DNA from: Flavivirga sp. 57AJ16
Lineage (GTDB): Bacteria > Bacteroidota > Bacteroidia > Flavobacteriales > Flavobacteriaceae
Reading direction: 5' to 3'
NCBI RefSeq assembly: GCF_028736925.1
Contig: NZ_JAQZAT010000001.1
Span: 434,001-498,000 of the forward strand
Length of the DNA: 64,000 nt
Below the pieces are notes generated by a model. It was not told the origin of the DNA, searched no databases, and worked only from the letters and a program-made list of their open reading frames with translations. The translations under genes and the position numbers were made by a program. This document shows positions 1 through 64,000 of this stretch, one piece after another (the first letter of the stretch is position 1; each line of letters begins with the position of its first letter).

Positions 1-151
1 CTCCCATGTCTTCTTCTACCAAAACCCTCGTTAGTGTTGCCTTCTCAAATTTTCCTGTAGCCAGTACCTGCGGAATATGTTCTTTTATCCAGGTTAGCCA
101 TTCCTTATGAATGGACGCATCTATGTTTGCGGTGACGTTGTATATAATCAT
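1..151 (-). CDS. DUF4286 family protein, N-terminal part (runs off left edge)
   Basis: Reading the minus strand from an ATG at 151 gives an open frame of 50 codons that leaves the window. It begins MIIYNVTANIDASIHKEW and continues with WLTWIKEHIPQVLATGKF. This matches my memory of the DUF4286 family, small flavobacterial proteins of about 100 residues and unknown function, usually found next to a TPR gene as here. Only the first half is visible. The broken acetyltransferase lies just upstream and reads in the same frame into this start because of an 8-A tract. The family call is from recall, not a search. Confidence 0.7.
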   Translation of the reverse strand, partial: MIIYNVTANIDASIHKEWLTWIKEHIPQVLATGKFEKATLTRVLVEEDMG

Positions 152-153
152 AC

Positions 154-828
154 TTACAATTTTTTTTGCAAATAACAGGAGTTCTTCATCATCTTCAAAA
201 GGTTTTGCTCTTTTTTCACAAGCGAAACCTAGTTTTTCTAATAGCTTTATTGAGTTTTTGTTATATGGTACTGTTATATAGCTAAATCAATATAAAATAA
301 CATGATCCTTCAGAGTAAAAAACCGATTTTCTTCGTTATTAATACTCGCCGTAACTAGGCTATGACTACGCTTTTTGCCTTGAACTTCTTTTTTTTATTT
401 CTAAATATTCTATGCCTTTTTATAGCGACTTAGCTATAGCTATAAGCTTATCTAGTTTGAAGGTTTCTTTTGCTAAAGTCATAACCTTCATTGAAGCTTC
501 GTAACCAAACCCTTTGCCTTCATACCCTGGAAGAAAAGCAAATCCAAGATCCACATCATCCAATTCATCGCGCTTAGCAAGCCCACAGGTGCCAATGGGT
601 TTGTTTTTTTCTCCTTTTAACTCCAATTTATAAAACCCAAAATTGAAATCTTTATAACTTTTAATGGTCTTATTTATAAGATATTTTTCTGCGTCTTCGA
701 CACTTCTTAGTTTTTTGTCACCAATGTATTTACATGGAATGAGGTGCATTTGTTAGTTCTAGAAAAAATGGTGCATCTTTTATTGTGAATTCTGAAATAA
801 GTAAGCGTTTGGTTTCTGTTATTACCAT
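154..828 (-). pseudogene. GNAT family N-acetyltransferase pseudogene split by a MITE
   Basis: The gene can be rebuilt from ATG at 828. It starts MVITETKRLLISEFTIKD, continues APFFLELTNAP, then shifts frame by one base near 732 into KYIGDKKLRSVEDAEKYL and the acetyl-CoA binding region LPGYEGKGFGYEASMK. The frame is then cut at KLIAI by a 158-bp inverted-repeat element at 279-436. Removing the element and one copy of its TA duplication restores KLIAITVPYNKNSIKLLEKL, the usual GNAT C-terminal helix. Near the end an 8-A tract (160-167) makes the frame run into the DUF4286 start; with seven A it would stop at 154-156. GNAT enzymes acetylate amines using acetyl-CoA; this copy cannot make a whole protein. 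Confidence 0.85.
279..436. mobile_element. MITE family A, copy 1 (158 bp)
   Basis: The element has terminal inverted repeats TAGCTAAATC...TATAAAA at the left and, on the other strand, TAGCTAAGTCGCTATAAAA at the right. TA is duplicated on both sides (277-278 and 437-438). No open reading frame is inside. A second copy of exactly the same length lies at 25448-25605. A TA target and short A/T-rich ends suit non-autonomous relatives of IS630/Tc1-mariner elements, which is an inference. It interrupts the GNAT gene. Confidence 0.85.
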
Positions 829-830
829 AT

Positions 831-2606
831 TTAATTAATAGCGTCTCCCCGTAGTGCTCTATATCTTTTTCTGGCATCAACAAAATAAATACTATCGGCA
901 TGGTTAAAGATAATTAACTCATATAAAGCTTTAGCCTTTTCAGGTAGGTTCAATTTTTTTTCATAGATCTCGGCCAACTTAAAATAAGCATCATCTATTA
1001 AAATACCATCCCTATAATTAGCTATGATGGCCTCATAGTTGGCTTCTGCTTTTTCATATTGTTTTTCAACTTCAAACAATTGGGCTTGTTTATATAAAGC
1101 TTGAGCCACTATAGGTTCGGTTTTATGTTCGTTTAAAATCTTATCTAACAATAGTATGGATGCTTCATTTTTATTTTGAAAAGCGAGCAAATCTGCTTTG
1201 GCATAAAGTTTTAAAGCTGTTTGCAATGAGTCTTCATATTTATTATCAGAAATAAGCAGCTTTAAATCAAGAGCATCGTTGGCAATAAGTTGAGAGGTGG
1301 AAGCCTTTAAAATTTTAAGCTGCGATTCTGCCCATTTAAAATCACCTTTATAATAACTTGCTTTTGCTACTTTATAACGTGCTTCTTGAGATATCGTACT
1401 ATTTTTTAAATTACGCTGAATTTGTGTATAGTAAATTAAAGCTTTATTAAACTTTTCCTGTAATACCAAAATATCTCCCAGCTCTAATTTTACCTCTGCT
1501 TTCTGTAACTTGGTTAGAGGCAATTTTAATGTGTTTTCTAAAAATGCGGTGGCTTTATTGGTGTCATCCATATAGAATGCCAAAAAATGGGCGTAGGCCA
1601 TTTGTAGTTTTAAGGTTTGTGAAAATGTTCCAAACTCCTTAAACAGTTCTAGATATTTAGTATTAATAGCAGGATAATTGGCTTTTAAACTTTCTTTTGT
1701 CTCTAATTGAATTAAATTATAGTGCGCCTTTAGTTTGGTCTCTGAATCTTGCGCGGTTTCAATGATATAAGTGAAAATGGTTTTAGCAATATCATTTTCG
1801 TTTTCGTTAAAGGCTATTAATGCCAACTCTTCAATACGACCTAAATCATCTGGTTGTCTATTAAAAATTGCTTTTTCTTGAACGAATGCCTTATTAAAAT
1901 CTTTTTGCTGAATGAACAACCAACTTAACATTTCGTTCCAAAGTAAATTAGGGGCTTGCTGATTTTTTTTGAGTAAAACTTTTCGAAATATTATATTGTT
2001 TTCATTGGCACTATTTTCACTTATAAATTCGCTGATCGCTCTTTTAATATTATTTAAACTAAGCGGATTGGATTCTGCAAAACGAATATAGCTATCAAAC
2101 ATTTTTTCTATATCTCCTTGCTCTCCATATATTTTGGCCAATTGCAGATTGAAATTAAAATCCGGATTTATCAGCATTGCTTTTTCATAAGAGATCACTG
2201 CTTCGTTTAAAAGTGAATGTCCTTGAAAACTTCTGGCTACAGCAAATACGTTACTAGCTCTAACATCTATACTAGCAATTGCTTTCTTATAATTAATTGT
2301 AGCATTTTCCATATCATTTTTAAGCTGGTAATTATAACCTAACTCTACAAAAAAGGCAGGGTAATTAATCCTTGTCATTAATTTTAACAGAAATGTTTCA
2401 GCTTCGTCATATTGCTCTAATTGTTGGTGAGTACTTACAATCTGACCGATGTAATTAATATTGGAAGGCGACTTAGCATATAACTTTTTATATTCATACA
2501 ATGCTTTTTCAAAGTCTCCTTTTTTTAAATATTCTTTCGCAAGAATATCGTTTTGGGAAAACATCGTTGTGCTTATTAATATGAATAAAATATGGATATA
2601 TCTCAT
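831..2606 (-). CDS. Tetratricopeptide repeat protein, exported
   Basis: This 591-residue protein starts with a signal peptide (MRYIHILFILISTTMFSQ, cleavage after the FSQ) and is then almost wholly helical TPR-type repeats. Examples are KKGDFEKALYEYKKLYAKSP near residue 28, NEAVISYEKAMLINPDFNF near 135 and EKQYEKAEANYEAIIANY near 525. TPR arrays mount protein-protein contacts, here on the periplasmic side. Flavobacteria commonly carry such a gene between serS and a DUF4286 gene, as in this window. A specific partner cannot be named. A TATTTTTG -7 element lies upstream on the minus strand. Confidence 0.85.
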   Translation of the reverse strand: MRYIHILFILISTTMFSQNDILAKEYLKKGDFEKALYEYKKLYAKSPSNINYIGQIVSTHQQLEQYDEAETFLLKLMTRINYPAFFVELGYNYQLKNDMENATINYKKAIASIDVRASNVFAVARSFQGHSLLNEAVISYEKAMLINPDFNFNLQLAKIYGEQGDIEKMFDSYIRFAESNPLSLNNIKRAISEFISENSANENNIIFRKVLLKKNQQAPNLLWNEMLSWLFIQQKDFNKAFVQEKAIFNRQPDDLGRIEELALIAFNENENDIAKTIFTYIIETAQDSETKLKAHYNLIQLETKESLKANYPAINTKYLELFKEFGTFSQTLKLQMAYAHFLAFYMDDTNKATAFLENTLKLPLTKLQKAEVKLELGDILVLQEKFNKALIYYTQIQRNLKNSTISQEARYKVAKASYYKGDFKWAESQLKILKASTSQLIANDALDLKLLISDNKYEDSLQTALKLYAKADLLAFQNKNEASILLLDKILNEHKTEPIVAQALYKQAQLFEVEKQYEKAEANYEAIIANYRDGILIDDAYFKLAEIYEKKLNLPEKAKALYELIIFNHADSIYFVDARKRYRALRGDAIN

Positions 2607-2674
2607 ATTGTAAATATAAGGAATGTAATATGTAGATATTGTAATATTTATGAATTTTTAAAGATACGATATGC

Positions 2675-2682
2675 CAAAAATA
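2675..2682 (-). promoter_or_regulatory. Candidate -7 element for the TPR gene
   Basis: Read on the minus strand this is TATTTTTG, a match to the Bacteroidota -7 consensus TAnnTTTG. It lies about 70 bases upstream of the TPR start at 2606. No clear -33 element was seen, so this is only a candidate. Confidence 0.35.
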
Positions 2683-2822
2683 CCAAGAAATAAAATGGAA
2701 TTACACTATAAGTGTGATTAACTCAACTTACTATTTTATCTGGATTCAATTTAAAAAACATTGTATATCACATTATTGAACAAAATAATATATGAAAGAA
2801 TTGTCATTCAGAGCGTAGCGAA

Positions 2823-3033
2823 CCTGCCGGCAGGCAGGGAGTCTTTTTATGATTAATCGAATTTTATATAACTTATATACATAAAAATAAAAACTGTTCT
2901 AGATTCTTCAGTCGTACCTCCTTCTGAATGACATGTCGTACCTCCTTCTGAATGACATGTCGTACCTCCTTCTGAATGACATTTTGTTTGAAGATACAAA
3001 GTACAGCTTTCGAAGAACCTGCCGGCAGGCAGG
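2823..3033. repeat. Palindrome and 24-bp tandem repeat cluster
   Basis: Two copies of the palindrome-containing sequence CCTGCCGGCAGGCAGG lie at 2823-2838 and 3018-3033. Between them are three perfect tandem copies of a 24-bp unit at 2911-2934, 2935-2958 and 2959-2982, beginning GTCGTACCTCCTTCTG. The whole 2607-3150 gap otherwise shows no gene. An open frame across the tandem copies yields only repeated VIQKEVRH peptides and is taken as chance. Confidence 0.8.
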
Positions 3034-3151
3034 TGTTGAAATGACAGTCCTTTGAAAAGCTATTATTTACATCTTTTTTAACCATAAAATAATAATCGAA
3101 ATCAGCATATTTTGAATACGTTTTACAAACTTTTCAAAATAGCGTTTTGCT

Positions 3152-3180
3152 AAAAAAATGCCCGAATAAAAATTCGGGCA
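3152..3180 (-). terminator. Rho-independent terminator after the 40-residue ORF
   Basis: On the minus strand the arms TGCCCGAAT and ATTCGGGCA flank a short T-rich loop and are followed by a run of seven T. This is 99 bases past the stop of the small ORF at 3279-3401, so it supports that ORF being transcribed. Confidence 0.75.
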
Positions 3181-3278
3181 TAAACCAACCAAAATAAATG
3201 TTCCATTAACTACCGTTAATATTAAAAACGATGTAATATATGATTGGGGACAATTTTATAAGTGAAATAAATATCTTT

Positions 3279-3401
3279 CTATTTATTCACCACTGTAGTA
3301 ACTTTATTTTCAGATTTTGAAATTTCGAAATCCGAGAATAAAACCTTACTTGCAAAAAAGATCAATGTAATTAAAATCACAATACGTTTAAAGTTTTTCA
3401 T
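3279..3401 (-). CDS. Small exported or membrane peptide, 40 residues
   Basis: An ATG at 3401 opens a 40-codon frame beginning MKNFKRIVILITLIFFASKV and ending VTTVVNK. The first 20 residues have two or three lysine/arginine residues followed by a strong hydrophobic stretch, as in a signal peptide or single membrane anchor. The remainder is hydrophilic and lysine/glutamate-rich. It stands alone in a gap of almost 1 kb between serS and the TPR gene and is followed by a good terminator. I do not recognise a family. The case for a real gene rests on the signal-like start, an ending matched to a terminator and normal local codon use. Confidence 0.5.
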   Translation of the reverse strand: MKNFKRIVILITLIFFASKVLFSDFEISKSENKVTTVVNK

Positions 3402-3561
3402 GGTTAGGTAGGTTTGGTCTAGCTAACATCCAAAATATATATCTTACAACAAAAAGAATTAAAACATAATCGTCAAACAGCATGTAAAATATGTATTTTG
3501 TCGATTTTTAGAACTAAAATCTTACATAATTGTAAGATTTTACACATAAATATAAATGGAT

Positions 3562-4833
3562 TTAATCAATAATACTAAACCCCGTATAAGGTTGAAGTAT
3601 TTCTGGTACCATAATACCATCTTTGGTTTGGTAATTTTCCAAAATTCCAGCAAGTACCCTAGGCAATGCCAATGAACTTCCGTTTAACGTATGCGCCAAT
3701 TCGTTTTTACCATCACTATTTTTAAACCGTAATTTTAATCGGTTAGCTTGAAAGGTCTCAAAATTAGACACCGAAGATATTTCTAACCATCTGTCTTGAG
3801 CTGTAGAAAATACTTCGAAATCGTATGTTAATGCCGATGTAAACCCTAAATCCCCTCCACAAAGTCTTAAAATTCTATATGGTAGTTTTAATTCCTGAAG
3901 AATGGACTTAACATGATTTACCATACCTTCCAGAGCGTCGTAGGATTTACTTGGATGCTCTACTCGTAATATTTCAACTTTGTCAAACTGATGCAATCTG
4001 TTCAAGCCTCTTACATGTGCACCATAGCTCCCTGCTTCACGGCGAAAACATGGTGTATAGCCCGTAATGCCAATTGGCAATTCACTTTCATTTAAAACCA
4101 CGTCCCTAAAAATATTGGTGCCGGGCACTTCTGCGGTTGGTATTAAATACAGATTATCTTCGGTTACATGATACATTTGCCCTTCTTTATCTGGTAACTG
4201 TCCTGTACCAAAACCAGACGCTTCGTTTACCAAATGAGGCAATTGATATTCGGTATAACCTGCCGCTGTATTTTTGTCTAAAAAATAAGCTATTAATGCA
4301 CGTTGTAACCTCGCTCCTTTACCTTTATAAACAGGAAACCCTGCCCCCGTAATTTTATTTCCAAGTTCAAAATCTATGATATCGTACTTCTTTGCGAGTT
4401 CCCAATGTGGTAAAGCACCTTCGTGTAAAACAGGAATATCCCCTGCTTTAAAAATCTCTTGGTTATCGGCATCTGAATTCCCCGAAGGCACCGTCTCATT
4501 TGGTACGTTAGGAATTTTATAAAGTAATTCGTTTAACGCATCAGATTTATTATTAAGTGCTTCTGTAAGTTCTTTTGAAACGTCCCTTAACTGCGTTGCT
4601 TTTTCTTTTAAAATATTTGCTTTTTGAGGATCTCCAGATTTAAACAGGTTCCCTATTTCTTTAGATAATGCATTGGACTCTGCTAAGGTGTTATCTAATT
4701 CTGTTTGGATACGCCTTCTATCTTCATCAAAGGAAATAACATTGTTTACCATTTGAGTAGCATCTATGTTTCTTTTTGCTAATCGTTCAATGACCAACGC
4801 TTTGTTTTCTCTAATAAAAGGGACTTGTAACAT
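3562..4833 (-). CDS. serS: Serine--tRNA ligase
   Basis: This 423-residue protein is the full length expected for bacterial SerRS, which charges tRNA-Ser with serine through seryl-adenylate. Residues 1-110 are the long N-terminal coiled coil that holds the tRNA arm (MLQVPFIRENKALVIERLAK, then charged heptads). The class II catalytic core follows, with TAEVPGTNIFRDVVL, motif 2 around PCFRREAGSYG and motif 3 around NGSSLALPRVLAGILE. It follows the HTTM gene on the same strand, 240 bases away. A TAAATTTG -7 element 20 bases before the ATG suggests its own promoter and a very short leader. Confidence 0.97.
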   Translation of the reverse strand: MLQVPFIRENKALVIERLAKRNIDATQMVNNVISFDEDRRRIQTELDNTLAESNALSKEIGNLFKSGDPQKANILKEKATQLRDVSKELTEALNNKSDALNELLYKIPNVPNETVPSGNSDADNQEIFKAGDIPVLHEGALPHWELAKKYDIIDFELGNKITGAGFPVYKGKGARLQRALIAYFLDKNTAAGYTEYQLPHLVNEASGFGTGQLPDKEGQMYHVTEDNLYLIPTAEVPGTNIFRDVVLNESELPIGITGYTPCFRREAGSYGAHVRGLNRLHQFDKVEILRVEHPSKSYDALEGMVNHVKSILQELKLPYRILRLCGGDLGFTSALTYDFEVFSTAQDRWLEISSVSNFETFQANRLKLRFKNSDGKNELAHTLNGSSLALPRVLAGILENYQTKDGIMVPEILQPYTGFSIID

Positions 4834-4852
4834 GTTTCGAAAATTTAAGCGA

Positions 4853-4860
4853 CAAATTTA
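4853..4860 (-). promoter_or_regulatory. Candidate -7 element for serS
   Basis: On the minus strand this is TAAATTTG, matching TAnnTTTG. It is 20 bases from the serS start codon at 4833, giving a leader of roughly a dozen bases. No -33 motif with correct spacing was found. Confidence 0.4.
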
Positions 4861-4883
4861 GGAAATTACTAAGACAATAAAGA

Positions 4884-5072
4884 ATTTCTTGAAACGAACT
4901 ATTTCCGAGGCAGAGCCGTAGGGTATTTCACTCGTTTCATACCCAATCAAGTTGAGCACAGGTTTTGACCTTTTTGGGTCAAAAACCGAAATTCTCTATT
5001 TAGATTCCCATTTTCATGGGAATGACAATTTCAACGGAAACCCCGACGCAAAGCGTCGAGGAATTCTTTTCG
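4884..5072. repeat. Composite dispersed repeat E, copy 1
   Basis: This stretch shares an ordered series of blocks with 56085-56335. The blocks are a TTTCTTGAA start, a CCGAGGCA...CCGTAGGG segment, an AGCACAGGTTT segment, GGTCAAAAA(C/T)CGAAATT and GGAAACCCCGACGC. Each copy contains private palindromes; here they are ATTCCCAT/ATGGGAAT and GACGC/GCGTC. It ends next to the stop codon of the HTTM gene. No coding sequence is apparent in it. Confidence 0.65.
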
Positions 5073-5074
5073 AT

Positions 5075-6391
5075 TCAATCCTCTTTTGAAGGTAAAATCC
5101 AATTGGCATGTTTAAACGCGTGCCATTCAACATGTGCCAAATCTACTTCTGGGTCTATTAAGGTTTTAAAAGGTTTTCCATTAACGCTTACTTTACAATC
5201 AACATAAACGGCTATCTCTTGACCATTATTTTGAAACTTTTGCTTTAAATACTGTGCAAATTGCCATATAACATCTGGTTTTGTACTGGCAGAGCGTTGT
5301 TGCTTAGCTGTTAAATAATCATTCAAATTAATGACAAAACTTTTACCGGAGTCTTTGTCTTTAACTCGATAGCTTATGCTACCGCTTTTCGACCTAAGCA
5401 TCATGCGCCATGAAAGTCTATGCCCCTCTTCCGTCCAAAGTACGTCACCTTTAATAAGATAATGTCTTAACGGTAACCCTATTTGAACTAAAAAATAAAT
5501 AGAAAACAGAACTAACAATGGCCTTTTCATCTTTGGAACAACAACCGTATCTGAACTATAAAAAGGCTTCTTTTTTAAAAATAGTTTTTGAATCATTTCA
5601 GATTCAAAGAAGAACAATGTAAATGCTAACGATAAATAAGGAAAAATACCTATTTGAAATACAAACGAGTTAAACAAATGAAAGAAAACAGATGCCATAA
5701 AAGCATATTTCCTTGTAGGTTTAAATAATAATAAGGGAACGATTAAACCGTCAAACAATATCCCACCATAAGCCAAAATATAGTGCAGCCATTTTTGTTG
5801 AAATAGGTTGCCTACTACAATATAATGTTCCTTACTTTTCATAAATATCTCCATAACACTGGTATCCAACCAATCTGGATATAGTTTTGCAATGGAAGCA
5901 TAGGTATACACAATAAAAAGCTGAAATATAATAACCAAACGACACCAACGTGGCATTGAAAAACTCTTTATTTTAGGATTCAATTTCACATCTATGGAAG
6001 CATATTTATGAGCTGGAAGAAACACCATTATACTACTTAAGAGCATCAATAAGTAATAATGGTTATTATAGGACGATTTTTGCATTAAATAAGTGGCAGC
6101 CCACATAGCGGCAAAACATAGGGCACTCCATCTATATTTATAACCGACCATAATGCATAATGCAAATATGCCCATAATGCCATAATAGAAATACATGGCA
6201 TTTCCCGGAAGTGGTTGTAACCACTCAAACCCTATAAAAGAAAACGTAAATTCGGGTTCTACAAGCGTTTTCCTTACCCAACCCGTAAAAATAGCGCCGA
6301 CCGATTCTAAAAAACAAAGGAGCCCAAAAATAATTCGGAAAACTATTAATGGGGAATTATCAATATTTTTAAACAGCCATTTATTGAGCAT
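5075..6391 (-). CDS. HTTM domain membrane protein
   Basis: This 438-residue integral membrane protein has about eight hydrophobic segments, including SPLIVFRIIFGLLCFLESVG near residue 13, AMYFYYGIMGIFALCIMV near 65 and the IIFQLFIVYTYASIAKL region near 155. They are followed by a soluble tail of about 130 residues. The pattern FRIIFGLLCF...GW(V) and YTYASIAKLYPDWL matches the HTTM family, related to vitamin K-dependent gamma-carboxylase; most bacterial members have no known substrate. Its ATG lies inside the end of ribF (11-base overlap), so it is probably translated from the ribF transcript. A carboxylase activity is not implied by what is visible. Confidence 0.8.
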   Translation of the reverse strand: MLNKWLFKNIDNSPLIVFRIIFGLLCFLESVGAIFTGWVRKTLVEPEFTFSFIGFEWLQPLPGNAMYFYYGIMGIFALCIMVGYKYRWSALCFAAMWAATYLMQKSSYNNHYYLLMLLSSIMVFLPAHKYASIDVKLNPKIKSFSMPRWCRLVIIFQLFIVYTYASIAKLYPDWLDTSVMEIFMKSKEHYIVVGNLFQQKWLHYILAYGGILFDGLIVPLLLFKPTRKYAFMASVFFHLFNSFVFQIGIFPYLSLAFTLFFFESEMIQKLFLKKKPFYSSDTVVVPKMKRPLLVLFSIYFLVQIGLPLRHYLIKGDVLWTEEGHRLSWRMMLRSKSGSISYRVKDKDSGKSFVINLNDYLTAKQQRSASTKPDVIWQFAQYLKQKFQNNGQEIAVYVDCKVSVNGKPFKTLIDPEVDLAHVEWHAFKHANWILPSKED

Positions 6392-7319
6392 GATGTGTTG
6401 CTATGTATGTAAGCGCCGTTTCTTTGTCCTTTTTTAACTGTATTTTCAAAGCTTCAATAGATTCAAACTTTTCTTCATCACGAATACGGTCTAACAATTC
6501 AATTTGAATGTTTTCACCATAAATATCATTATCAAAATTAAAAAAGTGAACTTCAATAGTTTCTTTTTTACCATTAACAGTTGGATTTATGCCTATGTTC
6601 ATCATACCATAAACGGATCCTTTATCAATAATCGCTTTTACAATATACGCCCCTTGTTTAGGTATCAATTTATAGGTTTCTTCAACTTTAATATTAGCTG
6701 TTGGAAAATTTAATTGCCTCCCTAGCCCTCTGCCTTTTGTTACCGTTCCGGTTATTCTAAAATGATATCCCAAAAAAGCATTCGCTTTAATAACATCTCC
6801 TTCTTTTAAAGCATTTCTAATTTTGGTAGAACTAACTGCCACATCATTTATATCTTGTGCCGATATTTCTTCCACGTCAAATCCGTAGGCCTCACCAAAC
6901 TTTTTTAAATCATCTATATTGGCATTTCTATTTCTCCCAAATCTATGATCATAGCCAATAATCACCTTTTTTGCATGGAGTTTATCAACCAAGATTTGTT
7001 TTACAAAGTCCTCGGCCGAAAGTCGGGAAAATTCTTTAGTAAATTTTTTAATAAGTAAGTAATCTAAACCTAAGCCATCTAAAATAGCCCGTCGTTCGTT
7101 AATAGTGTTTATTAATTTTATATTGAAGTCTTTCTGTAAAACCATTCTCGGGTGTGGAAAAAAAGTTAGAATTACAGATTTTAACCCATCTGTTTTTCCT
7201 GTAGAAATTAAACGCTTCACTATTTTTTGATGCCCAATATGAACTCCATCAAAAGTACCAATTGTAACAACTGTAGCCTCTACAGATTTATAAGTCTCAA
7301 TGTCTATTACCTTACTCAT
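6381..7319 (-). CDS. ribF: Bifunctional riboflavin kinase / FAD synthetase
   Basis: This 312-residue protein makes FMN from riboflavin and ATP and then FAD from FMN. Residues 1-180 are the nucleotidyltransferase half, with VVTIGTFDGVHIGHQKIV carrying the HIGH-type motif and VIIGYDHRFGRNRNANID; SSTKIR is near residue 168. Residues 185-305 are the riboflavin kinase half, with TGTVTKGRGLGRQLNFPTAN binding ATP/flavin. The length is standard. It is divergent from the metalloprotease gene with only 82 bases between starts and overlaps the HTTM gene downstream. Confidence 0.96.
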   Translation of the reverse strand: MSKVIDIETYKSVEATVVTIGTFDGVHIGHQKIVKRLISTGKTDGLKSVILTFFPHPRMVLQKDFNIKLINTINERRAILDGLGLDYLLIKKFTKEFSRLSAEDFVKQILVDKLHAKKVIIGYDHRFGRNRNANIDDLKKFGEAYGFDVEEISAQDINDVAVSSTKIRNALKEGDVIKANAFLGYHFRITGTVTKGRGLGRQLNFPTANIKVEETYKLIPKQGAYIVKAIIDKGSVYGMMNIGINPTVNGKKETIEVHFFNFDNDIYGENIQIELLDRIRDEEKFESIEALKIQLKKDKETALTYIATHHAQ

Positions 7320-7332
7320 TTAACAAGTTAAA

Positions 7333-7363
7333 TTGCTAATTCCACCTAAAAAAGTTAGATTTG
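7333..7363 (+). promoter_or_regulatory. Promoter of the secreted metalloprotease
   Basis: TTG at 7333-7335 and TAGATTTG at 7356-7363 are 20 bases apart, a close fit to the Bacteroidota TTTG-N19-21-TAnnTTTG promoter. Transcription would start near 7370. This rules out translation starts upstream of that point and fits the ATG at 7402. Confidence 0.6.
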
Positions 7364-7401
7364 TTTATAGATCGCTTAATAAAAACGCCCTAAATATTTT
7401 T

Positions 7402-10400
7402 ATGAAAACAAAACTACATTATGTTTTTTCAATAACAATGCTTTTGTTTGCATTTTCAAGTATTGCTCAAAATTCTTCATGGAAACAGGTCGAAAATTTA
7501 AAAAACCCTGAAAAATTATCTAAATTTCATTTAAATAACAATAAAGTCCATCTGTTTGAACTTGACATCACCTCATTTAAAAACAGCACGGTTTCAACAA
7601 CCTTGAGGGGGGCTAAAAACAACAAAGAAAGTACGATTATCTCTATACCTGGAATTAACGGGCACATGGAGACTTTTAAAATTTACGAAGCGCCTGTTTT
7701 TTCCCCTGGGCTCGCCTCTAAATACCCAAATATTAAATCGTATGTAGGTATTAGCACAGATAATACTGGAACGCGTCTTCGAATGAGCATGTCCCCACAA
7801 GGGGTACAAACCATGATCTCTTATGTTGGTAAACCCACTGTATTTATGCAACCTTTAACCAAAGGCTCCAATGAATATGTTGTTTACGACAAAGGTTCGA
7901 AAAGTCATTCTGCAGAAAAACTTGAATGTAAAACACTGAATAAATTAAATAAATCATTTAATAAAACGAGCAAAACTGCAAAGGCCAATGAAGGCGGTGC
8001 CAATAATCAAACATTGCAAAAATTTAGAATTGCCATCTCCACCACATCAGAATACACTGCTTATCACGATGATGGTAATCCTGGAAATGGTGATGCCGTT
8101 GCTGATGCGCTCGCAGCAATAAACACATCATTGAGCCGGGTTAATGAAGTTTTTGAAACTGATATGGCCGTAACCTTTGAGCTTGTTGACGCCACACAGT
8201 TAATATATACCAATGCTGCTACAGACCCTTATTCTGATGCAAATATTGGGGCTGATAGTGATAACTTTAACAACTCTAATGGTTGGAGTTTGCAACTTCA
8301 AAACAATTTAACTAGTGTTATCGGTAATGCGGCTTATGACATAGGCCATTTATTTGGAGCCACTGGAGGAGGTGGAAATGCAGGCTGTATTGGCTGTGTT
8401 TGTGAAAATCCTTCGGGGCCATCATCCCATGCCAAAGGAAGTGCTTATACATCACCATCGAATGGAATTCCTGAAACAGATACTTTTGATATTGATTTTG
8501 TCGCTCATGAAATTGGGCATCAAATGGGCGCTAATCACACCTGGGCTTTTGAGAGTGAAGGAACTGGTGTTAATTCTGAACCTGGAAGCGGATCCACCAT
8601 CATGGCATATGCCGGTATTGAAGGCGCAAACAATGTGGAACTAAATGGTGACGATTATTTTCATTATCATAGTATTAAACAAATATTAGATAATCTAAAT
8701 ACCAAAAGTTGTCAAACAACCGAAGTGATCTCAAATAACCCGCCTAGTGCAGATGCCGGGAACAATTATAATATACCAAAAGGAACAGCTTATGTTTTAA
8801 GAGGTGCTGCTACAGATTTAGATGGCGGGGATAACCTCACATATTGTTGGGAACAAATAGATAGTGGCATAACAAACTATCTGAATTTTGGTCCTGAACT
8901 AGCTTCTGGACCAACCAACAGGTCGCTTCCGCCTTCAAATGCGCCCGACAGGTATATTCCTAGGCTTAGCAGTGTCCTTAGCGGCAATATCACACAAACC
9001 AATCCCACATTGGGCAGTGATTGGGAAACTGTTTCGGCTGTGGCAAGAACTTTAAATTGGGCATTAACGGTTAGGGACAGGGCTCCAGCTTCGTCCGTTG
9101 GTGGTCAAAGCAGTTATGACACCATGCAAATTACAGTAGAAGATGTAACGCCTTTTACCATTACCAACCCTGTTTCCTGGACTCAAGGGGCTATGCAAAC
9201 CATTGAATGGGAAGTAGGGCAAACAACAAATGGCACTATAAATTGTCAAAATGTAAATATAAAACTATCAACAGATGGCGGATTAACATTTCCTATAACC
9301 ATAGTATCAAACACGCCTAATAATGGCACTTTTGATTACATGGTTCCTGCAATTCCCGATACCACTACTGCACGGCTACTTATTGAAGCAGCCGATAATA
9401 TTTTTTATGATGTTTCTAACTTTGATTTTTCTATTTCTGCAATTCCAGATTTTTTCATAGTTGAAGAAACTTTAGACCCCATTACTTGCGGAGAAATTAC
9501 AGCGACATTTCATTTTGATTTTGTCACAGCAAATGGTTTTTCTGAAAATACAACTTTTAGTGTTTCCGGAAACCCAGGAGGGTCTACGGTAACTTTCTCT
9601 CCAACAAGTTTAAATGCTTCTGGAAGTGTTACCATGACTATTAGCAATTTAAATGGTATTTCAGAAGGTCATTACCCTTTAATAATTACTGGAACATCAA
9701 CATCCATTACAAAAAACAAGAATGTGGATTTTCATTTTTTCAACGGATTGTGTTCTTCTATTGCCAACACAGAGTATAATACAAGTACAACACTTGTACA
9801 GTTCAACACTATTAATAATGCCTCTGCAAAACCTTCTGGTTACTCAGATTACACATCAATAACTACAGATGTAAATAGAGATATTTCGTATGACCTCACT
9901 GTAAATGTAAATACTCATGGTGATTATACTACTACAACTAAAGTTTGGATAGATTGGAACCAAAACTGTAGTTTTAATGATGCTGGCGAAGAATATAATC
10001 TGGGCGATGCTACCAATGTTACCAATGGAGCAGTTACTAATTCGCCGCTTTCGATTACAGTCCCTATTGATGCGGTACCTGGCCATACTATTATGAGGGT
10101 TTCAACAAAATATAAGGATGATGGATTGCCAACTTCTTGTGAAAATGGTTTTGATGGGGAGGTAGAAGATTACACCATTAATGTACTACCATCAGACTTT
10201 GAGTTTGATACCTCTATAACTTTGGTTCAATTTAATACGATTAACCAGCCTTCTGAAAAACCTTCTGATTATTCTGATTACACATCTGTAAGCACAGAAC
10301 TAAATAGGGAGGACACCTACGATTTAGTGGTAAATGTTAATACAGAAGGAAATTTTACTACAGCAACAAAAGCATGGGTCGATTGGAATCAAAATTCCAG

Positions 10401-10902
10401 TTTTAATGATCCTGGAGAAGCATACGATTTAGGTGATGTTACCAATGTCTCAAACGAAGCAACCAATAATTCCCCGCTTTCTATTAGCATTCCTTTAAAT
10501 GCTGTTTTAGGAAACACTGTTATGAGAATCGCTACGAGATATGTAGGAAGCTCTGGCGACCAAGAGCCAATGCCTTCCGAAAATGGTTTTGATGGGGAGG
10601 TGGAAGATTATACGCTTACCATATTACCAACCAAAACTATTGAGGCATCTGGTTTTGAAAACTTAATGATATATCCAAACCAGAATAATGGAGCATTCAA
10701 TATTAAACTAAGCGGTTCTTTATCCAGAGACATTACTATAGAAATTTTTAATATAAGATCTCAATTTATTTATAGAGATGTGTTTGAAGGTACTGGAGAC
10801 TTTAACGAAAGGATCCATTTAAATAATGTACAATCTGGTATGTATATCTTAAAAGTAAGTGATGGTATTCGAGAATCTATTAAAAAGATCATTGTTGAAT
10901 AA
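7402..10902 (+). CDS. Secreted zinc metalloprotease (M12B/reprolysin type) with GEVED domains and T9SS signal
   Basis: From ATG 7402 the protein has 1166 residues. It starts with a signal peptide (MKTKLHYVFSITMLLFAF...SIAQ), then a pro-region. A metzincin catalytic domain carries HEIGHQMGANH at residues 369-379, three zinc-binding histidines plus the catalytic glutamate, with a Met-turn at STIMAYAG. Beta-rich domains follow, then two tandem GEVED-type modules (about 790-930 and 935-1075), each ending in GEVEDY. A C-terminal region of about 80 residues (NLMIYPNQNNGAFNIKL...GMYILKVSDG) has the form of a type A type IX secretion sorting domain. The product is therefore probably exported across the outer membrane to digest protein. 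Upstream in-frame ATG codons precede the likely transcription start and are rejected. Confidence 0.92.
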   Translation: MKTKLHYVFSITMLLFAFSSIAQNSSWKQVENLKNPEKLSKFHLNNNKVHLFELDITSFKNSTVSTTLRGAKNNKESTIISIPGINGHMETFKIYEAPVFSPGLASKYPNIKSYVGISTDNTGTRLRMSMSPQGVQTMISYVGKPTVFMQPLTKGSNEYVVYDKGSKSHSAEKLECKTLNKLNKSFNKTSKTAKANEGGANNQTLQKFRIAISTTSEYTAYHDDGNPGNGDAVADALAAINTSLSRVNEVFETDMAVTFELVDATQLIYTNAATDPYSDANIGADSDNFNNSNGWSLQLQNNLTSVIGNAAYDIGHLFGATGGGGNAGCIGCVCENPSGPSSHAKGSAYTSPSNGIPETDTFDIDFVAHEIGHQMGANHTWAFESEGTGVNSEPGSGSTIMAYAGIEGANNVELNGDDYFHYHSIKQILDNLNTKSCQTTEVISNNPPSADAGNNYNIPKGTAYVLRGAATDLDGGDNLTYCWEQIDSGITNYLNFGPELASGPTNRSLPPSNAPDRYIPRLSSVLSGNITQTNPTLGSDWETVSAVARTLNWALTVRDRAPASSVGGQSSYDTMQITVEDVTPFTITNPVSWTQGAMQTIEWEVGQTTNGTINCQNVNIKLSTDGGLTFPITIVSNTPNNGTFDYMVPAIPDTTTARLLIEAADNIFYDVSNFDFSISAIPDFFIVEETLDPITCGEITATFHFDFVTANGFSENTTFSVSGNPGGSTVTFSPTSLNASGSVTMTISNLNGISEGHYPLIITGTSTSITKNKNVDFHFFNGLCSSIANTEYNTSTTLVQFNTINNASAKPSGYSDYTSITTDVNRDISYDLTVNVNTHGDYTTTTKVWIDWNQNCSFNDAGEEYNLGDATNVTNGAVTNSPLSITVPIDAVPGHTIMRVSTKYKDDGLPTSCENGFDGEVEDYTINVLPSDFEFDTSITLVQFNTINQPSEKPSDYSDYTSVSTELNREDTYDLVVNVNTEGNFTTATKAWVDWNQNSSFNDPGEAYDLGDVTNVSNEATNNSPLSISIPLNAVLGNTVMRIATRYVGSSGDQEPMPSENGFDGEVEDYTLTILPTKTIEASGFENLMIYPNQNNGAFNIKLSGSLSRDITIEIFNIRSQFIYRDVFEGTGDFNERIHLNNVQSGMYILKVSDGIRESIKKIIVE

Positions 10903-10922
10903 GCAAGCTCACGAGGTATTAA

Positions 10923-11549
10923 TTATTTCCCATTAAACGTATTCATTGTGATATTCATTCCTGCTAAAGCAAAGGATTTTATAAGCGCAACCGATGTATC
11001 TAAACGCTCTTTAAGTTTATCCGATTCTTCTTGAGTCCATTCCCCCAAAACATAATCAACCTGTCTTCCTTTTGAAAAGGCATCACTAATTCCAAATCTA
11101 AAGCGATTGTATTTAGTGGTATTTAATTTTTCTTGGGTATCCTTTAATCCATTATGCCCGCCATCACTACCTTTTGCTTTTAATCTAATGCTCCCAAAAG
11201 GCAGATTTAAATCGTCTGTAATGATTAATAAATTTTCCAAAGGAATTTTCTCTTTTGTTAACCAATACAATATGGCTTTCCCACTTAAATTCATATAGGT
11301 ATTAGGTTTCAAAAAAATAAGTGTTCTCCCTTTTAGCTTATATACAGTAAGATCTCCTAATTTTTGGGTTTCAAAAGTTAAAGCTTCTTTATTTGCAAAA
11401 TGATCTAATATCTTAAATCCAATATTATGGCGTGTATTGGCATATTTCTCACCAATATTCCCTAAACCAACTATTAAATACTTCTTCATTGTATCTTGTT
11501 CTTCTATTTCCTTTTTTTTCCTAAATAGTTTGAATAAAAACCGACACAT
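10923..11549 (-). CDS. pth: Peptidyl-tRNA hydrolase
   Basis: The enzyme releases peptides from peptidyl-tRNA that has dropped off ribosomes. The core MKKYLIVGLGNIGEKYANTR (starting at 11489) holds the conserved asparagine; NTRHNIGF supplies the catalytic histidine, and FLKPNTYMNLSG and GSDGGHNGLKD are hallmark motifs. From ATG 11549 it has 208 residues, with a basic 20-residue lead (MCRFLFKLFRKKKEIEEQDT). An alternative start at 11489 gives the minimal enzyme. An in-frame ATG at 11582 lies inside the rplY terminator hairpin and is unlikely. Which of the two later starts is used is not settled. Confidence 0.93.
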   Translation of the reverse strand: MCRFLFKLFRKKKEIEEQDTMKKYLIVGLGNIGEKYANTRHNIGFKILDHFANKEALTFETQKLGDLTVYKLKGRTLIFLKPNTYMNLSGKAILYWLTKEKIPLENLLIITDDLNLPFGSIRLKAKGSDGGHNGLKDTQEKLNTTKYNRFRFGISDAFSKGRQVDYVLGEWTQEESDKLKERLDTSVALIKSFALAGMNITMNTFNGK

Positions 11550-11572
11550 AATTCTTATGTTTCTGTAAAAAT

Positions 11573-11602
11573 AAAAAAGCATCCCGAATAATACAGGATG
11601 CT
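11573..11602 (-). terminator. Rho-independent terminator after rplY
   Basis: On the minus strand AGCATCC and GGATGCT form a stem around a short loop and are followed by TTTTTT. It lies 27 bases past the rplY stop and separates rplY from pth. Confidence 0.8.
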
Positions 11603-11628
11603 CTTAATATTTAAAATTAAGAATATAT

Positions 11629-12270
11629 TTATTCTTGTGCTTCTGGTGCTTCTGCCCCTTCTGCTGCTGGTGCTTCTACTCCTTCTTCTAACTCTTCTTC
11701 ATCGTCATCTTCGTCTTCGATCGCTACTCTAGAAGTTCTAACTTGACATACTACTGTATTATCTGTATGTAAAAATGTATATTTTTCACTTGGCAAGTCT
11801 CCTACAGCAACTTTATCTCCAATTTTTAAAGGCGAGATATCTATCTCGATAAAATCCGGTAAGTTTACAGGAAGTGCCTTAATACGTAATTTTCTATTGT
11901 TTCTTCTTAAAACACCACCATTTTTAACACCTCTTGAGTTTCCTACAAGTTGAACCGGAATATTCAAAGCAATTTCTTTATCTTCAAATAGTTGATAAAA
12001 GTCTATGTGTAAAATTCTATCTGTAACTGGATGGAATTGGATATCCTGAAGTACAGCATTTAAAGTCTCTCCATTATCTAAATTAATCACAACTGTATGC
12101 GCATTTGGTGTGTATACAAGTTTAGAGAAAGCTAATTCTGGTGCCGAGAAATGAACTGGCTTATCTCCTCCGTATAATACGCAAGGAACCTGACCAGCAT
12201 TACGTAAGGCTTTTGTCGCTTTTTTGCCCACGCTTTCTCTTTGAGATCCGTTGATTGTAATTGATTTCAT
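11629..12270 (-). CDS. rplY: 50S ribosomal protein L25 (general stress Ctc type)
   Basis: This 213-residue protein binds 5S rRNA in the large subunit. The N-terminal L25 domain ([39 protein letters not shown]) occupies about residues 1-90. The C-terminal beta domain of the long CTC form follows ([20 protein letters not shown], then [19 protein letters not shown]). It ends in a low-complexity acidic tail ([14 protein letters not shown]...) of about 35 residues, common in Bacteroidota L25. It follows prs by 166 bases with no evident promoter between them, so the two may be cotranscribed. A good terminator closes the unit. Confidence 0.96.
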
Positions 12271-12436
12271 AATTGTTATTTATTATTATTTAATTGTATG
12301 ATGTAAACTTTATTGAAACTAAACTTTATTGTAAAATTTAATATAATTTATATTTCAAGCCGTTTTCATTTTCTATTTATATATTAATAATGGTCCTTAT
12401 CTAACACGCCTTCTTTTTGGGGAGGTTGGTAGGGAA

Positions 12437-13378
12437 TTACATGACAAATTTTGAACTGATAGATTGATTGTTGTGAACTTTATCCATAACTTCTGCGAAT
12501 AAGTCAGCACAACTTAAAACTCTAATTTTATCACTTTTTTGTGATAATGGTATAGAATCTGTTACTATGAGTTCTTCTAATTTTGAGTTTTCTATATTCT
12601 CATAAGCTTTTCCTGATAATATAGGATGTGTACAAATAGCTCTCACACTTAATGCACCTCTTTCCATCATTAAATCTGCTGCTTTTGTTAATGTACCAGC
12701 TGTATCAACCATATCATCAACTAATACGACATTTTTACCCGTAACGTCTCCAATTAATTCCATATGAGAAATTATATTTGCCTTGGCACGTTGCTTATAA
12801 CAAATAACAACATCACTTGCTAGTGCTTTAGAATAAGCATAAGCTCTTTTAGATCCCCCCATATCTGGAGAAGCAATTGTTAGATTATCTAAATTCAAGC
12901 TCTTTAAATAGGGCAGAAAAATAGTAGATGCAAATAAATGGTCTACTGGTTTTTCAAAAAACCCTTGTATTTGATCGGCATGCAAATCCATTGTAATAAT
13001 ACGAGTTGCTCCCGCTGCTTCTAACATTTTAGCAACCAATTTTGCTGCAATGGGCACACGTGGCTTATCCTTTCGATCTTGTCTTGCCCATCCAAAATAT
13101 GGCAATACTGCAGTAATATGCCTTGCTGAAGCTCTTTTTGCGGCATCTATCATTAACAACATTTCCATCAAGTTCTCTGGGCCTGGATTTGTAGAACCAA
13201 TAATAAAAATTCTAGTTCCACGAATAGATTCTTCATACGATGGCTGAAATTCCCCATCACTATATGTTGAAGTAATGACATTGCCTAAATCCACACCAAA
13301 TGCCTTAGCTATTTTTTCACCAAGAACTTTACTTTGGGTACATGCAAAAATTTTGGCTTCAGTATTTATAATTGGCAT
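12437..13378 (-). CDS. prs: Ribose-phosphate pyrophosphokinase
   Basis: The enzyme makes PRPP from ribose 5-phosphate and ATP for nucleotide, histidine and NAD synthesis. From ATG 13378 it has 313 residues, the normal length. Visible motifs are FGWARQDRKDKPRVPIAAK (ATP-binding flexible region), ITMDLHADQIQGFF, and the PRPP-binding loop VVLVDDMVDTAGTLTKAADL near residue 215. An upstream in-frame ATG at 13402 would add only eight residues (MLQNNKLT) ahead of the usual MPIINTEAKIFAC start, so I chose 13378. A TAAATTTG element at 13432-13439 suits transcription. Confidence 0.96.
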   Translation of the reverse strand: MPIINTEAKIFACTQSKVLGEKIAKAFGVDLGNVITSTYSDGEFQPSYEESIRGTRIFIIGSTNPGPENLMEMLLMIDAAKRASARHITAVLPYFGWARQDRKDKPRVPIAAKLVAKMLEAAGATRIITMDLHADQIQGFFEKPVDHLFASTIFLPYLKSLNLDNLTIASPDMGGSKRAYAYSKALASDVVICYKQRAKANIISHMELIGDVTGKNVVLVDDMVDTAGTLTKAADLMMERGALSVRAICTHPILSGKAYENIENSKLEELIVTDSIPLSQKSDKIRVLSCADLFAEVMDKVHNNQSISSKFVM

Positions 13379-13431
13379 AGTTAACTTGTTGTTTTGCAGC
13401 ACTAATACAGCACCTTATTTTAAACGAGGTG

Positions 13432-13439
13432 CAAATTTA
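13432..13439 (-). promoter_or_regulatory. Candidate -7 element for prs
   Basis: Reads TAAATTTG on the minus strand, 54 bases upstream of the chosen prs start. It fits TAnnTTTG. No -33 motif was identified. Confidence 0.4.
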
Positions 13440-13504
13440 TACATTTATTTTAACCTAAAAAGTATATTGACTGGTATTTTTATGTTTAATATCGAAAAAA
13501 TATA

Positions 13505-13512
13505 TATTTTTG
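13505..13512 (+). promoter_or_regulatory. Probable original tRNA-Leu -7 element, now driving the displaced half
   Basis: TATTTTTG lies exactly 11 bases before the first base of the displaced tRNA 5' half (13524). The same 11-base spacing occurs between TAAATTTG (13885-13892) and the intact tRNA. This is consistent with this site being the ancestral tRNA promoter. Confidence 0.5.
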
Positions 13513-13523
13513 CTATTCGATAT

Positions 13524-13624
13524 GCTCAAGTACCTGCCTAACGGCAGGTAAAGCGGATTTACCTACCGAAGGTAGGATTGGTAGACCTGTCGGCAGACAG
13601 GCAGGCGCGCTGGATTCAAAATCC
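13524..13624 (+). pseudogene. Displaced 5' half of tRNA-Leu(CAA), invaded by three palindromes
   Basis: Three tRNA pieces can be read in order: GCTCAAG (13524-13530), GCGGA, then ATTGGTAGAC. GCGCTGGATTCAAAATCC follows and ends at 13624 in the anticodon stem. They match the intact tRNA-Leu at 13904, base for base, over more than 40 positions. Between the pieces are three palindromes: TACCTGCC-TAAC-GGCAGGTA (13531-13550), CCTACC-GAA-GGTAGG (13562-13576) and CCTGTC-GGCA-GACAGG (13586-13601). The 3' half of the tRNA is absent. This is a dead copy left upstream of the GIY-YIG gene. Confidence 0.85.
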
Positions 13625-13641
13625 TTACTACAATTTATGCT

Positions 13642-13887
13642 ATGTTTTATGTTTATGCCATTTCAAGCCTTAACAAAAACTACATTTATGTAGGCTTAAC
13701 CCAAAACCTTGAAGCCAGGATTGAAAGGCATAATCAAAAAAGAGAAAAAACAACAAGGGCTTATGTGACGTTTCAATTGATTTATTCAGAACAGACTGAG
13801 ACCCGAATTGAGGCAAGAAAGCGGGAAAAATATTGGAAATCTGGAATTGGTAAAGAAAAACTTCGTTTAATTCGAGATAAAAGTTAA
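13642..13887 (+). CDS. Small GIY-YIG nuclease domain protein
   Basis: The 81-residue protein is a minimal GIY-YIG domain. The paired motif is seen as FYVYAISS and YIYVGLTQNLEARIERHN, with the conserved arginine in LEARIERHN and the catalytic glutamate in EARKREKYWKSG. Such small UvrC/homing-type domains cut DNA; the many flavobacterial stand-alone copies have no assigned role. It sits between a displaced 5' half of tRNA-Leu and the intact tRNA-Leu. Its stop codon overlaps the -7 element of that tRNA. The layout suggests that the nuclease gene arrived together with a replacement tRNA 5' half. Confidence 0.85.
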   Translation: MFYVYAISSLNKNYIYVGLTQNLEARIERHNQKREKTTRAYVTFQLIYSEQTETRIEARKREKYWKSGIGKEKLRLIRDKS

Positions 13888-13892
13888 ATTTG
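13885..13892 (+). promoter_or_regulatory. -7 element for intact tRNA-Leu, overlapping the GIY-YIG stop codon
   Basis: TAAATTTG matches TAnnTTTG. Its first three bases are the TAA stop of the GIY-YIG gene, and it lies 11 bases before the tRNA. Confidence 0.5.
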
Positions 13893-13903
13893 CAATCCAA
13901 AAT

Positions 13904-13985
13904 GCTCAAGTGGCGGAATTGGTAGACGCGCTGGATTCAAAATCCAGTTTCTTCGGAAGTGTGGGTTCGATTCCCACCTTGAGTA
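13904..13985 (+). tRNA. tRNA-Leu (anticodon CAA)
   Basis: The 82-base molecule folds as a class II tRNA. The acceptor stem is GCTCAAG paired with CTTGAGT (one G-T pair), followed by discriminator A. The D arm is GCGGAATTGGTAGACGC. The anticodon stem CTGGA/TCCAG carries loop TTCAAAA with anticodon CAA. The variable arm is TTTCTTCGGAAGT, and the T stem GTGGG/CCCAC carries loop TTCGATT. CCA is not encoded. Its 3' end is the likely attachment site of the downstream island. Confidence 0.97.
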
Positions 13986-13986
13986 C
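13974..13986 (+). repeat. Attachment-site repeat, left copy (tRNA-Leu 3' end)
   Basis: CCACCTTGAGTAC spans the T stem end and acceptor 3' strand of tRNA-Leu. The identical 13 bases recur at 17564-17576. A TTCC context precedes both. Confidence 0.7.
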
Positions 13987-13990
13987 ATAT

Positions 13991-14032
13991 AAAATCCGTA
14001 ATTCATTAATAATTATATGATTACGGATTTTT
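13991..14032 (+). terminator. Terminator after tRNA-Leu, at the island left edge
   Basis: AAATCCGTAAT and ATTACGGATTT pair across an A/T-rich loop of 17 bases and are followed by a T-rich tail. Between here and the methyltransferase start (14249) I see no further feature. Confidence 0.65.
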
Positions 14033-14248
14033 ACTTTTAATATTTGTACGATTGAATTAATTTTGCTGCTAAAAAACACAAAGTTTGTTTTACTAAAACA
14101 CCTCTTACATTTTCTAAATAATTACTTAGAAGTGTAAATGAAATATATAAATTGCTTTCTACTGAGATATTATTCTATAATATAGCAAAATATAATAAAA
14201 GTTATTATATTTTAGAGTTGGGATTCTTAAATTTGAAAAAAACATTTG

Positions 14249-15277
14249 ATGACTACAATACTGAAGGAAAGCAAAAAACAAGTTGAGCTATTAGATTGTA
14301 AATCTAAAATTCCACGTATAATAAAATATATGGGATCTAAGAGGGAACTTTTAGATTTTATAAAATGAAATTTACGATGGTGAGCCCATTTGCGATCTTT
14401 TTGCTGGGACTAGTGTTGTAAGTGGTGCTTTGGGGCATAATGTTAATACATACTCTAATGACATTCAAGAATATTCTGCTGTATTTGCAAAAACATATTT
14501 AGGTAATTATAATTGGGAAGAGTACCCAAGAATTATTGATGATGTGATAGTGATTGCTCAAGAGTATGTTGATAATGTAATGAAATCATATCCTGATTTA
14601 GTTTTTGATTATACAGATATTACTCTTAATGAATTTAATGCTTTAGAGCAATTACAACAAGATTTAATATCTCAAAATTTTGAAGATATTGAGCATCACT
14701 TATTTATTAAAAATTATTCGGGAACTTATTGGTCTTTCAAACAATGTTTATGGATAGATGCGCTTAGAGTAGCAGCAGAAGAATATTCAAATTCGCCAGT
14801 TTATTATCCATTATTGTCAAGTATAATGTATGCTATGGCTTACAATGCGCAAAGTACTGGGCATTATGCTCAATACAGAGATGCTAATAATATAGCTTCA
14901 ATGGAAGATATTATTATTTATCGAAATAAAAGTATTTTACCTTTCTTTAAGAAAAAACTTAATGAATTGATTGAATATACTGGAAAGAATAAATACAATC
15001 ATACTATCACTTCTTTAGATTATATTGATTGCTTAGATCACACTCCCAATGGAACGATAGTTTATGCTGATCCTCCATACACGTTTGTGCATTATTCAAG
15101 ATTTTATCATGCGCTAGAAACATTGGTAAGGTATGATTATCCAGACGTTTTGTTTAAGGGAAGATATAGAACAGATCGACATCAATCTCCTTTTTGTAAA
15201 AAAACAACCGTTACTCAGGCATTTCAAGAAATGTTTGTGAAAATCGAGGAAAAAAAATCAAAATTAGTATTAAGCCT
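14249..15277 (+). pseudogene. D12-class DNA adenine methyltransferase, frameshifted and C-terminally truncated
   Basis: An ATG at 14249 opens MTTILKESKKQVELLDCKSK, then IPRIIKYMGSKRELLDFIK and a stop at 14366-14368. One base away in frame the protein continues EIYDGEPICDLFAGTSVVSG (the AdoMet-binding motif) and reaches the catalytic VYADPPYTFVHYSRFYHAL. It ends abruptly after KSKLVLS, where this family normally continues with a further C-terminal segment. The family adds a methyl group to N6 of adenine, often in restriction-modification systems. One frameshift near 14365 and a deletion junction near 15277 make this copy non-functional. Confidence 0.85.
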
Positions 15278-15507
15278 TCTTTATCCCTGATGAGTTCTGG
15301 ACATAATTTTTCCACTATATTGGGTTTGTAAGCAACTATTCCTATTGTTTGTACATATTTGAAATCTCTTTCATTTAGACGAACTCCTTTTTTTGAGCAA
15401 AATTTTTTGAAATTCTGAATCAGTTTATCATTTTTTTCCAACTCCTGAATTTCTTGTTTCTTTAAATTCTCAAAATACTCTTTTTGAAAATCAGTATACT
15501 CCCTCAT
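15211..15507 (-). CDS. Unknown protein, probably truncated at its C-terminus
   Basis: From ATG 15507 the frame encodes MREYTDFQKEYFENLKKQEI and a charged helical stretch, then KFCSKKGVRLNERDFKYVQT and a globular-looking region ending PELIRDKEG. After about residue 78 the frame runs into the antisense of the methyltransferase gene (LILILIFFPRF...), so the true C-terminus appears to have been deleted with the end of that gene. I do not recognise the family. An upstream in-frame ATG at 15585 adds an implausible hydrophobic lead. The gene is convergent with the methyltransferase. Confidence 0.4.
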   Translation of the reverse strand: MREYTDFQKEYFENLKKQEIQELEKNDKLIQNFKKFCSKKGVRLNERDFKYVQTIGIVAYKPNIVEKLCPELIRDKEGLILILIFFPRFSQTFLEMPE

Positions 15508-15714
15508 AGCAGTATTAAGTTTATTAAGAATTAAGTTGAAGATAAAAAATATTAATAATGAACATTCCATATCCCATAAATACATCTAAAAATAAGAGCA
15601 AACTCAAAAATACGGCCTCAATAATTGACGCTTTTTTACTTATTGTTCTGGATTAACAAATCTTTTTTAAGGACTTTAATTAATTGTAAATCAATAAATA
15701 TTTATATATTTACT

Positions 15715-15807
15715 TCAATTAATAATAATCGCACATCGTTAATTAATAATAATTGCACAACATCAATTAATAATAATTACACATCGCTAATTAATAAAAA
15801 CTACACG
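15715..15807 (+). repeat. Array of about four 24-bp direct repeats upstream of the Fic gene
   Basis: The units start at 15715, 15739, 15763 and 15787 and share the pattern (T/C)(T/C)AATTAATAATAAT followed by (C/T)GCACA or (T)ACACATCG. The last unit is shortened. The array ends 38 bases before the Fic start codon, so it could bind a regulator, for example the Fic protein's own N-terminal helical domain. An open frame across the repeats is judged to be chance. Confidence 0.75.
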
Positions 15808-15844
15808 TTTTAAAAATAGTATAAATCCAGATTAAATTAAAAAA

Positions 15845-17389
15845 ATGTCTACACCAGGAGAAAAATTAGCTGAATCATTAGAGCAATTAAAAACCATTCA
15901 AGATCAAGGTATAGTAGCCATAAAAGCATCAGATCTCACTAGGGTTCATCGAGAGCGATTGGTTAAGAATAATTTTATTCGCGAGGTCATTAAAGGTTGG
16001 TATATTGCTACACCATTTGATGAAAAAAAAGGAGACAGCACTTCTTGGTTTTCATCATTTTGGGGGTTTTGTGGGAGATATTTAGAAGATCGTTATGGAG
16101 AAGATTATTGTATCTCCGCTGAACAATCCCTCATGCTTCATGCCGGAAACGATTCCGTCCCTATCCAATTAGTCATACGCTCAACCAAAGGAAATAATTC
16201 ACTAACATCACTATTATTTGGCACATCGTTATTTGTAATGAAATCACCCCTGCCAGATATAGCAGAAATCGAAATAAAAAATGGGGTAAGAATGGTGAAT
16301 TTAGCATCCTCTATAATCCATTCAACGCCATCAATATTTACAAGACAGCCCATAGAAGCTAGAACAGCCCTTATAATGATTAGAGATGCCTCTGAATTAT
16401 TAGGTATCTTACTTGATGGGGGGCATTCAACTATAGCGGGTAGGTTAGCAGGAGCATATAGAAATTTAGGTCAGGATAAAATTGCCGATGATATTATAAA
16501 AACCATGAAATCAGCCGACTATGATGTTAGGGAAACTGACCCATTTAAAGAACCCACGCCTATAAAGTTTGATTTAAGGGAACGGTCCCCTTATGTTAAT
16601 CGTATTAGATTGATGTGGCATACCATGAGAAAAGAAATTATAGCCGTATTCCCAAAAGCACCTGGATTACCGGAAGATAAAGATTCTTATATTAAAGCCA
16701 TTGAAGATATTTACACAACGGATGCTTATCATTCTTTATCGATTGAAAGATATACCGTGACACCTGAATTAATTGAACGTGTTAGAAGTGGTGCATGGGA
16801 TGCTAAAGAGAATGAAGATGATCGTAAGCAAAAAGATGCCATGGCCGCAAGAGGATATTGGCAAGCATTTAAGGTCGTTAAAGAAAGTGTCATTCAAATT
16901 TTACATGGAGAAAACCCTGGGAAAGTAGTTGATAAAGATCATGGGGATTGGTATAGGGAATTATTAGCTCCAAGTGTTACTGTCGGTTTATTGAAGGCTT
17001 CTGATTTAGCCGGATATAGAAACATACAAGTTTACATAGGGCAATCAAAACATACTCCAATAAATAAAGATGGTGTGCGTGATGTTATGCCATTACTATT
17101 TGAACTATTAGAAAATGAAGAAGAGGCAAGTATTAGAGCAGTATTAGGGCATTTTATTTTTGTATATACACATCCATATGTAGATGGTAATGGACGCATG
17201 GGACGTTTCTTAATGAATGCAATGCTCGTCTCTGGAGGCTATCCTTGGACTGTAATCCCAACTGAAGAAAGGGATAGATATATGACTGCTCTGGAGAGCG
17301 CAAGCTTTGGGCAAAACATAAAACCTTTTGCTGAATATATTGCCTATTTAGTTACTGCTAGTTTAAAAGGAACGCCAATAGCTAAATAG
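15845..17389 (+). CDS. Fic family protein with N-terminal winged-helix-like domain
   Basis: This 514-residue protein carries the Fic core HPYVDGNGRMGRF, with the catalytic histidine at residue 443; Fic enzymes usually transfer AMP to hydroxyl groups of target proteins. An inhibitory-helix candidate SLSIER has glutamate at residue 301. The usual motif is (S/T)xxxE(G/N), and here arginine follows the glutamate. Residues 1-230 resemble the AbiEi-type winged-helix region (VAIKASDLTRVHRERLVKNN, then EVIKGWYIATPFDEKK). A DNA-binding role for that part is inferred. It lies in an island next to a broken methyltransferase and behind a direct-repeat array, consistent with a toxin or defence function. 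Confidence 0.88.
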   Translation: MSTPGEKLAESLEQLKTIQDQGIVAIKASDLTRVHRERLVKNNFIREVIKGWYIATPFDEKKGDSTSWFSSFWGFCGRYLEDRYGEDYCISAEQSLMLHAGNDSVPIQLVIRSTKGNNSLTSLLFGTSLFVMKSPLPDIAEIEIKNGVRMVNLASSIIHSTPSIFTRQPIEARTALIMIRDASELLGILLDGGHSTIAGRLAGAYRNLGQDKIADDIIKTMKSADYDVRETDPFKEPTPIKFDLRERSPYVNRIRLMWHTMRKEIIAVFPKAPGLPEDKDSYIKAIEDIYTTDAYHSLSIERYTVTPELIERVRSGAWDAKENEDDRKQKDAMAARGYWQAFKVVKESVIQILHGENPGKVVDKDHGDWYRELLAPSVTVGLLKASDLAGYRNIQVYIGQSKHTPINKDGVRDVMPLLFELLENEEEASIRAVLGHFIFVYTHPYVDGNGRMGRFLMNAMLVSGGYPWTVIPTEERDRYMTALESASFGQNIKPFAEYIAYLVTASLKGTPIAK

Positions 17390-17563
17390 AAATTAAAAGT
17401 TAAAATTGAAAAACATTAGAATTAGTGCTTTTTCGTTCAATTTGCAGCTAACTTTTCACTTAAATGTTAAAATTTTCATAAAAAGAGGCAAATTCGGTAT
17501 CAGTGAAATTTGCTCCCTCTGAAAACACCAATAAATCCTAATAATTTCAAATTTCAGCTAGTT

Positions 17564-17576
17564 CCACCTTGAGTAC
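17564..17576 (+). repeat. Attachment-site repeat, right copy
   Basis: CCACCTTGAGTAC, identical to the 3' end of tRNA-Leu at 13974-13986. The bases before it do not form the rest of a tRNA. The Fic-to-repeat gap (17390-17563) shows no gene. Confidence 0.7.
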
Positions 17577-17598
17577 TTTTTAGGTATTATCCTAATTC

Positions 17599-17632
17599 AA
17601 AAAACCTGTAAATATATATTTACAGGTTTTTT
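17599..17632 (+). terminator. Strong terminator just past the island, likely the ancestral tRNA-Leu terminator
   Basis: AAACCTGTAAAT and ATTTACAGGTTT pair across a few A/T bases and are followed by TTTTTT. It starts 23 bases after the right att repeat. Confidence 0.75.
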
Positions 17633-17642
17633 AATTTTAATC

Positions 17643-17880
17643 GATACCAAAACTGATTTTGGTTCTGGAAGCCACACTTATATTGAAGAAGGTGATGCCG
17701 ATTTAAAGACATTTACCATAGATCACGATAGAGAATTTAAAATCCCTTTAATTAAAAGGACAACACAACTTATCAACGACGACTTAGTATTTTATGCTAG
17801 CCCGTGGAGTCCGCCTGCATTTATGAAAAACAAACAAAAACATACTTCAAGGCGGCAAGTTGTTGCCAAAATATTATCAA
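17643..17880 (+). pseudogene. GH30 family glycosidase remnant
   Basis: One frame reads DTKTDFGSGSHTYIEEGDAD, then LKTFTIDHDREFKIPLIKR and DLVFYASPWSPPAFMKNK. This resembles an internal stretch of GH30 glucosylceramidase/beta-1,6-glucanase proteins. A frameshift follows, after which another frame gives LQGGKLLPKYYQ, the next expected GH30 segment. The start, the catalytic glutamates and the end are all missing. Together with the GH92 remnant it shows that the neighbouring polysaccharide locus has been eroded. From here to 18063 no intact gene is visible. Confidence 0.75.
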
Positions 17881-18063
17881 AATGGGGCTTCTGTTCCGCC
17901 TTCAACCAATATTTTAGACAAATGATTATTCCAAACCCTTTTTGCATTGGCTTTTGTAACCTCTAGCTTTTTTACGATTTCCAAGTTCATTTTGGTTGAC
18001 CAACACTAACAATAAATACCAGTTATATATTTTTAATTTTTATTATTTTTTTCCTTTTTATGG

Positions 18064-20259
18064 CTATAAACTAAACATTACTTTTATTCCTTTAGGAGCG
18101 TTTTCAAATTGTAAATAATAGGTTTTTGAGTTACTATCCCAACTTGAACCTTTTGGCATGATTTCTTCTCCGTTTGAATTTAACAGTGTTACTTTTTTTG
18201 GCGAGGAAGGAAAATATACTCGCATGCTATTTATTGTATTTACTGGACTTTTACAAATAAATGTATATTGATTTTTTTCATGTTTTTCGTCTGAAATTCT
18301 GGCTGCAGTAGCCAATACCATAGGTTTATTTTTTTTATAAGCATGTGTTAAATCATACAGAAAAGCCTGTTCTCCCGGCACTATCATTTTTTCCGTAAAA
18401 ACAGGTAAACGTGGATTAAAAAGATCAATCACTGGGCCTTGTGCAAAATAAGGTTCATCACTTACGCTTTCATCCAATACGGCAATCATTTTGTAAGGCC
18501 CTCTTTGAAGCACTAAATTGTTTTTAAACTGAAGGTTCTCTCCAATATTTTTAAAAGCTTGTTTTACTACATTAATAAACGTTATATCGCCACCTGTTTC
18601 CATAACAAACGCTTTTGGGTTTTGTCGTATAACAAATACTTCTCCTTTGCTAATATTGTAATTACCATTTTGAGCATTTAAGGGAAGCCCTAAATGTTTA
18701 AATAGATTCTCTGAAGGGACTTTGGATTTGTTCCGTTTTTGATTCCACCACTCCATGACGCCTTGATAAGGATCGTCGTCTTTTCCTGTATAAATTAAAA
18801 CCCCACCATTTTTCACCCATTTTGCAAGATGTTTATGAACCACTTCTCCAAAAGGTTTCATGTTGGAATAACTCATAATTAAAACCTTTATATCTTTAAG
18901 GGTTTCATCGTATCCTAAATTTTCCATGTGAACGGTTTGCACTGGAATCCCTCTTTTTAAAAGTGGTAATGTTTGACCGTAAAAATTTGAAAAGCGTGAA
19001 TCGTCATACCCATCATGTATTGGAAATCGTTGAAACATCATGGAGTTTCCCATAAGTACACCAATACCATTGTTACCACTAACCTTGTTTTTTGATACTT
19101 TAATATCATTTAGGGCATTAATCATAACTTGCATTTGGGTAGAATAATTATGGGAAATAAGTTCTTGCTTGTTTGAACTTGCCACTTTGTAAGGCCTTGT
19201 ATAAATGCGTTCTGGCCATGGCATGACTTCGTAATTTTCAATTTGTGGGTAAAGCAACTGAGCTGTAAAAGTTGCTTGATAATTTATTTTATAGTCATCC
19301 CATGTTTTTCTTCTGTCTTCGATAGGATCGGTTAAAAAAAACATTTTTCTGCCTGTAGGAGTTGTCATTGAAGCCATAGAGCCATACTCTAAAAAAGCAT
19401 TCTCAAAAGTTCTTTCCTTAACCTTTCCGTTGTAATAGGTAGCTTCACGAGAAGTACCCGTCCAAACCTGGGCTATGTAGCCATCAATACCTGGTAAGGA
19501 CGCTAAACTTGCTTCAGGACTTACAATCATCCATGAAGAATAATTAACCAACGAGTGTGTCGGTATGTATATTTTTACATCCAGTCCTTTTTTCTTACCG
19601 TAAGATTTGGCATATTGAGAAACCTCATCAATTGTTTTGTAATACAAATGGTATTTTAACTTGTTAGACAACCATGTATTTTCAGGGGATTCATGTTGAG
19701 GCCTCCAAGGGAATTTATAATAATCTTTCCATGCTTCCTTAAATGCTGAACTGTAACCTCCACGTGCCCAAAATTCTGGTTCTTCAAGATATATTGACGT
19801 TATACCAACATCAATAACACGCTCTATAACTTCTTTTTTTATATAATCAACAAAACTTTTTTGAGGAACTATATATGGCACATTCCTACCATGCCAGATA
19901 GTATCTCCATTTTTTTGTACTTGTCCTTCACCTAAGTGGTTCTGTCCATCCCATTTCCCTAAAAAGTAATCCTGATAAGAACCCCACGCAATTCCCGTCA
20001 TAAAATGGGCAGTATATCCTTTTTCCTGCCATGATTTTACCCTGTTCTCAAAAACAGATGAACCATCATGATCTGACGGATTACCATTTACACCATAAAC
20101 TATGGCAACATCTGACCGAATATCAATTTCTGGCATCCATTTACTTGATGTTTGAAAAGCTGTTTTGGCTTTTTCATGATTAGCTTTTTCTTGTGCCGAA
20201 ATTAATTGGATAAATAAACACGCTATTAGTGTAGCTATTTTTGGACTGTTGTATTTCAT
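18064..20259 (-). CDS. Secreted glycoside-hydrolase-like protein of unrecognised family
   Basis: This 731-residue protein begins with a signal peptide (MKYNSPKIATLIACLFIQLI...SAQ). Residues 40-400 look like a TIM-barrel: SDVAIVYGVNGNPSDHDGSS, then GITSIYLEEPEFWARGGYSS with paired acidic residues at a strand end. SLPGIDGYIAQVWTGTSREA and YEVMPWPERIYT follow. Residues 400-590 resemble a glutamine-amidotransferase-like fold (VLIMSYSNMKPFGEVVHKHL, WVKNGGVLIYTGKDDDPY). A beta-rich tail follows. This order recalls GH42-type enzymes, but I cannot name a family. It is the last gene of the minus-strand group with the GH127-like and DUF4965 genes, so a role in trimming the imported glycan is inferred. 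Confidence 0.6.
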   Translation of the reverse strand: MKYNSPKIATLIACLFIQLISAQEKANHEKAKTAFQTSSKWMPEIDIRSDVAIVYGVNGNPSDHDGSSVFENRVKSWQEKGYTAHFMTGIAWGSYQDYFLGKWDGQNHLGEGQVQKNGDTIWHGRNVPYIVPQKSFVDYIKKEVIERVIDVGITSIYLEEPEFWARGGYSSAFKEAWKDYYKFPWRPQHESPENTWLSNKLKYHLYYKTIDEVSQYAKSYGKKKGLDVKIYIPTHSLVNYSSWMIVSPEASLASLPGIDGYIAQVWTGTSREATYYNGKVKERTFENAFLEYGSMASMTTPTGRKMFFLTDPIEDRRKTWDDYKINYQATFTAQLLYPQIENYEVMPWPERIYTRPYKVASSNKQELISHNYSTQMQVMINALNDIKVSKNKVSGNNGIGVLMGNSMMFQRFPIHDGYDDSRFSNFYGQTLPLLKRGIPVQTVHMENLGYDETLKDIKVLIMSYSNMKPFGEVVHKHLAKWVKNGGVLIYTGKDDDPYQGVMEWWNQKRNKSKVPSENLFKHLGLPLNAQNGNYNISKGEVFVIRQNPKAFVMETGGDITFINVVKQAFKNIGENLQFKNNLVLQRGPYKMIAVLDESVSDEPYFAQGPVIDLFNPRLPVFTEKMIVPGEQAFLYDLTHAYKKNKPMVLATAARISDEKHEKNQYTFICKSPVNTINSMRVYFPSSPKKVTLLNSNGEEIMPKGSSWDSNSKTYYLQFENAPKGIKVMFSL

Positions 20260-20509
20260 TTATGTTTTATTTAAAATAATCAAGCGCTTAACATTTTTAG
20301 AAATAATACCAATTATTACTCAAAACAACCTCAATGGATTAATTTATTAACATAAAAACCCATCGAATGCTTAAAAGCCAATGGTCACATTTAGCTATTC
20401 ATTTTGGTTATCCCATCGAAACCTTTAATCATTCTGGTTTTTGAAATTAATGATTGGATAGCTCAATCTACTAAAACGATTTATTTATCCAAAAGAAATC
20501 GCGAAAAAT

Positions 20510-20602
20510 TTATTTGTTCTTAAGTGATGTTTCTAATATAAGTTCGCCGTCTTCTAAAATTTCTTGATGGGTAAACCAGTTTCTTTTTAATGCTTTACCC
20601 AT
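20510..20602 (-). pseudogene. GH92 alpha-mannosidase C-terminal remnant
   Basis: The minus strand reads MGKALKRNWFTHQEILEDGE, then LILETSLKNK and a stop. This matches the C-terminal end of GH92 enzymes, which normally reads NGK...W.....I..GG.L...M. Nothing upstream in the frame extends it. The rest of the 20260-20690 gap holds no gene that I can support. Confidence 0.5.
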
Positions 20603-20690
20603 GATCTCCTGAGGTCCTCAAAAACACGTTTACACTACAAAAAGTAACTGTACTCTCAATATTGTTTTATTGTATGCCATTAAATCGACC

Positions 20691-22868
20691 TTAATTTGAC
20701 TTCCACTCTTTGGCGTCCTCGCCATTTCCTATTACAGGAAAAGCCGTTATTCTTAATCTTGCAGCACCCATGGGAACAAGTTCTACACTCTCGGTTTTTT
20801 CTAACGATTTTACTGGACTATCCTGTAACTCGCTAACCAAATCATGTTTGTCTATGGTCCACTTAGGAATCCTTTTTGCCTTAGCCTTTAAAACAATAGG
20901 TGTGCTGGCTGGTGTAAAAGGATAGTTGCTTTCTGGCCACTTTCTGGTTTCTATGGTAAATGAGTTTTCTGGTGTTTCTTCATCTAAAAGCAATCCGTAA
21001 TTCCACGGTGTAGAAGGATAAATTTCGTATGACGGCCATTTTTCTTTATCGACACCTTCTTGCCATTGGGAATCTCCAATAGCGGTTTTGTCGCTTTCTT
21101 TTCGTATATAATTTTCATCTATATTAAGGCTAAAGGTAAGCGGACCATAATCTATACTCACACTGTTATGGTTTTCTTTCCACTTACGCACTTTTAATTC
21201 TTTTGGTAGTGAAAGAATGACGACATCGCCATCTTTCCATTCTCTATCGATCTTGGCATATTGTCCAGAGATTATGGCCATATCTACCGTTTTATTATTG
21301 ATTGACAACAAAGCGTTTTTGCACCATGAAGGAATACGTAAATACAATGGAAAACTAATTTTTTCTGAAGCGTTAAAAGTAAATTTCAAATCATCTTCAA
21401 ATGGGTATTGGGTCTCTAGGGACAACTTTACTTCTTTTCCCTGAGCCACTTTTGCTTTTACCTGAGACGGTACATAGATGGTGGCTGCTAGCCCATTATC
21501 TGGTGTTGCCATCCAAGAATTTTCCACTAAATAAGGCCATCCTTGTCCGTGATTATGTTGACAACATCTGGAACTAAACGGATTCATCATTAAAAAAGGC
21601 CCTTCGTTCATAATGCCAGGTCTATGGTTTTTATCATCATTGATGACCATATTGGGACTTGTAATGTATCTAAGAGATTTTAAGTCGGGCATCATAGTAG
21701 CAGGAAATGTGTTAAAAGTAATTTCCTCTGTGTGATCAGCCCAAAAGGGATCTCCCGTGATCCTCAAAAGGTGTTCATTTGAATTCATTTGTTCCACCAC
21801 CCCACAGGTTTCTATACCTTGTCTAGGATCATCGTAACCCGGTCGGGCATTTTCATCGGCTCCGAACATGCCACCAGGAACCTGACCGAAATGTTTCCTG
21901 ATAATATCAAAGTTTTCGTATGTAGCGTTTAGGTCTTTAGTGTTGTGGCTTAACTGATAGTACTGTGCGGGTTCCCTAAAACCTTGGGCAACATTTACGT
22001 TATGCCAATCTACCAAATTAGCGTACCACTCTGGCCACTCGGTACCTTCCCGTTTTTCTTTCCAGTTCTTAATGTCATCTAAGGTGTTATCTCTTTTGCT
22101 CCATGGTGCGGTATTTCTGTGTATTTTATCAACCAATTCCAAAAGCCATTTTTCGCCCGTTCTATTATATAGCCAAATGACACTGTATAAATTGTCGCCT
22201 CCTCTTACTCTTTGCCAATAATGAATTTTTGATAGCAATTGATCATCTGGCAAGCCCAACTGGTATTTAAAATATTTGGACATGAAGCTTAACACTCTGG
22301 CATCGTTGGCATACTCGTAATAGGATTGCAAACAGTAAAGCATTATCATATTTGGCCAGAAATCCTGGGATCCATCACTACCTAATCTAACAGGGCCAAA
22401 ATTCCCGTCAGCTCGTTGGCTACTCATGGCTGCTTCAATCCATTCTTTGGTCTCAGAAATCATTTTCTCATCTTGAAGGATATAGGCTGTATTCCCATAA
22501 CCTTTTAACCAATAAGGAACTTCTTCCCATCCCCATGCACCATTTCCGTTATTTGAAAGCCACGCATTATTCTCTTTTTGGAGCCATGCACTTATTTCTC
22601 CAAGATGCCCTAAAAGACCGTTTGCTTGTCTTTCCAATGTTTCTTTCATCCAGCCTTTTGGAGTTACAGCACCAACAGGCAGTTTAATTAAAGCACTTGA
22701 AACTAATGGTTTTTTATTGCTAATGTAGTTTACATTAATACTGCTAGTATCTGGTATTTTTTGGTTTGATACTTGTTCTACCTTTGTGTTTAGTGAGTTG
22801 CATGACACAAGCAACACTATAAAACCACATACAGCCCCAAGAAAGTATTTCGTTTTTTTGAATATCAT
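20691..22868 (-). CDS. GH127-like (DUF1680) beta-L-arabinofuranosidase family lipoprotein
   Basis: This 725-residue protein has a lipoprotein signal (FLGAVCGFIVLLVSC, lipobox LVSC), so it is probably anchored in a membrane. The core is an (alpha/alpha)6 barrel of the DUF1680 type: KGWMKETLERQANGLLGHLG, WEEVPYWLKGYGNTAYIL, then ETCGVVEQMNSNEHLLRITG with E353/C355, and SRCCQHNHGQGWPYLVENSW with C435/C436. In GH127 a glutamate and three cysteines bind zinc and one cysteine is the nucleophile; similar residues are present. C-terminal beta domains follow. The exact sugar is uncertain, since DUF1680 includes several GH families. It is followed closely by the GH-like gene and preceded by a DUF4965 gene. 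Confidence 0.82.
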   Translation of the reverse strand: MIFKKTKYFLGAVCGFIVLLVSCNSLNTKVEQVSNQKIPDTSSINVNYISNKKPLVSSALIKLPVGAVTPKGWMKETLERQANGLLGHLGEISAWLQKENNAWLSNNGNGAWGWEEVPYWLKGYGNTAYILQDEKMISETKEWIEAAMSSQRADGNFGPVRLGSDGSQDFWPNMIMLYCLQSYYEYANDARVLSFMSKYFKYQLGLPDDQLLSKIHYWQRVRGGDNLYSVIWLYNRTGEKWLLELVDKIHRNTAPWSKRDNTLDDIKNWKEKREGTEWPEWYANLVDWHNVNVAQGFREPAQYYQLSHNTKDLNATYENFDIIRKHFGQVPGGMFGADENARPGYDDPRQGIETCGVVEQMNSNEHLLRITGDPFWADHTEEITFNTFPATMMPDLKSLRYITSPNMVINDDKNHRPGIMNEGPFLMMNPFSSRCCQHNHGQGWPYLVENSWMATPDNGLAATIYVPSQVKAKVAQGKEVKLSLETQYPFEDDLKFTFNASEKISFPLYLRIPSWCKNALLSINNKTVDMAIISGQYAKIDREWKDGDVVILSLPKELKVRKWKENHNSVSIDYGPLTFSLNIDENYIRKESDKTAIGDSQWQEGVDKEKWPSYEIYPSTPWNYGLLLDEETPENSFTIETRKWPESNYPFTPASTPIVLKAKAKRIPKWTIDKHDLVSELQDSPVKSLEKTESVELVPMGAARLRITAFPVIGNGEDAKEWKSN

Positions 22869-22897
22869 AAAATTAAGTTTGTAAAAATTATAGAATG

Positions 22898-25339
22898 TTA
22901 TTTATTTTTCCAATTTTCAGCAAGTAGTTTGATAAAATACCCTCCCACTACACTTCTAGCTTTAAAGCCTCTTTGTCTTCCACTAGAGGTCATGTGCCAA
23001 TCGCTCATGGGAACACGGTCTTTTGTTTCGATAGCAAATTTATATACAGGGTTTGCTATTTCCTTAAAAACGGATTCATCATCTGTTAAAGTCGCCGTCC
23101 ATAATATCCAATCAGATTTTGTGTAATCGGATCTGTTATCAAGTGGTAAACCATAAGCATTTTGCTTGGTCAAGTAATACTTTAACTCTTTATCTATAAC
23201 ACTTTCAGGAAAGGTGTTTAATCCCATAATTTTGTCCCAAACCAAATTATATTTTTGGCTCCATGTATTCTTGTCATCAAATGTTAATGCATAATGATCT
23301 CCTGCATCGGCCAGCTGCATCCATTCCTTTGCCATTTTTTTGGACATTTTAGAATACTTATCAGCTATAGCCTTTTTACCCAATTGTTCAGCTAAATAGC
23401 CATATCCTGCAATGGCTACTATAGCCTTAATCGAAAGGTTTGCGTTTCTAGCCAAATGACCTGCAAAATCATCTGTACATAATTGGTTTGCTGGATCCAA
23501 TCCTTCTTTTTCTAAATAATTTACCCAAGAGGTTAAGGTGTTCCAGTGTTTTTCAGCATAACTTGCATTGCCCTCTGCCATGGCTATGGCTGCTGTTAAG
23601 ATTAACATGTTTCCAGCTTCTTCTACAGGCATATCCCCTCCATAGGTTTGCCCAGTTGCAATAGGATATGTTCCCAAATCGTGTGCAGGGAAAGGTTTTT
23701 TCCAGTGACCGCTCTCTGTGTAATAAAAAATACCGTTGAGCATTCCTTTTAATAGATCTGGATTGTACACTAAATATTGTGGTGCTGATGGATAGGTGAC
23801 ATCAACCGTATTAATTGAGCCGTTGCTATTATTCTCTTTTGAGAGAAATAAGATTTCCCCTTCTGGGCTTTGAACCAGTTTATGGGCTGCTATACCTTGG
23901 CGGTAAGCTATTTCTAAAATGTTTGCGTATTCCTCTCCGCCTGCTTTTGTAGCATCTTTATATAGTTTTTCATCAAAATTCACGCATTTTTTTATGATAT
24001 TTTTATGTTCTTTATGAGCAGATTTGAGTTCCTTTTCTATAGTACTGCTATTGTCTCTATTCCACCACGGACGAAGCATGGTTCCAAAATAATTAATGGA
24101 ATATACATCATCATAGCCCAACATAACAGTTTCCTTTACAGGTGAATTTGACACTTTCCCTGTATTAATTATAGTGTTTAAAAATAATTTTTTGTCGTTA
24201 ATTTTGGAGTTTCTATCCATAGAAAAAGGATTTGTTAAAAACTCATTTGAAACAAACTGTTCTACAGATTTTTTATTGGGAACAGCCATATATAAATAGC
24301 CCCAATCTATTCTTAATTCATCGCCTTTTTTTCTTAAAATAGGCTGTTCTACTGTACCTGTTTTTAAAATACTTAACTTTCCTGAATTATATTGTTCTGC
24401 AGTAACTTTTTGAGCTGTATTGTTTACTGCAATATCTGAAGACGCGCCAAAGAACAATTTGGTTTCATGTGCTTTCCCGTCATTGGACTTAATTTCGGTA
24501 TCTATGTACGATACTGGACGGGACATGAGGTCTAAATCATCCAATAATAAAGGCGAAGTGAATGTAAGTTTAACATCTACACCTCCACATTCAAACTCAT
24601 AAATAGTTTGTGTGGCATTAAACTCTATATTTTTTTGTGTGGCTTTTACAGTAGAGTTGGGCAATTCAATTCTTTCAACAATACCTGCATCCAAGTAAGC
24701 ACCACCTGCATTATTTACAACATGCATGGCCAGCACATTTTTACCTTTTTTAAGTTTACTGGAAAGCTTTTCTCCTAAAGAAACCATTCTGTAAGCATCG
24801 TTACAACATCCTGCTTGGTAAACCAATTCACCATTAACGTAAAGTGAAATATCATCATCGTTTCTCACTTTTAGAACAGGCTCGAAATTTGTGTCCTCAA
24901 GATTAAACTCTCGCCTCACCCAAATATCCCTACTTTCCCACATCGTTTTTGATACGCCTTCAATGTTTCCAATTGGTGCTGTGGCAGTATTCCAATTACT
25001 ATCATCAAAATCAAATGTCATCCAATTGTTTGCTGGTTTGGATTCGGTAAACTTTACTTGATAATTTTCTTCATCGGCAGCAGAGAGCACCTCTTTGTAC
25101 AAATCACTTTTCTTTCCTAAAAACCGATATGTTTTTCCATCCACTTTAATCATTCCCATTAACGAATGGTCCCTACCCGTCCAATGTTTTGTGGTTTCTT
25201 CATTAACCTCATCACTCATGGACCAAATACTAAAATAAGGGTCGTGGGTTATTAAAGGATACGCTGGTGCCTGGCGTTGTTGAGCATTTATTAATAACGA
25301 AACAAACGTAAATGATGAAAGTAAAAGTTTTTTTAACAT
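22898..25339 (-). CDS. DUF4965/glutaminase-A-like protein with carbohydrate-binding-type insertion
   Basis: The 813-residue protein has a signal peptide (MLKKLLLSSFTFVSLLINAQ) and a DUF4964-type start (APAYPLITHDPYFSIWSMSD). Near residues 100-220 is a GH2-like jelly-roll insertion (WNTATAPIGNIEGVSKTMW, VLKVRNDDDISLYVNGELVY). The DUF5127, DUF4965 and DUF1793-like parts follow (LLLDDLDLMSRPVSYIDTEI, YPSAPQYLVYNPDLLKGMLN, QLCTDDFAGHLARNANLSIK). Relatives are annotated as glutaminase A, but the (alpha/alpha)6 barrel and a location among glycosidases suggest a sugar substrate here. It lies 29 bases upstream of the GH127-like gene. A close paralogue is at 42471-44945. Confidence 0.8.
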   Translation of the reverse strand: MLKKLLLSSFTFVSLLINAQQRQAPAYPLITHDPYFSIWSMSDEVNEETTKHWTGRDHSLMGMIKVDGKTYRFLGKKSDLYKEVLSAADEENYQVKFTESKPANNWMTFDFDDSNWNTATAPIGNIEGVSKTMWESRDIWVRREFNLEDTNFEPVLKVRNDDDISLYVNGELVYQAGCCNDAYRMVSLGEKLSSKLKKGKNVLAMHVVNNAGGAYLDAGIVERIELPNSTVKATQKNIEFNATQTIYEFECGGVDVKLTFTSPLLLDDLDLMSRPVSYIDTEIKSNDGKAHETKLFFGASSDIAVNNTAQKVTAEQYNSGKLSILKTGTVEQPILRKKGDELRIDWGYLYMAVPNKKSVEQFVSNEFLTNPFSMDRNSKINDKKLFLNTIINTGKVSNSPVKETVMLGYDDVYSINYFGTMLRPWWNRDNSSTIEKELKSAHKEHKNIIKKCVNFDEKLYKDATKAGGEEYANILEIAYRQGIAAHKLVQSPEGEILFLSKENNSNGSINTVDVTYPSAPQYLVYNPDLLKGMLNGIFYYTESGHWKKPFPAHDLGTYPIATGQTYGGDMPVEEAGNMLILTAAIAMAEGNASYAEKHWNTLTSWVNYLEKEGLDPANQLCTDDFAGHLARNANLSIKAIVAIAGYGYLAEQLGKKAIADKYSKMSKKMAKEWMQLADAGDHYALTFDDKNTWSQKYNLVWDKIMGLNTFPESVIDKELKYYLTKQNAYGLPLDNRSDYTKSDWILWTATLTDDESVFKEIANPVYKFAIETKDRVPMSDWHMTSSGRQRGFKARSVVGGYFIKLLAENWKNK

Positions 25340-25447
25340 GTAGTTGAATTTTTTTTTATTGAAATTTATATTTTGGGATCGTGTGGTATTCTTGACCTAT
25401 AAGTTTTGGTGTATCATTGCTGCTAAAATACCCACAATCAAACTATA

Positions 25448-25605
25448 TAGCTAAATCGATATAAAATAACATGAACCTTCAGAGTAAAAAACCGAATTTC
25501 TTCGTTAAAAATACTCGCCGTAACTAAGCTATGCCTGTGCTTTTTAACTAGAACTTCAATTTTTTATATCTAAATATTCTATGCCATTTTATATCGACTT
25601 AGCTA
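25448..25605. mobile_element. MITE family A, copy 2 (158 bp)
   Basis: It is the same length as copy 1 at 279-436 and clearly alike throughout. The ends TAGCTAAATCGATATAAAAT and, on the other strand, TAGCTAAGTCGATATAAAAT agree at 19 of 20 positions. TA precedes the left end; the right flank is TC, so the duplication is imperfect here. It lies between the DUF4965 gene and the IPT/NHL gene. Confidence 0.8.
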
Positions 25606-25715
25606 TCAATGTGTTTTAAATTTTTCATAGACATAATCATATATTTATACTAACTTAAAATCCTTTTTATTTCTATTTGTATCCCAAATCATCTTGTTAA
25701 TTAATTATTAAAATA

Positions 25716-25999
25716 ACGTGAGTTCGATGTAAGCATAATATTATTAAGCTGATTATCAAAAATTTAACCTTGATTGTCAGGTTGAGCACTTCGGTAAACT
25801 CAGCACAGGCTCTGTCGAAACCCATTTAAATAGCGGTTTTAATGTCCTTTCGACTTTAGTTTATGCTGAGCCTTTCGACTTCGCTCAAGATAAACTATAG
25901 CCGAAGTACTCAAGGCGACAAATAGCATTATTAGTGAATTTATTGTTAAAAACTCCCTTGCCTGCCTGTCGGCAGACAGGTTTTAAATCGAACTCACGT
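25716..25999. mobile_element. Inverted-repeat element family B, copy 1 (284 bp)
   Basis: The ends are ACGTGAGTTCGATGTAA at the left and TTAAATCGAACTCACGT at the right, imperfect inverted copies. The 7-base sequence TAAAATA flanks both sides directly (25709-25715 and 26000-26006). The interior holds palindromes, including a CCTGTC/GACAGG type, and short TCGACTTTAGTTTAT-like segments seen elsewhere in the window. No coding frame is present. Confidence 0.8.
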
Positions 26000-26151
26000 T
26001 AAAATACTTATAAAAATAGGCTTGAGCCTAAGCACATTGTGCGTCATAGGCTCAAGCCTCATTACTAAAACCAAGAATTATCCTTGCAAGAACGTTTTTA
26101 ATTTTATAAAGTCATTTTGACTTTTTTTATTATTTTTTATCGGTCTCGGAA

Positions 26152-27597
26152 TTATTCCTCTTTTTCTTCAAGCGCTATTTTACGAATACGGTGATTCGCC
26201 TGGTCTCCGATGTAAAAAGCCTTTTCTTCCTCATTATAAGCAATTCCTGACGGTCTGTCAAACCTAGCTTCCTCTCTCAGGTCGCCGTTTACATAACCCC
26301 ATGGATCAGGGTTAATACTTGAGCTTCCCCTTCCAGCAAATGTGGTCACACTACCTTCTGGTGTCAATTTTCGAATAGCATGGTTATGCTGATCTGTAAA
26401 ATAAAAGTCATACTCGTCCGGTTTACCTGCTTCAACATAGTCGTCATTTTTCACAAATACGCCTTGGTAGGGGTTTCTCACACGAACACTAGAGCCAACG
26501 CCATCCTGATAACCAGGGCTTCTAAGTTGACCGCATACCAGATAGGGTTGATTAAATTGTTCCTTTTCCCAATTATAATCAAGCCGGAGGATGTAGTGCT
26601 GATTAATAACCATAATATAGGCGTAATTTCCGGATGGATGTATAAAAGTCTTATATTCCCATCCTGGATCATGAACCACAAACAGGGTTTCGTACTCTTT
26701 ATCTCCAAGTCCTTCGTCGAAATATTTATTCAGATCAAAACGGAAAAACTGACCCTTCTCATAACTGTTGAAATACAGTTCTCCATTGACTGGATGAACC
26801 GATGCACCATTACATTGCCTGTATCTCGTTAAAACCTCCCTGTCTTGCCAATCTTGGTCGCGCGACAATCGGTATGTTGCCCGGTCATTTTCACCGCCAC
26901 GGTCTTCTGCAATAATCATGTATTGACCATCATTCGTAAAATCAATACTCCTTGGTCGGTCAAAATCCGAGCGTTTTTTGGTTACTGTACTATCTGCTAA
27001 ATTGATTAGGTAAAGACCATTATTAAAGTCGAATACTACCCATAAATGCTTTGGATTGAGCGGATCAAACTTCATAAATGAAGGCTCCCAAAACCCACTC
27101 GCCATCTCATTCTCGTTATCAGACATGAATACACCGTCTTTCCAGGGTTCATCACCCCGGTCATTTTTGTACCCGACCACGGTAGATACCACCATCTTGC
27201 GCTGATAGTCAAAATCTGTGTCCGAATAAGCAATTACCTCACTATTATCTTCCCCTATACGTACTTCAATATCACCGTCAAATGCTTGCTGGGGTACCAA
27301 ACAGTAAAGCGACTCACCATTTACACTAATCACAACGGCCTCTTTACCACCAACTAAAACTGTTACTATGCTGGGGTCTGTTCCAAAGTTCTGTCCGTAG
27401 ATAACAAGACGCTGGCCTGCACCACCTGATTCAGGGGTGAAACCAGAAACCACAACGGGTTTCGAAGCGTCAAAGGGCGGATAAGTCATCTCTTCCTTAT
27501 CATCACTTTGACAACCATAAAAGCCAATACTTACAAAAGCCAATATTAAACAAAGAGCATGAAATCTCCATTTATTGTATATTATATTTAAATACAT
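26152..27597 (-). CDS. IPT/TIG and NHL-repeat lipoprotein of the polysaccharide locus
   Basis: This 481-residue protein has a lipoprotein signal (LCLILAFVSIGFYGC). Residues 45-135 are an IPT/TIG domain (PVVVSGFTPESGGAGQRLVI, YGQNFGTDPSIVTVLVGGKE). Residues 140-480 form a beta-propeller with NHL-like repeats, such as RPRSIDFTNDGQYMIIAEDR and RFDRPSGIAYNEEEKAFYIG, which then runs into DQANHRIRKI. IPT/NHL proteins often follow SusD genes and are thought to bind glycan at the cell surface. It is the last gene of the four-gene SusC operon, 76 bases after the DUF1735-type gene. Confidence 0.85.
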   Translation of the reverse strand: MYLNIIYNKWRFHALCLILAFVSIGFYGCQSDDKEEMTYPPFDASKPVVVSGFTPESGGAGQRLVIYGQNFGTDPSIVTVLVGGKEAVVISVNGESLYCLVPQQAFDGDIEVRIGEDNSEVIAYSDTDFDYQRKMVVSTVVGYKNDRGDEPWKDGVFMSDNENEMASGFWEPSFMKFDPLNPKHLWVVFDFNNGLYLINLADSTVTKKRSDFDRPRSIDFTNDGQYMIIAEDRGGENDRATYRLSRDQDWQDREVLTRYRQCNGASVHPVNGELYFNSYEKGQFFRFDLNKYFDEGLGDKEYETLFVVHDPGWEYKTFIHPSGNYAYIMVINQHYILRLDYNWEKEQFNQPYLVCGQLRSPGYQDGVGSSVRVRNPYQGVFVKNDDYVEAGKPDEYDFYFTDQHNHAIRKLTPEGSVTTFAGRGSSSINPDPWGYVNGDLREEARFDRPSGIAYNEEEKAFYIGDQANHRIRKIALEEKEE

Positions 27598-27673
27598 AGT
27601 TTTTAGATTTTAAATTCACAATATTTACTGGGTTTATTTCCCATTTTTTCAACTGTATCGTTACGTTCCATTA

Positions 27674-28657
27674 TTACCATTCTATTTGTTGGTCTTCATC
27701 TGGAATCTGAGTATTTAATTGACGCTCTAGAATCAACGATCCCGAAACTTTGTAATTAATATTTACATTAGGTACCAAAGTATAATCTGAAAATTCATAA
27801 TCGATATTATTAATGGTTAAATATCTATGTAAAAGATAAGGACGAATATCATCCGCTTGTTCAGAGATTGTATAACTTGCATCTTTATTTAGCTGAAAGT
27901 TCATATCTGGGTTATCTGCAGAGAATGTAACGCCGCCAGTTTCGTCAAAAGTTGCATAAATTTTATAATTTTGGCGATCTTGACGTTCATCATCTATATT
28001 ACCTGCATAGAAGAATATGGTATTCTCATTCACCACATAGGACTTTATTTCCGCTTTTACAAGAGGCGTCTCATTTTCATAGCCTTCCATCACGGTCTTG
28101 AGTGCAGTACCGCTATAGGTCCCGGAGTAGTCGTTAAAAGGGTTAATGCGTAAAAGTGCTTTTCGATAATGTTTCCGCGGATTTGCAACATAACCATAAG
28201 ATGGATCATCTTCGATAGTTATGGGTAACACCCACTTATCTACCATATCGATGTCCTTTAATGTAAAATCGATAGCCATTAACGACGTATCCTCACCAGC
28301 TTTGATCTCTACAGTAGAAGGCATCGTATAATATTCACTATTTAGCTCCTTGTAATAAAAATCTTCCCGACTTTGAAAGCGCTCATAATTTAGTACATTC
28401 AACGTATCGGAGTCTATAGCGACATGTACTGTTATGTCTTGAGCGTTTGTTTTAGACCCACTCACGATCAAAGGTTGCTGGAATGTCGTTTTCTCATCTC
28501 CCTTATAGCGAACATAGATATCGCTAACGCCTTGATTTGTTATAGGAGCCTTGAATGATATATAATTTTCAAATTGCTCTTCGGTCCACTCATCATTACA
28601 TGAACTGCCAATTAAAAGCAGCGTGAGTGAAAGAAACAGTATAAATGGTTTATTCAT
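27674..28657 (-). CDS. DUF1735-type lipoprotein of the SusCD operon
   Basis: This 327-residue protein has a lipoprotein signal (FLSLTLLLIGSSC). Residues 30-170 form a beta domain of the DUF1735 kind (NYISFKAPITNQGVSDIYVR, VHVAIDSDTLNVLNYE, STVEIKAGEDTSLMAIDF). The remainder (NDYSGTYSGTALKTVMEGYE onward) resembles the DUF4361/DUF4973 C-terminal module. Such proteins sit beside SusD and are candidate surface glycan-binding proteins. It begins 16 bases after the SusD stop, indicating cotranscription. The choice between DUF4361 and DUF4973 is uncertain. Confidence 0.78.
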   Translation of the reverse strand: MNKPFILFLSLTLLLIGSSCNDEWTEEQFENYISFKAPITNQGVSDIYVRYKGDEKTTFQQPLIVSGSKTNAQDITVHVAIDSDTLNVLNYERFQSREDFYYKELNSEYYTMPSTVEIKAGEDTSLMAIDFTLKDIDMVDKWVLPITIEDDPSYGYVANPRKHYRKALLRINPFNDYSGTYSGTALKTVMEGYENETPLVKAEIKSYVVNENTIFFYAGNIDDERQDRQNYKIYATFDETGGVTFSADNPDMNFQLNKDASYTISEQADDIRPYLLHRYLTINNIDYEFSDYTLVPNVNINYKVSGSLILERQLNTQIPDEDQQIEW

Positions 28658-28673
28658 GATGATATATGTTTTA

Positions 28674-30731
28674 TTAATCGTTGTAATTCCATCCTGGATT
28701 TTGAGTAAGACGGTTATTCCGTTTGAGTTCGGTTAAGCTAATCGGCCAAAACCACATCTTATCTGCAAAGGTGGTTTCGAGTGCCCATACAGCTACAGGT
28801 TGATGAAAAAGATCTCGTTCCTCACTATTCATAAGAACATTACAACCATATATAGGTAAAGACTCTTCTACAGGAGCATCCATCCACCGGCGCAGGTCGT
28901 AATAGCGCTGCCCTTCTGCTAAAAGTTCAATAAAACGTTCTCGCTTCAACCTTTTTCTTAGTTCATTCTTGTCATTGTATGCACTGGCCGAGTAGTCTGG
29001 TACACCGGCGCGGATACGTACAGGATGAATCCCTCTTTGTATTTCGGTGATATTGCGCGTGATATTGTAATTTCCGCCATTCCATGAAGGCATGTTGTAC
29101 GACCCATCCAATTCATTCAACGCTTCTGCATACATAAGCAAAATATCTGCATAACGAATGGCAGGTTCGGATTTAAATACAATCTTATTAATATCTCCAC
29201 CCTCATAAGTATCGCTCGGATGCACATATTTTTTTACTCCAAAACCTGTTCGTAACCAATATGCATTGGATGAATTAAATCCGTTTCCTTTAGCATTATT
29301 ACGGTAATAAAACGCCTGTTGGTTACGGTTACGTTCTTGAGACTCATTTAACAATGGCCAGAAACTACCATTGAAGGCCACAGATGCATAAAACCTGGGT
29401 TCACGATTAGCATACTGTAAAGAAACATCAGCTCTTAACGGTCTGTAACGACCAGCATCATAATCCTCCTGTGTCACATAACCACTTATCCGTTCGGAAC
29501 CATCCCCACGACCAATTTCACTATCCTTACCAGGTACATCGCTACCATCATTCATAGCATAAGCATCTACCAACTTTTGTGTTAACCCATGCGTATTCCA
29601 ACCTGTAGCAGATCGTGGCAATTGATGAGCAACCATGGCTCTTATATCTTCTCCGTCTTGATTATTACCTCTAGTAAAAATCAATTCTGGATTTCCTGAA
29701 GGAGGTAAGGTACCGTCAAATACCTGAGCATATGATTTGGCTGGATCAATATCTGCCCATCCTTCTGGCCAGGCTTTTTCAGAAAAATTATTATCATCAG
29801 GAGGAATAACTGTAGCATCCTCACCTGTTTCCTGAACAGGTACCGTGTATAAATGGTATACACCAAGTTCAATCACATCTCTGGCTGCAGCAGCTGCTTT
29901 TGCCCATTTTTCCTCTTGGTAATCTGGAGAAAGCAACTGGTTTCCCTGATCATCAACTAATTGTGTAGCAAAATTTGAGGTATTTCCATTTGCCAACGGA
30001 CTGGCCGCATAAATCAATGCTTTAGCACGGGTAGCCAAAGCTGCTCCAACAGATGGTCTGGCAGAACCATCTTGACCACGCACCATACCTCTTGCCTCCA
30101 TTTCTTGCGCAGCAAGTAACATTTCACTACTTATAAACGCTGCGCAATCTTCGTAAGTACTACGTGGAATAGCCAGTTCATCGTAACTATCTGCATAATC
30201 CAAGCCTTCGTCCGGTAACAATGGTATAGGGCCATATTTACGTAATAGCAACCAGTATAGGTAAGCTCTTGCAAATCGAGCCTGACCTCTGTAGTCATCA
30301 ATTTCATCTTCGGTCATCTCTATATTCATGTAAATATTATGAATGAAAGTAGATGCATTGCGAATACCACGATAACACTGGGTCCAGGTATCTTGTTTAT
30401 CATTTTCATTATATTGCCCCATTCTGAACATATTGTAGGAAAGCTCATTTTTTGATGGGTCATAATCACTATCTCTATCGCCGTAATACATATCATCGGC
30501 AAAATTATGAGGTGTTACCCCTTTACTTGCAACATCGGCATTGATCCCTTTTAGTTCTTCAAATACGTGGGCAAGCCATTCTTCTGAATATACTTTGCCT
30601 TCAAATACCTTTTCTTCTGTGAGGCGATCTTTGAAATATTGGCCAGAATCAAGGTAATCACTACAAGAAGACATTAAACCTGAGCCACATACAAGTAATA
30701 AAACAGTATATATTATTTTTTTATTCATCAT
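28674..30731 (-). CDS. SusD/RagB family outer-membrane nutrient-binding lipoprotein
   Basis: The 685-residue protein has a lipoprotein signal (LLLVCGSGLMSSC) and the SusD helical TPR scaffold. Typical features are CYRGIRNASTFIHNIYMNIE near residue 125, ARFARAYLYWLLLRKYGPIP near 150 and a C-terminal RKRLKRERFIELLAEGQRYY then DLRRWMDAP. SusD caps the SusC channel and captures the glycan at the cell surface. It starts 8 bases after susC, as expected for a translationally linked pair. The bound glycan cannot be predicted from sequence. Confidence 0.95.
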   Translation of the reverse strand: MMNKKIIYTVLLLVCGSGLMSSCSDYLDSGQYFKDRLTEEKVFEGKVYSEEWLAHVFEELKGINADVASKGVTPHNFADDMYYGDRDSDYDPSKNELSYNMFRMGQYNENDKQDTWTQCYRGIRNASTFIHNIYMNIEMTEDEIDDYRGQARFARAYLYWLLLRKYGPIPLLPDEGLDYADSYDELAIPRSTYEDCAAFISSEMLLAAQEMEARGMVRGQDGSARPSVGAALATRAKALIYAASPLANGNTSNFATQLVDDQGNQLLSPDYQEEKWAKAAAAARDVIELGVYHLYTVPVQETGEDATVIPPDDNNFSEKAWPEGWADIDPAKSYAQVFDGTLPPSGNPELIFTRGNNQDGEDIRAMVAHQLPRSATGWNTHGLTQKLVDAYAMNDGSDVPGKDSEIGRGDGSERISGYVTQEDYDAGRYRPLRADVSLQYANREPRFYASVAFNGSFWPLLNESQERNRNQQAFYYRNNAKGNGFNSSNAYWLRTGFGVKKYVHPSDTYEGGDINKIVFKSEPAIRYADILLMYAEALNELDGSYNMPSWNGGNYNITRNITEIQRGIHPVRIRAGVPDYSASAYNDKNELRKRLKRERFIELLAEGQRYYDLRRWMDAPVEESLPIYGCNVLMNSEERDLFHQPVAVWALETTFADKMWFWPISLTELKRNNRLTQNPGWNYND

Positions 30732-30739
30732 TTTTCAGT

Positions 30740-33700
30740 TTACAGATTAATACTAATTCCCATTGTAATGGATTTGGCAGGAGGGTAATCTTCTCCTCGA
30801 GGGGTAGCTAATTCCGGATCCCAAAGTTTGAATTTAGACCACGTTAACAAATTGGTTCCAACCACATATAATCTAATATTTTCTACTTTCATTCGACTTG
30901 TGAGGCTTTCAGGTAGATTATAGCCAACATCTATGGTCTTAAGACGCAGATACCTACCATCTTTCAACCAAAAAGTTGATTCCCTAAAGTTGTTAGGGTT
31001 GGGCCCAAAGCTCAATCGAGGATAGGAGGCATTAGGATCTTCGGTAGAAGGATCTCCCGAAATATCAGCAGAAATCCAACGGTTATCTCCCATAACTCCT
31101 TCCATAACTTGTCCCCACTCTCCTTCGCTAAATGCATGCACGGTCTTTCCATAGGTTGAAAAAGTAGATTTACCTGCACCTTGAAAATGAACTCCAAGGC
31201 TAAATCCTCTCCAATTGGCGGAAGCCCCTACTCCGTATATTAAGTTAGGACGTCTGGTTGCACCTATTGCCACGCGATCGCCATCATTAATAACACCATC
31301 ACCATTTACATCTTTATATTTGATATCTCCTGGTTGATAATCTCCAAACGTTTGCGTAGGGCTGTTTCGAATATCATCATAATCTTTAAACATACCTAAA
31401 GCTATTAACCCTCTAGATTGGTCTATACGAAAACCTTCTTGATTTTGATAGGGGTAAACATTATTTTCTTCATCCCTTTCAATAATTTCATTTTTGCTAT
31501 AAGTAACATTGCTCCTTGCGGTTAAGACTAACTCTCCAAGTTGTTTCCTGAATTGGAAACGCCCGTCGAAACCACGTGATTTTACGATACCTACATTAGC
31601 TCTTGGCGTACTTTCCAATCCGACCATACCAGGCAAAAAATTCCTTGCCATGTAAATACCGGTACGTTCCTCGTCAAAGAAATCTAAATTTGCTGTAATG
31701 TCCCTGGTTTCTATATCAAAACCTAGATTTTGTTTTGTTGCCACCTCCCAAGTGACATTGGATGAAGCTACTTGCGAATACCTGATGCCTCCATAATATC
31801 TATCAGAGCCATAGTCTGCCCACTGATAGCCGCCAGTAGGATCTCCATCGTCATTAAAAATCTCTGAGATCGTGTATAAATAAGGAAAACGTTCGCCTCC
31901 CAGTAACTGATCGTTTCCTACTTTACCGTATGAATGCCTAATTTTAAACAATTTAATCCAACTTAAATGATCTTTCATGAACTCCTCTCCGGCTATATTC
32001 CAGGCAAATGAAACAGCAGGAAAGAAACCATACTGGTTTCCAGGAGCAAAATTCTCTGAACCTGTATAACCGAAATTGAAGTTGAAAAAATAGCGATTTT
32101 CCCAGTTATAAAGAACCCGTCCAGACAAGCCTTGATTTCTTCTGGAAATACCGTTTTTGATATCATCGCCAAGATCAACTGTCTGTACAAACGCATCACG
32201 GGTTAATCGTACAGCTCCACCAAGATTATGGCTACCAAAATTACGGTCATAATTAAACATCAGATCATAAAATTCAAGTCTGTTACCCGATGAACTACTG
32301 GACTGAGTCAATTCACTTGGATCAGAAACCTGTGTAAACACCAAATCTCCGTTTGCATCACGGGCCCGGGCAGCTCGCCATTGCTCCGGCCATTTGCGGC
32401 GTTGTATGTTGTTCGTATTTTGGATGTCATAGCCCACTATTCCTCTCATACGGAGGCCTTCTGTAATGAAGCTAAAATCCTGTTCAACAGTAATATTGGT
32501 TTGGACATTATTCACCCAATTCTCATTAAACCCTGTTTGGGTAGCCATTACCCATGGGTTGGTCTGGTTTCCCGTTCCAATTGACGGTACATAGCCATTT
32601 GAATAAAGGACAGGCGTACGAATAGGGGAATAGCCAAATAGCGAACCCCAAAAATCAGCATCGCCAAGTCCGGGGCTGTTCCTTTTACTAAGAGAACCTG
32701 CAACGCCAACTTTTGCCACTGTTGTACTGGTGATATTAAAATCTGCATTGAGGCGGTAGTTCCAGCGTCTGTAATTTGCATTGGTATTATAATCGTCTTT
32801 CAGTGATTTATCGACTTCATACATCCCACCTTCGTTTACATAACTGCCCGAAACATAATACCGGGAAGTTGGCCCACCACCACTCATATTCAAATTAGCA
32901 CGATATGTCATGCTTCCATCTCTTAGTAATCGGTCTTTCCAATCTACATTTGGATATAAATCGGGGTCCAGACCCAAACGTAAAATTTCCAATTCTTCTG
33001 GCTGATAAATGGGCCCTTCGTTACGGGTAATACGCGATTCATTTAACAGATTAGCATAGGTGATACCATCTACAAAGTTAGGTGTAATAGTTCGGGTATT
33101 GTAAATGAATTCATCTTTAAAATTAATTCTTATTTTGCCGTCACTTCCTCTTTTAGTGGTAATCAGTATCACGCCATTTGCTCCTCTGGAACCATACATA
33201 GCTGTTTCCGAAGCATCTTTTAATACAGTGATCGTTTTAACATCTTCAATGTTCAGTTCATTTAAATCACGCTCGATATTATCTACCAAAACCAGGGGAC
33301 TGCTACCGCCTCCGAAAGTAGATATTCCACGAATCCAGAATTCAGAAATGTTCTTTCCCGGTTGACCTGATTGCATCATGCCCATAACACCCGCCACATT
33401 TCCAGCGAAAGCATTTGATATACTCGAGGTAGGGTTTGATTTGACATCTTCTAAATCTACAGTAGAAATCGCACCAGTTAGCGTTATTTTTTTCTGCTCA
33501 CCAAAGCCTACGACAACAACTTCATCCAAACTGTCGGCTTCTTCAACCAGAACAATGTCAAGTTCTGTTTTTCCCTTTATCGGAACTTCTTGTACAGTAT
33601 AGCCAATATAGGAAATAACCAATATGGCATCCTCATTTGTAACATTTATAGAGAAATTACCATCAAAATCGGTTACAACACCATTGTTCGTTCCTTTTTC

Positions 33701-34063
33701 AAGAATACTTGCACCAGGTAAAGGGGTATTGTCCTGAGCAGAAGTAATATGGCCTTTTATTTCTATCTGTTGTAATTTTGGTGTTAATGCCTCCCCGTCA
33801 TTTAAAACTTTGTCCCCCTTTAACTTGTTATATGTTGAAAAATTGCTTGATAAAAATTCAGAGCTAGCTATTACTTCTAAGGCATTGACCTTTTCACTTA
33901 ACTCATATTTTGAATTATTGATATTTGTATTTGCCTGAGTCTTAAATAATGATAATAAAAATAAAAATGCTAATAGTTTCCTTTTTAGATTTCTTCTAAA
34001 AAAGTAAAGAGAAGAATCCATGGTTATTGGATTTAACCTCTCCTTTATTATGATTTTTTTCAT
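30740..34063 (-). CDS. SusC/RagA family TonB-dependent outer-membrane transporter
   Basis: This 1107-residue protein imports oligosaccharide using TonB energy. After a signal peptide it has a carboxypeptidase-D-like domain (IKGHITSAQDNTPLPGASIL near 103) and a TonB box region (DSLDEVVVVGFGEQKKITLT). The plug carries the SusC signature (GVMGMMQSGQPGKNISEFWI, PLVLVDNIERDLNELN, YGSRGANGVILITTKRG). The rest is beta-barrel, ending in a short aromatic/polar strand (AKSITMGISINL). A second start 14 codons in (MDSSLYFFRRNLKRK) would give a cleaner signal peptide. It is the first gene of the operon with SusD, the DUF1735-type and the IPT/NHL genes. Confidence 0.95.
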   Translation of the reverse strand: MKKIIIKERLNPITMDSSLYFFRRNLKRKLLAFLFLLSLFKTQANTNINNSKYELSEKVNALEVIASSEFLSSNFSTYNKLKGDKVLNDGEALTPKLQQIEIKGHITSAQDNTPLPGASILEKGTNNGVVTDFDGNFSINVTNEDAILVISYIGYTVQEVPIKGKTELDIVLVEEADSLDEVVVVGFGEQKKITLTGAISTVDLEDVKSNPTSSISNAFAGNVAGVMGMMQSGQPGKNISEFWIRGISTFGGGSSPLVLVDNIERDLNELNIEDVKTITVLKDASETAMYGSRGANGVILITTKRGSDGKIRINFKDEFIYNTRTITPNFVDGITYANLLNESRITRNEGPIYQPEELEILRLGLDPDLYPNVDWKDRLLRDGSMTYRANLNMSGGGPTSRYYVSGSYVNEGGMYEVDKSLKDDYNTNANYRRWNYRLNADFNITSTTVAKVGVAGSLSKRNSPGLGDADFWGSLFGYSPIRTPVLYSNGYVPSIGTGNQTNPWVMATQTGFNENWVNNVQTNITVEQDFSFITEGLRMRGIVGYDIQNTNNIQRRKWPEQWRAARARDANGDLVFTQVSDPSELTQSSSSSGNRLEFYDLMFNYDRNFGSHNLGGAVRLTRDAFVQTVDLGDDIKNGISRRNQGLSGRVLYNWENRYFFNFNFGYTGSENFAPGNQYGFFPAVSFAWNIAGEEFMKDHLSWIKLFKIRHSYGKVGNDQLLGGERFPYLYTISEIFNDDGDPTGGYQWADYGSDRYYGGIRYSQVASSNVTWEVATKQNLGFDIETRDITANLDFFDEERTGIYMARNFLPGMVGLESTPRANVGIVKSRGFDGRFQFRKQLGELVLTARSNVTYSKNEIIERDEENNVYPYQNQEGFRIDQSRGLIALGMFKDYDDIRNSPTQTFGDYQPGDIKYKDVNGDGVINDGDRVAIGATRRPNLIYGVGASANWRGFSLGVHFQGAGKSTFSTYGKTVHAFSEGEWGQVMEGVMGDNRWISADISGDPSTEDPNASYPRLSFGPNPNNFRESTFWLKDGRYLRLKTIDVGYNLPESLTSRMKVENIRLYVVGTNLLTWSKFKLWDPELATPRGEDYPPAKSITMGISINL

Positions 34064-34137
34064 AATTTAGATTAGTTTAGTTTTGTTTTTTTTGGTTTGG
34101 TTTTCTTATTAATTCAATCGTAAAATTTGAGAAAAGC

Positions 34138-34145
34138 CAAATCTA
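34138..34145 (-). promoter_or_regulatory. Candidate -7 element for the susC operon
   Basis: Reads TAGATTTG on the minus strand, 75 bases upstream of the susC start at 34063. No clear -33 motif. The 34064-34287 gap shows nothing else. Confidence 0.35.
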
Positions 34146-34287
34146 TTTCCCTAATTTTTGTGAATTGTTTTATTTATTTTTTATTTCATCCCATACATGT
34201 TTATTTCGTTAGTTATTAGTTTAGTTGTTATTGTCTTTGGTATGACATTTTTGGTAAAATTTATATCAAACATTCATTAAGCGTGAA

Positions 34288-35472
34288 TCAATGTTGAACT
34301 GAAAATTCATATAAAGAAACCGTATGATAATTTTCTTCAGGTTTTAAAATTATTGATGGAAAACTTGGCTGGTTAGGAGCATCTGGAAAATGTTGTGTTT
34401 CAAGACAAAAAGCTGTTCTAAAATCATCTTTAGCACCGGATTTAAGGAGGTTTTTAGAATCCATAAAGTTACCACTATAAAACTGTACACCAGGTTCAAC
34501 TGTATAAATATTCATTACGATCCCAGATTTATCTCCAATAACCCTAGCTGCATGGTTCATTCCATTCACTTTAGCCCCATTAAGCACATAATTATGATCA
34601 TATCCCCCACCATACTTGAGTTGTTCATCATCAGCTTCAATTCGCTCACCAATAGTGTGAGGATTAATAAAATCGAATGGGGTCCCATTAACTTCCTTTA
34701 GTTCGCCAGTTGGGATAAGGCCATGATCTACAGGAGTGAATTTATTAGCGAATACCTGTAAAGAATGATTCAAAATTGTTCCGCTACCTTCGCCATTCAA
34801 ATTAAAATAGGCATGGTTCGTTAAATTAACCACTGTTAGCTTATCTGTTGTAGCTTCATATTCCATTTTTACAGCATTAGAATCTGTTAAGGAATAAGTC
34901 ACTTTCACTTTTAAATTACCAGGAAACCCTTCTTCCATATCTATGGATGTGTAATTAAGTTCCAATGTGTAAGCATTTGGTTGTTTAGCGTCCCATATCA
35001 CATCTTGAAAACCCTTATAACCACCATGCAATGCATTGTTTCCATTATTTGTTGGAACTGAGTATTCTTCGCCTTCTAAACTAAACTTTCCGTTAGCAAT
35101 TCGATTCCCTACTCTACCGATTGTTGCCCCAAAATAAGACTCATCATGTTCTATATAGTTCTTTACGCTTTTTAACCCTATATTTACATCTACTAGTTCA
35201 CCTTTTCTATTAGGCACATAAAGACCTACAAATCGGCCTCCATAATTAGTAATGGCAAGTTTGATATCATTTTTTTCAAGCCAGTATAATTTAACTTTTT
35301 TGCCATCAATTATAGTATCAAAATCTTCTGGGTTTAATAAATTAGCGTTTGTAATTTGCTCTACTTTGGTATTTGTTTCAACTGTTTTTTTTGTGGTTTT
35401 TTTACAGGATATACATACTAAAACTGTAAACAAAATCAATATTAAATTAACTTTATTATGTTTCTGTTTCAT
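34288..35472 (-). CDS. galM: Aldose 1-epimerase, lipoprotein form
   Basis: The 394-residue enzyme interconverts alpha and beta anomers of galactose, glucose or related aldoses. A lipoprotein signal (LILILFTVLVCISC) places it on a membrane in the periplasm. Catalytic motifs are GNNALHGGYKGFQDVIWDAK with the substrate histidine, NLTNHAYFNLNGEGSG with the catalytic histidine, GGYDHNYVL, and the C-terminal CLETQHFPDAPNQPSFPSII with the catalytic glutamate. It precedes susC on the same strand and is divergent from the hybrid regulator, fitting a role in processing released sugar. Confidence 0.93.
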   Translation of the reverse strand: MKQKHNKVNLILILFTVLVCISCKKTTKKTVETNTKVEQITNANLLNPEDFDTIIDGKKVKLYWLEKNDIKLAITNYGGRFVGLYVPNRKGELVDVNIGLKSVKNYIEHDESYFGATIGRVGNRIANGKFSLEGEEYSVPTNNGNNALHGGYKGFQDVIWDAKQPNAYTLELNYTSIDMEEGFPGNLKVKVTYSLTDSNAVKMEYEATTDKLTVVNLTNHAYFNLNGEGSGTILNHSLQVFANKFTPVDHGLIPTGELKEVNGTPFDFINPHTIGERIEADDEQLKYGGGYDHNYVLNGAKVNGMNHAARVIGDKSGIVMNIYTVEPGVQFYSGNFMDSKNLLKSGAKDDFRTAFCLETQHFPDAPNQPSFPSIILKPEENYHTVSLYEFSVQH

Positions 35473-35724
35473 CTCTTTTATTTTCTTATTTGGTTTGTTT
35501 AGTTTGTTACTATAATTAAGTAGCTAATTATCTTAAATCTGCGACCCCTTACCCTTTATATTAGCTTTACTCAAAGCCATTATTTAACAGTAACCGATCA
35601 ACAAAGATTTATCAATATGTTAATTATGATGTTTATTTTTTGTCAAAAAAACAATTTAAAACACTATTAAATGTCATATTGACAGTGTTTCCAAATAAAA
35701 GAATTATTAAGATAATTTTAAACA

Positions 35725-35732
35725 TACATTTG
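35725..35732 (+). promoter_or_regulatory. Candidate -7 element for the hybrid regulator
   Basis: TACATTTG fits TAnnTTTG and lies 79 bases before the annotated start of the hybrid two-component gene. The rest of the 35473-35810 gap is A/T rich with no other recognised signal. Confidence 0.4.
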
Positions 35733-35810
35733 TTTCATTATTTCAATAATACAGTTCTTAATCCTCATACTTAGTTAATTAAAACCAATTTTGAGTATAT
35801 ATGTTGAATT

Positions 35811-38800
35811 TTGAGACATTTTATTGAACTTAAAATTCTTATATTTCCTAAAAAATTTAAAAGGTTGAAAAAAGTAATAATTGCTCTAAGTATTTGCCTA
35901 TTTTATTCTAGCAGTATAGAATGTCAAGAATATTATTTTAAACACTATAAGGTTGAAGATGGCTTATCTCATAATACTGTTTTAAGTTCCATGCAGGATA
36001 TGAATGGTTTTATGTGGTTTGGGACCAAAAATGGCCTTAACAGATTTGATGGGTATTCTTTTCGGCTTTTTCAAAATAACCCTGAAGACCCCAAAAGTTT
36101 ACAAGGAAATTATATTGGCTTTTTACATGAATATAATAACACCATGTGGGTTGGCACAAATAATGGTTTATTTCGTTACAATGAACAACAAGAAAATTTT
36201 GATTGTATAGGAGAAACAAATGAAAAAGCGATAAGAGGCATTGATAATGATACGTCAGGTAATTTATGGTTTATAGCCTCTGGAGAAGTGTGTAAATATA
36301 ATACTATCACAAAAGAAACACATATTTTTCCTGCCCATGATTTTTTCGGTGCAACATCAATTGTTAAATCTAATACTAACGAAATTTGGGCAACTTCTTC
36401 AACTAAATTGCATCAATACATTAAAGAAACCAATTCATTTAAAACATATTCTTTACAAGTAAAAGAAGATTCAAAAGCTCCTTTTGGAATAAACAAGCTT
36501 TTCAGTTTAAATGAAAATACTTTGCTTATAGGTACATCCAATCATGGTGTTTTAGTTTTTGATACAAAAGAAAAAAAGCAAATAAAAAATGTACTTCCTA
36601 ATTTAAAAACATCCTTATTTATAAGAGATTTTGTTTTAAATGGAAATGAAGAATTGTGGATAGCTACAGAGTCTGGCATCTACATTTATAATTTAAAAAC
36701 CCACCATTATACTAATTTAGTTAAAAATTATAATAACCCATATAATATATCCGATAATGCCGTTTACTCCTTAACAATTGATCATGAAGGTGGTATTTGG
36801 GCAGGTACTTTTTTTGGTGGATTAAATTATTATACGCCGCAATATAGCATATTTAAAAAATTTCTTCCAAACCCCTCTCAAAACTCAATAAGTGGTAATG
36901 CCGTTAGAGAGATTCGCCCAGACAAATATGGGAATATATGGATTGGAACAGAAGATGCCGGTTTAAACAAATTTAACCCTAAAACAGGGCTATTTACCAA
37001 TTATACATCTAAAAGCAAAGGCGGGATTCTATCTCATTATAATATTCATGGTATTTTACCAATTGATGATAAAATATGGATAGGTTCCTTTGATCATGGA
37101 TTAGACGTTTTAGACCCTAACAGTAATAAATTAGTAACTAATTTTAATATAGGAGGTGCTTATAATTTACTCGATAATTTTATTTATTCATTCTATAAAA
37201 CAAAAACCAATAAAATTATCTTAATTACAGGTTCTGCAATACAATATTTTGATGCAGAAACTAATAATTTTCTTCGCTACGAAGCATTTCCAAATAACAC
37301 TTTTTACACCAGTTTTTTAGAAGATAATGATGGTGTTTTATGGGCAGGAACAAGTACTAGTGGTGTGTTTTATTTTAACCCTAAAACAAAACAAAGTGGG
37401 CGTTTTTATCAAGAAAAAAATAAACCTTTTAGTATCAGCAGCAATGGTGTTAATGGAATATTTCAAGATAGCAAAAACAACATCTGGATTACAACTGAAA
37501 ATGGTTTAAACCTACTAGATAGCACTAAAACAAAATTTAAAAAATATTCTACAAAAGATGGTTTCCCTAGTAACACGTTTTATTCTATTTTAGAAGAAAG
37601 TCCAGATAAACTTTGGATTACAACAGCTAATGGTTTGGTTGCTTTTAATACCCAAAATGGTGCTAAAAAAACACATACTAAAGTAAATGGCCTATTAAGT
37701 GATCAATTTAACTACAGTTCCTCATATAAAGCTCCAGATGGCACTATGTATTTTGGTAGCGTAAATGGCATGATAAGTTTTAACCCACAAGACTTTAACA
37801 AATACAAACACACACATACTTCCAGAACATTAATAACAGGTTTACAAATAAACAATCAAGATATCATTGTTAATGATTCTATTTCTCCATTAAAATCATC
37901 AATAACATTTCTTGATGAATTAATTCTTAAACCCAATGAATCTTCATTTAGTTTAGACTTTGCTTCATTAAGTTTTTCTGGTCCTGAAACAACAGAGTAT
38001 TGGTATAAAATGGAAGGCATTAGCGATTCATGGATTCCGTTAAAAAAAGAGCACAAAGTCTTTTTCACAGAATTACCAGCTGGAGATTATAAATTCAAAG
38101 TTAAATCTTTAAATTACAATTATGATGAAGCCATTGAGTCTCCTACTTTAAAAATAAAAATTCTACCTGTTTTCTGGAAGAGTAAGTTCGCTTATTTATT
38201 ATACACATTACTTTGTATACTAACCATTTATCTAACCGCAAGATATTACCATAAAAGAACGGTTTCAAAAAACAATCAAAAAATTAAAGAGCTTAATAAT
38301 GTAAAGGAAAAGGAAATCTATCAAGCTAAAATTGAGTTTTTTACTAATATTTCCCATGAAATACGCACACCTTTAACGCTTATAAAAATCCCACTAGACA
38401 AACTATTAAAACAGATAAATAACATTACTCCAGAAATAAAGAATAACCTTTTTATAATGGAGAAAAACACATCTCGCTTACTAAACTTAGTGAATCAACT
38501 ACTGGATTTTAGAAAAACCGAAGTAGAAAATATAAACCTAACCTTTGTAGAAACCAATTTTACTGCCTTAATAAATAATACGTATCAACGATTTACAGAG
38601 GTTATAAAAGATAAAAATATAGATTTTGAATTAAATTTGGGAATAACAGATGTTTATGCCTATATCGATGCCGAAGCAGTAAAAAAGATACTTAGTAACC
38701 TCATAGGAAATGCTATTAAGTATTCTAATGGCAAAATTAAAGTGACATTAAGTACTCAAGAAGCATCATTGTTATTAGAAATTCAAAACAATGGAGAGTT

Positions 38801-39836
38801 AATCCCTACTCATCTATTTGAGAAAATATTTAGTCCTTTCTTTAGGGTCTCAGAAGTCAAAGACCAAACTGGAACGGGCATAGGTTTAGCATTGGCCCAT
38901 TCCCTTACAAAACTTCATAACGGTAGCTTGACTTTTGATGTAAAAGAAAAACAGTGGAATACCTTTTTATTAAGCTTACCAATTCATCAAGAAAAAGAAT
39001 TTAAACTCTATAGCTCAAAGAATGACAATAAAAAAGATATTTCAAACGACCTTGTTACCAATTTGGAGAAAAGTGATAATAAAACAAAGGTGCTATTGAT
39101 AGAAGATGATATTGATCTTTTAGATTTTGTTGCTAAAGATTTAAGTGATGTTTACAAAATTTTTAAAGCAACTAATGGCGTTGATGCATTAAAAATTGTA
39201 GAAAACGAAAATATTCAGTTAATAGTAACTGATGTTAAAATGCCTAAGATGAATGGATTTGAAGTTTGTAAAACTATAAAATCTTCATTAGAAACCAGTC
39301 ATATACCAATAATAATATTAACTTCTAAAGATGCTTTAAATTCTAAAATTGAAGGACTAGAATCTGGGGCAGACGCCTATTTAGCTAAGCCATTCTCTTT
39401 ACCTTATTTAAGAAAACAAATAAATAATTTAATAGAGAATAGAAAAAATATACTCTCTTATTATATTAGTTCTCCCTTGGCTCATCTTAAAAGTATTGCT
39501 CTTACAGAAACTGATGAAACCTTTATAGATAAACTAGATGAAATAATTTCCCAGCATATTCCAAATACAGATTTTAGCGTAGAAACTTTGTGTGATATAA
39601 TGAATATGAGTCGCTCTACCTTGTATAGAAAAATTAAAGAAATGTCCAGTTTAAGTCCAAATGAACTTATAAATATTTCGAGATTAAAAAAAGCTGCCGA
39701 ATTACTAAATAAAGGAGATTATAAAATTTATGAAGTTTCGGAAATGGTAGGTTATAGTTCTCAAACTAGTTTTGGTAGAAACTTCCAAAAACAATTTAAC
39801 ATGACTCCTACAGAGTATATGAATTCACAGTTATAA
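35811..39836 (+). CDS. Hybrid two-component system sensor-regulator (HTCS)
   Basis: This 1341-residue protein combines sensor and regulator. Residues 30-700 are two periplasmic propeller-like arrays of reg_prop repeats (FMWFGTKNGLNRFDGYSF, GNIWIGTEDAGLNKFNP, NNIWITTENGLNLLDS). A Y_Y_Y domain follows near 715-790, then a membrane segment (FAYLLYTLLCILTIYLTARY). The histidine kinase has its phospho-acceptor H849 in FFTNISHEIRTPLTLI and ATP site motifs NLIGNAIKYS and GTGIGLALAHSL. The receiver domain has D1141 (TDVKMPKMNGFE), and an AraC-type DNA-binding domain ends the protein (VSEMVGYSSQTSFGRNFQKQ). HTCS proteins bind an oligosaccharide and switch on the adjacent susCD genes. The N-terminal start is uncertain because a TTG further in would give a tighter signal peptide. 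Confidence 0.95.
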   Translation: MRHFIELKILIFPKKFKRLKKVIIALSICLFYSSSIECQEYYFKHYKVEDGLSHNTVLSSMQDMNGFMWFGTKNGLNRFDGYSFRLFQNNPEDPKSLQGNYIGFLHEYNNTMWVGTNNGLFRYNEQQENFDCIGETNEKAIRGIDNDTSGNLWFIASGEVCKYNTITKETHIFPAHDFFGATSIVKSNTNEIWATSSTKLHQYIKETNSFKTYSLQVKEDSKAPFGINKLFSLNENTLLIGTSNHGVLVFDTKEKKQIKNVLPNLKTSLFIRDFVLNGNEELWIATESGIYIYNLKTHHYTNLVKNYNNPYNISDNAVYSLTIDHEGGIWAGTFFGGLNYYTPQYSIFKKFLPNPSQNSISGNAVREIRPDKYGNIWIGTEDAGLNKFNPKTGLFTNYTSKSKGGILSHYNIHGILPIDDKIWIGSFDHGLDVLDPNSNKLVTNFNIGGAYNLLDNFIYSFYKTKTNKIILITGSAIQYFDAETNNFLRYEAFPNNTFYTSFLEDNDGVLWAGTSTSGVFYFNPKTKQSGRFYQEKNKPFSISSNGVNGIFQDSKNNIWITTENGLNLLDSTKTKFKKYSTKDGFPSNTFYSILEESPDKLWITTANGLVAFNTQNGAKKTHTKVNGLLSDQFNYSSSYKAPDGTMYFGSVNGMISFNPQDFNKYKHTHTSRTLITGLQINNQDIIVNDSISPLKSSITFLDELILKPNESSFSLDFASLSFSGPETTEYWYKMEGISDSWIPLKKEHKVFFTELPAGDYKFKVKSLNYNYDEAIESPTLKIKILPVFWKSKFAYLLYTLLCILTIYLTARYYHKRTVSKNNQKIKELNNVKEKEIYQAKIEFFTNISHEIRTPLTLIKIPLDKLLKQINNITPEIKNNLFIMEKNTSRLLNLVNQLLDFRKTEVENINLTFVETNFTALINNTYQRFTEVIKDKNIDFELNLGITDVYAYIDAEAVKKILSNLIGNAIKYSNGKIKVTLSTQEASLLLEIQNNGELIPTHLFEKIFSPFFRVSEVKDQTGTGIGLALAHSLTKLHNGSLTFDVKEKQWNTFLLSLPIHQEKEFKLYSSKNDNKKDISNDLVTNLEKSDNKTKVLLIEDDIDLLDFVAKDLSDVYKIFKATNGVDALKIVENENIQLIVTDVKMPKMNGFEVCKTIKSSLETSHIPIIILTSKDALNSKIEGLESGADAYLAKPFSLPYLRKQINNLIENRKNILSYYISSPLAHLKSIALTETDETFIDKLDEIISQHIPNTDFSVETLCDIMNMSRSTLYRKIKEMSSLSPNELINISRLKKAAELLNKGDYKIYEVSEMVGYSSQTSFGRNFQKQFNMTPTEYMNSQL

Positions 39837-39869
39837 CTATAAGAAGATTATTTTCAATTAAAATATTTA

Positions 39870-40228
39870 ATGTGAGTTCGATGTAAACATAATGTTATTA
39901 AGTTGACTATCAATAATTTAATCCTAGCTGTCTGGTTGAGTACTTCGTCTGCGCTCAAGATAAACTAAAAGTCGAAAGGCTCAAGGCGACAAATCGCTTT
40001 ATTGGTGATTTTATTGTTATAAACTCTGCCTGGTCGGCAGACAGGTTTTATACCAATTATGAATTAAAATGAGCTACAGAAAACGACATTGCTTTTTTGT
40101 TTTTGCCTGCTACGTGTTATTTGCATAGCCTAAGCTATGGAAATGAGGAGTAAAGTGATAAAACGAATTAATGAATGTGTATGAATTGCGTATTTTAATT
40201 CATAATTGGTATTAAATCGAACTCTCGT
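39870..40228. mobile_element. Inverted-repeat element family B, copy 2, carrying a nested family C element
   Basis: The left end is ATGTGAGTTCGATGTAA and the right end TTAAATCGAACTCTCGT, matching copy 1 at 25716-25999. TATTTA flanks both sides. The interior is a shortened relative of copy 1 (about 195 bp after removing the nested element). A 161-bp family C element with TTA duplication is inserted at 40051-40211. Copy 1 shows the uninterrupted sequence at the same point. Confidence 0.8.
40051..40211. mobile_element. MITE family C, copy 1 (161 bp), nested in family B
   Basis: Terminal inverted repeats TACCAATTATGAATTAAAAT are perfect at both ends. TTA is duplicated at 40048-40050 and 40212-40214. 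The other copy at 60546-60706 has the same length and the same TTA duplication. No reading frame is inside. Confidence 0.88.
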
Positions 40229-40268
40229 TATTTACGCATATTTTTCCATATCCTGTTTTTTATTGCAT

Positions 40269-40299
40269 AAAAAATGCTCTTCTAAAAAGAAGAGCATTT
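40269..40299 (-). terminator. Terminator of the GH2 gene
   Basis: On the minus strand AAATGCTCTTCT and AGAAGAGCATTT form a 12-base-pair stem with a 4-base loop, followed by a T run. The gap between it and the GH2 stop holds a short ACT/AACT-rich tandem repeat (40311-40339). Confidence 0.8.
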
Positions 40300-40339
40300 A
40301 ATCTAAAAAAACTAACTACTACTACTAACTACTACTAAC

Positions 40340-42148
40340 TTACTTTTGTAATGTTTCAATAACTTGTTTATTAACTCTATTTACGCTTTCAATATCTAAT
40401 TTATCAACCTTTCTATCATAAGTCATAAAACCATTAATCTCTCCTTCTACATCTGTTGTTTGCGTATAAACTGCTGCTGAAAAACCAAGTTTTATCAATT
40501 TTATCAAGTGCTTCGCATACTTTATATACTCATCGGTGGTTTCTTTTGAATTCTTAAACTTAACATATCCCCAGTTATTATCGGTTTTCCAAAGATGCCC
40601 TTCTAAAGGCAGTCCTATGCCTCCATATTCCCCTAAAACTGTAACGCGCTCTGCATCGTACAAGTATAAATCTGGTCCTGGATAATTATGAAGATCTAAA
40701 ATATCTCCTGTTCTGTAATGATTACCTCCACTGGCAGGGTTAACCAATCTGCTTGGGTCATATGTTTTAGTCCAATCTGCAATTTCTTCGGTTTTAAATT
40801 GCCCCCATGCTTCATTAAATGGAACCCAAACCACAATACTTGGATAAGAATATAAATAATCCATAATGTCTTTCCATTCCTTTCTGTATATCTGTTCCGA
40901 TTCTGCTGTTCTTTTTAACTCCTTTCCATCAAAATACTTTCTATTTTGCCATTGTGGAGACACGCCTCCGTTAGGCATATCTTGCCAAACTAAAATGCCT
41001 AATTCATCACAATGCGTGTACCAACGTGCGGGCTCAACCTTAACGTGTTTACGAATCATATTAAAACCTAGTTCTTTCGTTTTTACAATATCATATTTTA
41101 AGGCTTCGTCTGTAGGCGCTGTATACAACCCATCAGGCCACCAACCTTGGTCTAAAGGTCCAAATTGGAAATAATCTTTATTATTTAATTGCATCCTTAC
41201 AATACCATTCTTATCCTTTTTTGATGCTATTTTTCGCATAGCAAAATAGCTCTTTACTTCATCGGTTACTTTTCCTTTACTTATTAATTTGAGTGTTGTA
41301 CGATATAAAAAAGGAGATTCTGGCGACCACAATTTAGCATTTGGAATAGGAATATTAATGTCTTGAGATACTTCAGATTTTACTTTTGATATTACTTTTT
41401 TCCCATCAAAAACGCTAATCTCAATGACATCTCCGTATACGGCACCTTTTACATCGGTTTTTATTGTAACTGTATTGTTATCAATATTGGCTAAGGTTTT
41501 AATATCATTTATACTTTTAGCATTCACTGGTTCTAACCAAACGGTTTGCCAAATTCCTGTAACTGGTGTATACCAAATGCCATCTGGATTTTTTACTTGC
41601 TTACCCCTGGGTTGTTGCCCATCACTACTTGGATCCCATACTTTTACTGTTAAAGTTTGAGGCGTATTACTCAAAAAAGGTGTTATGTTAAAAGAAAAAG
41701 GGGTATATCCTCCAGAATGCGATCCAATTTTAATGCCATTAAGCCAAATATCCGCTTTCCAATCTACTGCACCAAAATGCAATAATATTTGTTTGCCCTT
41801 CCATTTTTTTGACACAGTAAAGTTAGTTTCATACCAAATTTCTTTTGAGGCCCCTACATTTTTCATGACTCCCGATAAACTAGACTCTACGGCAAAAGGC
41901 ACTAAAATATCTCCATCAAAATTATTAGGTTTAGCTTGACCATATTCTGAAATGCTATATTTCCATAAGCCATTTAAATTTTTCCAATCTTCTCGCTTCA
42001 TTATAGGTCTTGGATACTCATTTAAAACGTTATCTGGGTCGATAGTTTCTGCCCACTTTGTTTTAATTTTATCCCCCGCTGGTTTCCATTGAGCAGAAAG
42101 TAAAGTAGTAAACATTACAAATAAAATAAAGAATTTTTGTTTTTTCAT
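40340..42148 (-). CDS. Glycoside hydrolase family 2 protein
   Basis: This 602-residue enzyme has a signal peptide (MKKQKFFILFVMFTTLLSAQ). Residues 40-210 are the GH2 jelly-roll sugar-binding domain (YPRPIMKREDWKNLNGLWKY, ILLHFGAVDWKADIWLNGIK). An immunoglobulin-like domain follows, then a TIM-barrel with acid/base E446 in WVPFNEAWGQF and nucleophile candidate E507 in VTVLGEYGGIGLP. GH2 includes beta-galactosidases, beta-mannosidases and beta-glucuronidases; the substrate is not clear, and the protein is shorter than classical LacZ. It is divergent from the second DUF4965 gene, and both are probably under the neighbouring regulator. Confidence 0.9.
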   Translation of the reverse strand: MKKQKFFILFVMFTTLLSAQWKPAGDKIKTKWAETIDPDNVLNEYPRPIMKREDWKNLNGLWKYSISEYGQAKPNNFDGDILVPFAVESSLSGVMKNVGASKEIWYETNFTVSKKWKGKQILLHFGAVDWKADIWLNGIKIGSHSGGYTPFSFNITPFLSNTPQTLTVKVWDPSSDGQQPRGKQVKNPDGIWYTPVTGIWQTVWLEPVNAKSINDIKTLANIDNNTVTIKTDVKGAVYGDVIEISVFDGKKVISKVKSEVSQDINIPIPNAKLWSPESPFLYRTTLKLISKGKVTDEVKSYFAMRKIASKKDKNGIVRMQLNNKDYFQFGPLDQGWWPDGLYTAPTDEALKYDIVKTKELGFNMIRKHVKVEPARWYTHCDELGILVWQDMPNGGVSPQWQNRKYFDGKELKRTAESEQIYRKEWKDIMDYLYSYPSIVVWVPFNEAWGQFKTEEIADWTKTYDPSRLVNPASGGNHYRTGDILDLHNYPGPDLYLYDAERVTVLGEYGGIGLPLEGHLWKTDNNWGYVKFKNSKETTDEYIKYAKHLIKLIKLGFSAAVYTQTTDVEGEINGFMTYDRKVDKLDIESVNRVNKQVIETLQK

Positions 42149-42422
42149 TTTTGTGTTATTTATAAAATATTAGTTTGGATTTAATGTAACTCAATATATT
42201 TATTCCGGACTAAACTTAGTTTAGAGCTCATAGTCATTCTTAAATTACTTTAAAATAAATATTTTTCAAGTACCACATATTTCTTTAAATATTGTCTTTT
42301 TCATGTGTCATTATTTCGTTAAAACTAATCAAACAATAATCCAAAAAACATTTTTATGCTTATTTGACACATTTTAAAGAATAGTGAGATCATTTGATGT
42401 AAACATATTCTTTTCTGCCCCT

Positions 42423-42430
42423 TATATTTG
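42423..42430 (+). promoter_or_regulatory. -7 element for the second DUF4965 gene
   Basis: TATATTTG fits TAnnTTTG and is 40 bases before the ATG at 42471. The nearest upstream TTTG is too distant to be a -33 partner. The remainder of the 42149-42470 gap shows no gene. Confidence 0.45.
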
Positions 42431-42470
42431 AACCTTTCAGTAAATCTTGAACAAATAATTTTAAACTAAA

Positions 42471-44945
42471 ATGAGATTATCAAAACACATCAAAACCCTC
42501 AGTATTCTACTACTGATTATTGGGACAACAACCTTATATGCACAAGAAAAATTAAGAGCGCCTGCTTATCCCTTAGTTACGCACAATCCCAATTTTAGTA
42601 TTTGGTCTATGGATTCTGAACTCAATGGTTCAGCAACCCAACACTGGACAGAACAAGATCATTCTTTACTTGGTATTTTAAAGGTCGACAATGAATATTA
42701 TCGTTTTTTGGGTGCGGAAACCAAAATTTATGAAACCATTTTAGCGGCTTCTGATGAAATTGATTACCAAGCAGATTATACCGAATCAAAACCTGATTTT
42801 GGTTGGGAAAAAATCAATTATAACAGTAGTCATTGGAAAAAAGGAGCTGCACCGTTTAGCAATGAAACCAGTGATGCAAAAACTATTTGGAAAAGTAACA
42901 ATTTATGGTACAGACGTGTTTTTGATTTAGATAATAAGAATTTAAAAAATTTGTATTTAAAGCTTCGTCATGACGATAACGTGGTTGTCTATTTAAATGG
43001 TAATAAAATATATGAAACCGAAGGATGGCTGCATCGCTATAAGTACATTCCAATAAACCAAAACATCATCAAAAAATTAAAATCAAAAGATAATGTACTT
43101 GCTATCCATGTAAAAAACACGGCAGGTGGTCAATGGCTAGATGCGGGGTTGGTTACCGAAGCGCCATCTATGCAAAATGTAGAAATTAAAAAAGCTAAAC
43201 AAACTAATGTCGTTCTAAATGCAAATCAAACTATATATAGGTTTGATTGTGACAACGTAACGCTTACTGCAACATTTACTTCTCCGTTATTGTTAGATGA
43301 TTTAGATGTAATGAGTCGTCCAATATCCTATTTATCAGTAAAAGTAAAATCAAAAGACAACAAAGCTCATCAAACAAAACTATATATTGGTGCATCAAGT
43401 AACATGGCCGTATATACACCTCAACAAGAAGTTGTAGCAACAAAATATACACAAAGCAATCTTAATATTCTTAAAGCTGGTACTGTAGAACAACCCGTAT
43501 TACAGAAAAAAAGCGATGATATGCGTGTAGATTGGGGTTATGTTTATTTATCTGCTCCTGCTACAACTAGTAAACACTACATAAGCGCTGCCAATACAGC
43601 ACTACTTCCTTTTGTTTCAAACGACAAAATAAATACCAAAACAGAAATTACCGGTAAGAACTTGGTTTTAAATACAATTACTGATTTAGGTTCTGTAAGT
43701 ACTAAAGAAACAGAAACTGTTTTAATGCTAGGTTATGATGAAGTATATACCATTAACTATTTTGGATCCAAATTAAAGCCTTGGTTTAAAAAACAGGGCA
43801 TATCTATGGATGGTGCTTTAGCAACAGCTGCAGATGACTATAAAAGCATTATAAAACGTGTTGAAACATTTGACAAAAAAATATATGAAGATTGTTTAAA
43901 TGCTGGAGGTAAAAAATATGCAGATTTATGTATTCTAGCATATAGGCAAGCCATTGCTGCCCATACTTTGGTAGAAAGTCCAGAGGGTGAAATTCTTTTT
44001 CTTTCAAAAGAAAACAATAGCGGGGGTTTTATAAATACTGTAGATGTTACCTACCCTTCAGCGCCACTGTTTTTAATTTACAACCCAGATTTGTTAAAGG
44101 GCATGTTAAACGGCATCTTTTATTATAGTGAAAAAAGCGGCAAATGGTCAAAACCTTATCCTACACATGATTTAGGAGTTTATCCTATAGCTACAGGCCA
44201 TATTTATGGAGAGGATATGCCAGTAGAAGAAGCAGGAAATATGATTATATTAACCGCTGCTATTGCACAGCAAGAAGGACATGCTGAATATGCTAAAAAA
44301 CACTGGGAAACATTAACTACATGGGCAAACTATTTAACTAAAGAAGGTTTTGACCCAGGAAATCAATTGTGTACCGATGATTTTGCCGGTCATTTAGCCC
44401 GTAACGCGAATCTTTCTGTAAAAGCCATTATGGGAATCGCTTCCTATGGTAAACTTGCTGGCATGTTAGGAAAGAAACAGGTAGAAAAAAATTACATTGC
44501 AATAGCAAAAAAATTAGCTAAAGATTGGAAAAAAATTGATGCGGATGGCAATCATTATAGTTTAGCTTTTGAAGCCAAAGGAACATGGAGTCAAAAATAC
44601 AACTTAGTTTGGGATGACATATTAGATTTAAATATCTTCTCAAAAGATATTATAAAAAAAGAAATTAAATATTATTTAACCAAACAAAACAAATATGGCT
44701 TACCCTTGGATAGCAGAAAAACGTATACAAAATCTGATTGGATAGTCTGGACCGCTACTTTAGCAGAAAACGAAGCGGATTTCAAAGCTTTAATTAACCC
44801 TATGTGGAAATATGCCAATGAAACTCCAGATAGAGTTCCAATAAGCGACTTTCATGAAACTACCAATGCAAAACGTATAAACTTTAAAGGGCGTTCTGTT
44901 GTTGGTGGCTATTTTATAAAACTTTTAAAAGTTATGAAAAAGTAG
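42471..44945 (+). CDS. DUF4965/glutaminase-A-like protein, paralogue
   Basis: This 824-residue protein repeats the design of the gene at 22898-25339. It has a signal peptide (HIKTLSILLLIIGTTTLYAQ), RAPAYPLVTHNPNFSIWSMD, a jelly-roll insertion near residues 105-225 (LYLKLRHDDNVVVYLNGNKI), and the shared LLLDDLDVMSRPISYLSVKV, ESPEGEILFLSKENNSGGFI and CTDDFAGHLARNANLSVKAI. The ending NFKGRSVVGGYFIKLL is also shared. A close paralogue on each side of one susCD operon points to duplication within the locus. Substrate unknown. A strong terminator follows. Confidence 0.8.
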   Translation: MRLSKHIKTLSILLLIIGTTTLYAQEKLRAPAYPLVTHNPNFSIWSMDSELNGSATQHWTEQDHSLLGILKVDNEYYRFLGAETKIYETILAASDEIDYQADYTESKPDFGWEKINYNSSHWKKGAAPFSNETSDAKTIWKSNNLWYRRVFDLDNKNLKNLYLKLRHDDNVVVYLNGNKIYETEGWLHRYKYIPINQNIIKKLKSKDNVLAIHVKNTAGGQWLDAGLVTEAPSMQNVEIKKAKQTNVVLNANQTIYRFDCDNVTLTATFTSPLLLDDLDVMSRPISYLSVKVKSKDNKAHQTKLYIGASSNMAVYTPQQEVVATKYTQSNLNILKAGTVEQPVLQKKSDDMRVDWGYVYLSAPATTSKHYISAANTALLPFVSNDKINTKTEITGKNLVLNTITDLGSVSTKETETVLMLGYDEVYTINYFGSKLKPWFKKQGISMDGALATAADDYKSIIKRVETFDKKIYEDCLNAGGKKYADLCILAYRQAIAAHTLVESPEGEILFLSKENNSGGFINTVDVTYPSAPLFLIYNPDLLKGMLNGIFYYSEKSGKWSKPYPTHDLGVYPIATGHIYGEDMPVEEAGNMIILTAAIAQQEGHAEYAKKHWETLTTWANYLTKEGFDPGNQLCTDDFAGHLARNANLSVKAIMGIASYGKLAGMLGKKQVEKNYIAIAKKLAKDWKKIDADGNHYSLAFEAKGTWSQKYNLVWDDILDLNIFSKDIIKKEIKYYLTKQNKYGLPLDSRKTYTKSDWIVWTATLAENEADFKALINPMWKYANETPDRVPISDFHETTNAKRINFKGRSVVGGYFIKLLKVMKK

Positions 44946-45017
44946 ATTATTATTATATTCCTAACGGAATCATCTTGACTTTTTAAGTTTATAAAATTTC
45001 TTTAACCCCATTACAAT

Positions 45018-45072
45018 AAAGGCAGTATCCCGTAAAGTGAGCAAATTTTACGGGACCTGCCTTTATCTCTTT
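45018..45072 (+). terminator. Terminator after the second DUF4965 gene
   Basis: AAAGGCAG and CTGCCTTT form the outer stem, and CCCGTAAA and TTTACGGG the inner stem, around a short loop. A T-rich tail follows. Confidence 0.75.
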
Positions 45073-45389
45073 TGCACATTATATTACTCGATAAAGGTTT
45101 AATACCAAATGAATTTTAAAATGATTGGTAATAAATTTGAATTATTTTTTCTTTAGATGTGATAAAAAACAAATGCATAGCCTAGTTCAATGTCATTAAG
45201 TTAAGGCCGTAATGTCAGTCTGAGCCTTTCGGCTCCGCTCAAGACAGGCTAAAGTCGAAGACCTATTGGAGTTCTAGTTTTTATTAGCATTTCGACTGCG
45301 TTATTAGTTTTGCATTTTATATTTACAAGAAGTTTAACCTTATTAAATTTCTGAAAAACCAGAGGGCAAGGTGAACTATTTCCCCGCTA

Positions 45390-45413
45390 CCGCTAAACTG
45401 TGTTTAGTGGCGG
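45390..45413. repeat. Palindrome family CGCTAAACTG/TGTTTAGTGGCG, copy 1
   Basis: CCGCTAAACTGTGTTTAGTGG is nearly self-complementary. Further copies, in the opposite orientation, lie at 45831-45853 and 45920-45943. No gene is apparent in the surrounding 45073-45569 gap, which also holds TCGAC/GCTCAAGA fragments shared with family B. Confidence 0.75.
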
Positions 45414-45569
45414 CAAACTAACTGAACATTAATAAATCAAAATATTATTGTAACGTGAACCTCGTTTAAGAGCTAACATGCCACTTTTGTAAGGGTTAAC
45501 CAATTCGTGGGCATCTTCGAGTTAAATTTCATGGAAATTTAGTGTCGAAAAGTGCTCGGGAACTAGAAA

Positions 45570-45659
45570 TTATCTTGTTTTCAATATATCAATCATAGAT
45601 TTGATAGCCAAACTGACAAAAATTCCTGATTCATTATGAAACTTATAATTTCTACTCAT
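45570..45659 (-). pseudogene. REP-associated tyrosine transposase N-terminal remnant
   Basis: The minus strand reads MSRNYKFHNESGIFVSLAI and stops after 29 residues. Bacteroidota REP-associated (Y1) transposases commonly begin MSRNYKFHN followed by a glycine-aromatic-FVSFA segment, so this appears to be a decayed start. The catalytic HUH and tyrosine regions are absent. Identification is from recall and the match is short. Confidence 0.45.
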
Positions 45660-45775
45660 GCTCCTAAAGTACGAAAAGCTACATATTTCCATAAAAGCTT
45701 TTATGAAATATTTTATTGCTTGTTGCTCACTGCTGAGACCACTAAACAGGTTTTACTTCTCAACTTTTAGCCCAC

Positions 45776-45812
45776 AAAAAAGCTACCCCATCCTAAAGTA
45801 GCTTTTAACTTT
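45776..45812. terminator. Terminator-like hairpin
   Basis: AAAAAGCTAC and GTAGCTTTT pair around a 10-base loop, followed by an A/T-rich tail. No intact gene ends nearby, so it may belong to a lost element. Confidence 0.4.
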
Positions 45813-45830
45813 TTATTTTCTTACTCGGTA

Positions 45831-45943
45831 CGCCACTAAACACAGTTTAGCGGGAGGGGTTATAAACAAAAACCACACTACAACTATCTAATATGGCTTG
45901 TGTTTTTTCTTACTCGGTACGCCACTAAACACAGTTTAGCGGG
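45831..45943. repeat. Two more copies of the CGCTAAACTG palindrome within a duplicated block
   Basis: The palindrome copies at 45831-45853 and 45920-45943 are both preceded by TTCTTACTCGGTACGCCACT, so a block of more than 40 bases is repeated directly. The second copy runs into the IS4-type remnant and replaces its coding sequence. Confidence 0.75.
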
Positions 45944-45949
45944 AGCGGC

Positions 45950-46102
45950 GGTCAATTGACCAAAGAATAATTGGACAAACTGGTTCCAACAATTGAAATC
46001 GCGAGTTCTATGGTCACCATTGCATCGCTTGACACATTTCCCGAACTCATACTTGTTCACATATTGTAGGACTTGGGCGAAAACATATTTTCCTGAATTC
46101 AT
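45950..46102 (-). pseudogene. IS4 family (DUF4372) transposase N-terminal remnant
   Basis: From ATG 46102 the frame reads MNSGKYVFAQVLQYVNKYEF, then GKCVKRCNGDHRTRDFNCWN and QFVQLFFGQLT. This is the DUF4372 start typical of Bacteroidota IS4 transposases. After about 50 residues it passes into the palindromic repeat and loses similarity. The DDE catalytic core is missing. The 46103-46384 stretch shows no supportable gene. Confidence 0.75.
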
Positions 46103-46384
46103 TATGGTCTTATTTAGACCACTAAGCTAAAATTCATTTCAAATCAAAAAATCAAAGAACGTCTTGAATGCACTGTAAACATTGCGATAAAATAGAAAAT
46201 TAAAAAGTTAACGCATCACTAGTAATGATTGAAAAACAATAAAAGATCTGAAAAAGGGCATCCACTATGTCTTTCAGAACCAAGTGAAGTACCTATAATG
46301 CTAAACTAAACGAATTACGGCGGCTTCATACAAATTCTGGATTTCAAGCTGACTCATTCTTTTTTAACCTTTGCCCCCCTCATT

Positions 46385-46430
46385 AAAAGACGACCTATTT
46401 GAACTATATAGTAGGTAGTCTTTTATTTTT
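46385..46430 (+). terminator. Terminator-like hairpin upstream of yicC
   Basis: AAAAGAC-G-ACCTA pairs with TAGGT-A-GTCTTTT and is followed by ATTTTT. It insulates the yicC operon from the repeat region upstream. Confidence 0.6.
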
Positions 46431-46478
46431 AAGAACTCTTTTAAAAATTAATCTATTTCCTATCCTTTAGGTTTTAAT

Positions 46479-46486
46479 TACCTTTG
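46479..46486 (+). promoter_or_regulatory. -7 element for the yicC operon
   Basis: TACCTTTG fits TAnnTTTG and lies 21 bases before the ATG at 46507, giving a short leader. Confidence 0.5.
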
Positions 46487-46506
46487 CGAAACTTAATACA
46501 TGCATT

Positions 46507-47364
46507 ATGATATATTCAATGACAGGTTATGGAAAATCTGTATTGCAATTGCCCACAAAAAAGATAACCATAGAGCTCAAATCTCTTAACAGTAAAAATT
46601 TAGATTTAAATGCAAGGATGCCTTCTATTTATAGAGAAAAGGAACTAGTTATTCGAAAACTTCTTGCTGCTAAACTAGTACGGGGGAAAGTCGATTTTTC
46701 TATTTATGTTGAAGCTACTGCAGAAGATACATCTACACAAATAAACACCCCAGTTGTTAAACAATATATAGAACAGTTAAAAAATGTTGTTGATGGTGAT
46801 GCCATAGAACTTCTTAAAATGGCAGTTCGTTTTCCAGATGCTTTAAATACAGTTCGTGAAGAAATTGATGATAACGAATGGAATGCTGTAGAAGCACAAA
46901 TCAACACTGCCATAAATGACCTAATCGACCATAGGCTAGATGAAGGCAAAGTGCTTGAAGCGGATTTTAATAAACGGGTCATCACGATTGAGAACATCCT
47001 TGAACAGGTTATTGCCATGGATCCTGAACGTGTTGAAGGTGTTCGCGAACGGTTACTTAAAGGTCTTGAGGACCTAAAAGAGAAATATGATGAAAACCGC
47101 TTTGAGCAAGAGCTGGTGTATTATATCGAAAAGTTTGATATTACCGAAGAAAAAGTGCGTTTAAAAAACCACTTAAATTACTTTACAGAATGTATAAATT
47201 CTAAAGACTCCAACGGAAAAAAACTTGGGTTTATTAGTCAAGAAATGGGAAGGGAAATAAATACCATTGGCTCTAAAAGTAATCATGCGCCTATGCAACA
47301 GTTAGTGGTGCAAATGAAAGACGAACTGGAAAAAATTAAGGAACAATTATTAAACGTATTGTAA
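46507..47364 (+). CDS. yicC: YicC family endoribonuclease
   Basis: The 285-residue protein is full length for the YicC/RmuC-like family, recently described as endoribonucleases acting on small RNA. The N-terminal part has the signature MIYSMTGYGKSVLQLPTKKI and LKSLNSKNLDLNARMPS. The C-terminal DUF1732 part ends with HLNYFTECINSKDSNGKKLG, FISQEMGREINTIGSKS and a helix with the conserved E/K pattern. It sits directly upstream of gmk, as in most bacteria. The upstream -7 element and hairpin suggest that transcription starts here. Confidence 0.93.
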   Translation: MIYSMTGYGKSVLQLPTKKITIELKSLNSKNLDLNARMPSIYREKELVIRKLLAAKLVRGKVDFSIYVEATAEDTSTQINTPVVKQYIEQLKNVVDGDAIELLKMAVRFPDALNTVREEIDDNEWNAVEAQINTAINDLIDHRLDEGKVLEADFNKRVITIENILEQVIAMDPERVEGVRERLLKGLEDLKEKYDENRFEQELVYYIEKFDITEEKVRLKNHLNYFTECINSKDSNGKKLGFISQEMGREINTIGSKSNHAPMQQLVVQMKDELEKIKEQLLNVL

Positions 47365-47490
47365 AACTATAATCGGGTCTGGTCTTTCGGCAAACCTTGT
47401 TTGCTACTTTCAAAACAAAATATATTTTGTTTCTCAATAATGCTCAAGATAAACTAAAGTCGAGATCTAAATTATTAAATAACACGCCTC

Positions 47491-48084
47491 TTGGTCAATC
47501 AAAATAAGAATATAGAAAAAGGTAAGCTCATCGTATTTTCCGCACCTTCCGGTTCTGGAAAAACAACTATTGTAAAACACTTGTTAGGTATAGAAGATTT
47601 GAATTTAGAATTTTCTATATCGGCAACTTCCCGAGAAAAACGAGGTGAGGAAATAGATGCAAAAGATTACTATTTTTTATCGGCCAAAGAATTTAAAGCC
47701 AAAATTAAAAATGATGAATTTTTAGAATGGGAAGAAGTATATCGCGATAATTTTTATGGTACTTTAAAAACAGAAGTGGAACGTATTTGGGCCATGGGCA
47801 AGCATGTTATTTTTGATATTGACGTATCTGGTGGTTTGCGTATAAAACGAAAATTCCCGGAGGAAACTTTAGCTATTTTTGTAAAGCCGCCAAGTATTGA
47901 CGAGTTAAAAATTAGATTAAAAAAGCGCAAAACAGAAAGTGAAGACAAAATAAATATGCGGGTTGCAAAGGCCTCGGCAGAACTGGCAACAGCACCTTTA
48001 TTCGATGTGATCGTTGTCAATGACAATTTAGATAAAGCACTTGAAAATGCGCATAAACTAGTTAGTGATTTTCTAAACTCTTAA
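47491..48084 (+). CDS. gmk: Guanylate kinase
   Basis: The 197-residue enzyme phosphorylates GMP to GDP with ATP. The P-loop is FSAPSGSGKTTIVKHLLG near residue 15. The GMP-binding region includes FSISATSREKRGEEIDAKDY and FYGTLKTEVERIW, and the LID region has RLKKRKTESEDKINMR. The only start before the P-loop in this frame is TTG at 47491 (MVNQNKNIEKGKL), so a non-ATG start is likely. The 126-base gap after yicC contains a GGCAAAC/GTTTGC palindrome and a TCGA-rich repeat. nadD follows after 10 bases. Confidence 0.96.
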   Translation: MVNQNKNIEKGKLIVFSAPSGSGKTTIVKHLLGIEDLNLEFSISATSREKRGEEIDAKDYYFLSAKEFKAKIKNDEFLEWEEVYRDNFYGTLKTEVERIWAMGKHVIFDIDVSGGLRIKRKFPEETLAIFVKPPSIDELKIRLKKRKTESEDKINMRVAKASAELATAPLFDVIVVNDNLDKALENAHKLVSDFLNS

Positions 48085-48094
48085 AAGCATTAGA

Positions 48095-48673
48095 ATGAAA
48101 GTTGGGCTGTATTTTGGTTCTTTTAACCCTATTCACATTGGCCATTTGGTTATTGCCAATCATTTAGCTGAATATAGTGATTTAGACCAAGTTTGGTTTG
48201 TAGTCACCCCTCATAATCCATTCAAAAAAAAGAGTAGTTTACTGGATAATTATCAACGTTTAGAAATGGTATATCGTGCTACTAAAGATTACACTAAGCT
48301 TCAACCATGCGATATAGAGTTTAACTTGCCACAACCCAATTATACCATAAATACGCTTGCTTATTTGCAAGAAAAACATCCAGACCATGCATTTTCTTTA
48401 ATCATGGGCGAAGACAACCTAAAGAGTTTTCATAAATGGAGAAACTACGAGTTAATTCTTGAGAACCACCATATCTATGTATACCCTCGTATTTCTAAAA
48501 ATAAGATAGAAACGCTATTTAATGGCCATAAAAAAATACATCATATCGATGGGCCTATTATGGAATTATCCTCAACATTTATACGTAATTCCATAAAAGT
48601 GGGTAAAAACATAAAACCAATGCTTCCGGAATTTGTTTGGGAATATTTGGACGAGATGAATTTTTACAAATAA
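48095..48673 (+). CDS. nadD: Nicotinate-nucleotide adenylyltransferase
   Basis: The 192-residue enzyme joins ATP and nicotinate mononucleotide to form deamido-NAD in NAD synthesis. The nucleotidyltransferase motif appears as GLYFGSFNPIHIGHLVIANH at the N-terminus (HIGH), and the second signature is ELSSTFIRNSIKVGKNI near residue 155. FSLIMGEDNLKSFHKWRNYE is also typical. The gene follows gmk by 10 bases in one operon. Confidence 0.96.
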   Translation: MKVGLYFGSFNPIHIGHLVIANHLAEYSDLDQVWFVVTPHNPFKKKSSLLDNYQRLEMVYRATKDYTKLQPCDIEFNLPQPNYTINTLAYLQEKHPDHAFSLIMGEDNLKSFHKWRNYELILENHHIYVYPRISKNKIETLFNGHKKIHHIDGPIMELSSTFIRNSIKVGKNIKPMLPEFVWEYLDEMNFYK

Positions 48674-48739
48674 TCTTAAAAATTATATGGTAAAATCCCA
48701 TACAAAAAATCTGTCTTTAAATAAGAAATGGATAAGGTA

Positions 48740-49225
48740 CTAATCCAGAATTGGAATCCGTAACAATTGCCCTGGATAAATAGTATCCGGATCTGTTAAC
48801 ATGGGTTTGTTAGCCTCGAAAATAACTGGGTATTTCGTTGCATCACCATAAAATTCTTTTGCTATTTTTCCTAAAGTATTTCCATTAATCACGGTATGAA
48901 ACTGTGCTTCAGGTCCTGCACACTCTACCGTCATTTGATCATCAACAATGGCTATTCCTTTAGAGTTCCCAATAATTAAAACTACTTTTTCTTTAGTAGC
49001 CTGATCGTAAGCTAACCCTTTAACCATAGCAATATCTTCATCAATAAAAATATTTAAATTTTCTACTTGCAAATGTAAATCTATAATGGTTTCTTTAAGT
49101 TTTTTTGCAACCGCTTTTTCTAATTTAAGTTCTGCTGCCGCCCTCTCTTCTGCATCTTCCACCTCTGTTATATCAATCCCTAATACGGTAGCACCTGCAT
49201 TTTTAATAAATGAAAAAAATCCCAT
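48740..49225 (-). CDS. BON and LysM domain protein (potassium-binding Kbp/YgaU-like)
   Basis: This 161-residue protein has no signal peptide. Residues 25-100 form a BON domain (VENLNIFIDEDIAMVKGLAY, EKVVLIIGNSKGIAIVDDQM). Residues 112-160 are a LysM domain (FHTVINGNTLGKIAKEFYGD then PDTIYPGQLLRIPIL). This is the layout of the E. coli protein Kbp/YgaU, which binds potassium in the cytoplasm; the same role here is an inference. It is convergent with nadD and stands alone. Confidence 0.85.
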   Translation of the reverse strand: MGFFSFIKNAGATVLGIDITEVEDAEERAAAELKLEKAVAKKLKETIIDLHLQVENLNIFIDEDIAMVKGLAYDQATKEKVVLIIGNSKGIAIVDDQMTVECAGPEAQFHTVINGNTLGKIAKEFYGDATKYPVIFEANKPMLTDPDTIYPGQLLRIPILD

Positions 49226-49881
49226 AATTTTTAATATCCTTTTTTTGGGTTATGATTTTTAGACACTCAAAAAATTATAAAGTCACATTTTTATGTTTTT
49301 TAAATAAAGATATTTCTTGTCCCTCCCCTTGAGGTAAGCCATAGAAGTATTTAGCTGTTTCTTTTTAACCCAAAAATCAACCGAAATGCTATTATTTAGA
49401 TGCCCTCCTTTCGGCAAACGTTGTTTGCTACTTTAGTAGGGGTGACCATGGATCAATCCCAAAAGTTGTGTGCGATGTGAGATCATATATAACGAACCAA
49501 GTTCAAGTGTATAATAGTCGCTTCAAGATAAATTTAGATAACCTAGATATTCGAGAGAGAACCACAAAAAACACCTCTTTCTTCCAATTTTAAGCTTAAA
49601 ATTGAAATTCATCTCCTCTTAAATTTAACTACGGTGTACCCACAAATAATCACACCAAGTTAATTAGTATCTACTTTGTGCCAAAGGCTTGTCCGAGACG
49701 GGTCCCTCCCTTTTTGGCTAAAAAGGGAGGTGGCTGTATGTGGTAACATACAGACGGAGGGTTTGTTTTTTTGAGTGTTCTTTACATGTTTAATTTGTCA
49801 AACGCCCTTTCTTTTCCTCCTGGCGTCGAAAAATTCATCCCCACTTCAGCAGAACTACCATGAGTACACATCTATAAAAAA

Positions 49882-50022
49882 GACACGAATGGCACAAATT
49901 CACACGATTCCAATGCTTTATGTTATTGATTGGACTCTGCATGAATATGAATCCCTAGTCTATATAGGCTTGAAATCTGTCAATAGCCTGAATAATTTGT
50001 GAAAATTTGTGCCATTCGTGTC
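49882..50022. mobile_element. Inverted-repeat element family D, copy 1 (141 bp)
   Basis: Perfect 19-base terminal inverted repeats (GACACGAATGGCACAAATT and its complement) enclose about 100 bases. A relative with a left end only is at 52556-52790. The surrounding 49226-50263 spacer carries more palindromes, including CTCCCTTTTT/AAAAAGGGAG near 49710 and TTTCGAC/GTCGAAA near 50085, and no supportable gene. Confidence 0.75.
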
Positions 50023-50263
50023 CAATCTTTTTTTTGTGCTTTTTTTGTGTACTCACAGTAGTTTTGAAAAGGGAGGATAATTTCGACAAGGTCGAAATTT
50101 AGGAGGGTTAAACCAAGATAGGTCAACGGCGGGGTTTCTTTTCAGATGGGCCAAAACCTTTGCCTAAACACAACTTTTGTTCTTGTTCCGTGACCATCCT
50201 GTCTGCCAACAGGTTCAATGGAAAACCTGCCTTTGCAAGCAAGCCGAAGCATTATTTTTGATT

Positions 50264-50307
50264 GAGAAAAAAGAAACCGCTTAAAGAACAATTCTTTAAA
50301 CGGTTTC
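50264..50307 (-). terminator. Terminator of the lipoprotein gene at 50414-51361
   Basis: On the minus strand GAAACCG...TTAAAGAA and TTCTTTAA...CGGTTTC form a long stem with a 3-base loop, followed by a T run. It lies 107 bases past the gene. Confidence 0.75.
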
Positions 50308-50413
50308 CAAACTAAATAACCAACCAAAATTTTAGTGAAACCTATCCCGCTTCATGTGCTGAACTTGCCTGTGCTGAACTTGTTTCAGTATCTTAACATA
50401 AAGTGATCTCACT

Positions 50414-51361
50414 TTATTGTTTAACCCTAGTGCTTTCTCTCGGGTTTTCTACTTTATCTTTTCTATACTTACGCTTCTTATCGATCGAAGCTTTTATTTT
50501 TCCTTTTGTGTCTCCATTTTTCAGATATTGTATATACCCTCTACCCTCAAACTCATAAACTGTTTCAGATGATGGGTGAAACAATTCTATCTTTCTGTCG
50601 TTTATAACGCTCAATTCGAAGTATTCATTGTTGAAGAAATCATAATCTAATGTTAAAATTTTCAAATACTCATTTCCGTTAACATTTCCAACACCATATA
50701 TTCCTGTATAATCCCATATAAGATTATTTGTATTTGTCCCGCTTTCATCTTGCGAACTTTTAAATGTCGAGTCGTTTCCACCAGCTAAAAACTGTAAATA
50801 ATTTTCATTATCAAATTCATTTATAGCTCCAAACGCACTTGTATAAGTTTTTTCCCAAGCCTCATATTCTTGTAAGAAATAATGAATATTATCATAGAAA
50901 ACAAAATCGTAATCAAAATTACTGCGTTGGTAACCTTCTAGAAAATAAGAGGTATCATTGTTAGGGTTGTAAAGCTCAATAGTATTACTGTTTATTTGAA
51001 AAACATCAAAAGTTTCAAACCCATCAATATCATGAGAAACATCTAAAATCATGTCATATGCATCATATACACCAACATCAATGCCAAACCCGCCTCCATT
51101 ATCGCCTAATCCAACTATATTGTTGTTTGCATACATCACCCCATTTCTAAAAGATATGGTAAACGCTTTTTGTAAAAAAGGCGTTTCTCCAAACCCTACG
51201 GTGCTATTAATATCCACATACCATATCTCATACGAGCTCAATAGCTGATTTATAGATATTGTTGTTGGTTCGTCCTCAATATTTACTTCTGTATAACATG
51301 CTGTGAACAATGTTGCTGTTAAAGTAAAGCCAAGTAGTAATTTTACTATCCTCATAATCAA
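50414..51361 (-). CDS. Uncharacterised lipoprotein
   Basis: This 315-residue protein starts with a lipoprotein signal (KLLLGFTLTATLFTAC, lipobox FTAC). The mature part is aromatic, acidic and beta-rich, with two related halves: TIELYNPNNDTSYFLEGYQR near residue 128 and KIELFHPSSETVYEFEGRGY near 265 look like copies of one motif. The C-terminal 35 residues are very basic (KGKIKASIDKKRKYRKDKVE). Similar proteins occur near gpsA in flavobacteria, but I know of no function. It is divergent from gpsA and has its own terminator. Confidence 0.65.
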   Translation of the reverse strand: MIMRIVKLLLGFTLTATLFTACYTEVNIEDEPTTISINQLLSSYEIWYVDINSTVGFGETPFLQKAFTISFRNGVMYANNNIVGLGDNGGGFGIDVGVYDAYDMILDVSHDIDGFETFDVFQINSNTIELYNPNNDTSYFLEGYQRSNFDYDFVFYDNIHYFLQEYEAWEKTYTSAFGAINEFDNENYLQFLAGGNDSTFKSSQDESGTNTNNLIWDYTGIYGVGNVNGNEYLKILTLDYDFFNNEYFELSVINDRKIELFHPSSETVYEFEGRGYIQYLKNGDTKGKIKASIDKKRKYRKDKVENPRESTRVKQ

Positions 51362-51456
51362 ACGTTTTTAGGGGTTATATCTTAGTGTTTTCAAAACGCG
51401 TGCCAAAAAACAATTTCTTAATCTTTTCTCGACTTAGCAATGATTATTATTTTATG

Positions 51457-51464
51457 TATTTTTG
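51457..51464 (+). promoter_or_regulatory. -7 element for gpsA
   Basis: TATTTTTG fits TAnnTTTG. Transcription would begin near 51471, so an ATG at 51469 would be too early and the start at 51487 is preferred. Confidence 0.5.
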
Positions 51465-51486
51465 AAATATGAATGATTTGTTATCT

Positions 51487-52488
51487 ATGGATAAACCCCT
51501 AAAATACGCCGTGTTTGGAGCAGGAAGTTGGGCAACTGCTATTGTGAAAATGCTTTGTGAAAATTTAAATGAAGTTGGTTGGTATATGAGAAGTGTGTAT
51601 ACCAAAGAGCATTTACTAAAAGAACAGCACAACCCTAATTATTTAAGCTCGGTTGAGTTTCATTTAGAACAGCTAAAAATTAGTAATGATATTAATGAAA
51701 TTGCTACTTATGCAGATGTTTTATTTTTTGTAATTCCTTCTGCTTTTATCCATGACGAGTTAGAAAAACTAAATATTGATATTTCTAACAAGATCATTGT
51801 TTCTGCAGTAAAAGGTATTATGCCCGAGTCCGGGCTTTTGGTTGGTGAGCATTTTCATGAGTTTCACAAAATTCCTTATGATAATATTGCTGTTATAGCG
51901 GGACCTTGTCATGCCGAAGAAGTCGCTTTAGAACGTTTATCGTACCTAACCATATCATGTTCGGATGCCGAAAAAGCAAAAATGATAGCTAAAAAACTAT
52001 CCAGTGATTACATAAAAACTAAAATTAGTGATGATATTATAGGTGTAGAATATGCTGTTATGCTTAAGAATATTTATGCTATTGCTGCTGGAATAGCACA
52101 TGGTTTGGGCTATGGGGATAATTTTCAAAGTGTACTGATGAGCAACTCTATTAGGGAAATGAAGCGTTTTATTAAAAAAATGCATAAAATGAAGCGTAAC
52201 ATTAACAACTCTGCTTATCTGGGAGATTTATTAGTAACCGGTTATTCGGTTTTTTCCAGAAATCGTATGTTTGGAAACATGATCGGCAAAGGTTACACGG
52301 TAAAATCGGCCCAAATGGAAATGAGTATGGTAGCCGAAGGGTATTATGCTACAAAAAGTGCCCATTTACTTAATCAGAAAAACGCAAAAAAAACACAGCT
52401 CCCAATTATTAATGCCGTTTACCAGGTTTTATATGAAGGTAAAAACCCAAAAAAAGTGTTTAAAAAATTAACTGAGAAGCTGGATTAA
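51487..52488 (+). CDS. gpsA: Glycerol-3-phosphate dehydrogenase [NAD(P)+]
   Basis: The enzyme reduces dihydroxyacetone phosphate to glycerol 3-phosphate for phospholipid synthesis. From ATG 51487 (MDKPLKYAVFGAGSWATAI) it has 333 residues; the Rossmann motif is GAGSWATAIVKML. Other hallmarks are VKGIMPESGLLVGEHF, VIAGPCHAEEVALERL, the catalytic lysine in YAVMLKNIYAIAAGIAHGLG, and GDLLVTGYSVFSRNRMFG. An in-frame ATG six codons upstream lies at or before the likely transcription start. It stands alone. Confidence 0.95.
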   Translation: MDKPLKYAVFGAGSWATAIVKMLCENLNEVGWYMRSVYTKEHLLKEQHNPNYLSSVEFHLEQLKISNDINEIATYADVLFFVIPSAFIHDELEKLNIDISNKIIVSAVKGIMPESGLLVGEHFHEFHKIPYDNIAVIAGPCHAEEVALERLSYLTISCSDAEKAKMIAKKLSSDYIKTKISDDIIGVEYAVMLKNIYAIAAGIAHGLGYGDNFQSVLMSNSIREMKRFIKKMHKMKRNINNSAYLGDLLVTGYSVFSRNRMFGNMIGKGYTVKSAQMEMSMVAEGYYATKSAHLLNQKNAKKTQLPIINAVYQVLYEGKNPKKVFKKLTEKLD

Positions 52489-52555
52489 TTATTCGTTAAC
52501 ATTCTTTCCTTTTTTGGAGCTAGCGTGTGCACATAAATATTGAACAATAATATTG

Positions 52556-52790
52556 GACACGAATGGCACAAATTCATGCGAATCTATAGCTAAATTATTA
52601 TAAAAATTTTTACAGCTTAGACAGTTGAAAAACAACAAATAAGACCATAATTGTTTATGATTTAAAAAAATATCTTCGGATGACATTTTATCTTGATTGA
52701 ACTATAAGTACTGTATATTATAGATTGGACTCAACATGAATATGAATTTCTAGCCTGTAAAAGCTTGAGATCTGTCTGTCATCAGATTAA
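52556..52790. repeat. Family D element, copy 2, rearranged
   Basis: The left end GACACGAATGGCACAAATT matches copy 1, and the segment GATTGGACTC..CATGAATATGAAT with its downstream sequence matches the interior of copy 1. Between them is an unrelated insertion of about 130 bases, and the right inverted repeat is missing. Past it, up to 53027, is a CCTCCCTCAAGGGAGGA palindrome and no gene. A minus-strand open frame at 52489-52686 crosses these repeats and is not supported. Confidence 0.55.
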
Positions 52791-53027
52791 TTAACTCGAT
52801 TTAGCTTAGGTCATTTAATTTCATCGCAAATCGTTGGGTTTATAATAATGATTGCATTTTTAAGACACCCTCCTTAATCCTCCCTCAAGGGAGGAATTTC
52901 ACTCGGTAAAATTATCCCCTTGAGGGGACTTTAGGGGTGTTTTCAGAATAACTAATTGAAAATCAACAAATATTAAATCAAACTCCTTTAGATTTGTTTC
53001 TTAAAAAAGAATTAAAGACGGAAAGGT

Positions 53028-53423
53028 TTATTTCACCAATACGCCCATTGCATCCATTAAAGGAACCGTTTGCAAAGCTTTTAGATTAATCGTATTCTTT
53101 CTAAACAAATAGGTTTTATCGAACATGGTATTGCCTTCAAAAAAGGTCACTTTAAAAGTATTGTTTAAGGCAAACAATGCCTCTTGCATCAATTCTATTT
53201 TTGCATAACTTTTCTTTGGAAGCTTATCCAGCTTTTTTCTAAATACGGATGTTTGTTTATCTTTAGAATAACCACTGGTAACAATAAGAACCATATCCAA
53301 ATCAACATCCTTATCGTTTATTATATAGGCATTCCAGTCCTGTGTCTTGTAAATGTCATTATATTCATTTACAACAGCGACGTAAACATCTTTAACTTTT
53401 GGTATTTCAATGTCTTTTTTCAT
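53028..53423 (-). CDS. Conserved small protein of unknown function
   Basis: The 131-residue protein has no signal peptide or membrane segment. It begins MKKDIEIPKVKDVYVAVVNE and contains DWNAYIINDKDVDLDMVLIV and TSGYSKDKQTSVFRKKLDKL, an alternation of short strands and helices suggesting a small alpha/beta fold. It resembles uncharacterised proteins that I recall as widespread in flavobacteria. No function can be given. A TATTTTTG element at 53477-53484 on the same strand may be its promoter. Confidence 0.7.
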   Translation of the reverse strand: MKKDIEIPKVKDVYVAVVNEYNDIYKTQDWNAYIINDKDVDLDMVLIVTSGYSKDKQTSVFRKKLDKLPKKSYAKIELMQEALFALNNTFKVTFFEGNTMFDKTYLFRKNTINLKALQTVPLMDAMGVLVK

Positions 53424-53476
53424 TAAAAAGTGTTTTATTTCTCTAATTTTAAATCACTTCTACATATAAACCGCTG

Positions 53477-53484
53477 CAAAAATA
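53477..53484 (-). promoter_or_regulatory. Candidate -7 element for the gene at 53028-53423
   Basis: Reads TATTTTTG on the minus strand, 54 bases before the start codon. No -33 motif seen. Confidence 0.35.
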
Positions 53485-53645
53485 CGCTTTTATAGTGAAG
53501 TGTTTAAGCTTTTTCACTTCAATCCAAAAACATGTGCTCAGCTTGACTGGGTAGTTTAAAATGAGTTCAGTATTAAAAAATCCGATCCATTATACGTTTT
53601 ATTTAAAAACTGATTAACTTCGTTAAAACATTAAACATTTCTAAA

Positions 53646-54491
53646 TTGAAGACCATAGGTAAAAAAGTAAAAGACATAAAGCTAATAGTGCTTTTATTGT
53701 TAAGTTTTAATTTTTATGGACAGACTTCCATAATGACTTATAATATTAGGTTCAACAATCCTAATGATAATGTAAATTGGTGGAAAAACAGAAAAGAAGA
53801 GGTTGCGGGCATGATAAAGTATTATCATCCAGATATTTTGGGAATACAAGAAGGTCTAAACGATCAGGTAAATGACCTCTATAATAACCTGCCTAATTAT
53901 TCTTACACCGGAGTTGGGAGGGATGACGGCAAAGAAAAAGGTGAATACGCTGCTATCTTTTACAATTCGGATAAATTTGAGCTCATAAACACGAAAACAT
54001 ATTGGCTTTCCAGCACACCTAATAAGGTTTCTGTGGGTTGGGATGCTTCTATGGAACGTATTACTACTTATGGTGTATTTAGAAACTTAAAGACGAACGA
54101 TACGTTGCACGTTTTTAACTGCCATTATGATCATATTGGAAAAATGGCTCAACAAAAATCATCAGAATTAATTGTATCCCTAATACGACAAAAAGACCTT
54201 GAAAAAAGGATGGTCATTGTCATGGGAGACCTAAATAGTACCCCAAAAGAAAAAGCCATTCAAAGTTTAAAAACAGTACTGGAAGACAGCTTTGAAATAA
54301 CAAAACACCCTATATATGGCCCCGTTGGGACTTTTAATACGTTTGATATCGATTTTATACCAGAAAAAAGAATAGATTACATTTTCACCAAAAATTTAGT
54401 GGTTGAGAATTATAGGAACATTGACGATCGTAGAAAAAACAACCTATGGTTATCCGATCATTTACCAGTTTTTATTGAAGTAATGAAATAG
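53646..54491 (+). CDS. Endonuclease/exonuclease/phosphatase family protein, secreted
   Basis: This 281-residue protein belongs to the exonuclease III/DNase I/inositol phosphatase fold. A signal peptide (KLIVLLLLSFNFYGQ) is followed by the fold's landmarks: MTYNIRFNNPNDNVNWW, DILGIQEGL with the metal-binding glutamate, HVFNCHYDHIG, VIVMGDLNSTPKEKA, RIDYIFTK and the final LSDHLPVFIEV with the catalytic histidine. The start is TTG at 53646; the first ATG lies inside the conserved domain and would remove the signal peptide. A phosphodiesterase or phosphatase substrate cannot be chosen. It is convergent with pheS. Confidence 0.9.
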   Translation: MKTIGKKVKDIKLIVLLLLSFNFYGQTSIMTYNIRFNNPNDNVNWWKNRKEEVAGMIKYYHPDILGIQEGLNDQVNDLYNNLPNYSYTGVGRDDGKEKGEYAAIFYNSDKFELINTKTYWLSSTPNKVSVGWDASMERITTYGVFRNLKTNDTLHVFNCHYDHIGKMAQQKSSELIVSLIRQKDLEKRMVIVMGDLNSTPKEKAIQSLKTVLEDSFEITKHPIYGPVGTFNTFDIDFIPEKRIDYIFTKNLVVENYRNIDDRRKNNLWLSDHLPVFIEVMK

Positions 54492-54500
54492 AGGTAAACG

Positions 54501-55520
54501 CTACAAAGCACTCTTAAACTGCTCTAAAAACCTAACATCGTTCTCACTTAACAACCGAATATCACCTATCTGGTGCAATAGCATGGCTATTCTATCTATA
54601 CCCATACCAAAAGCAAAACCAGAATATTCTTTTGAGTCTATACCACAGTTTTCAAGAACATTGGGATCTACCATTCCACAGCCCATAATTTCTAACCAAC
54701 CCGTTCCTTTTGTAATTCGGTAATCGATTTCTGTTTCCAAGCCCCAGTACACGTCTACTTCTGCACTTGGCTCTGTAAATGGAAAGTACGATGGGCGCAA
54801 ACGTATTTTAGATTTTCCGAACATTTCGGTAGTAAAGTGCTGAAGGGTTTGTTTTAAATCTGCAAAACTCACATCTTTATCAATATATAATCCTTCTACT
54901 TGATGGAAAAAGCAGTGTGATCGCGCCGAAATGGCTTCATTTCTATAAACCCTGCCTGGCGAAATAGTACGAATTGGCGGTTTATTATTTTCCATATAAC
55001 GTACCTGTACAGAGCTGGTGTGCGTACGCAACAGGATATCTGGGTTCGTTTGAATAAAAAAGGTGTCCTGCATATCACGTGCGGGATGATACTCTGGTAA
55101 GTTCAAGGCTGTAAAATTATGCCAATCATCTTCTATTTCCGGTCCCTCACTAACATTAAAGCCTATACGGGAAAAGATATCAATAATTTCATTTTTTACA
55201 ATCGAAATAGGATGACGCGATCCAATTTGGATGGGGGCTCCTGGACGTGATAAATCGCCATAAATACCTTTTGCATCTTCTTTGCTTTCTAGCTCTTCCT
55301 TTAAAGCATTTACCTTATCTTCGGCTGTCTTTTTAAGTTTATTGATCGTTTGACCAAATTCCTTTTTCTGATCGTTAGCTACATTTTTAAACTCAGCAAA
55401 AAAGTCATTCAGCAACCCTTTTTTACCTAAATATTTTATACGAAATGCTTCTACCTCTTCTTTAGATTGTGTTTTAAAGGTTTCAGCTTCAGCAATGAGT
55501 TCTTTTATTTTATCTATCAT
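54501..55520 (-). CDS. pheS: Phenylalanine--tRNA ligase alpha subunit
   Basis: The 339-residue catalytic subunit charges tRNA-Phe together with PheT, which is not in this window. An N-terminal coiled coil (residues 1-90, FRIKYLGKKGLLNDFFAEFK) precedes the class II core: FNVSEGPEIEDDWHNFTALN, HPARDMQDTFFIQ, RTHTSSVQVRYM, FFHQVEGLYIDKDVSFADLK and GFAFGMGIDRIAMLLHQIGD (motif 3). The length is normal. A TAAATTTG element lies 23 bases before the ATG. Confidence 0.97.
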   Translation of the reverse strand: MIDKIKELIAEAETFKTQSKEEVEAFRIKYLGKKGLLNDFFAEFKNVANDQKKEFGQTINKLKKTAEDKVNALKEELESKEDAKGIYGDLSRPGAPIQIGSRHPISIVKNEIIDIFSRIGFNVSEGPEIEDDWHNFTALNLPEYHPARDMQDTFFIQTNPDILLRTHTSSVQVRYMENNKPPIRTISPGRVYRNEAISARSHCFFHQVEGLYIDKDVSFADLKQTLQHFTTEMFGKSKIRLRPSYFPFTEPSAEVDVYWGLETEIDYRITKGTGWLEIMGCGMVDPNVLENCGIDSKEYSGFAFGMGIDRIAMLLHQIGDIRLLSENDVRFLEQFKSAL

Positions 55521-55542
55521 GGCGTCATTTCAAAAATGAATG

Positions 55543-55550
55543 CAAATTTA
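55543..55550 (-). promoter_or_regulatory. -7 element for pheS
   Basis: Reads TAAATTTG on the minus strand, 23 bases before the pheS ATG, giving a short leader. Confidence 0.45.
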
Positions 55551-55647
55551 ATCAATTTATCGGGATTTGTATTAAGGATTTCGCCCTTCATCTTCGACCA
55601 GCATAAACTTATCCTGTTTACTTTTTGTAAAAATTAACGATGAGAAA

Positions 55648-56004
55648 CTAATTAATATATTCGGTTTCTAAAAAATAGTTAACAATGGCTTCTTTCATTA
55701 AAACACTTTGCTCACCAGCTTTTAAATGGGGAAGGGCTTCAAGTGTTTTATAATGTGGCCACCCCTCATTATCTACAAAATCGAGTTCATAATACCCATA
55801 TGGGGTAAGCAGTTTACAGATAGCAATGTGCATAAGGTCTAACTTCTGATCTTTTTTGAAGCTTCTATCCAACTGCCCCAACTCTTGCACCCCAATTAAA
55901 TAAATAATGGCATCGAGGTCTAAGGTTTCACCATCTGCAAATTGATTGGATAGTTTTTTTACTACCAATTGCCACCGTTCTTTTAATTGTTCATCTCTAG
56001 ACAT
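55648..56004 (-). CDS. Conserved small cytosolic protein of unknown function
   Basis: The 118-residue protein starts MSRDEQLKERWQLVVKKLSN and includes LDLDAIIYLIGVQELGQLDR, KLDLMHIAICKLLTPYGYYE and DNEGWPHYKTLEALPHLKAG. It looks mainly helical, without signal or membrane segments. I recall it as a conserved hypothetical protein of Flavobacteriia and cannot assign a role. It lies 127 bases upstream of pheS on the same strand with its own candidate -7 element. Confidence 0.72.
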   Translation of the reverse strand: MSRDEQLKERWQLVVKKLSNQFADGETLDLDAIIYLIGVQELGQLDRSFKKDQKLDLMHIAICKLLTPYGYYELDFVDNEGWPHYKTLEALPHLKAGEQSVLMKEAIVNYFLETEYIN

Positions 56005-56020
56005 AATAAATGCAAAGTTG

Positions 56021-56028
56021 CAAAGTTA
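56021..56028 (-). promoter_or_regulatory. -7 element for the gene at 55648-56004
   Basis: Reads TAACTTTG on the minus strand, 17 bases before the ATG. A second, weaker CAACTTTG lies next to it. Confidence 0.4.
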
Positions 56029-56084
56029 ATAAACCTAAATGGGACTATTATTTTATCTTTGTTTAAATTCTAAATAAAAAATTT

Positions 56085-56335
56085 CTTGAAGCCGACTATC
56101 CCCGAGGCAAGCCATAGGGGGTATGCTTCGACTTTAGTTTATCTTGAGCGCCCGCCTGCCGGACGGGCAGGAATTCGAAAGGCTCAGCACAGGTTTCGCA
56201 AGTTTTATTTTGATTTTTAGGTCAAAAATCGAAATTTTGTATTTAACCTCACCCAGAATTGCCAAAAAAGGCAATTCTGACCTCTCCAAAGGAGAGGTGG
56301 ATAGGAAACCCCGACGCCAAAGGTCGGAGAATTTT
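56085..56335. repeat. Composite dispersed repeat E, copy 2
   Basis: This copy shares the block order of the one at 4884-5072 and carries additional hairpins: a CCGCCTGCCGG/GGGCAGG type near 56150, a perfect CAGAATTGCC/GGCAATTCTG stem at 56254-56279, and CCTCTCC/GGAGAGG at 56281-56297. It also includes a CGACTTTAGTTTATCTTGAG segment shared with family B. It ends 10 bases before cvpA. Confidence 0.65.
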
Positions 56336-56345
56336 TAGATTAACT

Positions 56346-56861
56346 ATGGGAATTATAGACATTGTTTTAGGGGCTTTAATTTTATTCGGCCTTATTCGCG
56401 GTTTTATGAAAGGGCTTTTTGTTGAAGTTGCCTCTTTAGTTGCTTTAATTGCCGGTGTTTATGGAGCGATACATTTTAGCAATTTTGTGGGTGGGTTTTT
56501 AGAAAGCAAAGTAGACTGGAATGAAAGAACTGTTAATATAGCTGCTTTTGCTATAACCTTTGTAATCATCGTTTTAGCGATTGCACTCGCTGGAAAGGCA
56601 TTAACCAAATTAGCAAATTTCGCAGCTCTTGGTATTTTAAATAAGCTCCTTGGCGGTCTTTTTGGTGGCCTTAAAATGGCCTTGATCTTAAGTGTGATTT
56701 TAATTATTTTCGATAAAATGAATCGTGCCATTCCATTTGCTGATGAAGAGGATCTGGAAACCTCTGCCTTCTACAAACCAGTAAAATCTTTAGTACCAAT
56801 GATCCTTCCAAGTGTTTTAACTACAGAGGAAGACGATGATGCTACAAAGGATGATATATAA
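56346..56861 (+). CDS. cvpA: CvpA family membrane protein
   Basis: From ATG 56346 the protein has 171 residues. It begins MGIIDIVLGALILFGLIRGF and shows four membrane segments ending near residue 125, matching the colicin V production protein family, which takes part in envelope maintenance. The C-terminal tail is acidic (TTEEDDDATKDD). Earlier in-frame ATG codons fall in the composite repeat and give a polar lead unlike the family, so they were rejected. It is convergent with the small gene at 56864, 2 bases away. Confidence 0.88.
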   Translation: MGIIDIVLGALILFGLIRGFMKGLFVEVASLVALIAGVYGAIHFSNFVGGFLESKVDWNERTVNIAAFAITFVIIVLAIALAGKALTKLANFAALGILNKLLGGLFGGLKMALILSVILIIFDKMNRAIPFADEEDLETSAFYKPVKSLVPMILPSVLTTEEDDDATKDDI

Positions 56862-56863
56862 AA

Positions 56864-57220
56864 CTACTTAATCATATGATCGTTAAGTAGTTTGTTTAAT
56901 CCCATTTGAAACAACGTGCCTTTTACCAAATCTTGTATTTCCTTTATCTCTGTATAGCTCATTGCAAAAGTTATTTGCGGATTTGGAGCTTCGACCAATA
57001 AAGATCTACGGGCTTTATATTCCATACAATCTACACATGAGCAGTTATTATTTAAAGACCAATCTATATTTTTAGAGAATTCCACCAATTCATTGGGCGT
57101 TAGTAACAAGCCTGTGTCTCTAAAGATTAATTGAACCTTCTTAAAGTCCTTAACAGCACACCTTTTCCAATGAAAAGCTATTCCGAAATTATTGTAGTAA
57201 ATGGTATTTATATCTTCCAT
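56864..57220 (-). CDS. Conserved small protein with CxCxxC motif
   Basis: The 118-residue protein starts MEDINTIYYNNFGIAFHWKR and contains NNNCSCVDCMEYKARRSLLV, with three cysteines close together that could hold a metal. Other segments are VQLIFRDTGLLLTPNELVEF and ITFAMSYTEIKEIQDLVKGT. No signal or membrane segment is present. I do not recognise a named family. It is convergent with cvpA and divergent from the haem receptor. Confidence 0.68.
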   Translation of the reverse strand: MEDINTIYYNNFGIAFHWKRCAVKDFKKVQLIFRDTGLLLTPNELVEFSKNIDWSLNNNCSCVDCMEYKARRSLLVEAPNPQITFAMSYTEIKEIQDLVKGTLFQMGLNKLLNDHMIK

Positions 57221-57469
57221 AGTTAAAATTATGTTGTTGTTATACAGGAAACACCTGTTTAAGTGCGTTTTGGTTTTTATTTTTTCTTCAAAATATTTCC
57301 AACAATAAAAAATTTTAAAATGAACCTTGCCTTACCGACCTAAACAGAACCTCGAGGAACTCTTTTCGAGTGAAAAATGTTAAAGTCAATGACAGATTAA
57401 ATCACAATAGTTTCATTTTCAATAAATTGACGTTACTTATCAAAAAAAAGCTAAAAAATATTTATTCTT

Positions 57470-57482
57470 ATTTAGACTAAAT
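57470..57482. promoter_or_regulatory. Palindromic operator (Fur-like) of the haem-uptake pair
   Basis: ATTTAG-A-CTAAAT is a perfect 6-1-6 inverted repeat. It lies 13 bases upstream of the -7 element and therefore covers the region where RNA polymerase would contact the -33 position. The location upstream of haem receptor genes suggests an iron-responsive repressor, an inference. The rest of the 57221-57519 gap shows no gene. Confidence 0.5.
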
Positions 57483-57494
57483 TAAAATAACTTA

Positions 57495-57502
57495 TATATT
57501 TG
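57495..57502 (+). promoter_or_regulatory. -7 element for the TonB receptor/HmuY operon
   Basis: TATATTTG fits TAnnTTTG and is 18 bases before the ATG at 57520. Confidence 0.5.
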
Positions 57503-57519
57503 CAACAAAATAATTAAGA

Positions 57520-59604
57520 ATGATTCTAAATAAAAAATATTTTTATATTTATTTTTCTCTTTTTTTTGTGAGTTATTCGTTTTCTCAAGAGACTCATGTC
57601 ATTACAAAGGATTCTACAAAAACAGAACATTTAGATGACATTATAGTTACGGCAACACGAACCATTAGGCAATTATCATCTTTGCCCCTTCCTGCCCAAA
57701 TAATCTCTAAAGAAGATATTAAGCAATCCAATACTATTCGTTTAAACGATATTTTGAATGAACAAACTGGATTAATTACTGTGCCCGATTTTGGAGGCGG
57801 AGAAGGGATACAGCTACAAGGTTTAGATTCTCAATATACATTAATCCTTATAGATGGTGTGCCCCTTATTGGCCGTTCTGCCGGTACTTTAGACCTTGGT
57901 AGAATTACGGTTGGTAACATAAAACAAATTGAAATTGTTAAAGGCGCCTCTTCAAGCCTTTACGGAAGTGATGCCTTAGGAGGTGTTATAAATATTATTA
58001 CCGAAACCATTAAAAAGGGCTTTAAAGGCCATGTAAACTATAGATTGGGATCCTTTGGCAATCATGATTTAAGTTCGACCATTCATTATAAAAAACAAAA
58101 ATTAGGCATGAGCGCTTTTTTTAACAGGTATTCTAGTGATGGCTATGATTTAAACAAGAGTGATGATTTAAAAACCGTTGATCCTTTTGGCAATTACACG
58201 TTAAATGCAAAGATTACTTATGACTTTTCTGGGGCTACTAAGCTTTTTATTTCAAACAAATATTATAATCAGAATCAAGATTATGTAGCTTCCTCAGAAT
58301 TGAAAGGGGAAAGTGATATAAATGAATGGAATACCCATTTAAAGTTGAGTCATACTTACAATAAAAAATGGCGTAGTTATTTTGAATTTTATACCACTCA
58401 ATATAAAGCAAAAGATTATTTAGATAATGAGGATGGTACCCGGTTTAGCGATAGTTATTACAACCAATTATTAATTCGTCCCGAAATTCGAGCCACATAT
58501 AACCCAAATGATAAAAATGCTTTTATCGGGGGGCTAGGCTTTAATCATGAATCTTTAAACAGAACATATTTTTCCTTAAAACCCGTATTTAATTCACCCT
58601 ACCTGTATCTTCAATATGATGGTACGCCTACTAAAAGACTTAATATTATTTTAGGTGCTCGTTTTGATAACCATAACAAATACAAATCCCAACTTAGTCC
58701 AAAAGCCGCTATTCGCTATAAGTTAAATGATAAGCTGTCTTTAAAAAGTTCTATTGGTTATGGTTTTAAAGCTCCGGATTTTAGACAATTATATTTCGAT
58801 TTCTCAAATACAACCGTTGGTTATACAGTTTTAGGGTATAATACGGTTACAACAGCAATACCTGTATTACAATCTCAAGGACAAATAGCAAATATGACGA
58901 TTCCTATTTCTGATTTTGAAGGCACACTAAATCCCGAAAATTCTATCGGTATTAATCTAGGAATTGATTATAACTTATCCTCTAGATTAAAATTTGGTCT
59001 TAATTTTTTCAGAAATAAGATTAACGACCTTATTGATACTAGAGTTATTGCCAATAAAACCAATGGCCAAAATGTATTTAGTTACTACAACGTCAATAAA
59101 GTATATACACAAGGTTTAGAGTTTAATACTGCTTGGCGTCCCACAAATAGGTTTAAAATATCTGGGGGTTACCAACTTTTATTTGCAAAAGATACTGATG
59201 CAGAAAAAGCCTTTGAAAATGGAAATGTTTTTGCCAGAGAGCGTCCAAACACACCTACTTTTCAACTAAAAAAACAGGACTATTTCGGGTTGTACAATCG
59301 ATCCAGACATATGGCAAACTTAAAGGTCTTCTATAAAATTCCTAAATGGCATTTAGATACTAATATTAGAGGGACTTACCGAAGTGAATATGGAATGTTG
59401 GATACTAACGGAAACACTTATTTAGATAAGTATGATGATTTTGTTAATGGGTATTCTATTATTGATTTTGCTATAAATAAGACCTTTTATAAAAACTATG
59501 GTTTAGGTTTTGGAATTGATAACCTTTTGAATTTTACGGACACACAAAATATCAGCAATATAGCTGGTCGCATTATATATGGAAAACTTAACATTCACTT
59601 TTAA
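57520..59604 (+). CDS. TonB-dependent outer-membrane receptor, probable haem uptake
   Basis: The 694-residue protein has a signal peptide (FYIYFSLFFVSYSFSQ). The plug domain includes HLDDIIVTATRTIRQLSSLP (TonB box region), YTLILIDGVPLIGRSAGTLD and EIVKGASSSLYGSDALGGVI. The remaining 500 residues form the beta-barrel, ending in an aromatic/polar strand (IYGKLNIHF). The presence of a HmuY gene directly downstream makes it the likely partner receptor (HmuR-like), importing haem after capture. It is the first gene of a two-gene unit behind a possible iron-responsive operator. Confidence 0.88.
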   Translation: MILNKKYFYIYFSLFFVSYSFSQETHVITKDSTKTEHLDDIIVTATRTIRQLSSLPLPAQIISKEDIKQSNTIRLNDILNEQTGLITVPDFGGGEGIQLQGLDSQYTLILIDGVPLIGRSAGTLDLGRITVGNIKQIEIVKGASSSLYGSDALGGVINIITETIKKGFKGHVNYRLGSFGNHDLSSTIHYKKQKLGMSAFFNRYSSDGYDLNKSDDLKTVDPFGNYTLNAKITYDFSGATKLFISNKYYNQNQDYVASSELKGESDINEWNTHLKLSHTYNKKWRSYFEFYTTQYKAKDYLDNEDGTRFSDSYYNQLLIRPEIRATYNPNDKNAFIGGLGFNHESLNRTYFSLKPVFNSPYLYLQYDGTPTKRLNIILGARFDNHNKYKSQLSPKAAIRYKLNDKLSLKSSIGYGFKAPDFRQLYFDFSNTTVGYTVLGYNTVTTAIPVLQSQGQIANMTIPISDFEGTLNPENSIGINLGIDYNLSSRLKFGLNFFRNKINDLIDTRVIANKTNGQNVFSYYNVNKVYTQGLEFNTAWRPTNRFKISGGYQLLFAKDTDAEKAFENGNVFARERPNTPTFQLKKQDYFGLYNRSRHMANLKVFYKIPKWHLDTNIRGTYRSEYGMLDTNGNTYLDKYDDFVNGYSIIDFAINKTFYKNYGLGFGIDNLLNFTDTQNISNIAGRIIYGKLNIHF

Positions 59605-59614
59605 TATAAACACT

Positions 59615-60238
59615 ATGAAAACAATCAAATTTTTAACATTAGTAACATTATTTATAGGACTTGCTTCTTGTAGTAGTGACGATTCTAAACCTTTATTAGA
59701 AATAACCTCCAAAACCATTTCAAATTTACATGCACCTCAATCTGGCGGGCAGGGACAACCTGCATCAGGAGTTTTTACAAAGTTTAATTTTGCAACGGGT
59801 GTGGCAACAACACATGAAACCGATTGGGATATTGCTTTTAGGGGCACTTCTATTATTGTAAACGGTGGGGCATCTTTAGAAACAACAGATGAGCCTAATA
59901 GAACAGGCCAAGCTGCTGTTTATATTGCTAGTGGAACCATGGCATCTATTACAGATGTTGACACCTCTTTATTTGTACAAGATTCTAATACAGGGTATGC
60001 CATTACCACCGGAAGCGGAAATGGATGGTATACCTACTCGGGGCCACCAACACATTTAATTACTCCCATTCCTGGAAAAATACTAGTGTTTAAAACAAGG
60101 GATGGAAAATATGCCAAGGTTGAAATTTTAAGCTATTATGAAAATGCCCCTGCAAATCCTGATATTTCCATTCATGCAACTCCGTATTATACATTTAATT
60201 ATGTTTATCAGCCAAATGCAGATGTCACCGCATTTTAA
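59615..60238 (+). CDS. HmuY family haem-binding lipoprotein
   Basis: From ATG 59615 (MKTIKFLTLVTLFIGLASCS) the protein has 207 residues with lipobox ASC, so it is lipid-anchored. The mature part resembles HmuY: SKTISNLHAPQSGGQGQPAS, GVFTKFNFATGVATTHETDW, DIAFRGTSIIVNGG. Toward the end comes KILVFKTRDGKYAKVEILSY. HmuY takes haem from host or environment proteins and passes it to the TonB receptor. It starts 10 bases after the receptor stop. An earlier in-frame ATG at 59579 overlaps the receptor gene and lacks a signal, so it was rejected. Haem ligands are not identified. Confidence 0.88.
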   Translation: MKTIKFLTLVTLFIGLASCSSDDSKPLLEITSKTISNLHAPQSGGQGQPASGVFTKFNFATGVATTHETDWDIAFRGTSIIVNGGASLETTDEPNRTGQAAVYIASGTMASITDVDTSLFVQDSNTGYAITTGSGNGWYTYSGPPTHLITPIPGKILVFKTRDGKYAKVEILSYYENAPANPDISIHATPYYTFNYVYQPNADVTAF

Positions 60239-60323
60239 TGGTGGGCGGTAAGAGATTTCAAAATTAAAAGCATAACTCCTCGAGCACAATCGAAACTTAG
60301 TCCTATTGAAATTTGAGCTTATA

Positions 60324-60411
60324 CCAGTTCTGATTTAAATTTACTCAAAAGAAAAGTAGTAGATTATTGACTTAGATGCTGTTTTATTGAGTAAATTTAA
60401 GTTAGAAATGG
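60324..60411. repeat. Imperfect inverted-repeat element (about 88 bp)
   Basis: The left arm starts CCAGTTCTGATTTAAATTTA and the right arm, on the other strand, CCATTTCTAACTTAAATTTA; both run on to CTCA and agree at 20 of 24 positions. The centre is about 40 bases. No coding potential. It lies after hmuY and before the family C element in the 60239-60760 spacer. Confidence 0.5.
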
Positions 60412-60545
60412 TTTTATTTAAAAACCGCTCGTTAAGCTTCGCTAGGGACCTTTAATAATTTTATATGTCGATAACGCTCGAGGAGATAGCTTTTAGTTTA
60501 TACTGCTTTTTGAGTCTCTTTTATAATCAATGATAAAAGGGATTA

Positions 60546-60706
60546 TACCAATTATGAATTAAAATGAGCTACTGAAAACGACATTGCTTATTTGTTTTTG
60601 CCTGCTGCGTGTTATTTGCATAGCCTAAGCTATGGAAATGATGAGCAAAGTGATAAAACGAATTAATGAATGAGTTTGAATTGCGTATTTTAATTCATAA
60701 TTGGTA
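60546..60706. mobile_element. MITE family C, copy 2 (161 bp)
   Basis: The ends, length and interior match the copy at 40051-40211 almost base for base. TTA is duplicated on both sides (60543-60545 and 60707-60709). It lies between the HmuY and SulP genes and interrupts nothing. Confidence 0.88.
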
Positions 60707-60760
60707 TTAAACCCAAAGCAAACCCTAGATACTCAAATAAGTTCTGCACATGATGCAGGA

Positions 60761-62614
60761 TTAGCTCTTATTTGCTTTAATCCAAGCCATACATTGGTCA
60801 AAGCGTTTAAATATATGCTCTCTTGGAATTAAATCAGGAATGATATCAATGCGTTCCATCATATATTTTGGCTGCCTTAATAGACCTACAAACAGCACCT
60901 CCACGTTTTTTTTATTTAATTCCTGTAACATATCTTCCATAGCATATAGCCCAGATTGATCCATATACTGCATACGTCCTAACCTTATAACTACTGTTTT
61001 AGCAGTATCGGGGATTTGGGCGGTAAGTTGCTGAAAATCGCTCGTTGATCCAAAAAAAAGTGGTCCTTTAAGGTGCTTTATAAAGACCTCTTCTTTTAAA
61101 TTATTTGGAAAACTGACTTCATCTGACCAGACTTCTTCTTTAAGTGGTTTCACATCCGAGCGCTCTGCCGTTAGGTCTCCAATTTTTTTCATAAATGACA
61201 ATGAGGCAATTACAAGCCCAATGCCAACAGCAAAGATTAAGTCCCAAAAGGTTGATAAAATAAGTACGACAAGCATAATCAACACTTCTGAACTTAATTT
61301 AAATGGCCCCATATTAACATCTTTCGGTAAACTAGGGATGGCCTTTAAACCTCTATAATCCATAACACCAATCCCAACGGTTACTAAAATACCCGCTAAA
61401 ACGGCTGCTGGAATTTTTGATGCTATACCACTAAGGCCTAATAATATTATCAATAATAACACACCTGCTATCATACCTGATAATTTGGTTTTCCCTCCTG
61501 AATTAATATTTACAACAGTACGAATGGTAGCTCCTGCTCCTGGAATACCTCCAAAAAGAGCTGCTATACTATTACCAATGCCTTGACCTACTAATTCTTT
61601 ATTGGGCTTATGCTTTGTTTTTGTCATATTATCTGCCACCACACTGGTTAACAAAGAATCGATCGCCCCCAAAAGGGCCAAGGTAAGGGCCGTAAAGAAA
61701 TAAGGTGTCACCGAACCCAATTCAAACCCTGTAAAAATATCCAATCGTAATTGAGGCAATCCATCGGGGATGCTTTCAATAGGTCTATAATCTAAACCAA
61801 AACCAACGGCAATACCAGACATAACAACTAAAGAAACCAATGTGCTTGGTACTGCTTTTGTAATACGCTTAAAACCATAAATAATAAAAATAGTTCCCAG
61901 AGCTAATATTAATTCTAACCAATTTATGTTTTGTAATGCTCTTGGTAATACTTTTAATGCTCCTACAGTCCCCGATGCCTCTTTGGCCGCTAAGGTCTGC
62001 GATTCATTTAAAATCTGATCTTGGGAAATATCCTCTGCTCTATCAATAGTTTCTTTAAAATTTTCAAGGACCAATATCCCCTCACCTGCTTCTTCTTTTA
62101 AAATATTTTCAAGAATCACCTCTTCCGCCTGTGGCTTAAACTGGTTTACAAATTCTGCATCTTCTTTGGGATAGTATCCTAAAGAAGGTAAAATTTGCGT
62201 TATTATAATAATAACGCCAATAGCCGTCATAAAGCCCGATACTACGGGATAAGGAATATACCTTATATATTTTCCCAAGCCTAAAACTCCGAGGCCTATT
62301 TGCATGAAACCTGCTAACAAAAACACAAGAAGTATAGCAGGTAAAGCTTTATCGACATCACCGTCATTAGTAGCAATAATACCTGCAATTATTACCATGC
62401 TCACAGCAGTCATTGGTGCTGTTGGTCCAGATATTTGAGTACTGGTACCACCAAAAAGAGCAGCAAAAAAGCTAATAAAAATAGCTCCATACAGTCCAGC
62501 ACTAGGACCCAAACCTGACGATACGCCAAAGGCCAATGCTAATGGTAATGCTACGATTCCCGCAGTAATGCCTCCGAAGGCATCTCCTTTAATATTTGAA
62601 AATAGAGTCTTCAT
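60761..62614 (-). CDS. SulP family anion transporter with STAS domain
   Basis: This 617-residue inner-membrane protein has the SulP N-terminus (DAFGGITAGIVALPLALAFG, VSSGLGPSAGLYGAIFISFF), about 10-14 membrane segments and a C-terminal STAS domain (residues 500-610, VVIRLGRMQYMDQSGLYAME). Residues 150-230 form a charged insertion between membrane segments (YPKEDAEFVNQFKPQAEEVI onward). SulP proteins carry sulfate, bicarbonate or other anions. A carbonic anhydrase gene lies upstream on the same strand, so bicarbonate is the likely substrate, an inference. Confidence 0.9.
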   Translation of the reverse strand: MKTLFSNIKGDAFGGITAGIVALPLALAFGVSSGLGPSAGLYGAIFISFFAALFGGTSTQISGPTAPMTAVSMVIIAGIIATNDGDVDKALPAILLVFLLAGFMQIGLGVLGLGKYIRYIPYPVVSGFMTAIGVIIIITQILPSLGYYPKEDAEFVNQFKPQAEEVILENILKEEAGEGILVLENFKETIDRAEDISQDQILNESQTLAAKEASGTVGALKVLPRALQNINWLELILALGTIFIIYGFKRITKAVPSTLVSLVVMSGIAVGFGLDYRPIESIPDGLPQLRLDIFTGFELGSVTPYFFTALTLALLGAIDSLLTSVVADNMTKTKHKPNKELVGQGIGNSIAALFGGIPGAGATIRTVVNINSGGKTKLSGMIAGVLLLIILLGLSGIASKIPAAVLAGILVTVGIGVMDYRGLKAIPSLPKDVNMGPFKLSSEVLIMLVVLILSTFWDLIFAVGIGLVIASLSFMKKIGDLTAERSDVKPLKEEVWSDEVSFPNNLKEEVFIKHLKGPLFFGSTSDFQQLTAQIPDTAKTVVIRLGRMQYMDQSGLYAMEDMLQELNKKNVEVLFVGLLRQPKYMMERIDIIPDLIPREHIFKRFDQCMAWIKANKS

Positions 62615-62815
62615 ATTATATCTTTTATGGTTTCTAATTTAACTCAAAATTTATAAAAAAGCTGTGTTAAAATATTTATTTTAAATATAATAAAGAACCC
62701 CTTAAGAATCATAATGCATTGATTTTCGGAAATATAAAACTCCCTACCTATCGACAAACAAGCTCACTTTGACCTGAATGGCAAAATATGACACTTTTTA
62801 GACCTTTTATAACAT

Positions 62816-63499
62816 CTAAAAAGTGACAAATGTGATAATGTTAAATTGGTCTCTACTGCTGGTTTCAAAAAACTGATTCATATAACCTGCCTCTAACCTT
62901 ATGCTCTTATTAATATTATAGCCAACGCCTGCATAAAGTCTATTTCTATCGAAAATAGACGTTCTGGTATTTAAAAATATTTCATTGTATGCAGAAAAAT
63001 AATATGGACTGTTTTGGTTTTCTTCATTGCAAAAAGGGATGTTTATCCCTAAAAAATAACGAAAACGTAATTTAAAATCGTCTTCAACAAAACGTTGTTC
63101 AAATCTATAACGGTGATTTAATTTTACACGGCCTACATTTTGTTTTGATGTAAACTGCTGAAAAATTCTATGTTCGTTCACAGAAACCTTATCGTCTGTA
63201 TTACCTATATAGTTTTCAGAAAGGATGTATCCATATCCTAATAGTACATTATTCTTGTTTTCATTAAACGTATAGCCCAGCCCCGTTCTTAAAAGCAACT
63301 GTTCCAAATCTCCAATGGCATCATAATTTCTGTATTGAACTTCGTTATGGATATTCCATTTTTGGTTAAGCTTTTTATTGCCTATGTATATTAACCAATT
63401 ACCAAAATGACTATCTTGACTTTGCATAAGTAAAGGCAGCATTAATATTAACATTAATGCTGCCACACTTATTTTTTCTTTCATACTTTTCTTTTCCAT
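62816..63499 (-). CDS. DUF2490 family outer-membrane-type protein
   Basis: The 227-residue protein has a signal peptide (KISVAALMLILMLPLLMQSQ) and a beta-rich body with alternating strands. Landmarks are NWLIYIGNKKLNQKWNIHNE near 34, QLLLRTGLGYTFNENKNNVL and NRLYAGVGYNINKSIRLEAG. It ends ETSSRDQFNIITFVTF, an aromatic-terminated strand. This fits DUF2490, predicted small beta-barrels of unknown function. It is 10 bases after the carbonic anhydrase gene and so shares its transcript; the SulP gene follows after 201 bases. Confidence 0.82.
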   Translation of the reverse strand: MEKKSMKEKISVAALMLILMLPLLMQSQDSHFGNWLIYIGNKKLNQKWNIHNEVQYRNYDAIGDLEQLLLRTGLGYTFNENKNNVLLGYGYILSENYIGNTDDKVSVNEHRIFQQFTSKQNVGRVKLNHRYRFEQRFVEDDFKLRFRYFLGINIPFCNEENQNSPYYFSAYNEIFLNTRTSIFDRNRLYAGVGYNINKSIRLEAGYMNQFFETSSRDQFNIITFVTF

Positions 63500-63509
63500 C
63501 TATAAAGTA

Positions 63510-64000
63510 TTACTCATAGAATGTCACGGCACCTGAATGGATATCGTACATAGCACCAACAATCATAATCTCACTACTATTCTTCATATCTGCTAAAATA
63601 TCGCTTTCTTTCATGATTCTTTCAATGGTCAATTCCACATTTTTCTTTGAAACATTATCTACAAATTCCAAATTCCTTGAATTTCTTAAACTGTCATCTG
63701 TAGGTTCTGAAACCGCGTTTACTGCCGGTGTGATTTTTTCAATAAGTTTTGTTAAATTACCCATTTTAGCATTGTCGCAAGCGCCTTTTATAGCACCACA
63801 ACTGGTATGGCCCAATACAACTATGATTTTGGTTCCAGCCAATTTACAAGCAAATTCCATGCTTCCTAAAATGTCTTCATTTACAAAGTTTCCTGCTATT
63901 CTTACACTAAAAATATCTCCTAAACCTTGATCGAAAACCAATTCGGCCGATACCCTGGAATCTATACAACTTAAAATAGTTGCAAACGGAAATTGCCCTT
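63510..64000 (-). CDS. Beta-class carbonic anhydrase, C-terminal part (runs off right edge)
   Basis: The enzyme interconverts carbon dioxide and bicarbonate using zinc. The visible frame enters from the right edge with FPFATILSCIDSRVSAELVF, which carries the zinc cysteine and the Asp-Arg pair (CxDxR). IVVLGHTSCGAIKGACDNAK supplies the HxxC zinc ligands. About 162 residues are seen, ending GAMYDIHSGAVTFYE. An internal TTG at 63941 is not a true start because conserved catalytic sequence continues upstream of it. The DUF2490 gene follows at once, and SulP lies further downstream. Confidence 0.93.
   Translation of the reverse strand, partial: GQFPFATILSCIDSRVSAELVFDQGLGDIFSVRIAGNFVNEDILGSMEFACKLAGTKIIVVLGHTSCGAIKGACDNAKMGNLTKLIEKITPAVNAVSEPTDDSLRNSRNLEFVDNVSKKNVELTIERIMKESDILADMKNSSEIMIVGAMYDIHSGAVTFYE

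Follow-up and report, generated by a model that had tools for sequence, protein, structure and literature searches.

A small GIY-YIG nuclease unit inside a tRNA-Leu(CAA) gene of Flavobacteriaceae: a probable minimal element that replaces the tRNA part it destroys

Organization of the locus

The window is a 64-kb stretch of a Flavobacteriaceae genome (G000, contig C1, positions 434001-498000). In it, a 380-bp unit stands between the dead 5' half of a tRNA-Leu(CAA) gene and a complete tRNA-Leu(CAA) gene (Table 1). Its components are one GIY-YIG gene, a 20-bp palindrome able to fold into a hairpin, and a second version of the tRNA-Leu(CAA) promoter and 5' part. Both tRNA copies are preceded by a TAnnTTTG promoter octamer. 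TATTTTTG and TAAATTTG each stop exactly 11 bases ahead of GCTCAAG (13524 and 13904), and TAAATTTG overlaps the TAA stop of the nuclease gene (13885-13887). The sequence-only reading of this DNA had described a partial 5' copy before the GIY-YIG gene, the whole tRNA after it and an equally spaced promoter before each copy, the downstream one running into the stop codon, and all of this is borne out. It had also taken the upstream copy for one half ending in the anticodon stem. The copy does extend that far, but it is not continuous, being broken up by three hairpin-forming inserts. The last of these, CCTGTCGGCAGACAGGCAGG, forms a CCTG...CAGG hairpin of 20 bp and separates GGTAGA from CGCGCT. 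The two tRNA copies agree over their short overlap, while their promoter regions differ and are too short for donor assignment. The right-hand promoter may be either foreign or locally duplicated, given the short sequences and the general likeness among promoters here.

Between the tRNA copies, the open reading frames of at least 40 aa are the nuclease gene and one antiparallel 79-aa frame overlapping it. No integrase gene is found among these frames, the domain libraries having been run on the nuclease only. On the 3' side of the tRNA (14246-15290) lie two DNA adenine methylase-like pieces with IKYMGSK and DPPY motifs in separate frames, probably a decayed gene.

Table 1. Features of the split tRNA-Leu(CAA) locus, in window coordinates
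Feature	Position	Strand	Basis
TAnnTTTG promoter element TATTTTTG of the original (native) tRNA-Leu(CAA) promoter	13505-13512	+	Sequence; comparison with empty sites
Partial tRNA-Leu(CAA) copy, 5' part (relic half)	13524-13624	+	Sequence
Relic tRNA-Leu 5' half, first piece GCTCAAGT	13524-13531	+	Sequence
Palindromic insert ACCTGCCTAACGGCAGGTAAA, acceptor/D-stem junction of relic half	13532-13552	+	Sequence
Second palindromic insert TTTACCTACCGAAGGTAGG in relic half	13558-13576	+	Sequence
Relic tRNA-Leu D-loop piece ATTGGTAGA	13577-13585	+	Sequence
Characteristic 20-bp family palindrome CCTGTCGGCAGACAGGCAGG, D-loop/D-stem border of relic	13586-13605	+	Sequence; relatives
Remainder of relic tRNA-Leu half CGCGCTGGATTCAAAATCC, extending past the anticodon to the 3' strand of its stem	13606-13624	+	Sequence
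GIY-YIG nuclease gene, 81 aa	13642-13887	+	PF01541 E 4.9e-17; AF2 model; purifying selection in congeners
Element-borne TAnnTTTG promoter element TAAATTTG of the whole tRNA	13885-13892	+	Sequence
Complete tRNA-Leu(CAA), taken to be chimeric, its 5' part from the element and its 3' part native	13904-13986	+	Sequence; empty sites

The GIY-YIG nuclease

PF01541 is the sole domain of the 81-aa protein above the cut-off. Residues Y16, R26, H30 and E62, at catalytic positions of GIY-YIG enzymes, are invariant across 60 nuclease sequences. The AF2 model has a pLDDT of 96.7. Its nearest folds are UPF0213, SLX1 and I-TevI, with a Foldseek E of 3.2e-3 at best, and the closest solved structure by sequence is the UPF0213 protein BH0048 (1zg2, E 5.4e-9). 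The protein has GIY-YIG sequence and fold in common with UPF0213, SLX1 and the catalytic domain of I-TevI, but differs from these relatives in being a bare GIY-YIG domain. The company of tRNA genes and palindromes is a feature of the window element that is not met for the three in the partial source material consulted. Given the SLX1-like relatives, a structure-sensitive nuclease is plausible. In congeners dN is well below dS (e.g. 0.032 vs 0.533 and 0.049 vs 0.133), and the protein is therefore in use. A phage origin was considered and rejected; one scan of viral contigs with short patterns matched two stretches, neither encoding a relative.

Empty and occupied sites within the genus

The tRNA-Leu(CAA) core is matched exactly once per genome in all 12 genus genomes, our own included, and one defined site shows presence and absence of the element among these close relatives. 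Eight genomes, our own included, carry it, the G002 copy with a stop inside the gene. Each of the eight has one close nuclease copy (at least 59% identity), at the same locus. Three others (G003, G008 and G011) have a clean empty site with prs, promoter, one intact tRNA and terminator-like sequence. In the last, G004, a 5' fragment bearing another palindrome stands straight before the whole tRNA and the nuclease gene is absent, most simply a deletion derivative. The 120 nt to the left of the relic half match the empty sites at 117/120 (G011), 110/120 (G003) and 106/118 (G008) positions, and the window's 3' flank matches them at 47/58, 35/43 and 35/47, respectively. Because its left flank matches the 5' flanks of the empty sites, the relic half is the original one. 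It follows from the empty sites and this native flank that the unit entered the tRNA gene, supplying a new promoter and 5' part. The element thus sits inside a tRNA gene whose old 5' half survives as a dead relic carrying the palindrome at its D-loop border, and the whole downstream tRNA has element sequence before it and a flank like that of an empty congener after it. This agrees with the earlier proposal that a mobile unit had inserted with the old half left upstream, and the relatives with promoter and tRNA-Leu(CAA) but no GIY-YIG gene to which that proposal pointed are the three empty congeners.

A scar without a nuclease gene is also seen elsewhere in our own genome (L144, C1, about 62743-62762), where the 20-bp palindrome interrupts a 3' tRNA-Gly fragment lying behind a whole tRNA-Gly(GCC), in an arrangement like form B below. 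Because gene-less scars exist (G004 and this tRNA-Gly), a palindrome and tRNA fragment may form with no gene involved, or may persist after its loss.

Relatives and their tRNA targets

One genome per species was scanned for relatives of the nuclease, and the best 80 of 109 were kept. A tRNA or tRNA fragment adjoins the gene in all of these best 80, and a co-oriented tRNA lies within 700 bp in 75. Two mirror forms occur. Form A, with a 5' fragment, the nuclease and then the whole tRNA as in the window, accounts for 58 of the best 80, and form B, with the whole tRNA, the nuclease and then a 3' fragment, for 17. The remaining five are at a contig edge or are tandem copies with tRNA fragments. Form B replaces the 3' part of the tRNA, usually from the T arm outward. 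Replacement of one tRNA end thus recurs at several tRNAs, and small GIY-YIG genes beside duplicated tRNA parts, which the sequence-only reading had suggested looking for, recur among these relatives. In 66 of the 75 loci the opposite-side match to the same tRNA beats the best of 488 control stretches, drawn from the same loci and so not independent. In eight of the other nine (L024, L039, L046, L057, L073, L076, L082 and L091) a fragment is visible by eye and is palindrome-riddled, short or tandem; in L063 a decayed tRNA trace alone lies on the opposite side. Junctions at L008, L011, L058, L063, L073, L076, L082 and others were read by eye where cited. Chance resemblance is rejected on the recurrence among relatives and on the controls.

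The tRNAs at the 75 loci are 64 Leu(CAA), five Leu(UAA), three Leu(GAG) and one each of Ser(GGA), Ser(UGA) and Arg(CCU). The target tRNAs in all are Leu(CAA/UAA/GAG), Ser(GGA/UGA) and Arg(CCU/UCG). More distant relatives adjoin Arg(UCG), Arg(ACG), Pro, Val, Met and Ala tRNAs, the Val, Met and Ala cases being tRNA adjacency alone, without an established fragment. In an order-level sample, not sorted by subfamily, a co-oriented tRNA lies within 700 bp at 13 of 28 GIY-YIG loci and none at the other 15. The prs gene is in the fetched stretch, on the opposite strand, in 58 of the 64 Leu(CAA) cases, form B included; since it lies beside both forms, one locus has been struck from either side. Promoter copies (L072 and L088) or a terminator copy (L083) travel with the tRNA fragment. 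Tandem copies are found at L076, L080, L082 and in G008, and apparently at L065 and L088. They show that a restored tRNA can accept another copy, or that units amplify.

Palindromes

All form A (58/58) and form B (17/17) loci have a palindrome on the fragment side at a distance of no more than 200 bp, and one is also present beside all five others. By the same loose test 36 of 1385 control windows, again from the same loci, are positive. By a stricter test, palindrome density drops from 2.53 per kb at up to 200 bp from the gene to 0.008 per kb farther than 500 bp away (79 vs 3), and the three far matches are unlike family members. The commonest insertion points are GGTAGA^CGCGCT at the D-loop/D-stem border, AAGTG^GCGG at the start of the D-stem and GGG^TTC at the T-stem/T-loop border. 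Those in Arg(UCG) are GGATA^GAAT and TCAGA^TTTCGGC, the anticodon stem/loop border. These borders were set by eye from the standard tRNA fold, and some insertion points are inside a loop or stem, off the border (L062, L077, L084, L088 and L093). The GGTAGA^CGCGCT palindrome is present in 55 of 60 form-A rows; of the other five, L046 is a non-palindrome, L084 and L093 insert elsewhere and two are unscorable. An AAGTG^GCGG insert is present in 17 of 44 scorable form-A rows (16 are unscorable). Five loci of genomes already represented were omitted from this scoring. This site requires at least 11 changes on the nuclease tree, so the insertion recurs, and the congeners L100 and L101 differ by a precise palindrome insert at it.

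The sequence-only reading had the unit enter at the anticodon, and in this it does not hold as a general account, since the left copy of most Leu(CAA) relatives continues for only about 6-9 nt after the D-loop-border palindrome. The insertion itself, the replaced promoter and 5' part and the old half upstream stand. The match reaches the anticodon region in a minority: the window, L053, L082 and L171, and also L092 at Leu(UAA).

In our own genome the 20-bp palindrome has 38 copies at no more than one mismatch (control 0), these genome-wide copy numbers covering the CCTG palindrome only. Among 20 such loci read, many are inside other repeats and one is inside another hairpin. No close nuclease gene accompanies the 6 CCTG palindromes of G004 or the 17 of G011. 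One copy in the window, at 25961-25980, is inside a longer repeat, with AAAACTCCCTTG before the palindrome and TTTTAAATCGAACTC after it, and this repeat is present at 8 of the 20 loci read. In the form-B loci L038, L068, L078, L085, L089 and L090 the end of the nuclease frame overlaps the palindrome, so that the stop and the final residues (GLSTDR or GLSADR) come from palindrome sequence. The relic 5' half of L001, L024, L039 and L057 has a palindrome doublet around GCGGA, with TAAA/TTTA arms in L001; such doublets are reminiscent of REP doublets. L129 (G004) and L171 (G154) have a different palindrome, CCCGATAGCTATCGGGA, in the same D-arm region of the relic half.

Paralogs away from tRNA genes

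Our own genome has 13 GIY-YIG matches. Across the genus, 22 paralogs are located off tRNAs. A hairpin of at least 7 bp lies upstream in 15/22 of them and downstream in 11/22, against 17/457 control windows, counts that are not independent because the 22 include orthologs and the controls come from the same loci. Seven have no upstream hairpin and five have none on either side. The palindromes differ in sequence between subfamilies and several form an inverted pair. The paralog units resemble REP/RAYT units with a GIY-YIG enzyme. On contig C12 of our own genome (62664-63905; L006, L007 and L009), three similar tandem GIY-YIG genes are spaced at about 505 bp and have ATTCCTGC palindromes between them; one of the three contains an internal stop.

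Distribution and phylogeny

A nuclease match at E <= 1e-12 is found in 18 of 149 family genomes, six of the 18 at 59% identity or more. The palindrome occurs in 14/18 match-bearing genomes vs 33/131 others (Fisher 2.3e-5), a co-occurrence that is partly by construction because the element itself carries the palindrome. The nuclease tree, which is short and poorly resolved and leaves out 7 duplicate loci and rows under 60 aa, mostly follows host genera. Two congeners have nuclease proteins that match named Flavivirga records exactly. An argument for horizontal exchange draws on this tree and on pairwise identities, where some loci are discordant. In G009, prs is 94% identical to that of the window, but the nuclease comes closest (74-78%) to the nucleases of hosts sharing only 66-75% prs identity with G009. 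The window nuclease is 81% identical to that of Algibacter (prs 93%) vs 70-75% to those of congeners (prs 94-97%). The AU test does not reject genus monophyly of the nuclease (p-AU 0.213), nor does it reject the genus clade on prs (p 0.295). Twelve duplicate loci were named for exclusion in the identity and AU comparisons. Because the tree largely follows genera and monophyly is not rejected, much of the distribution could be vertical, with losses.

Proposed mechanism and alternative explanations

We consider it likely that the locus holds a minimal selfish GIY-YIG element, one that targets tRNA arms for insertion and brings with it a substitute for the portion destroyed. The nuclease would cut an empty tRNA gene at the border of a tRNA arm, and repair would then copy the element in from a donor locus. 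With the supplied part, a gene that is single-copy and apparently essential would stay functional. The palindrome lies where the relic was presumably cut, and its role may be to mark or protect the junction or to help in priming it. Transcription of the nuclease gene would then probably start from the native tRNA promoter, and that of the tRNA from the element's own promoter. The relic copy is broken by palindromes, yet the restored whole tRNA still holds the presumed target, and the tandem copies at L076, L080 and L082 suggest that a restored tRNA can be hit again, unlike in classical homing immunity. The sequence-only reading was incomplete, because it missed the palindromes, the mirror form, the other tRNA targets, the tandem copies and the palindrome-flanked paralogs.

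A serious contender, though we would not go so far as to call it probable, is REP-like transposition. In that case the palindrome would be the mobile module, the GIY-YIG protein would be its dedicated enzyme in a RAYT-like role, and the tRNA fragment would be a long target duplication from insertion of palindrome and gene at a tRNA hairpin. Evidence for it comes from the paralogs, where palindromes of other sequence lie upstream (15/22) and downstream (11/22) vs 17/457 controls, several as inverted pairs. The 20-bp palindrome moves alone, as seen in L100 vs L101 at AAGTG^GCGG and in the 11 or more changes on the tree; it has 38 copies in our own genome at no more than one mismatch; and its insertion points, assigned by eye, are often at stem/loop borders. 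However, the single close copy at one locus in the eight genus carriers looks like homing to a site, G004 and G011 have their 6 and 17 palindromes without a close nuclease gene, 7/22 paralogs have no upstream palindrome, and the 14/18 vs 33/131 co-occurrence is partly by construction.

Integration by homology appears unlikely. A circle of about 380 bp would pop out between the tRNA 5' copies and recombine into genes that share the tRNA 5' part, the nuclease merely stimulating the event. Direct repeats do bound the unit, and tandem arrays and clean empty alleles are the expected products of excision and integration, but the precise palindromes and the jumps between low-homology tRNAs (Leu, Ser and Arg) are left unexplained. 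It is quite improbable that the tRNA gene was partly duplicated in tandem by an ordinary event, with the nuclease gene and REP-type palindromes settling later and now inherited vertically. G004, with fragment, palindrome and whole tRNA but no gene, would fit this, as would a nuclease tree mostly along host genera. The possibility that the duplication predates the gene, raised with the sequence-only reading, gains something from G004 and is opposed by the three empty congeners, which have no duplication. Ordinary duplication is further opposed by the best 80 of 109 relatives, all with a tRNA or fragment and a palindrome, in mirror forms and at several tRNAs. GIY-YIG endonucleases reside in group I introns, and the protein has a weak TIGR01453 match, below the cut-off; a group I remnant in the anticodon loop of tRNA-Leu is nevertheless very hard to credit, as the downstream tRNA is complete and leaves nothing to splice, and the break is in the D or T arm in most relatives. 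A group I intron was also rejected on an Rfam scan of the window, which at gathering scores gave tRNA only and no ribozyme.

Comparison with known systems

Integrases of islands and phages that target tRNA genes bring their element into the tRNA gene and restore the tRNA. The window unit differs from such integrase-borne elements in having no integrase, in its length of 380 bp and in restoring the 5' part in form A.

Fungal mitochondrial mORFs are a closer likeness. According to the part of the source consulted, they carry a foreign gene end, in atp6 of Allomyces and in atp6, atp9, cox2 and nad3 of Glomus, and an endonuclease ORF (GIY-YIG in Glomus atp9) enters the gene and replaces the displaced part, with the old part staying beside it (PMC3630166). 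An endonuclease ORF and replacement of the displaced gene part are both found in the window element. As described there, mORFs concern C-terminal ends of protein genes in mitochondria (PMC3630166), whereas the window element concerns 5' or 3' parts of bacterial tRNA genes and has a palindrome at the relic junction. SegB, a free-standing GIY-YIG homing endonuclease of T-even phages, is likewise a small GIY-YIG nuclease often adjoining tRNA genes, and drives inheritance and amplification of tRNA segments (PMC13096335, PMC2988022). It sits between phage tRNA genes, and the portions of these reports consulted mention no split tRNA, replacement half or palindrome (PMC13096335, PMC2988022).

In REP/RAYT systems (REPtrons), as far as the consulted part of the source describes them, short genome-wide palindromes flank the gene of a small DNA-cutting enzyme and vary with that gene, as in the window family (PMC3733652). 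A gene flanked by cognate genome-wide palindromes is thus found here too. The window enzyme is a GIY-YIG protein, not the Y1/HUH (IS200/IS605-type) transposase of REP/RAYT, and the window-family palindromes start, as judged by eye, with CCTG or ATTCC-like stems and have no GTAG/CGTC tag of the kind described for REPs (PMC3733652). A term search of that paper found no 'GIY' (PMC3733652). On this comparison the window element is probably best read as mORF-like working combined with a REP-like palindrome. Among the titles and abstract beginnings listed in open-access searches, none describes the nuclease/tRNA-splitting arrangement, which is weak evidence of absence.

For a mobile element that encodes its own enzyme, about 380 bp would be very small. 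Its target is a tRNA gene present once per genus genome, for which it would pay with a replacement part, and the mirror forms show the same solution for either tRNA end. The element also ties REP-like palindromes of Bacteroidota to one defined family of nucleases. More tentatively, and as something that may well prove too broad, we suggest a new class of bacterial mobile elements, solo GIY-YIG nucleases with their own hairpin palindromes, moving where stems meet loops in foldable DNA. Within this class, the tRNA branch would be specialised in splitting essential tRNA genes at the D, T or anticodon arms and carrying the mending part from the 5' or the 3' side. If so, an enzyme would be supplied for families of tiny dispersed palindromes without a known transposase; CGTC REPs are described, in the part of the source consulted, as having none known (PMC3733652). 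What moves such transposase-less palindromes is a question that a single 81-residue protein and short DNA substrates make accessible to testing. For annotation, split tRNA halves beside small GIY-YIG genes are likely to be element scars. Two of the loci, L082 and L088, are on contigs labelled as Rhodobacteraceae and Saccharospirillaceae MAGs, which reflects either mis-binning or transfer out of Bacteroidota.
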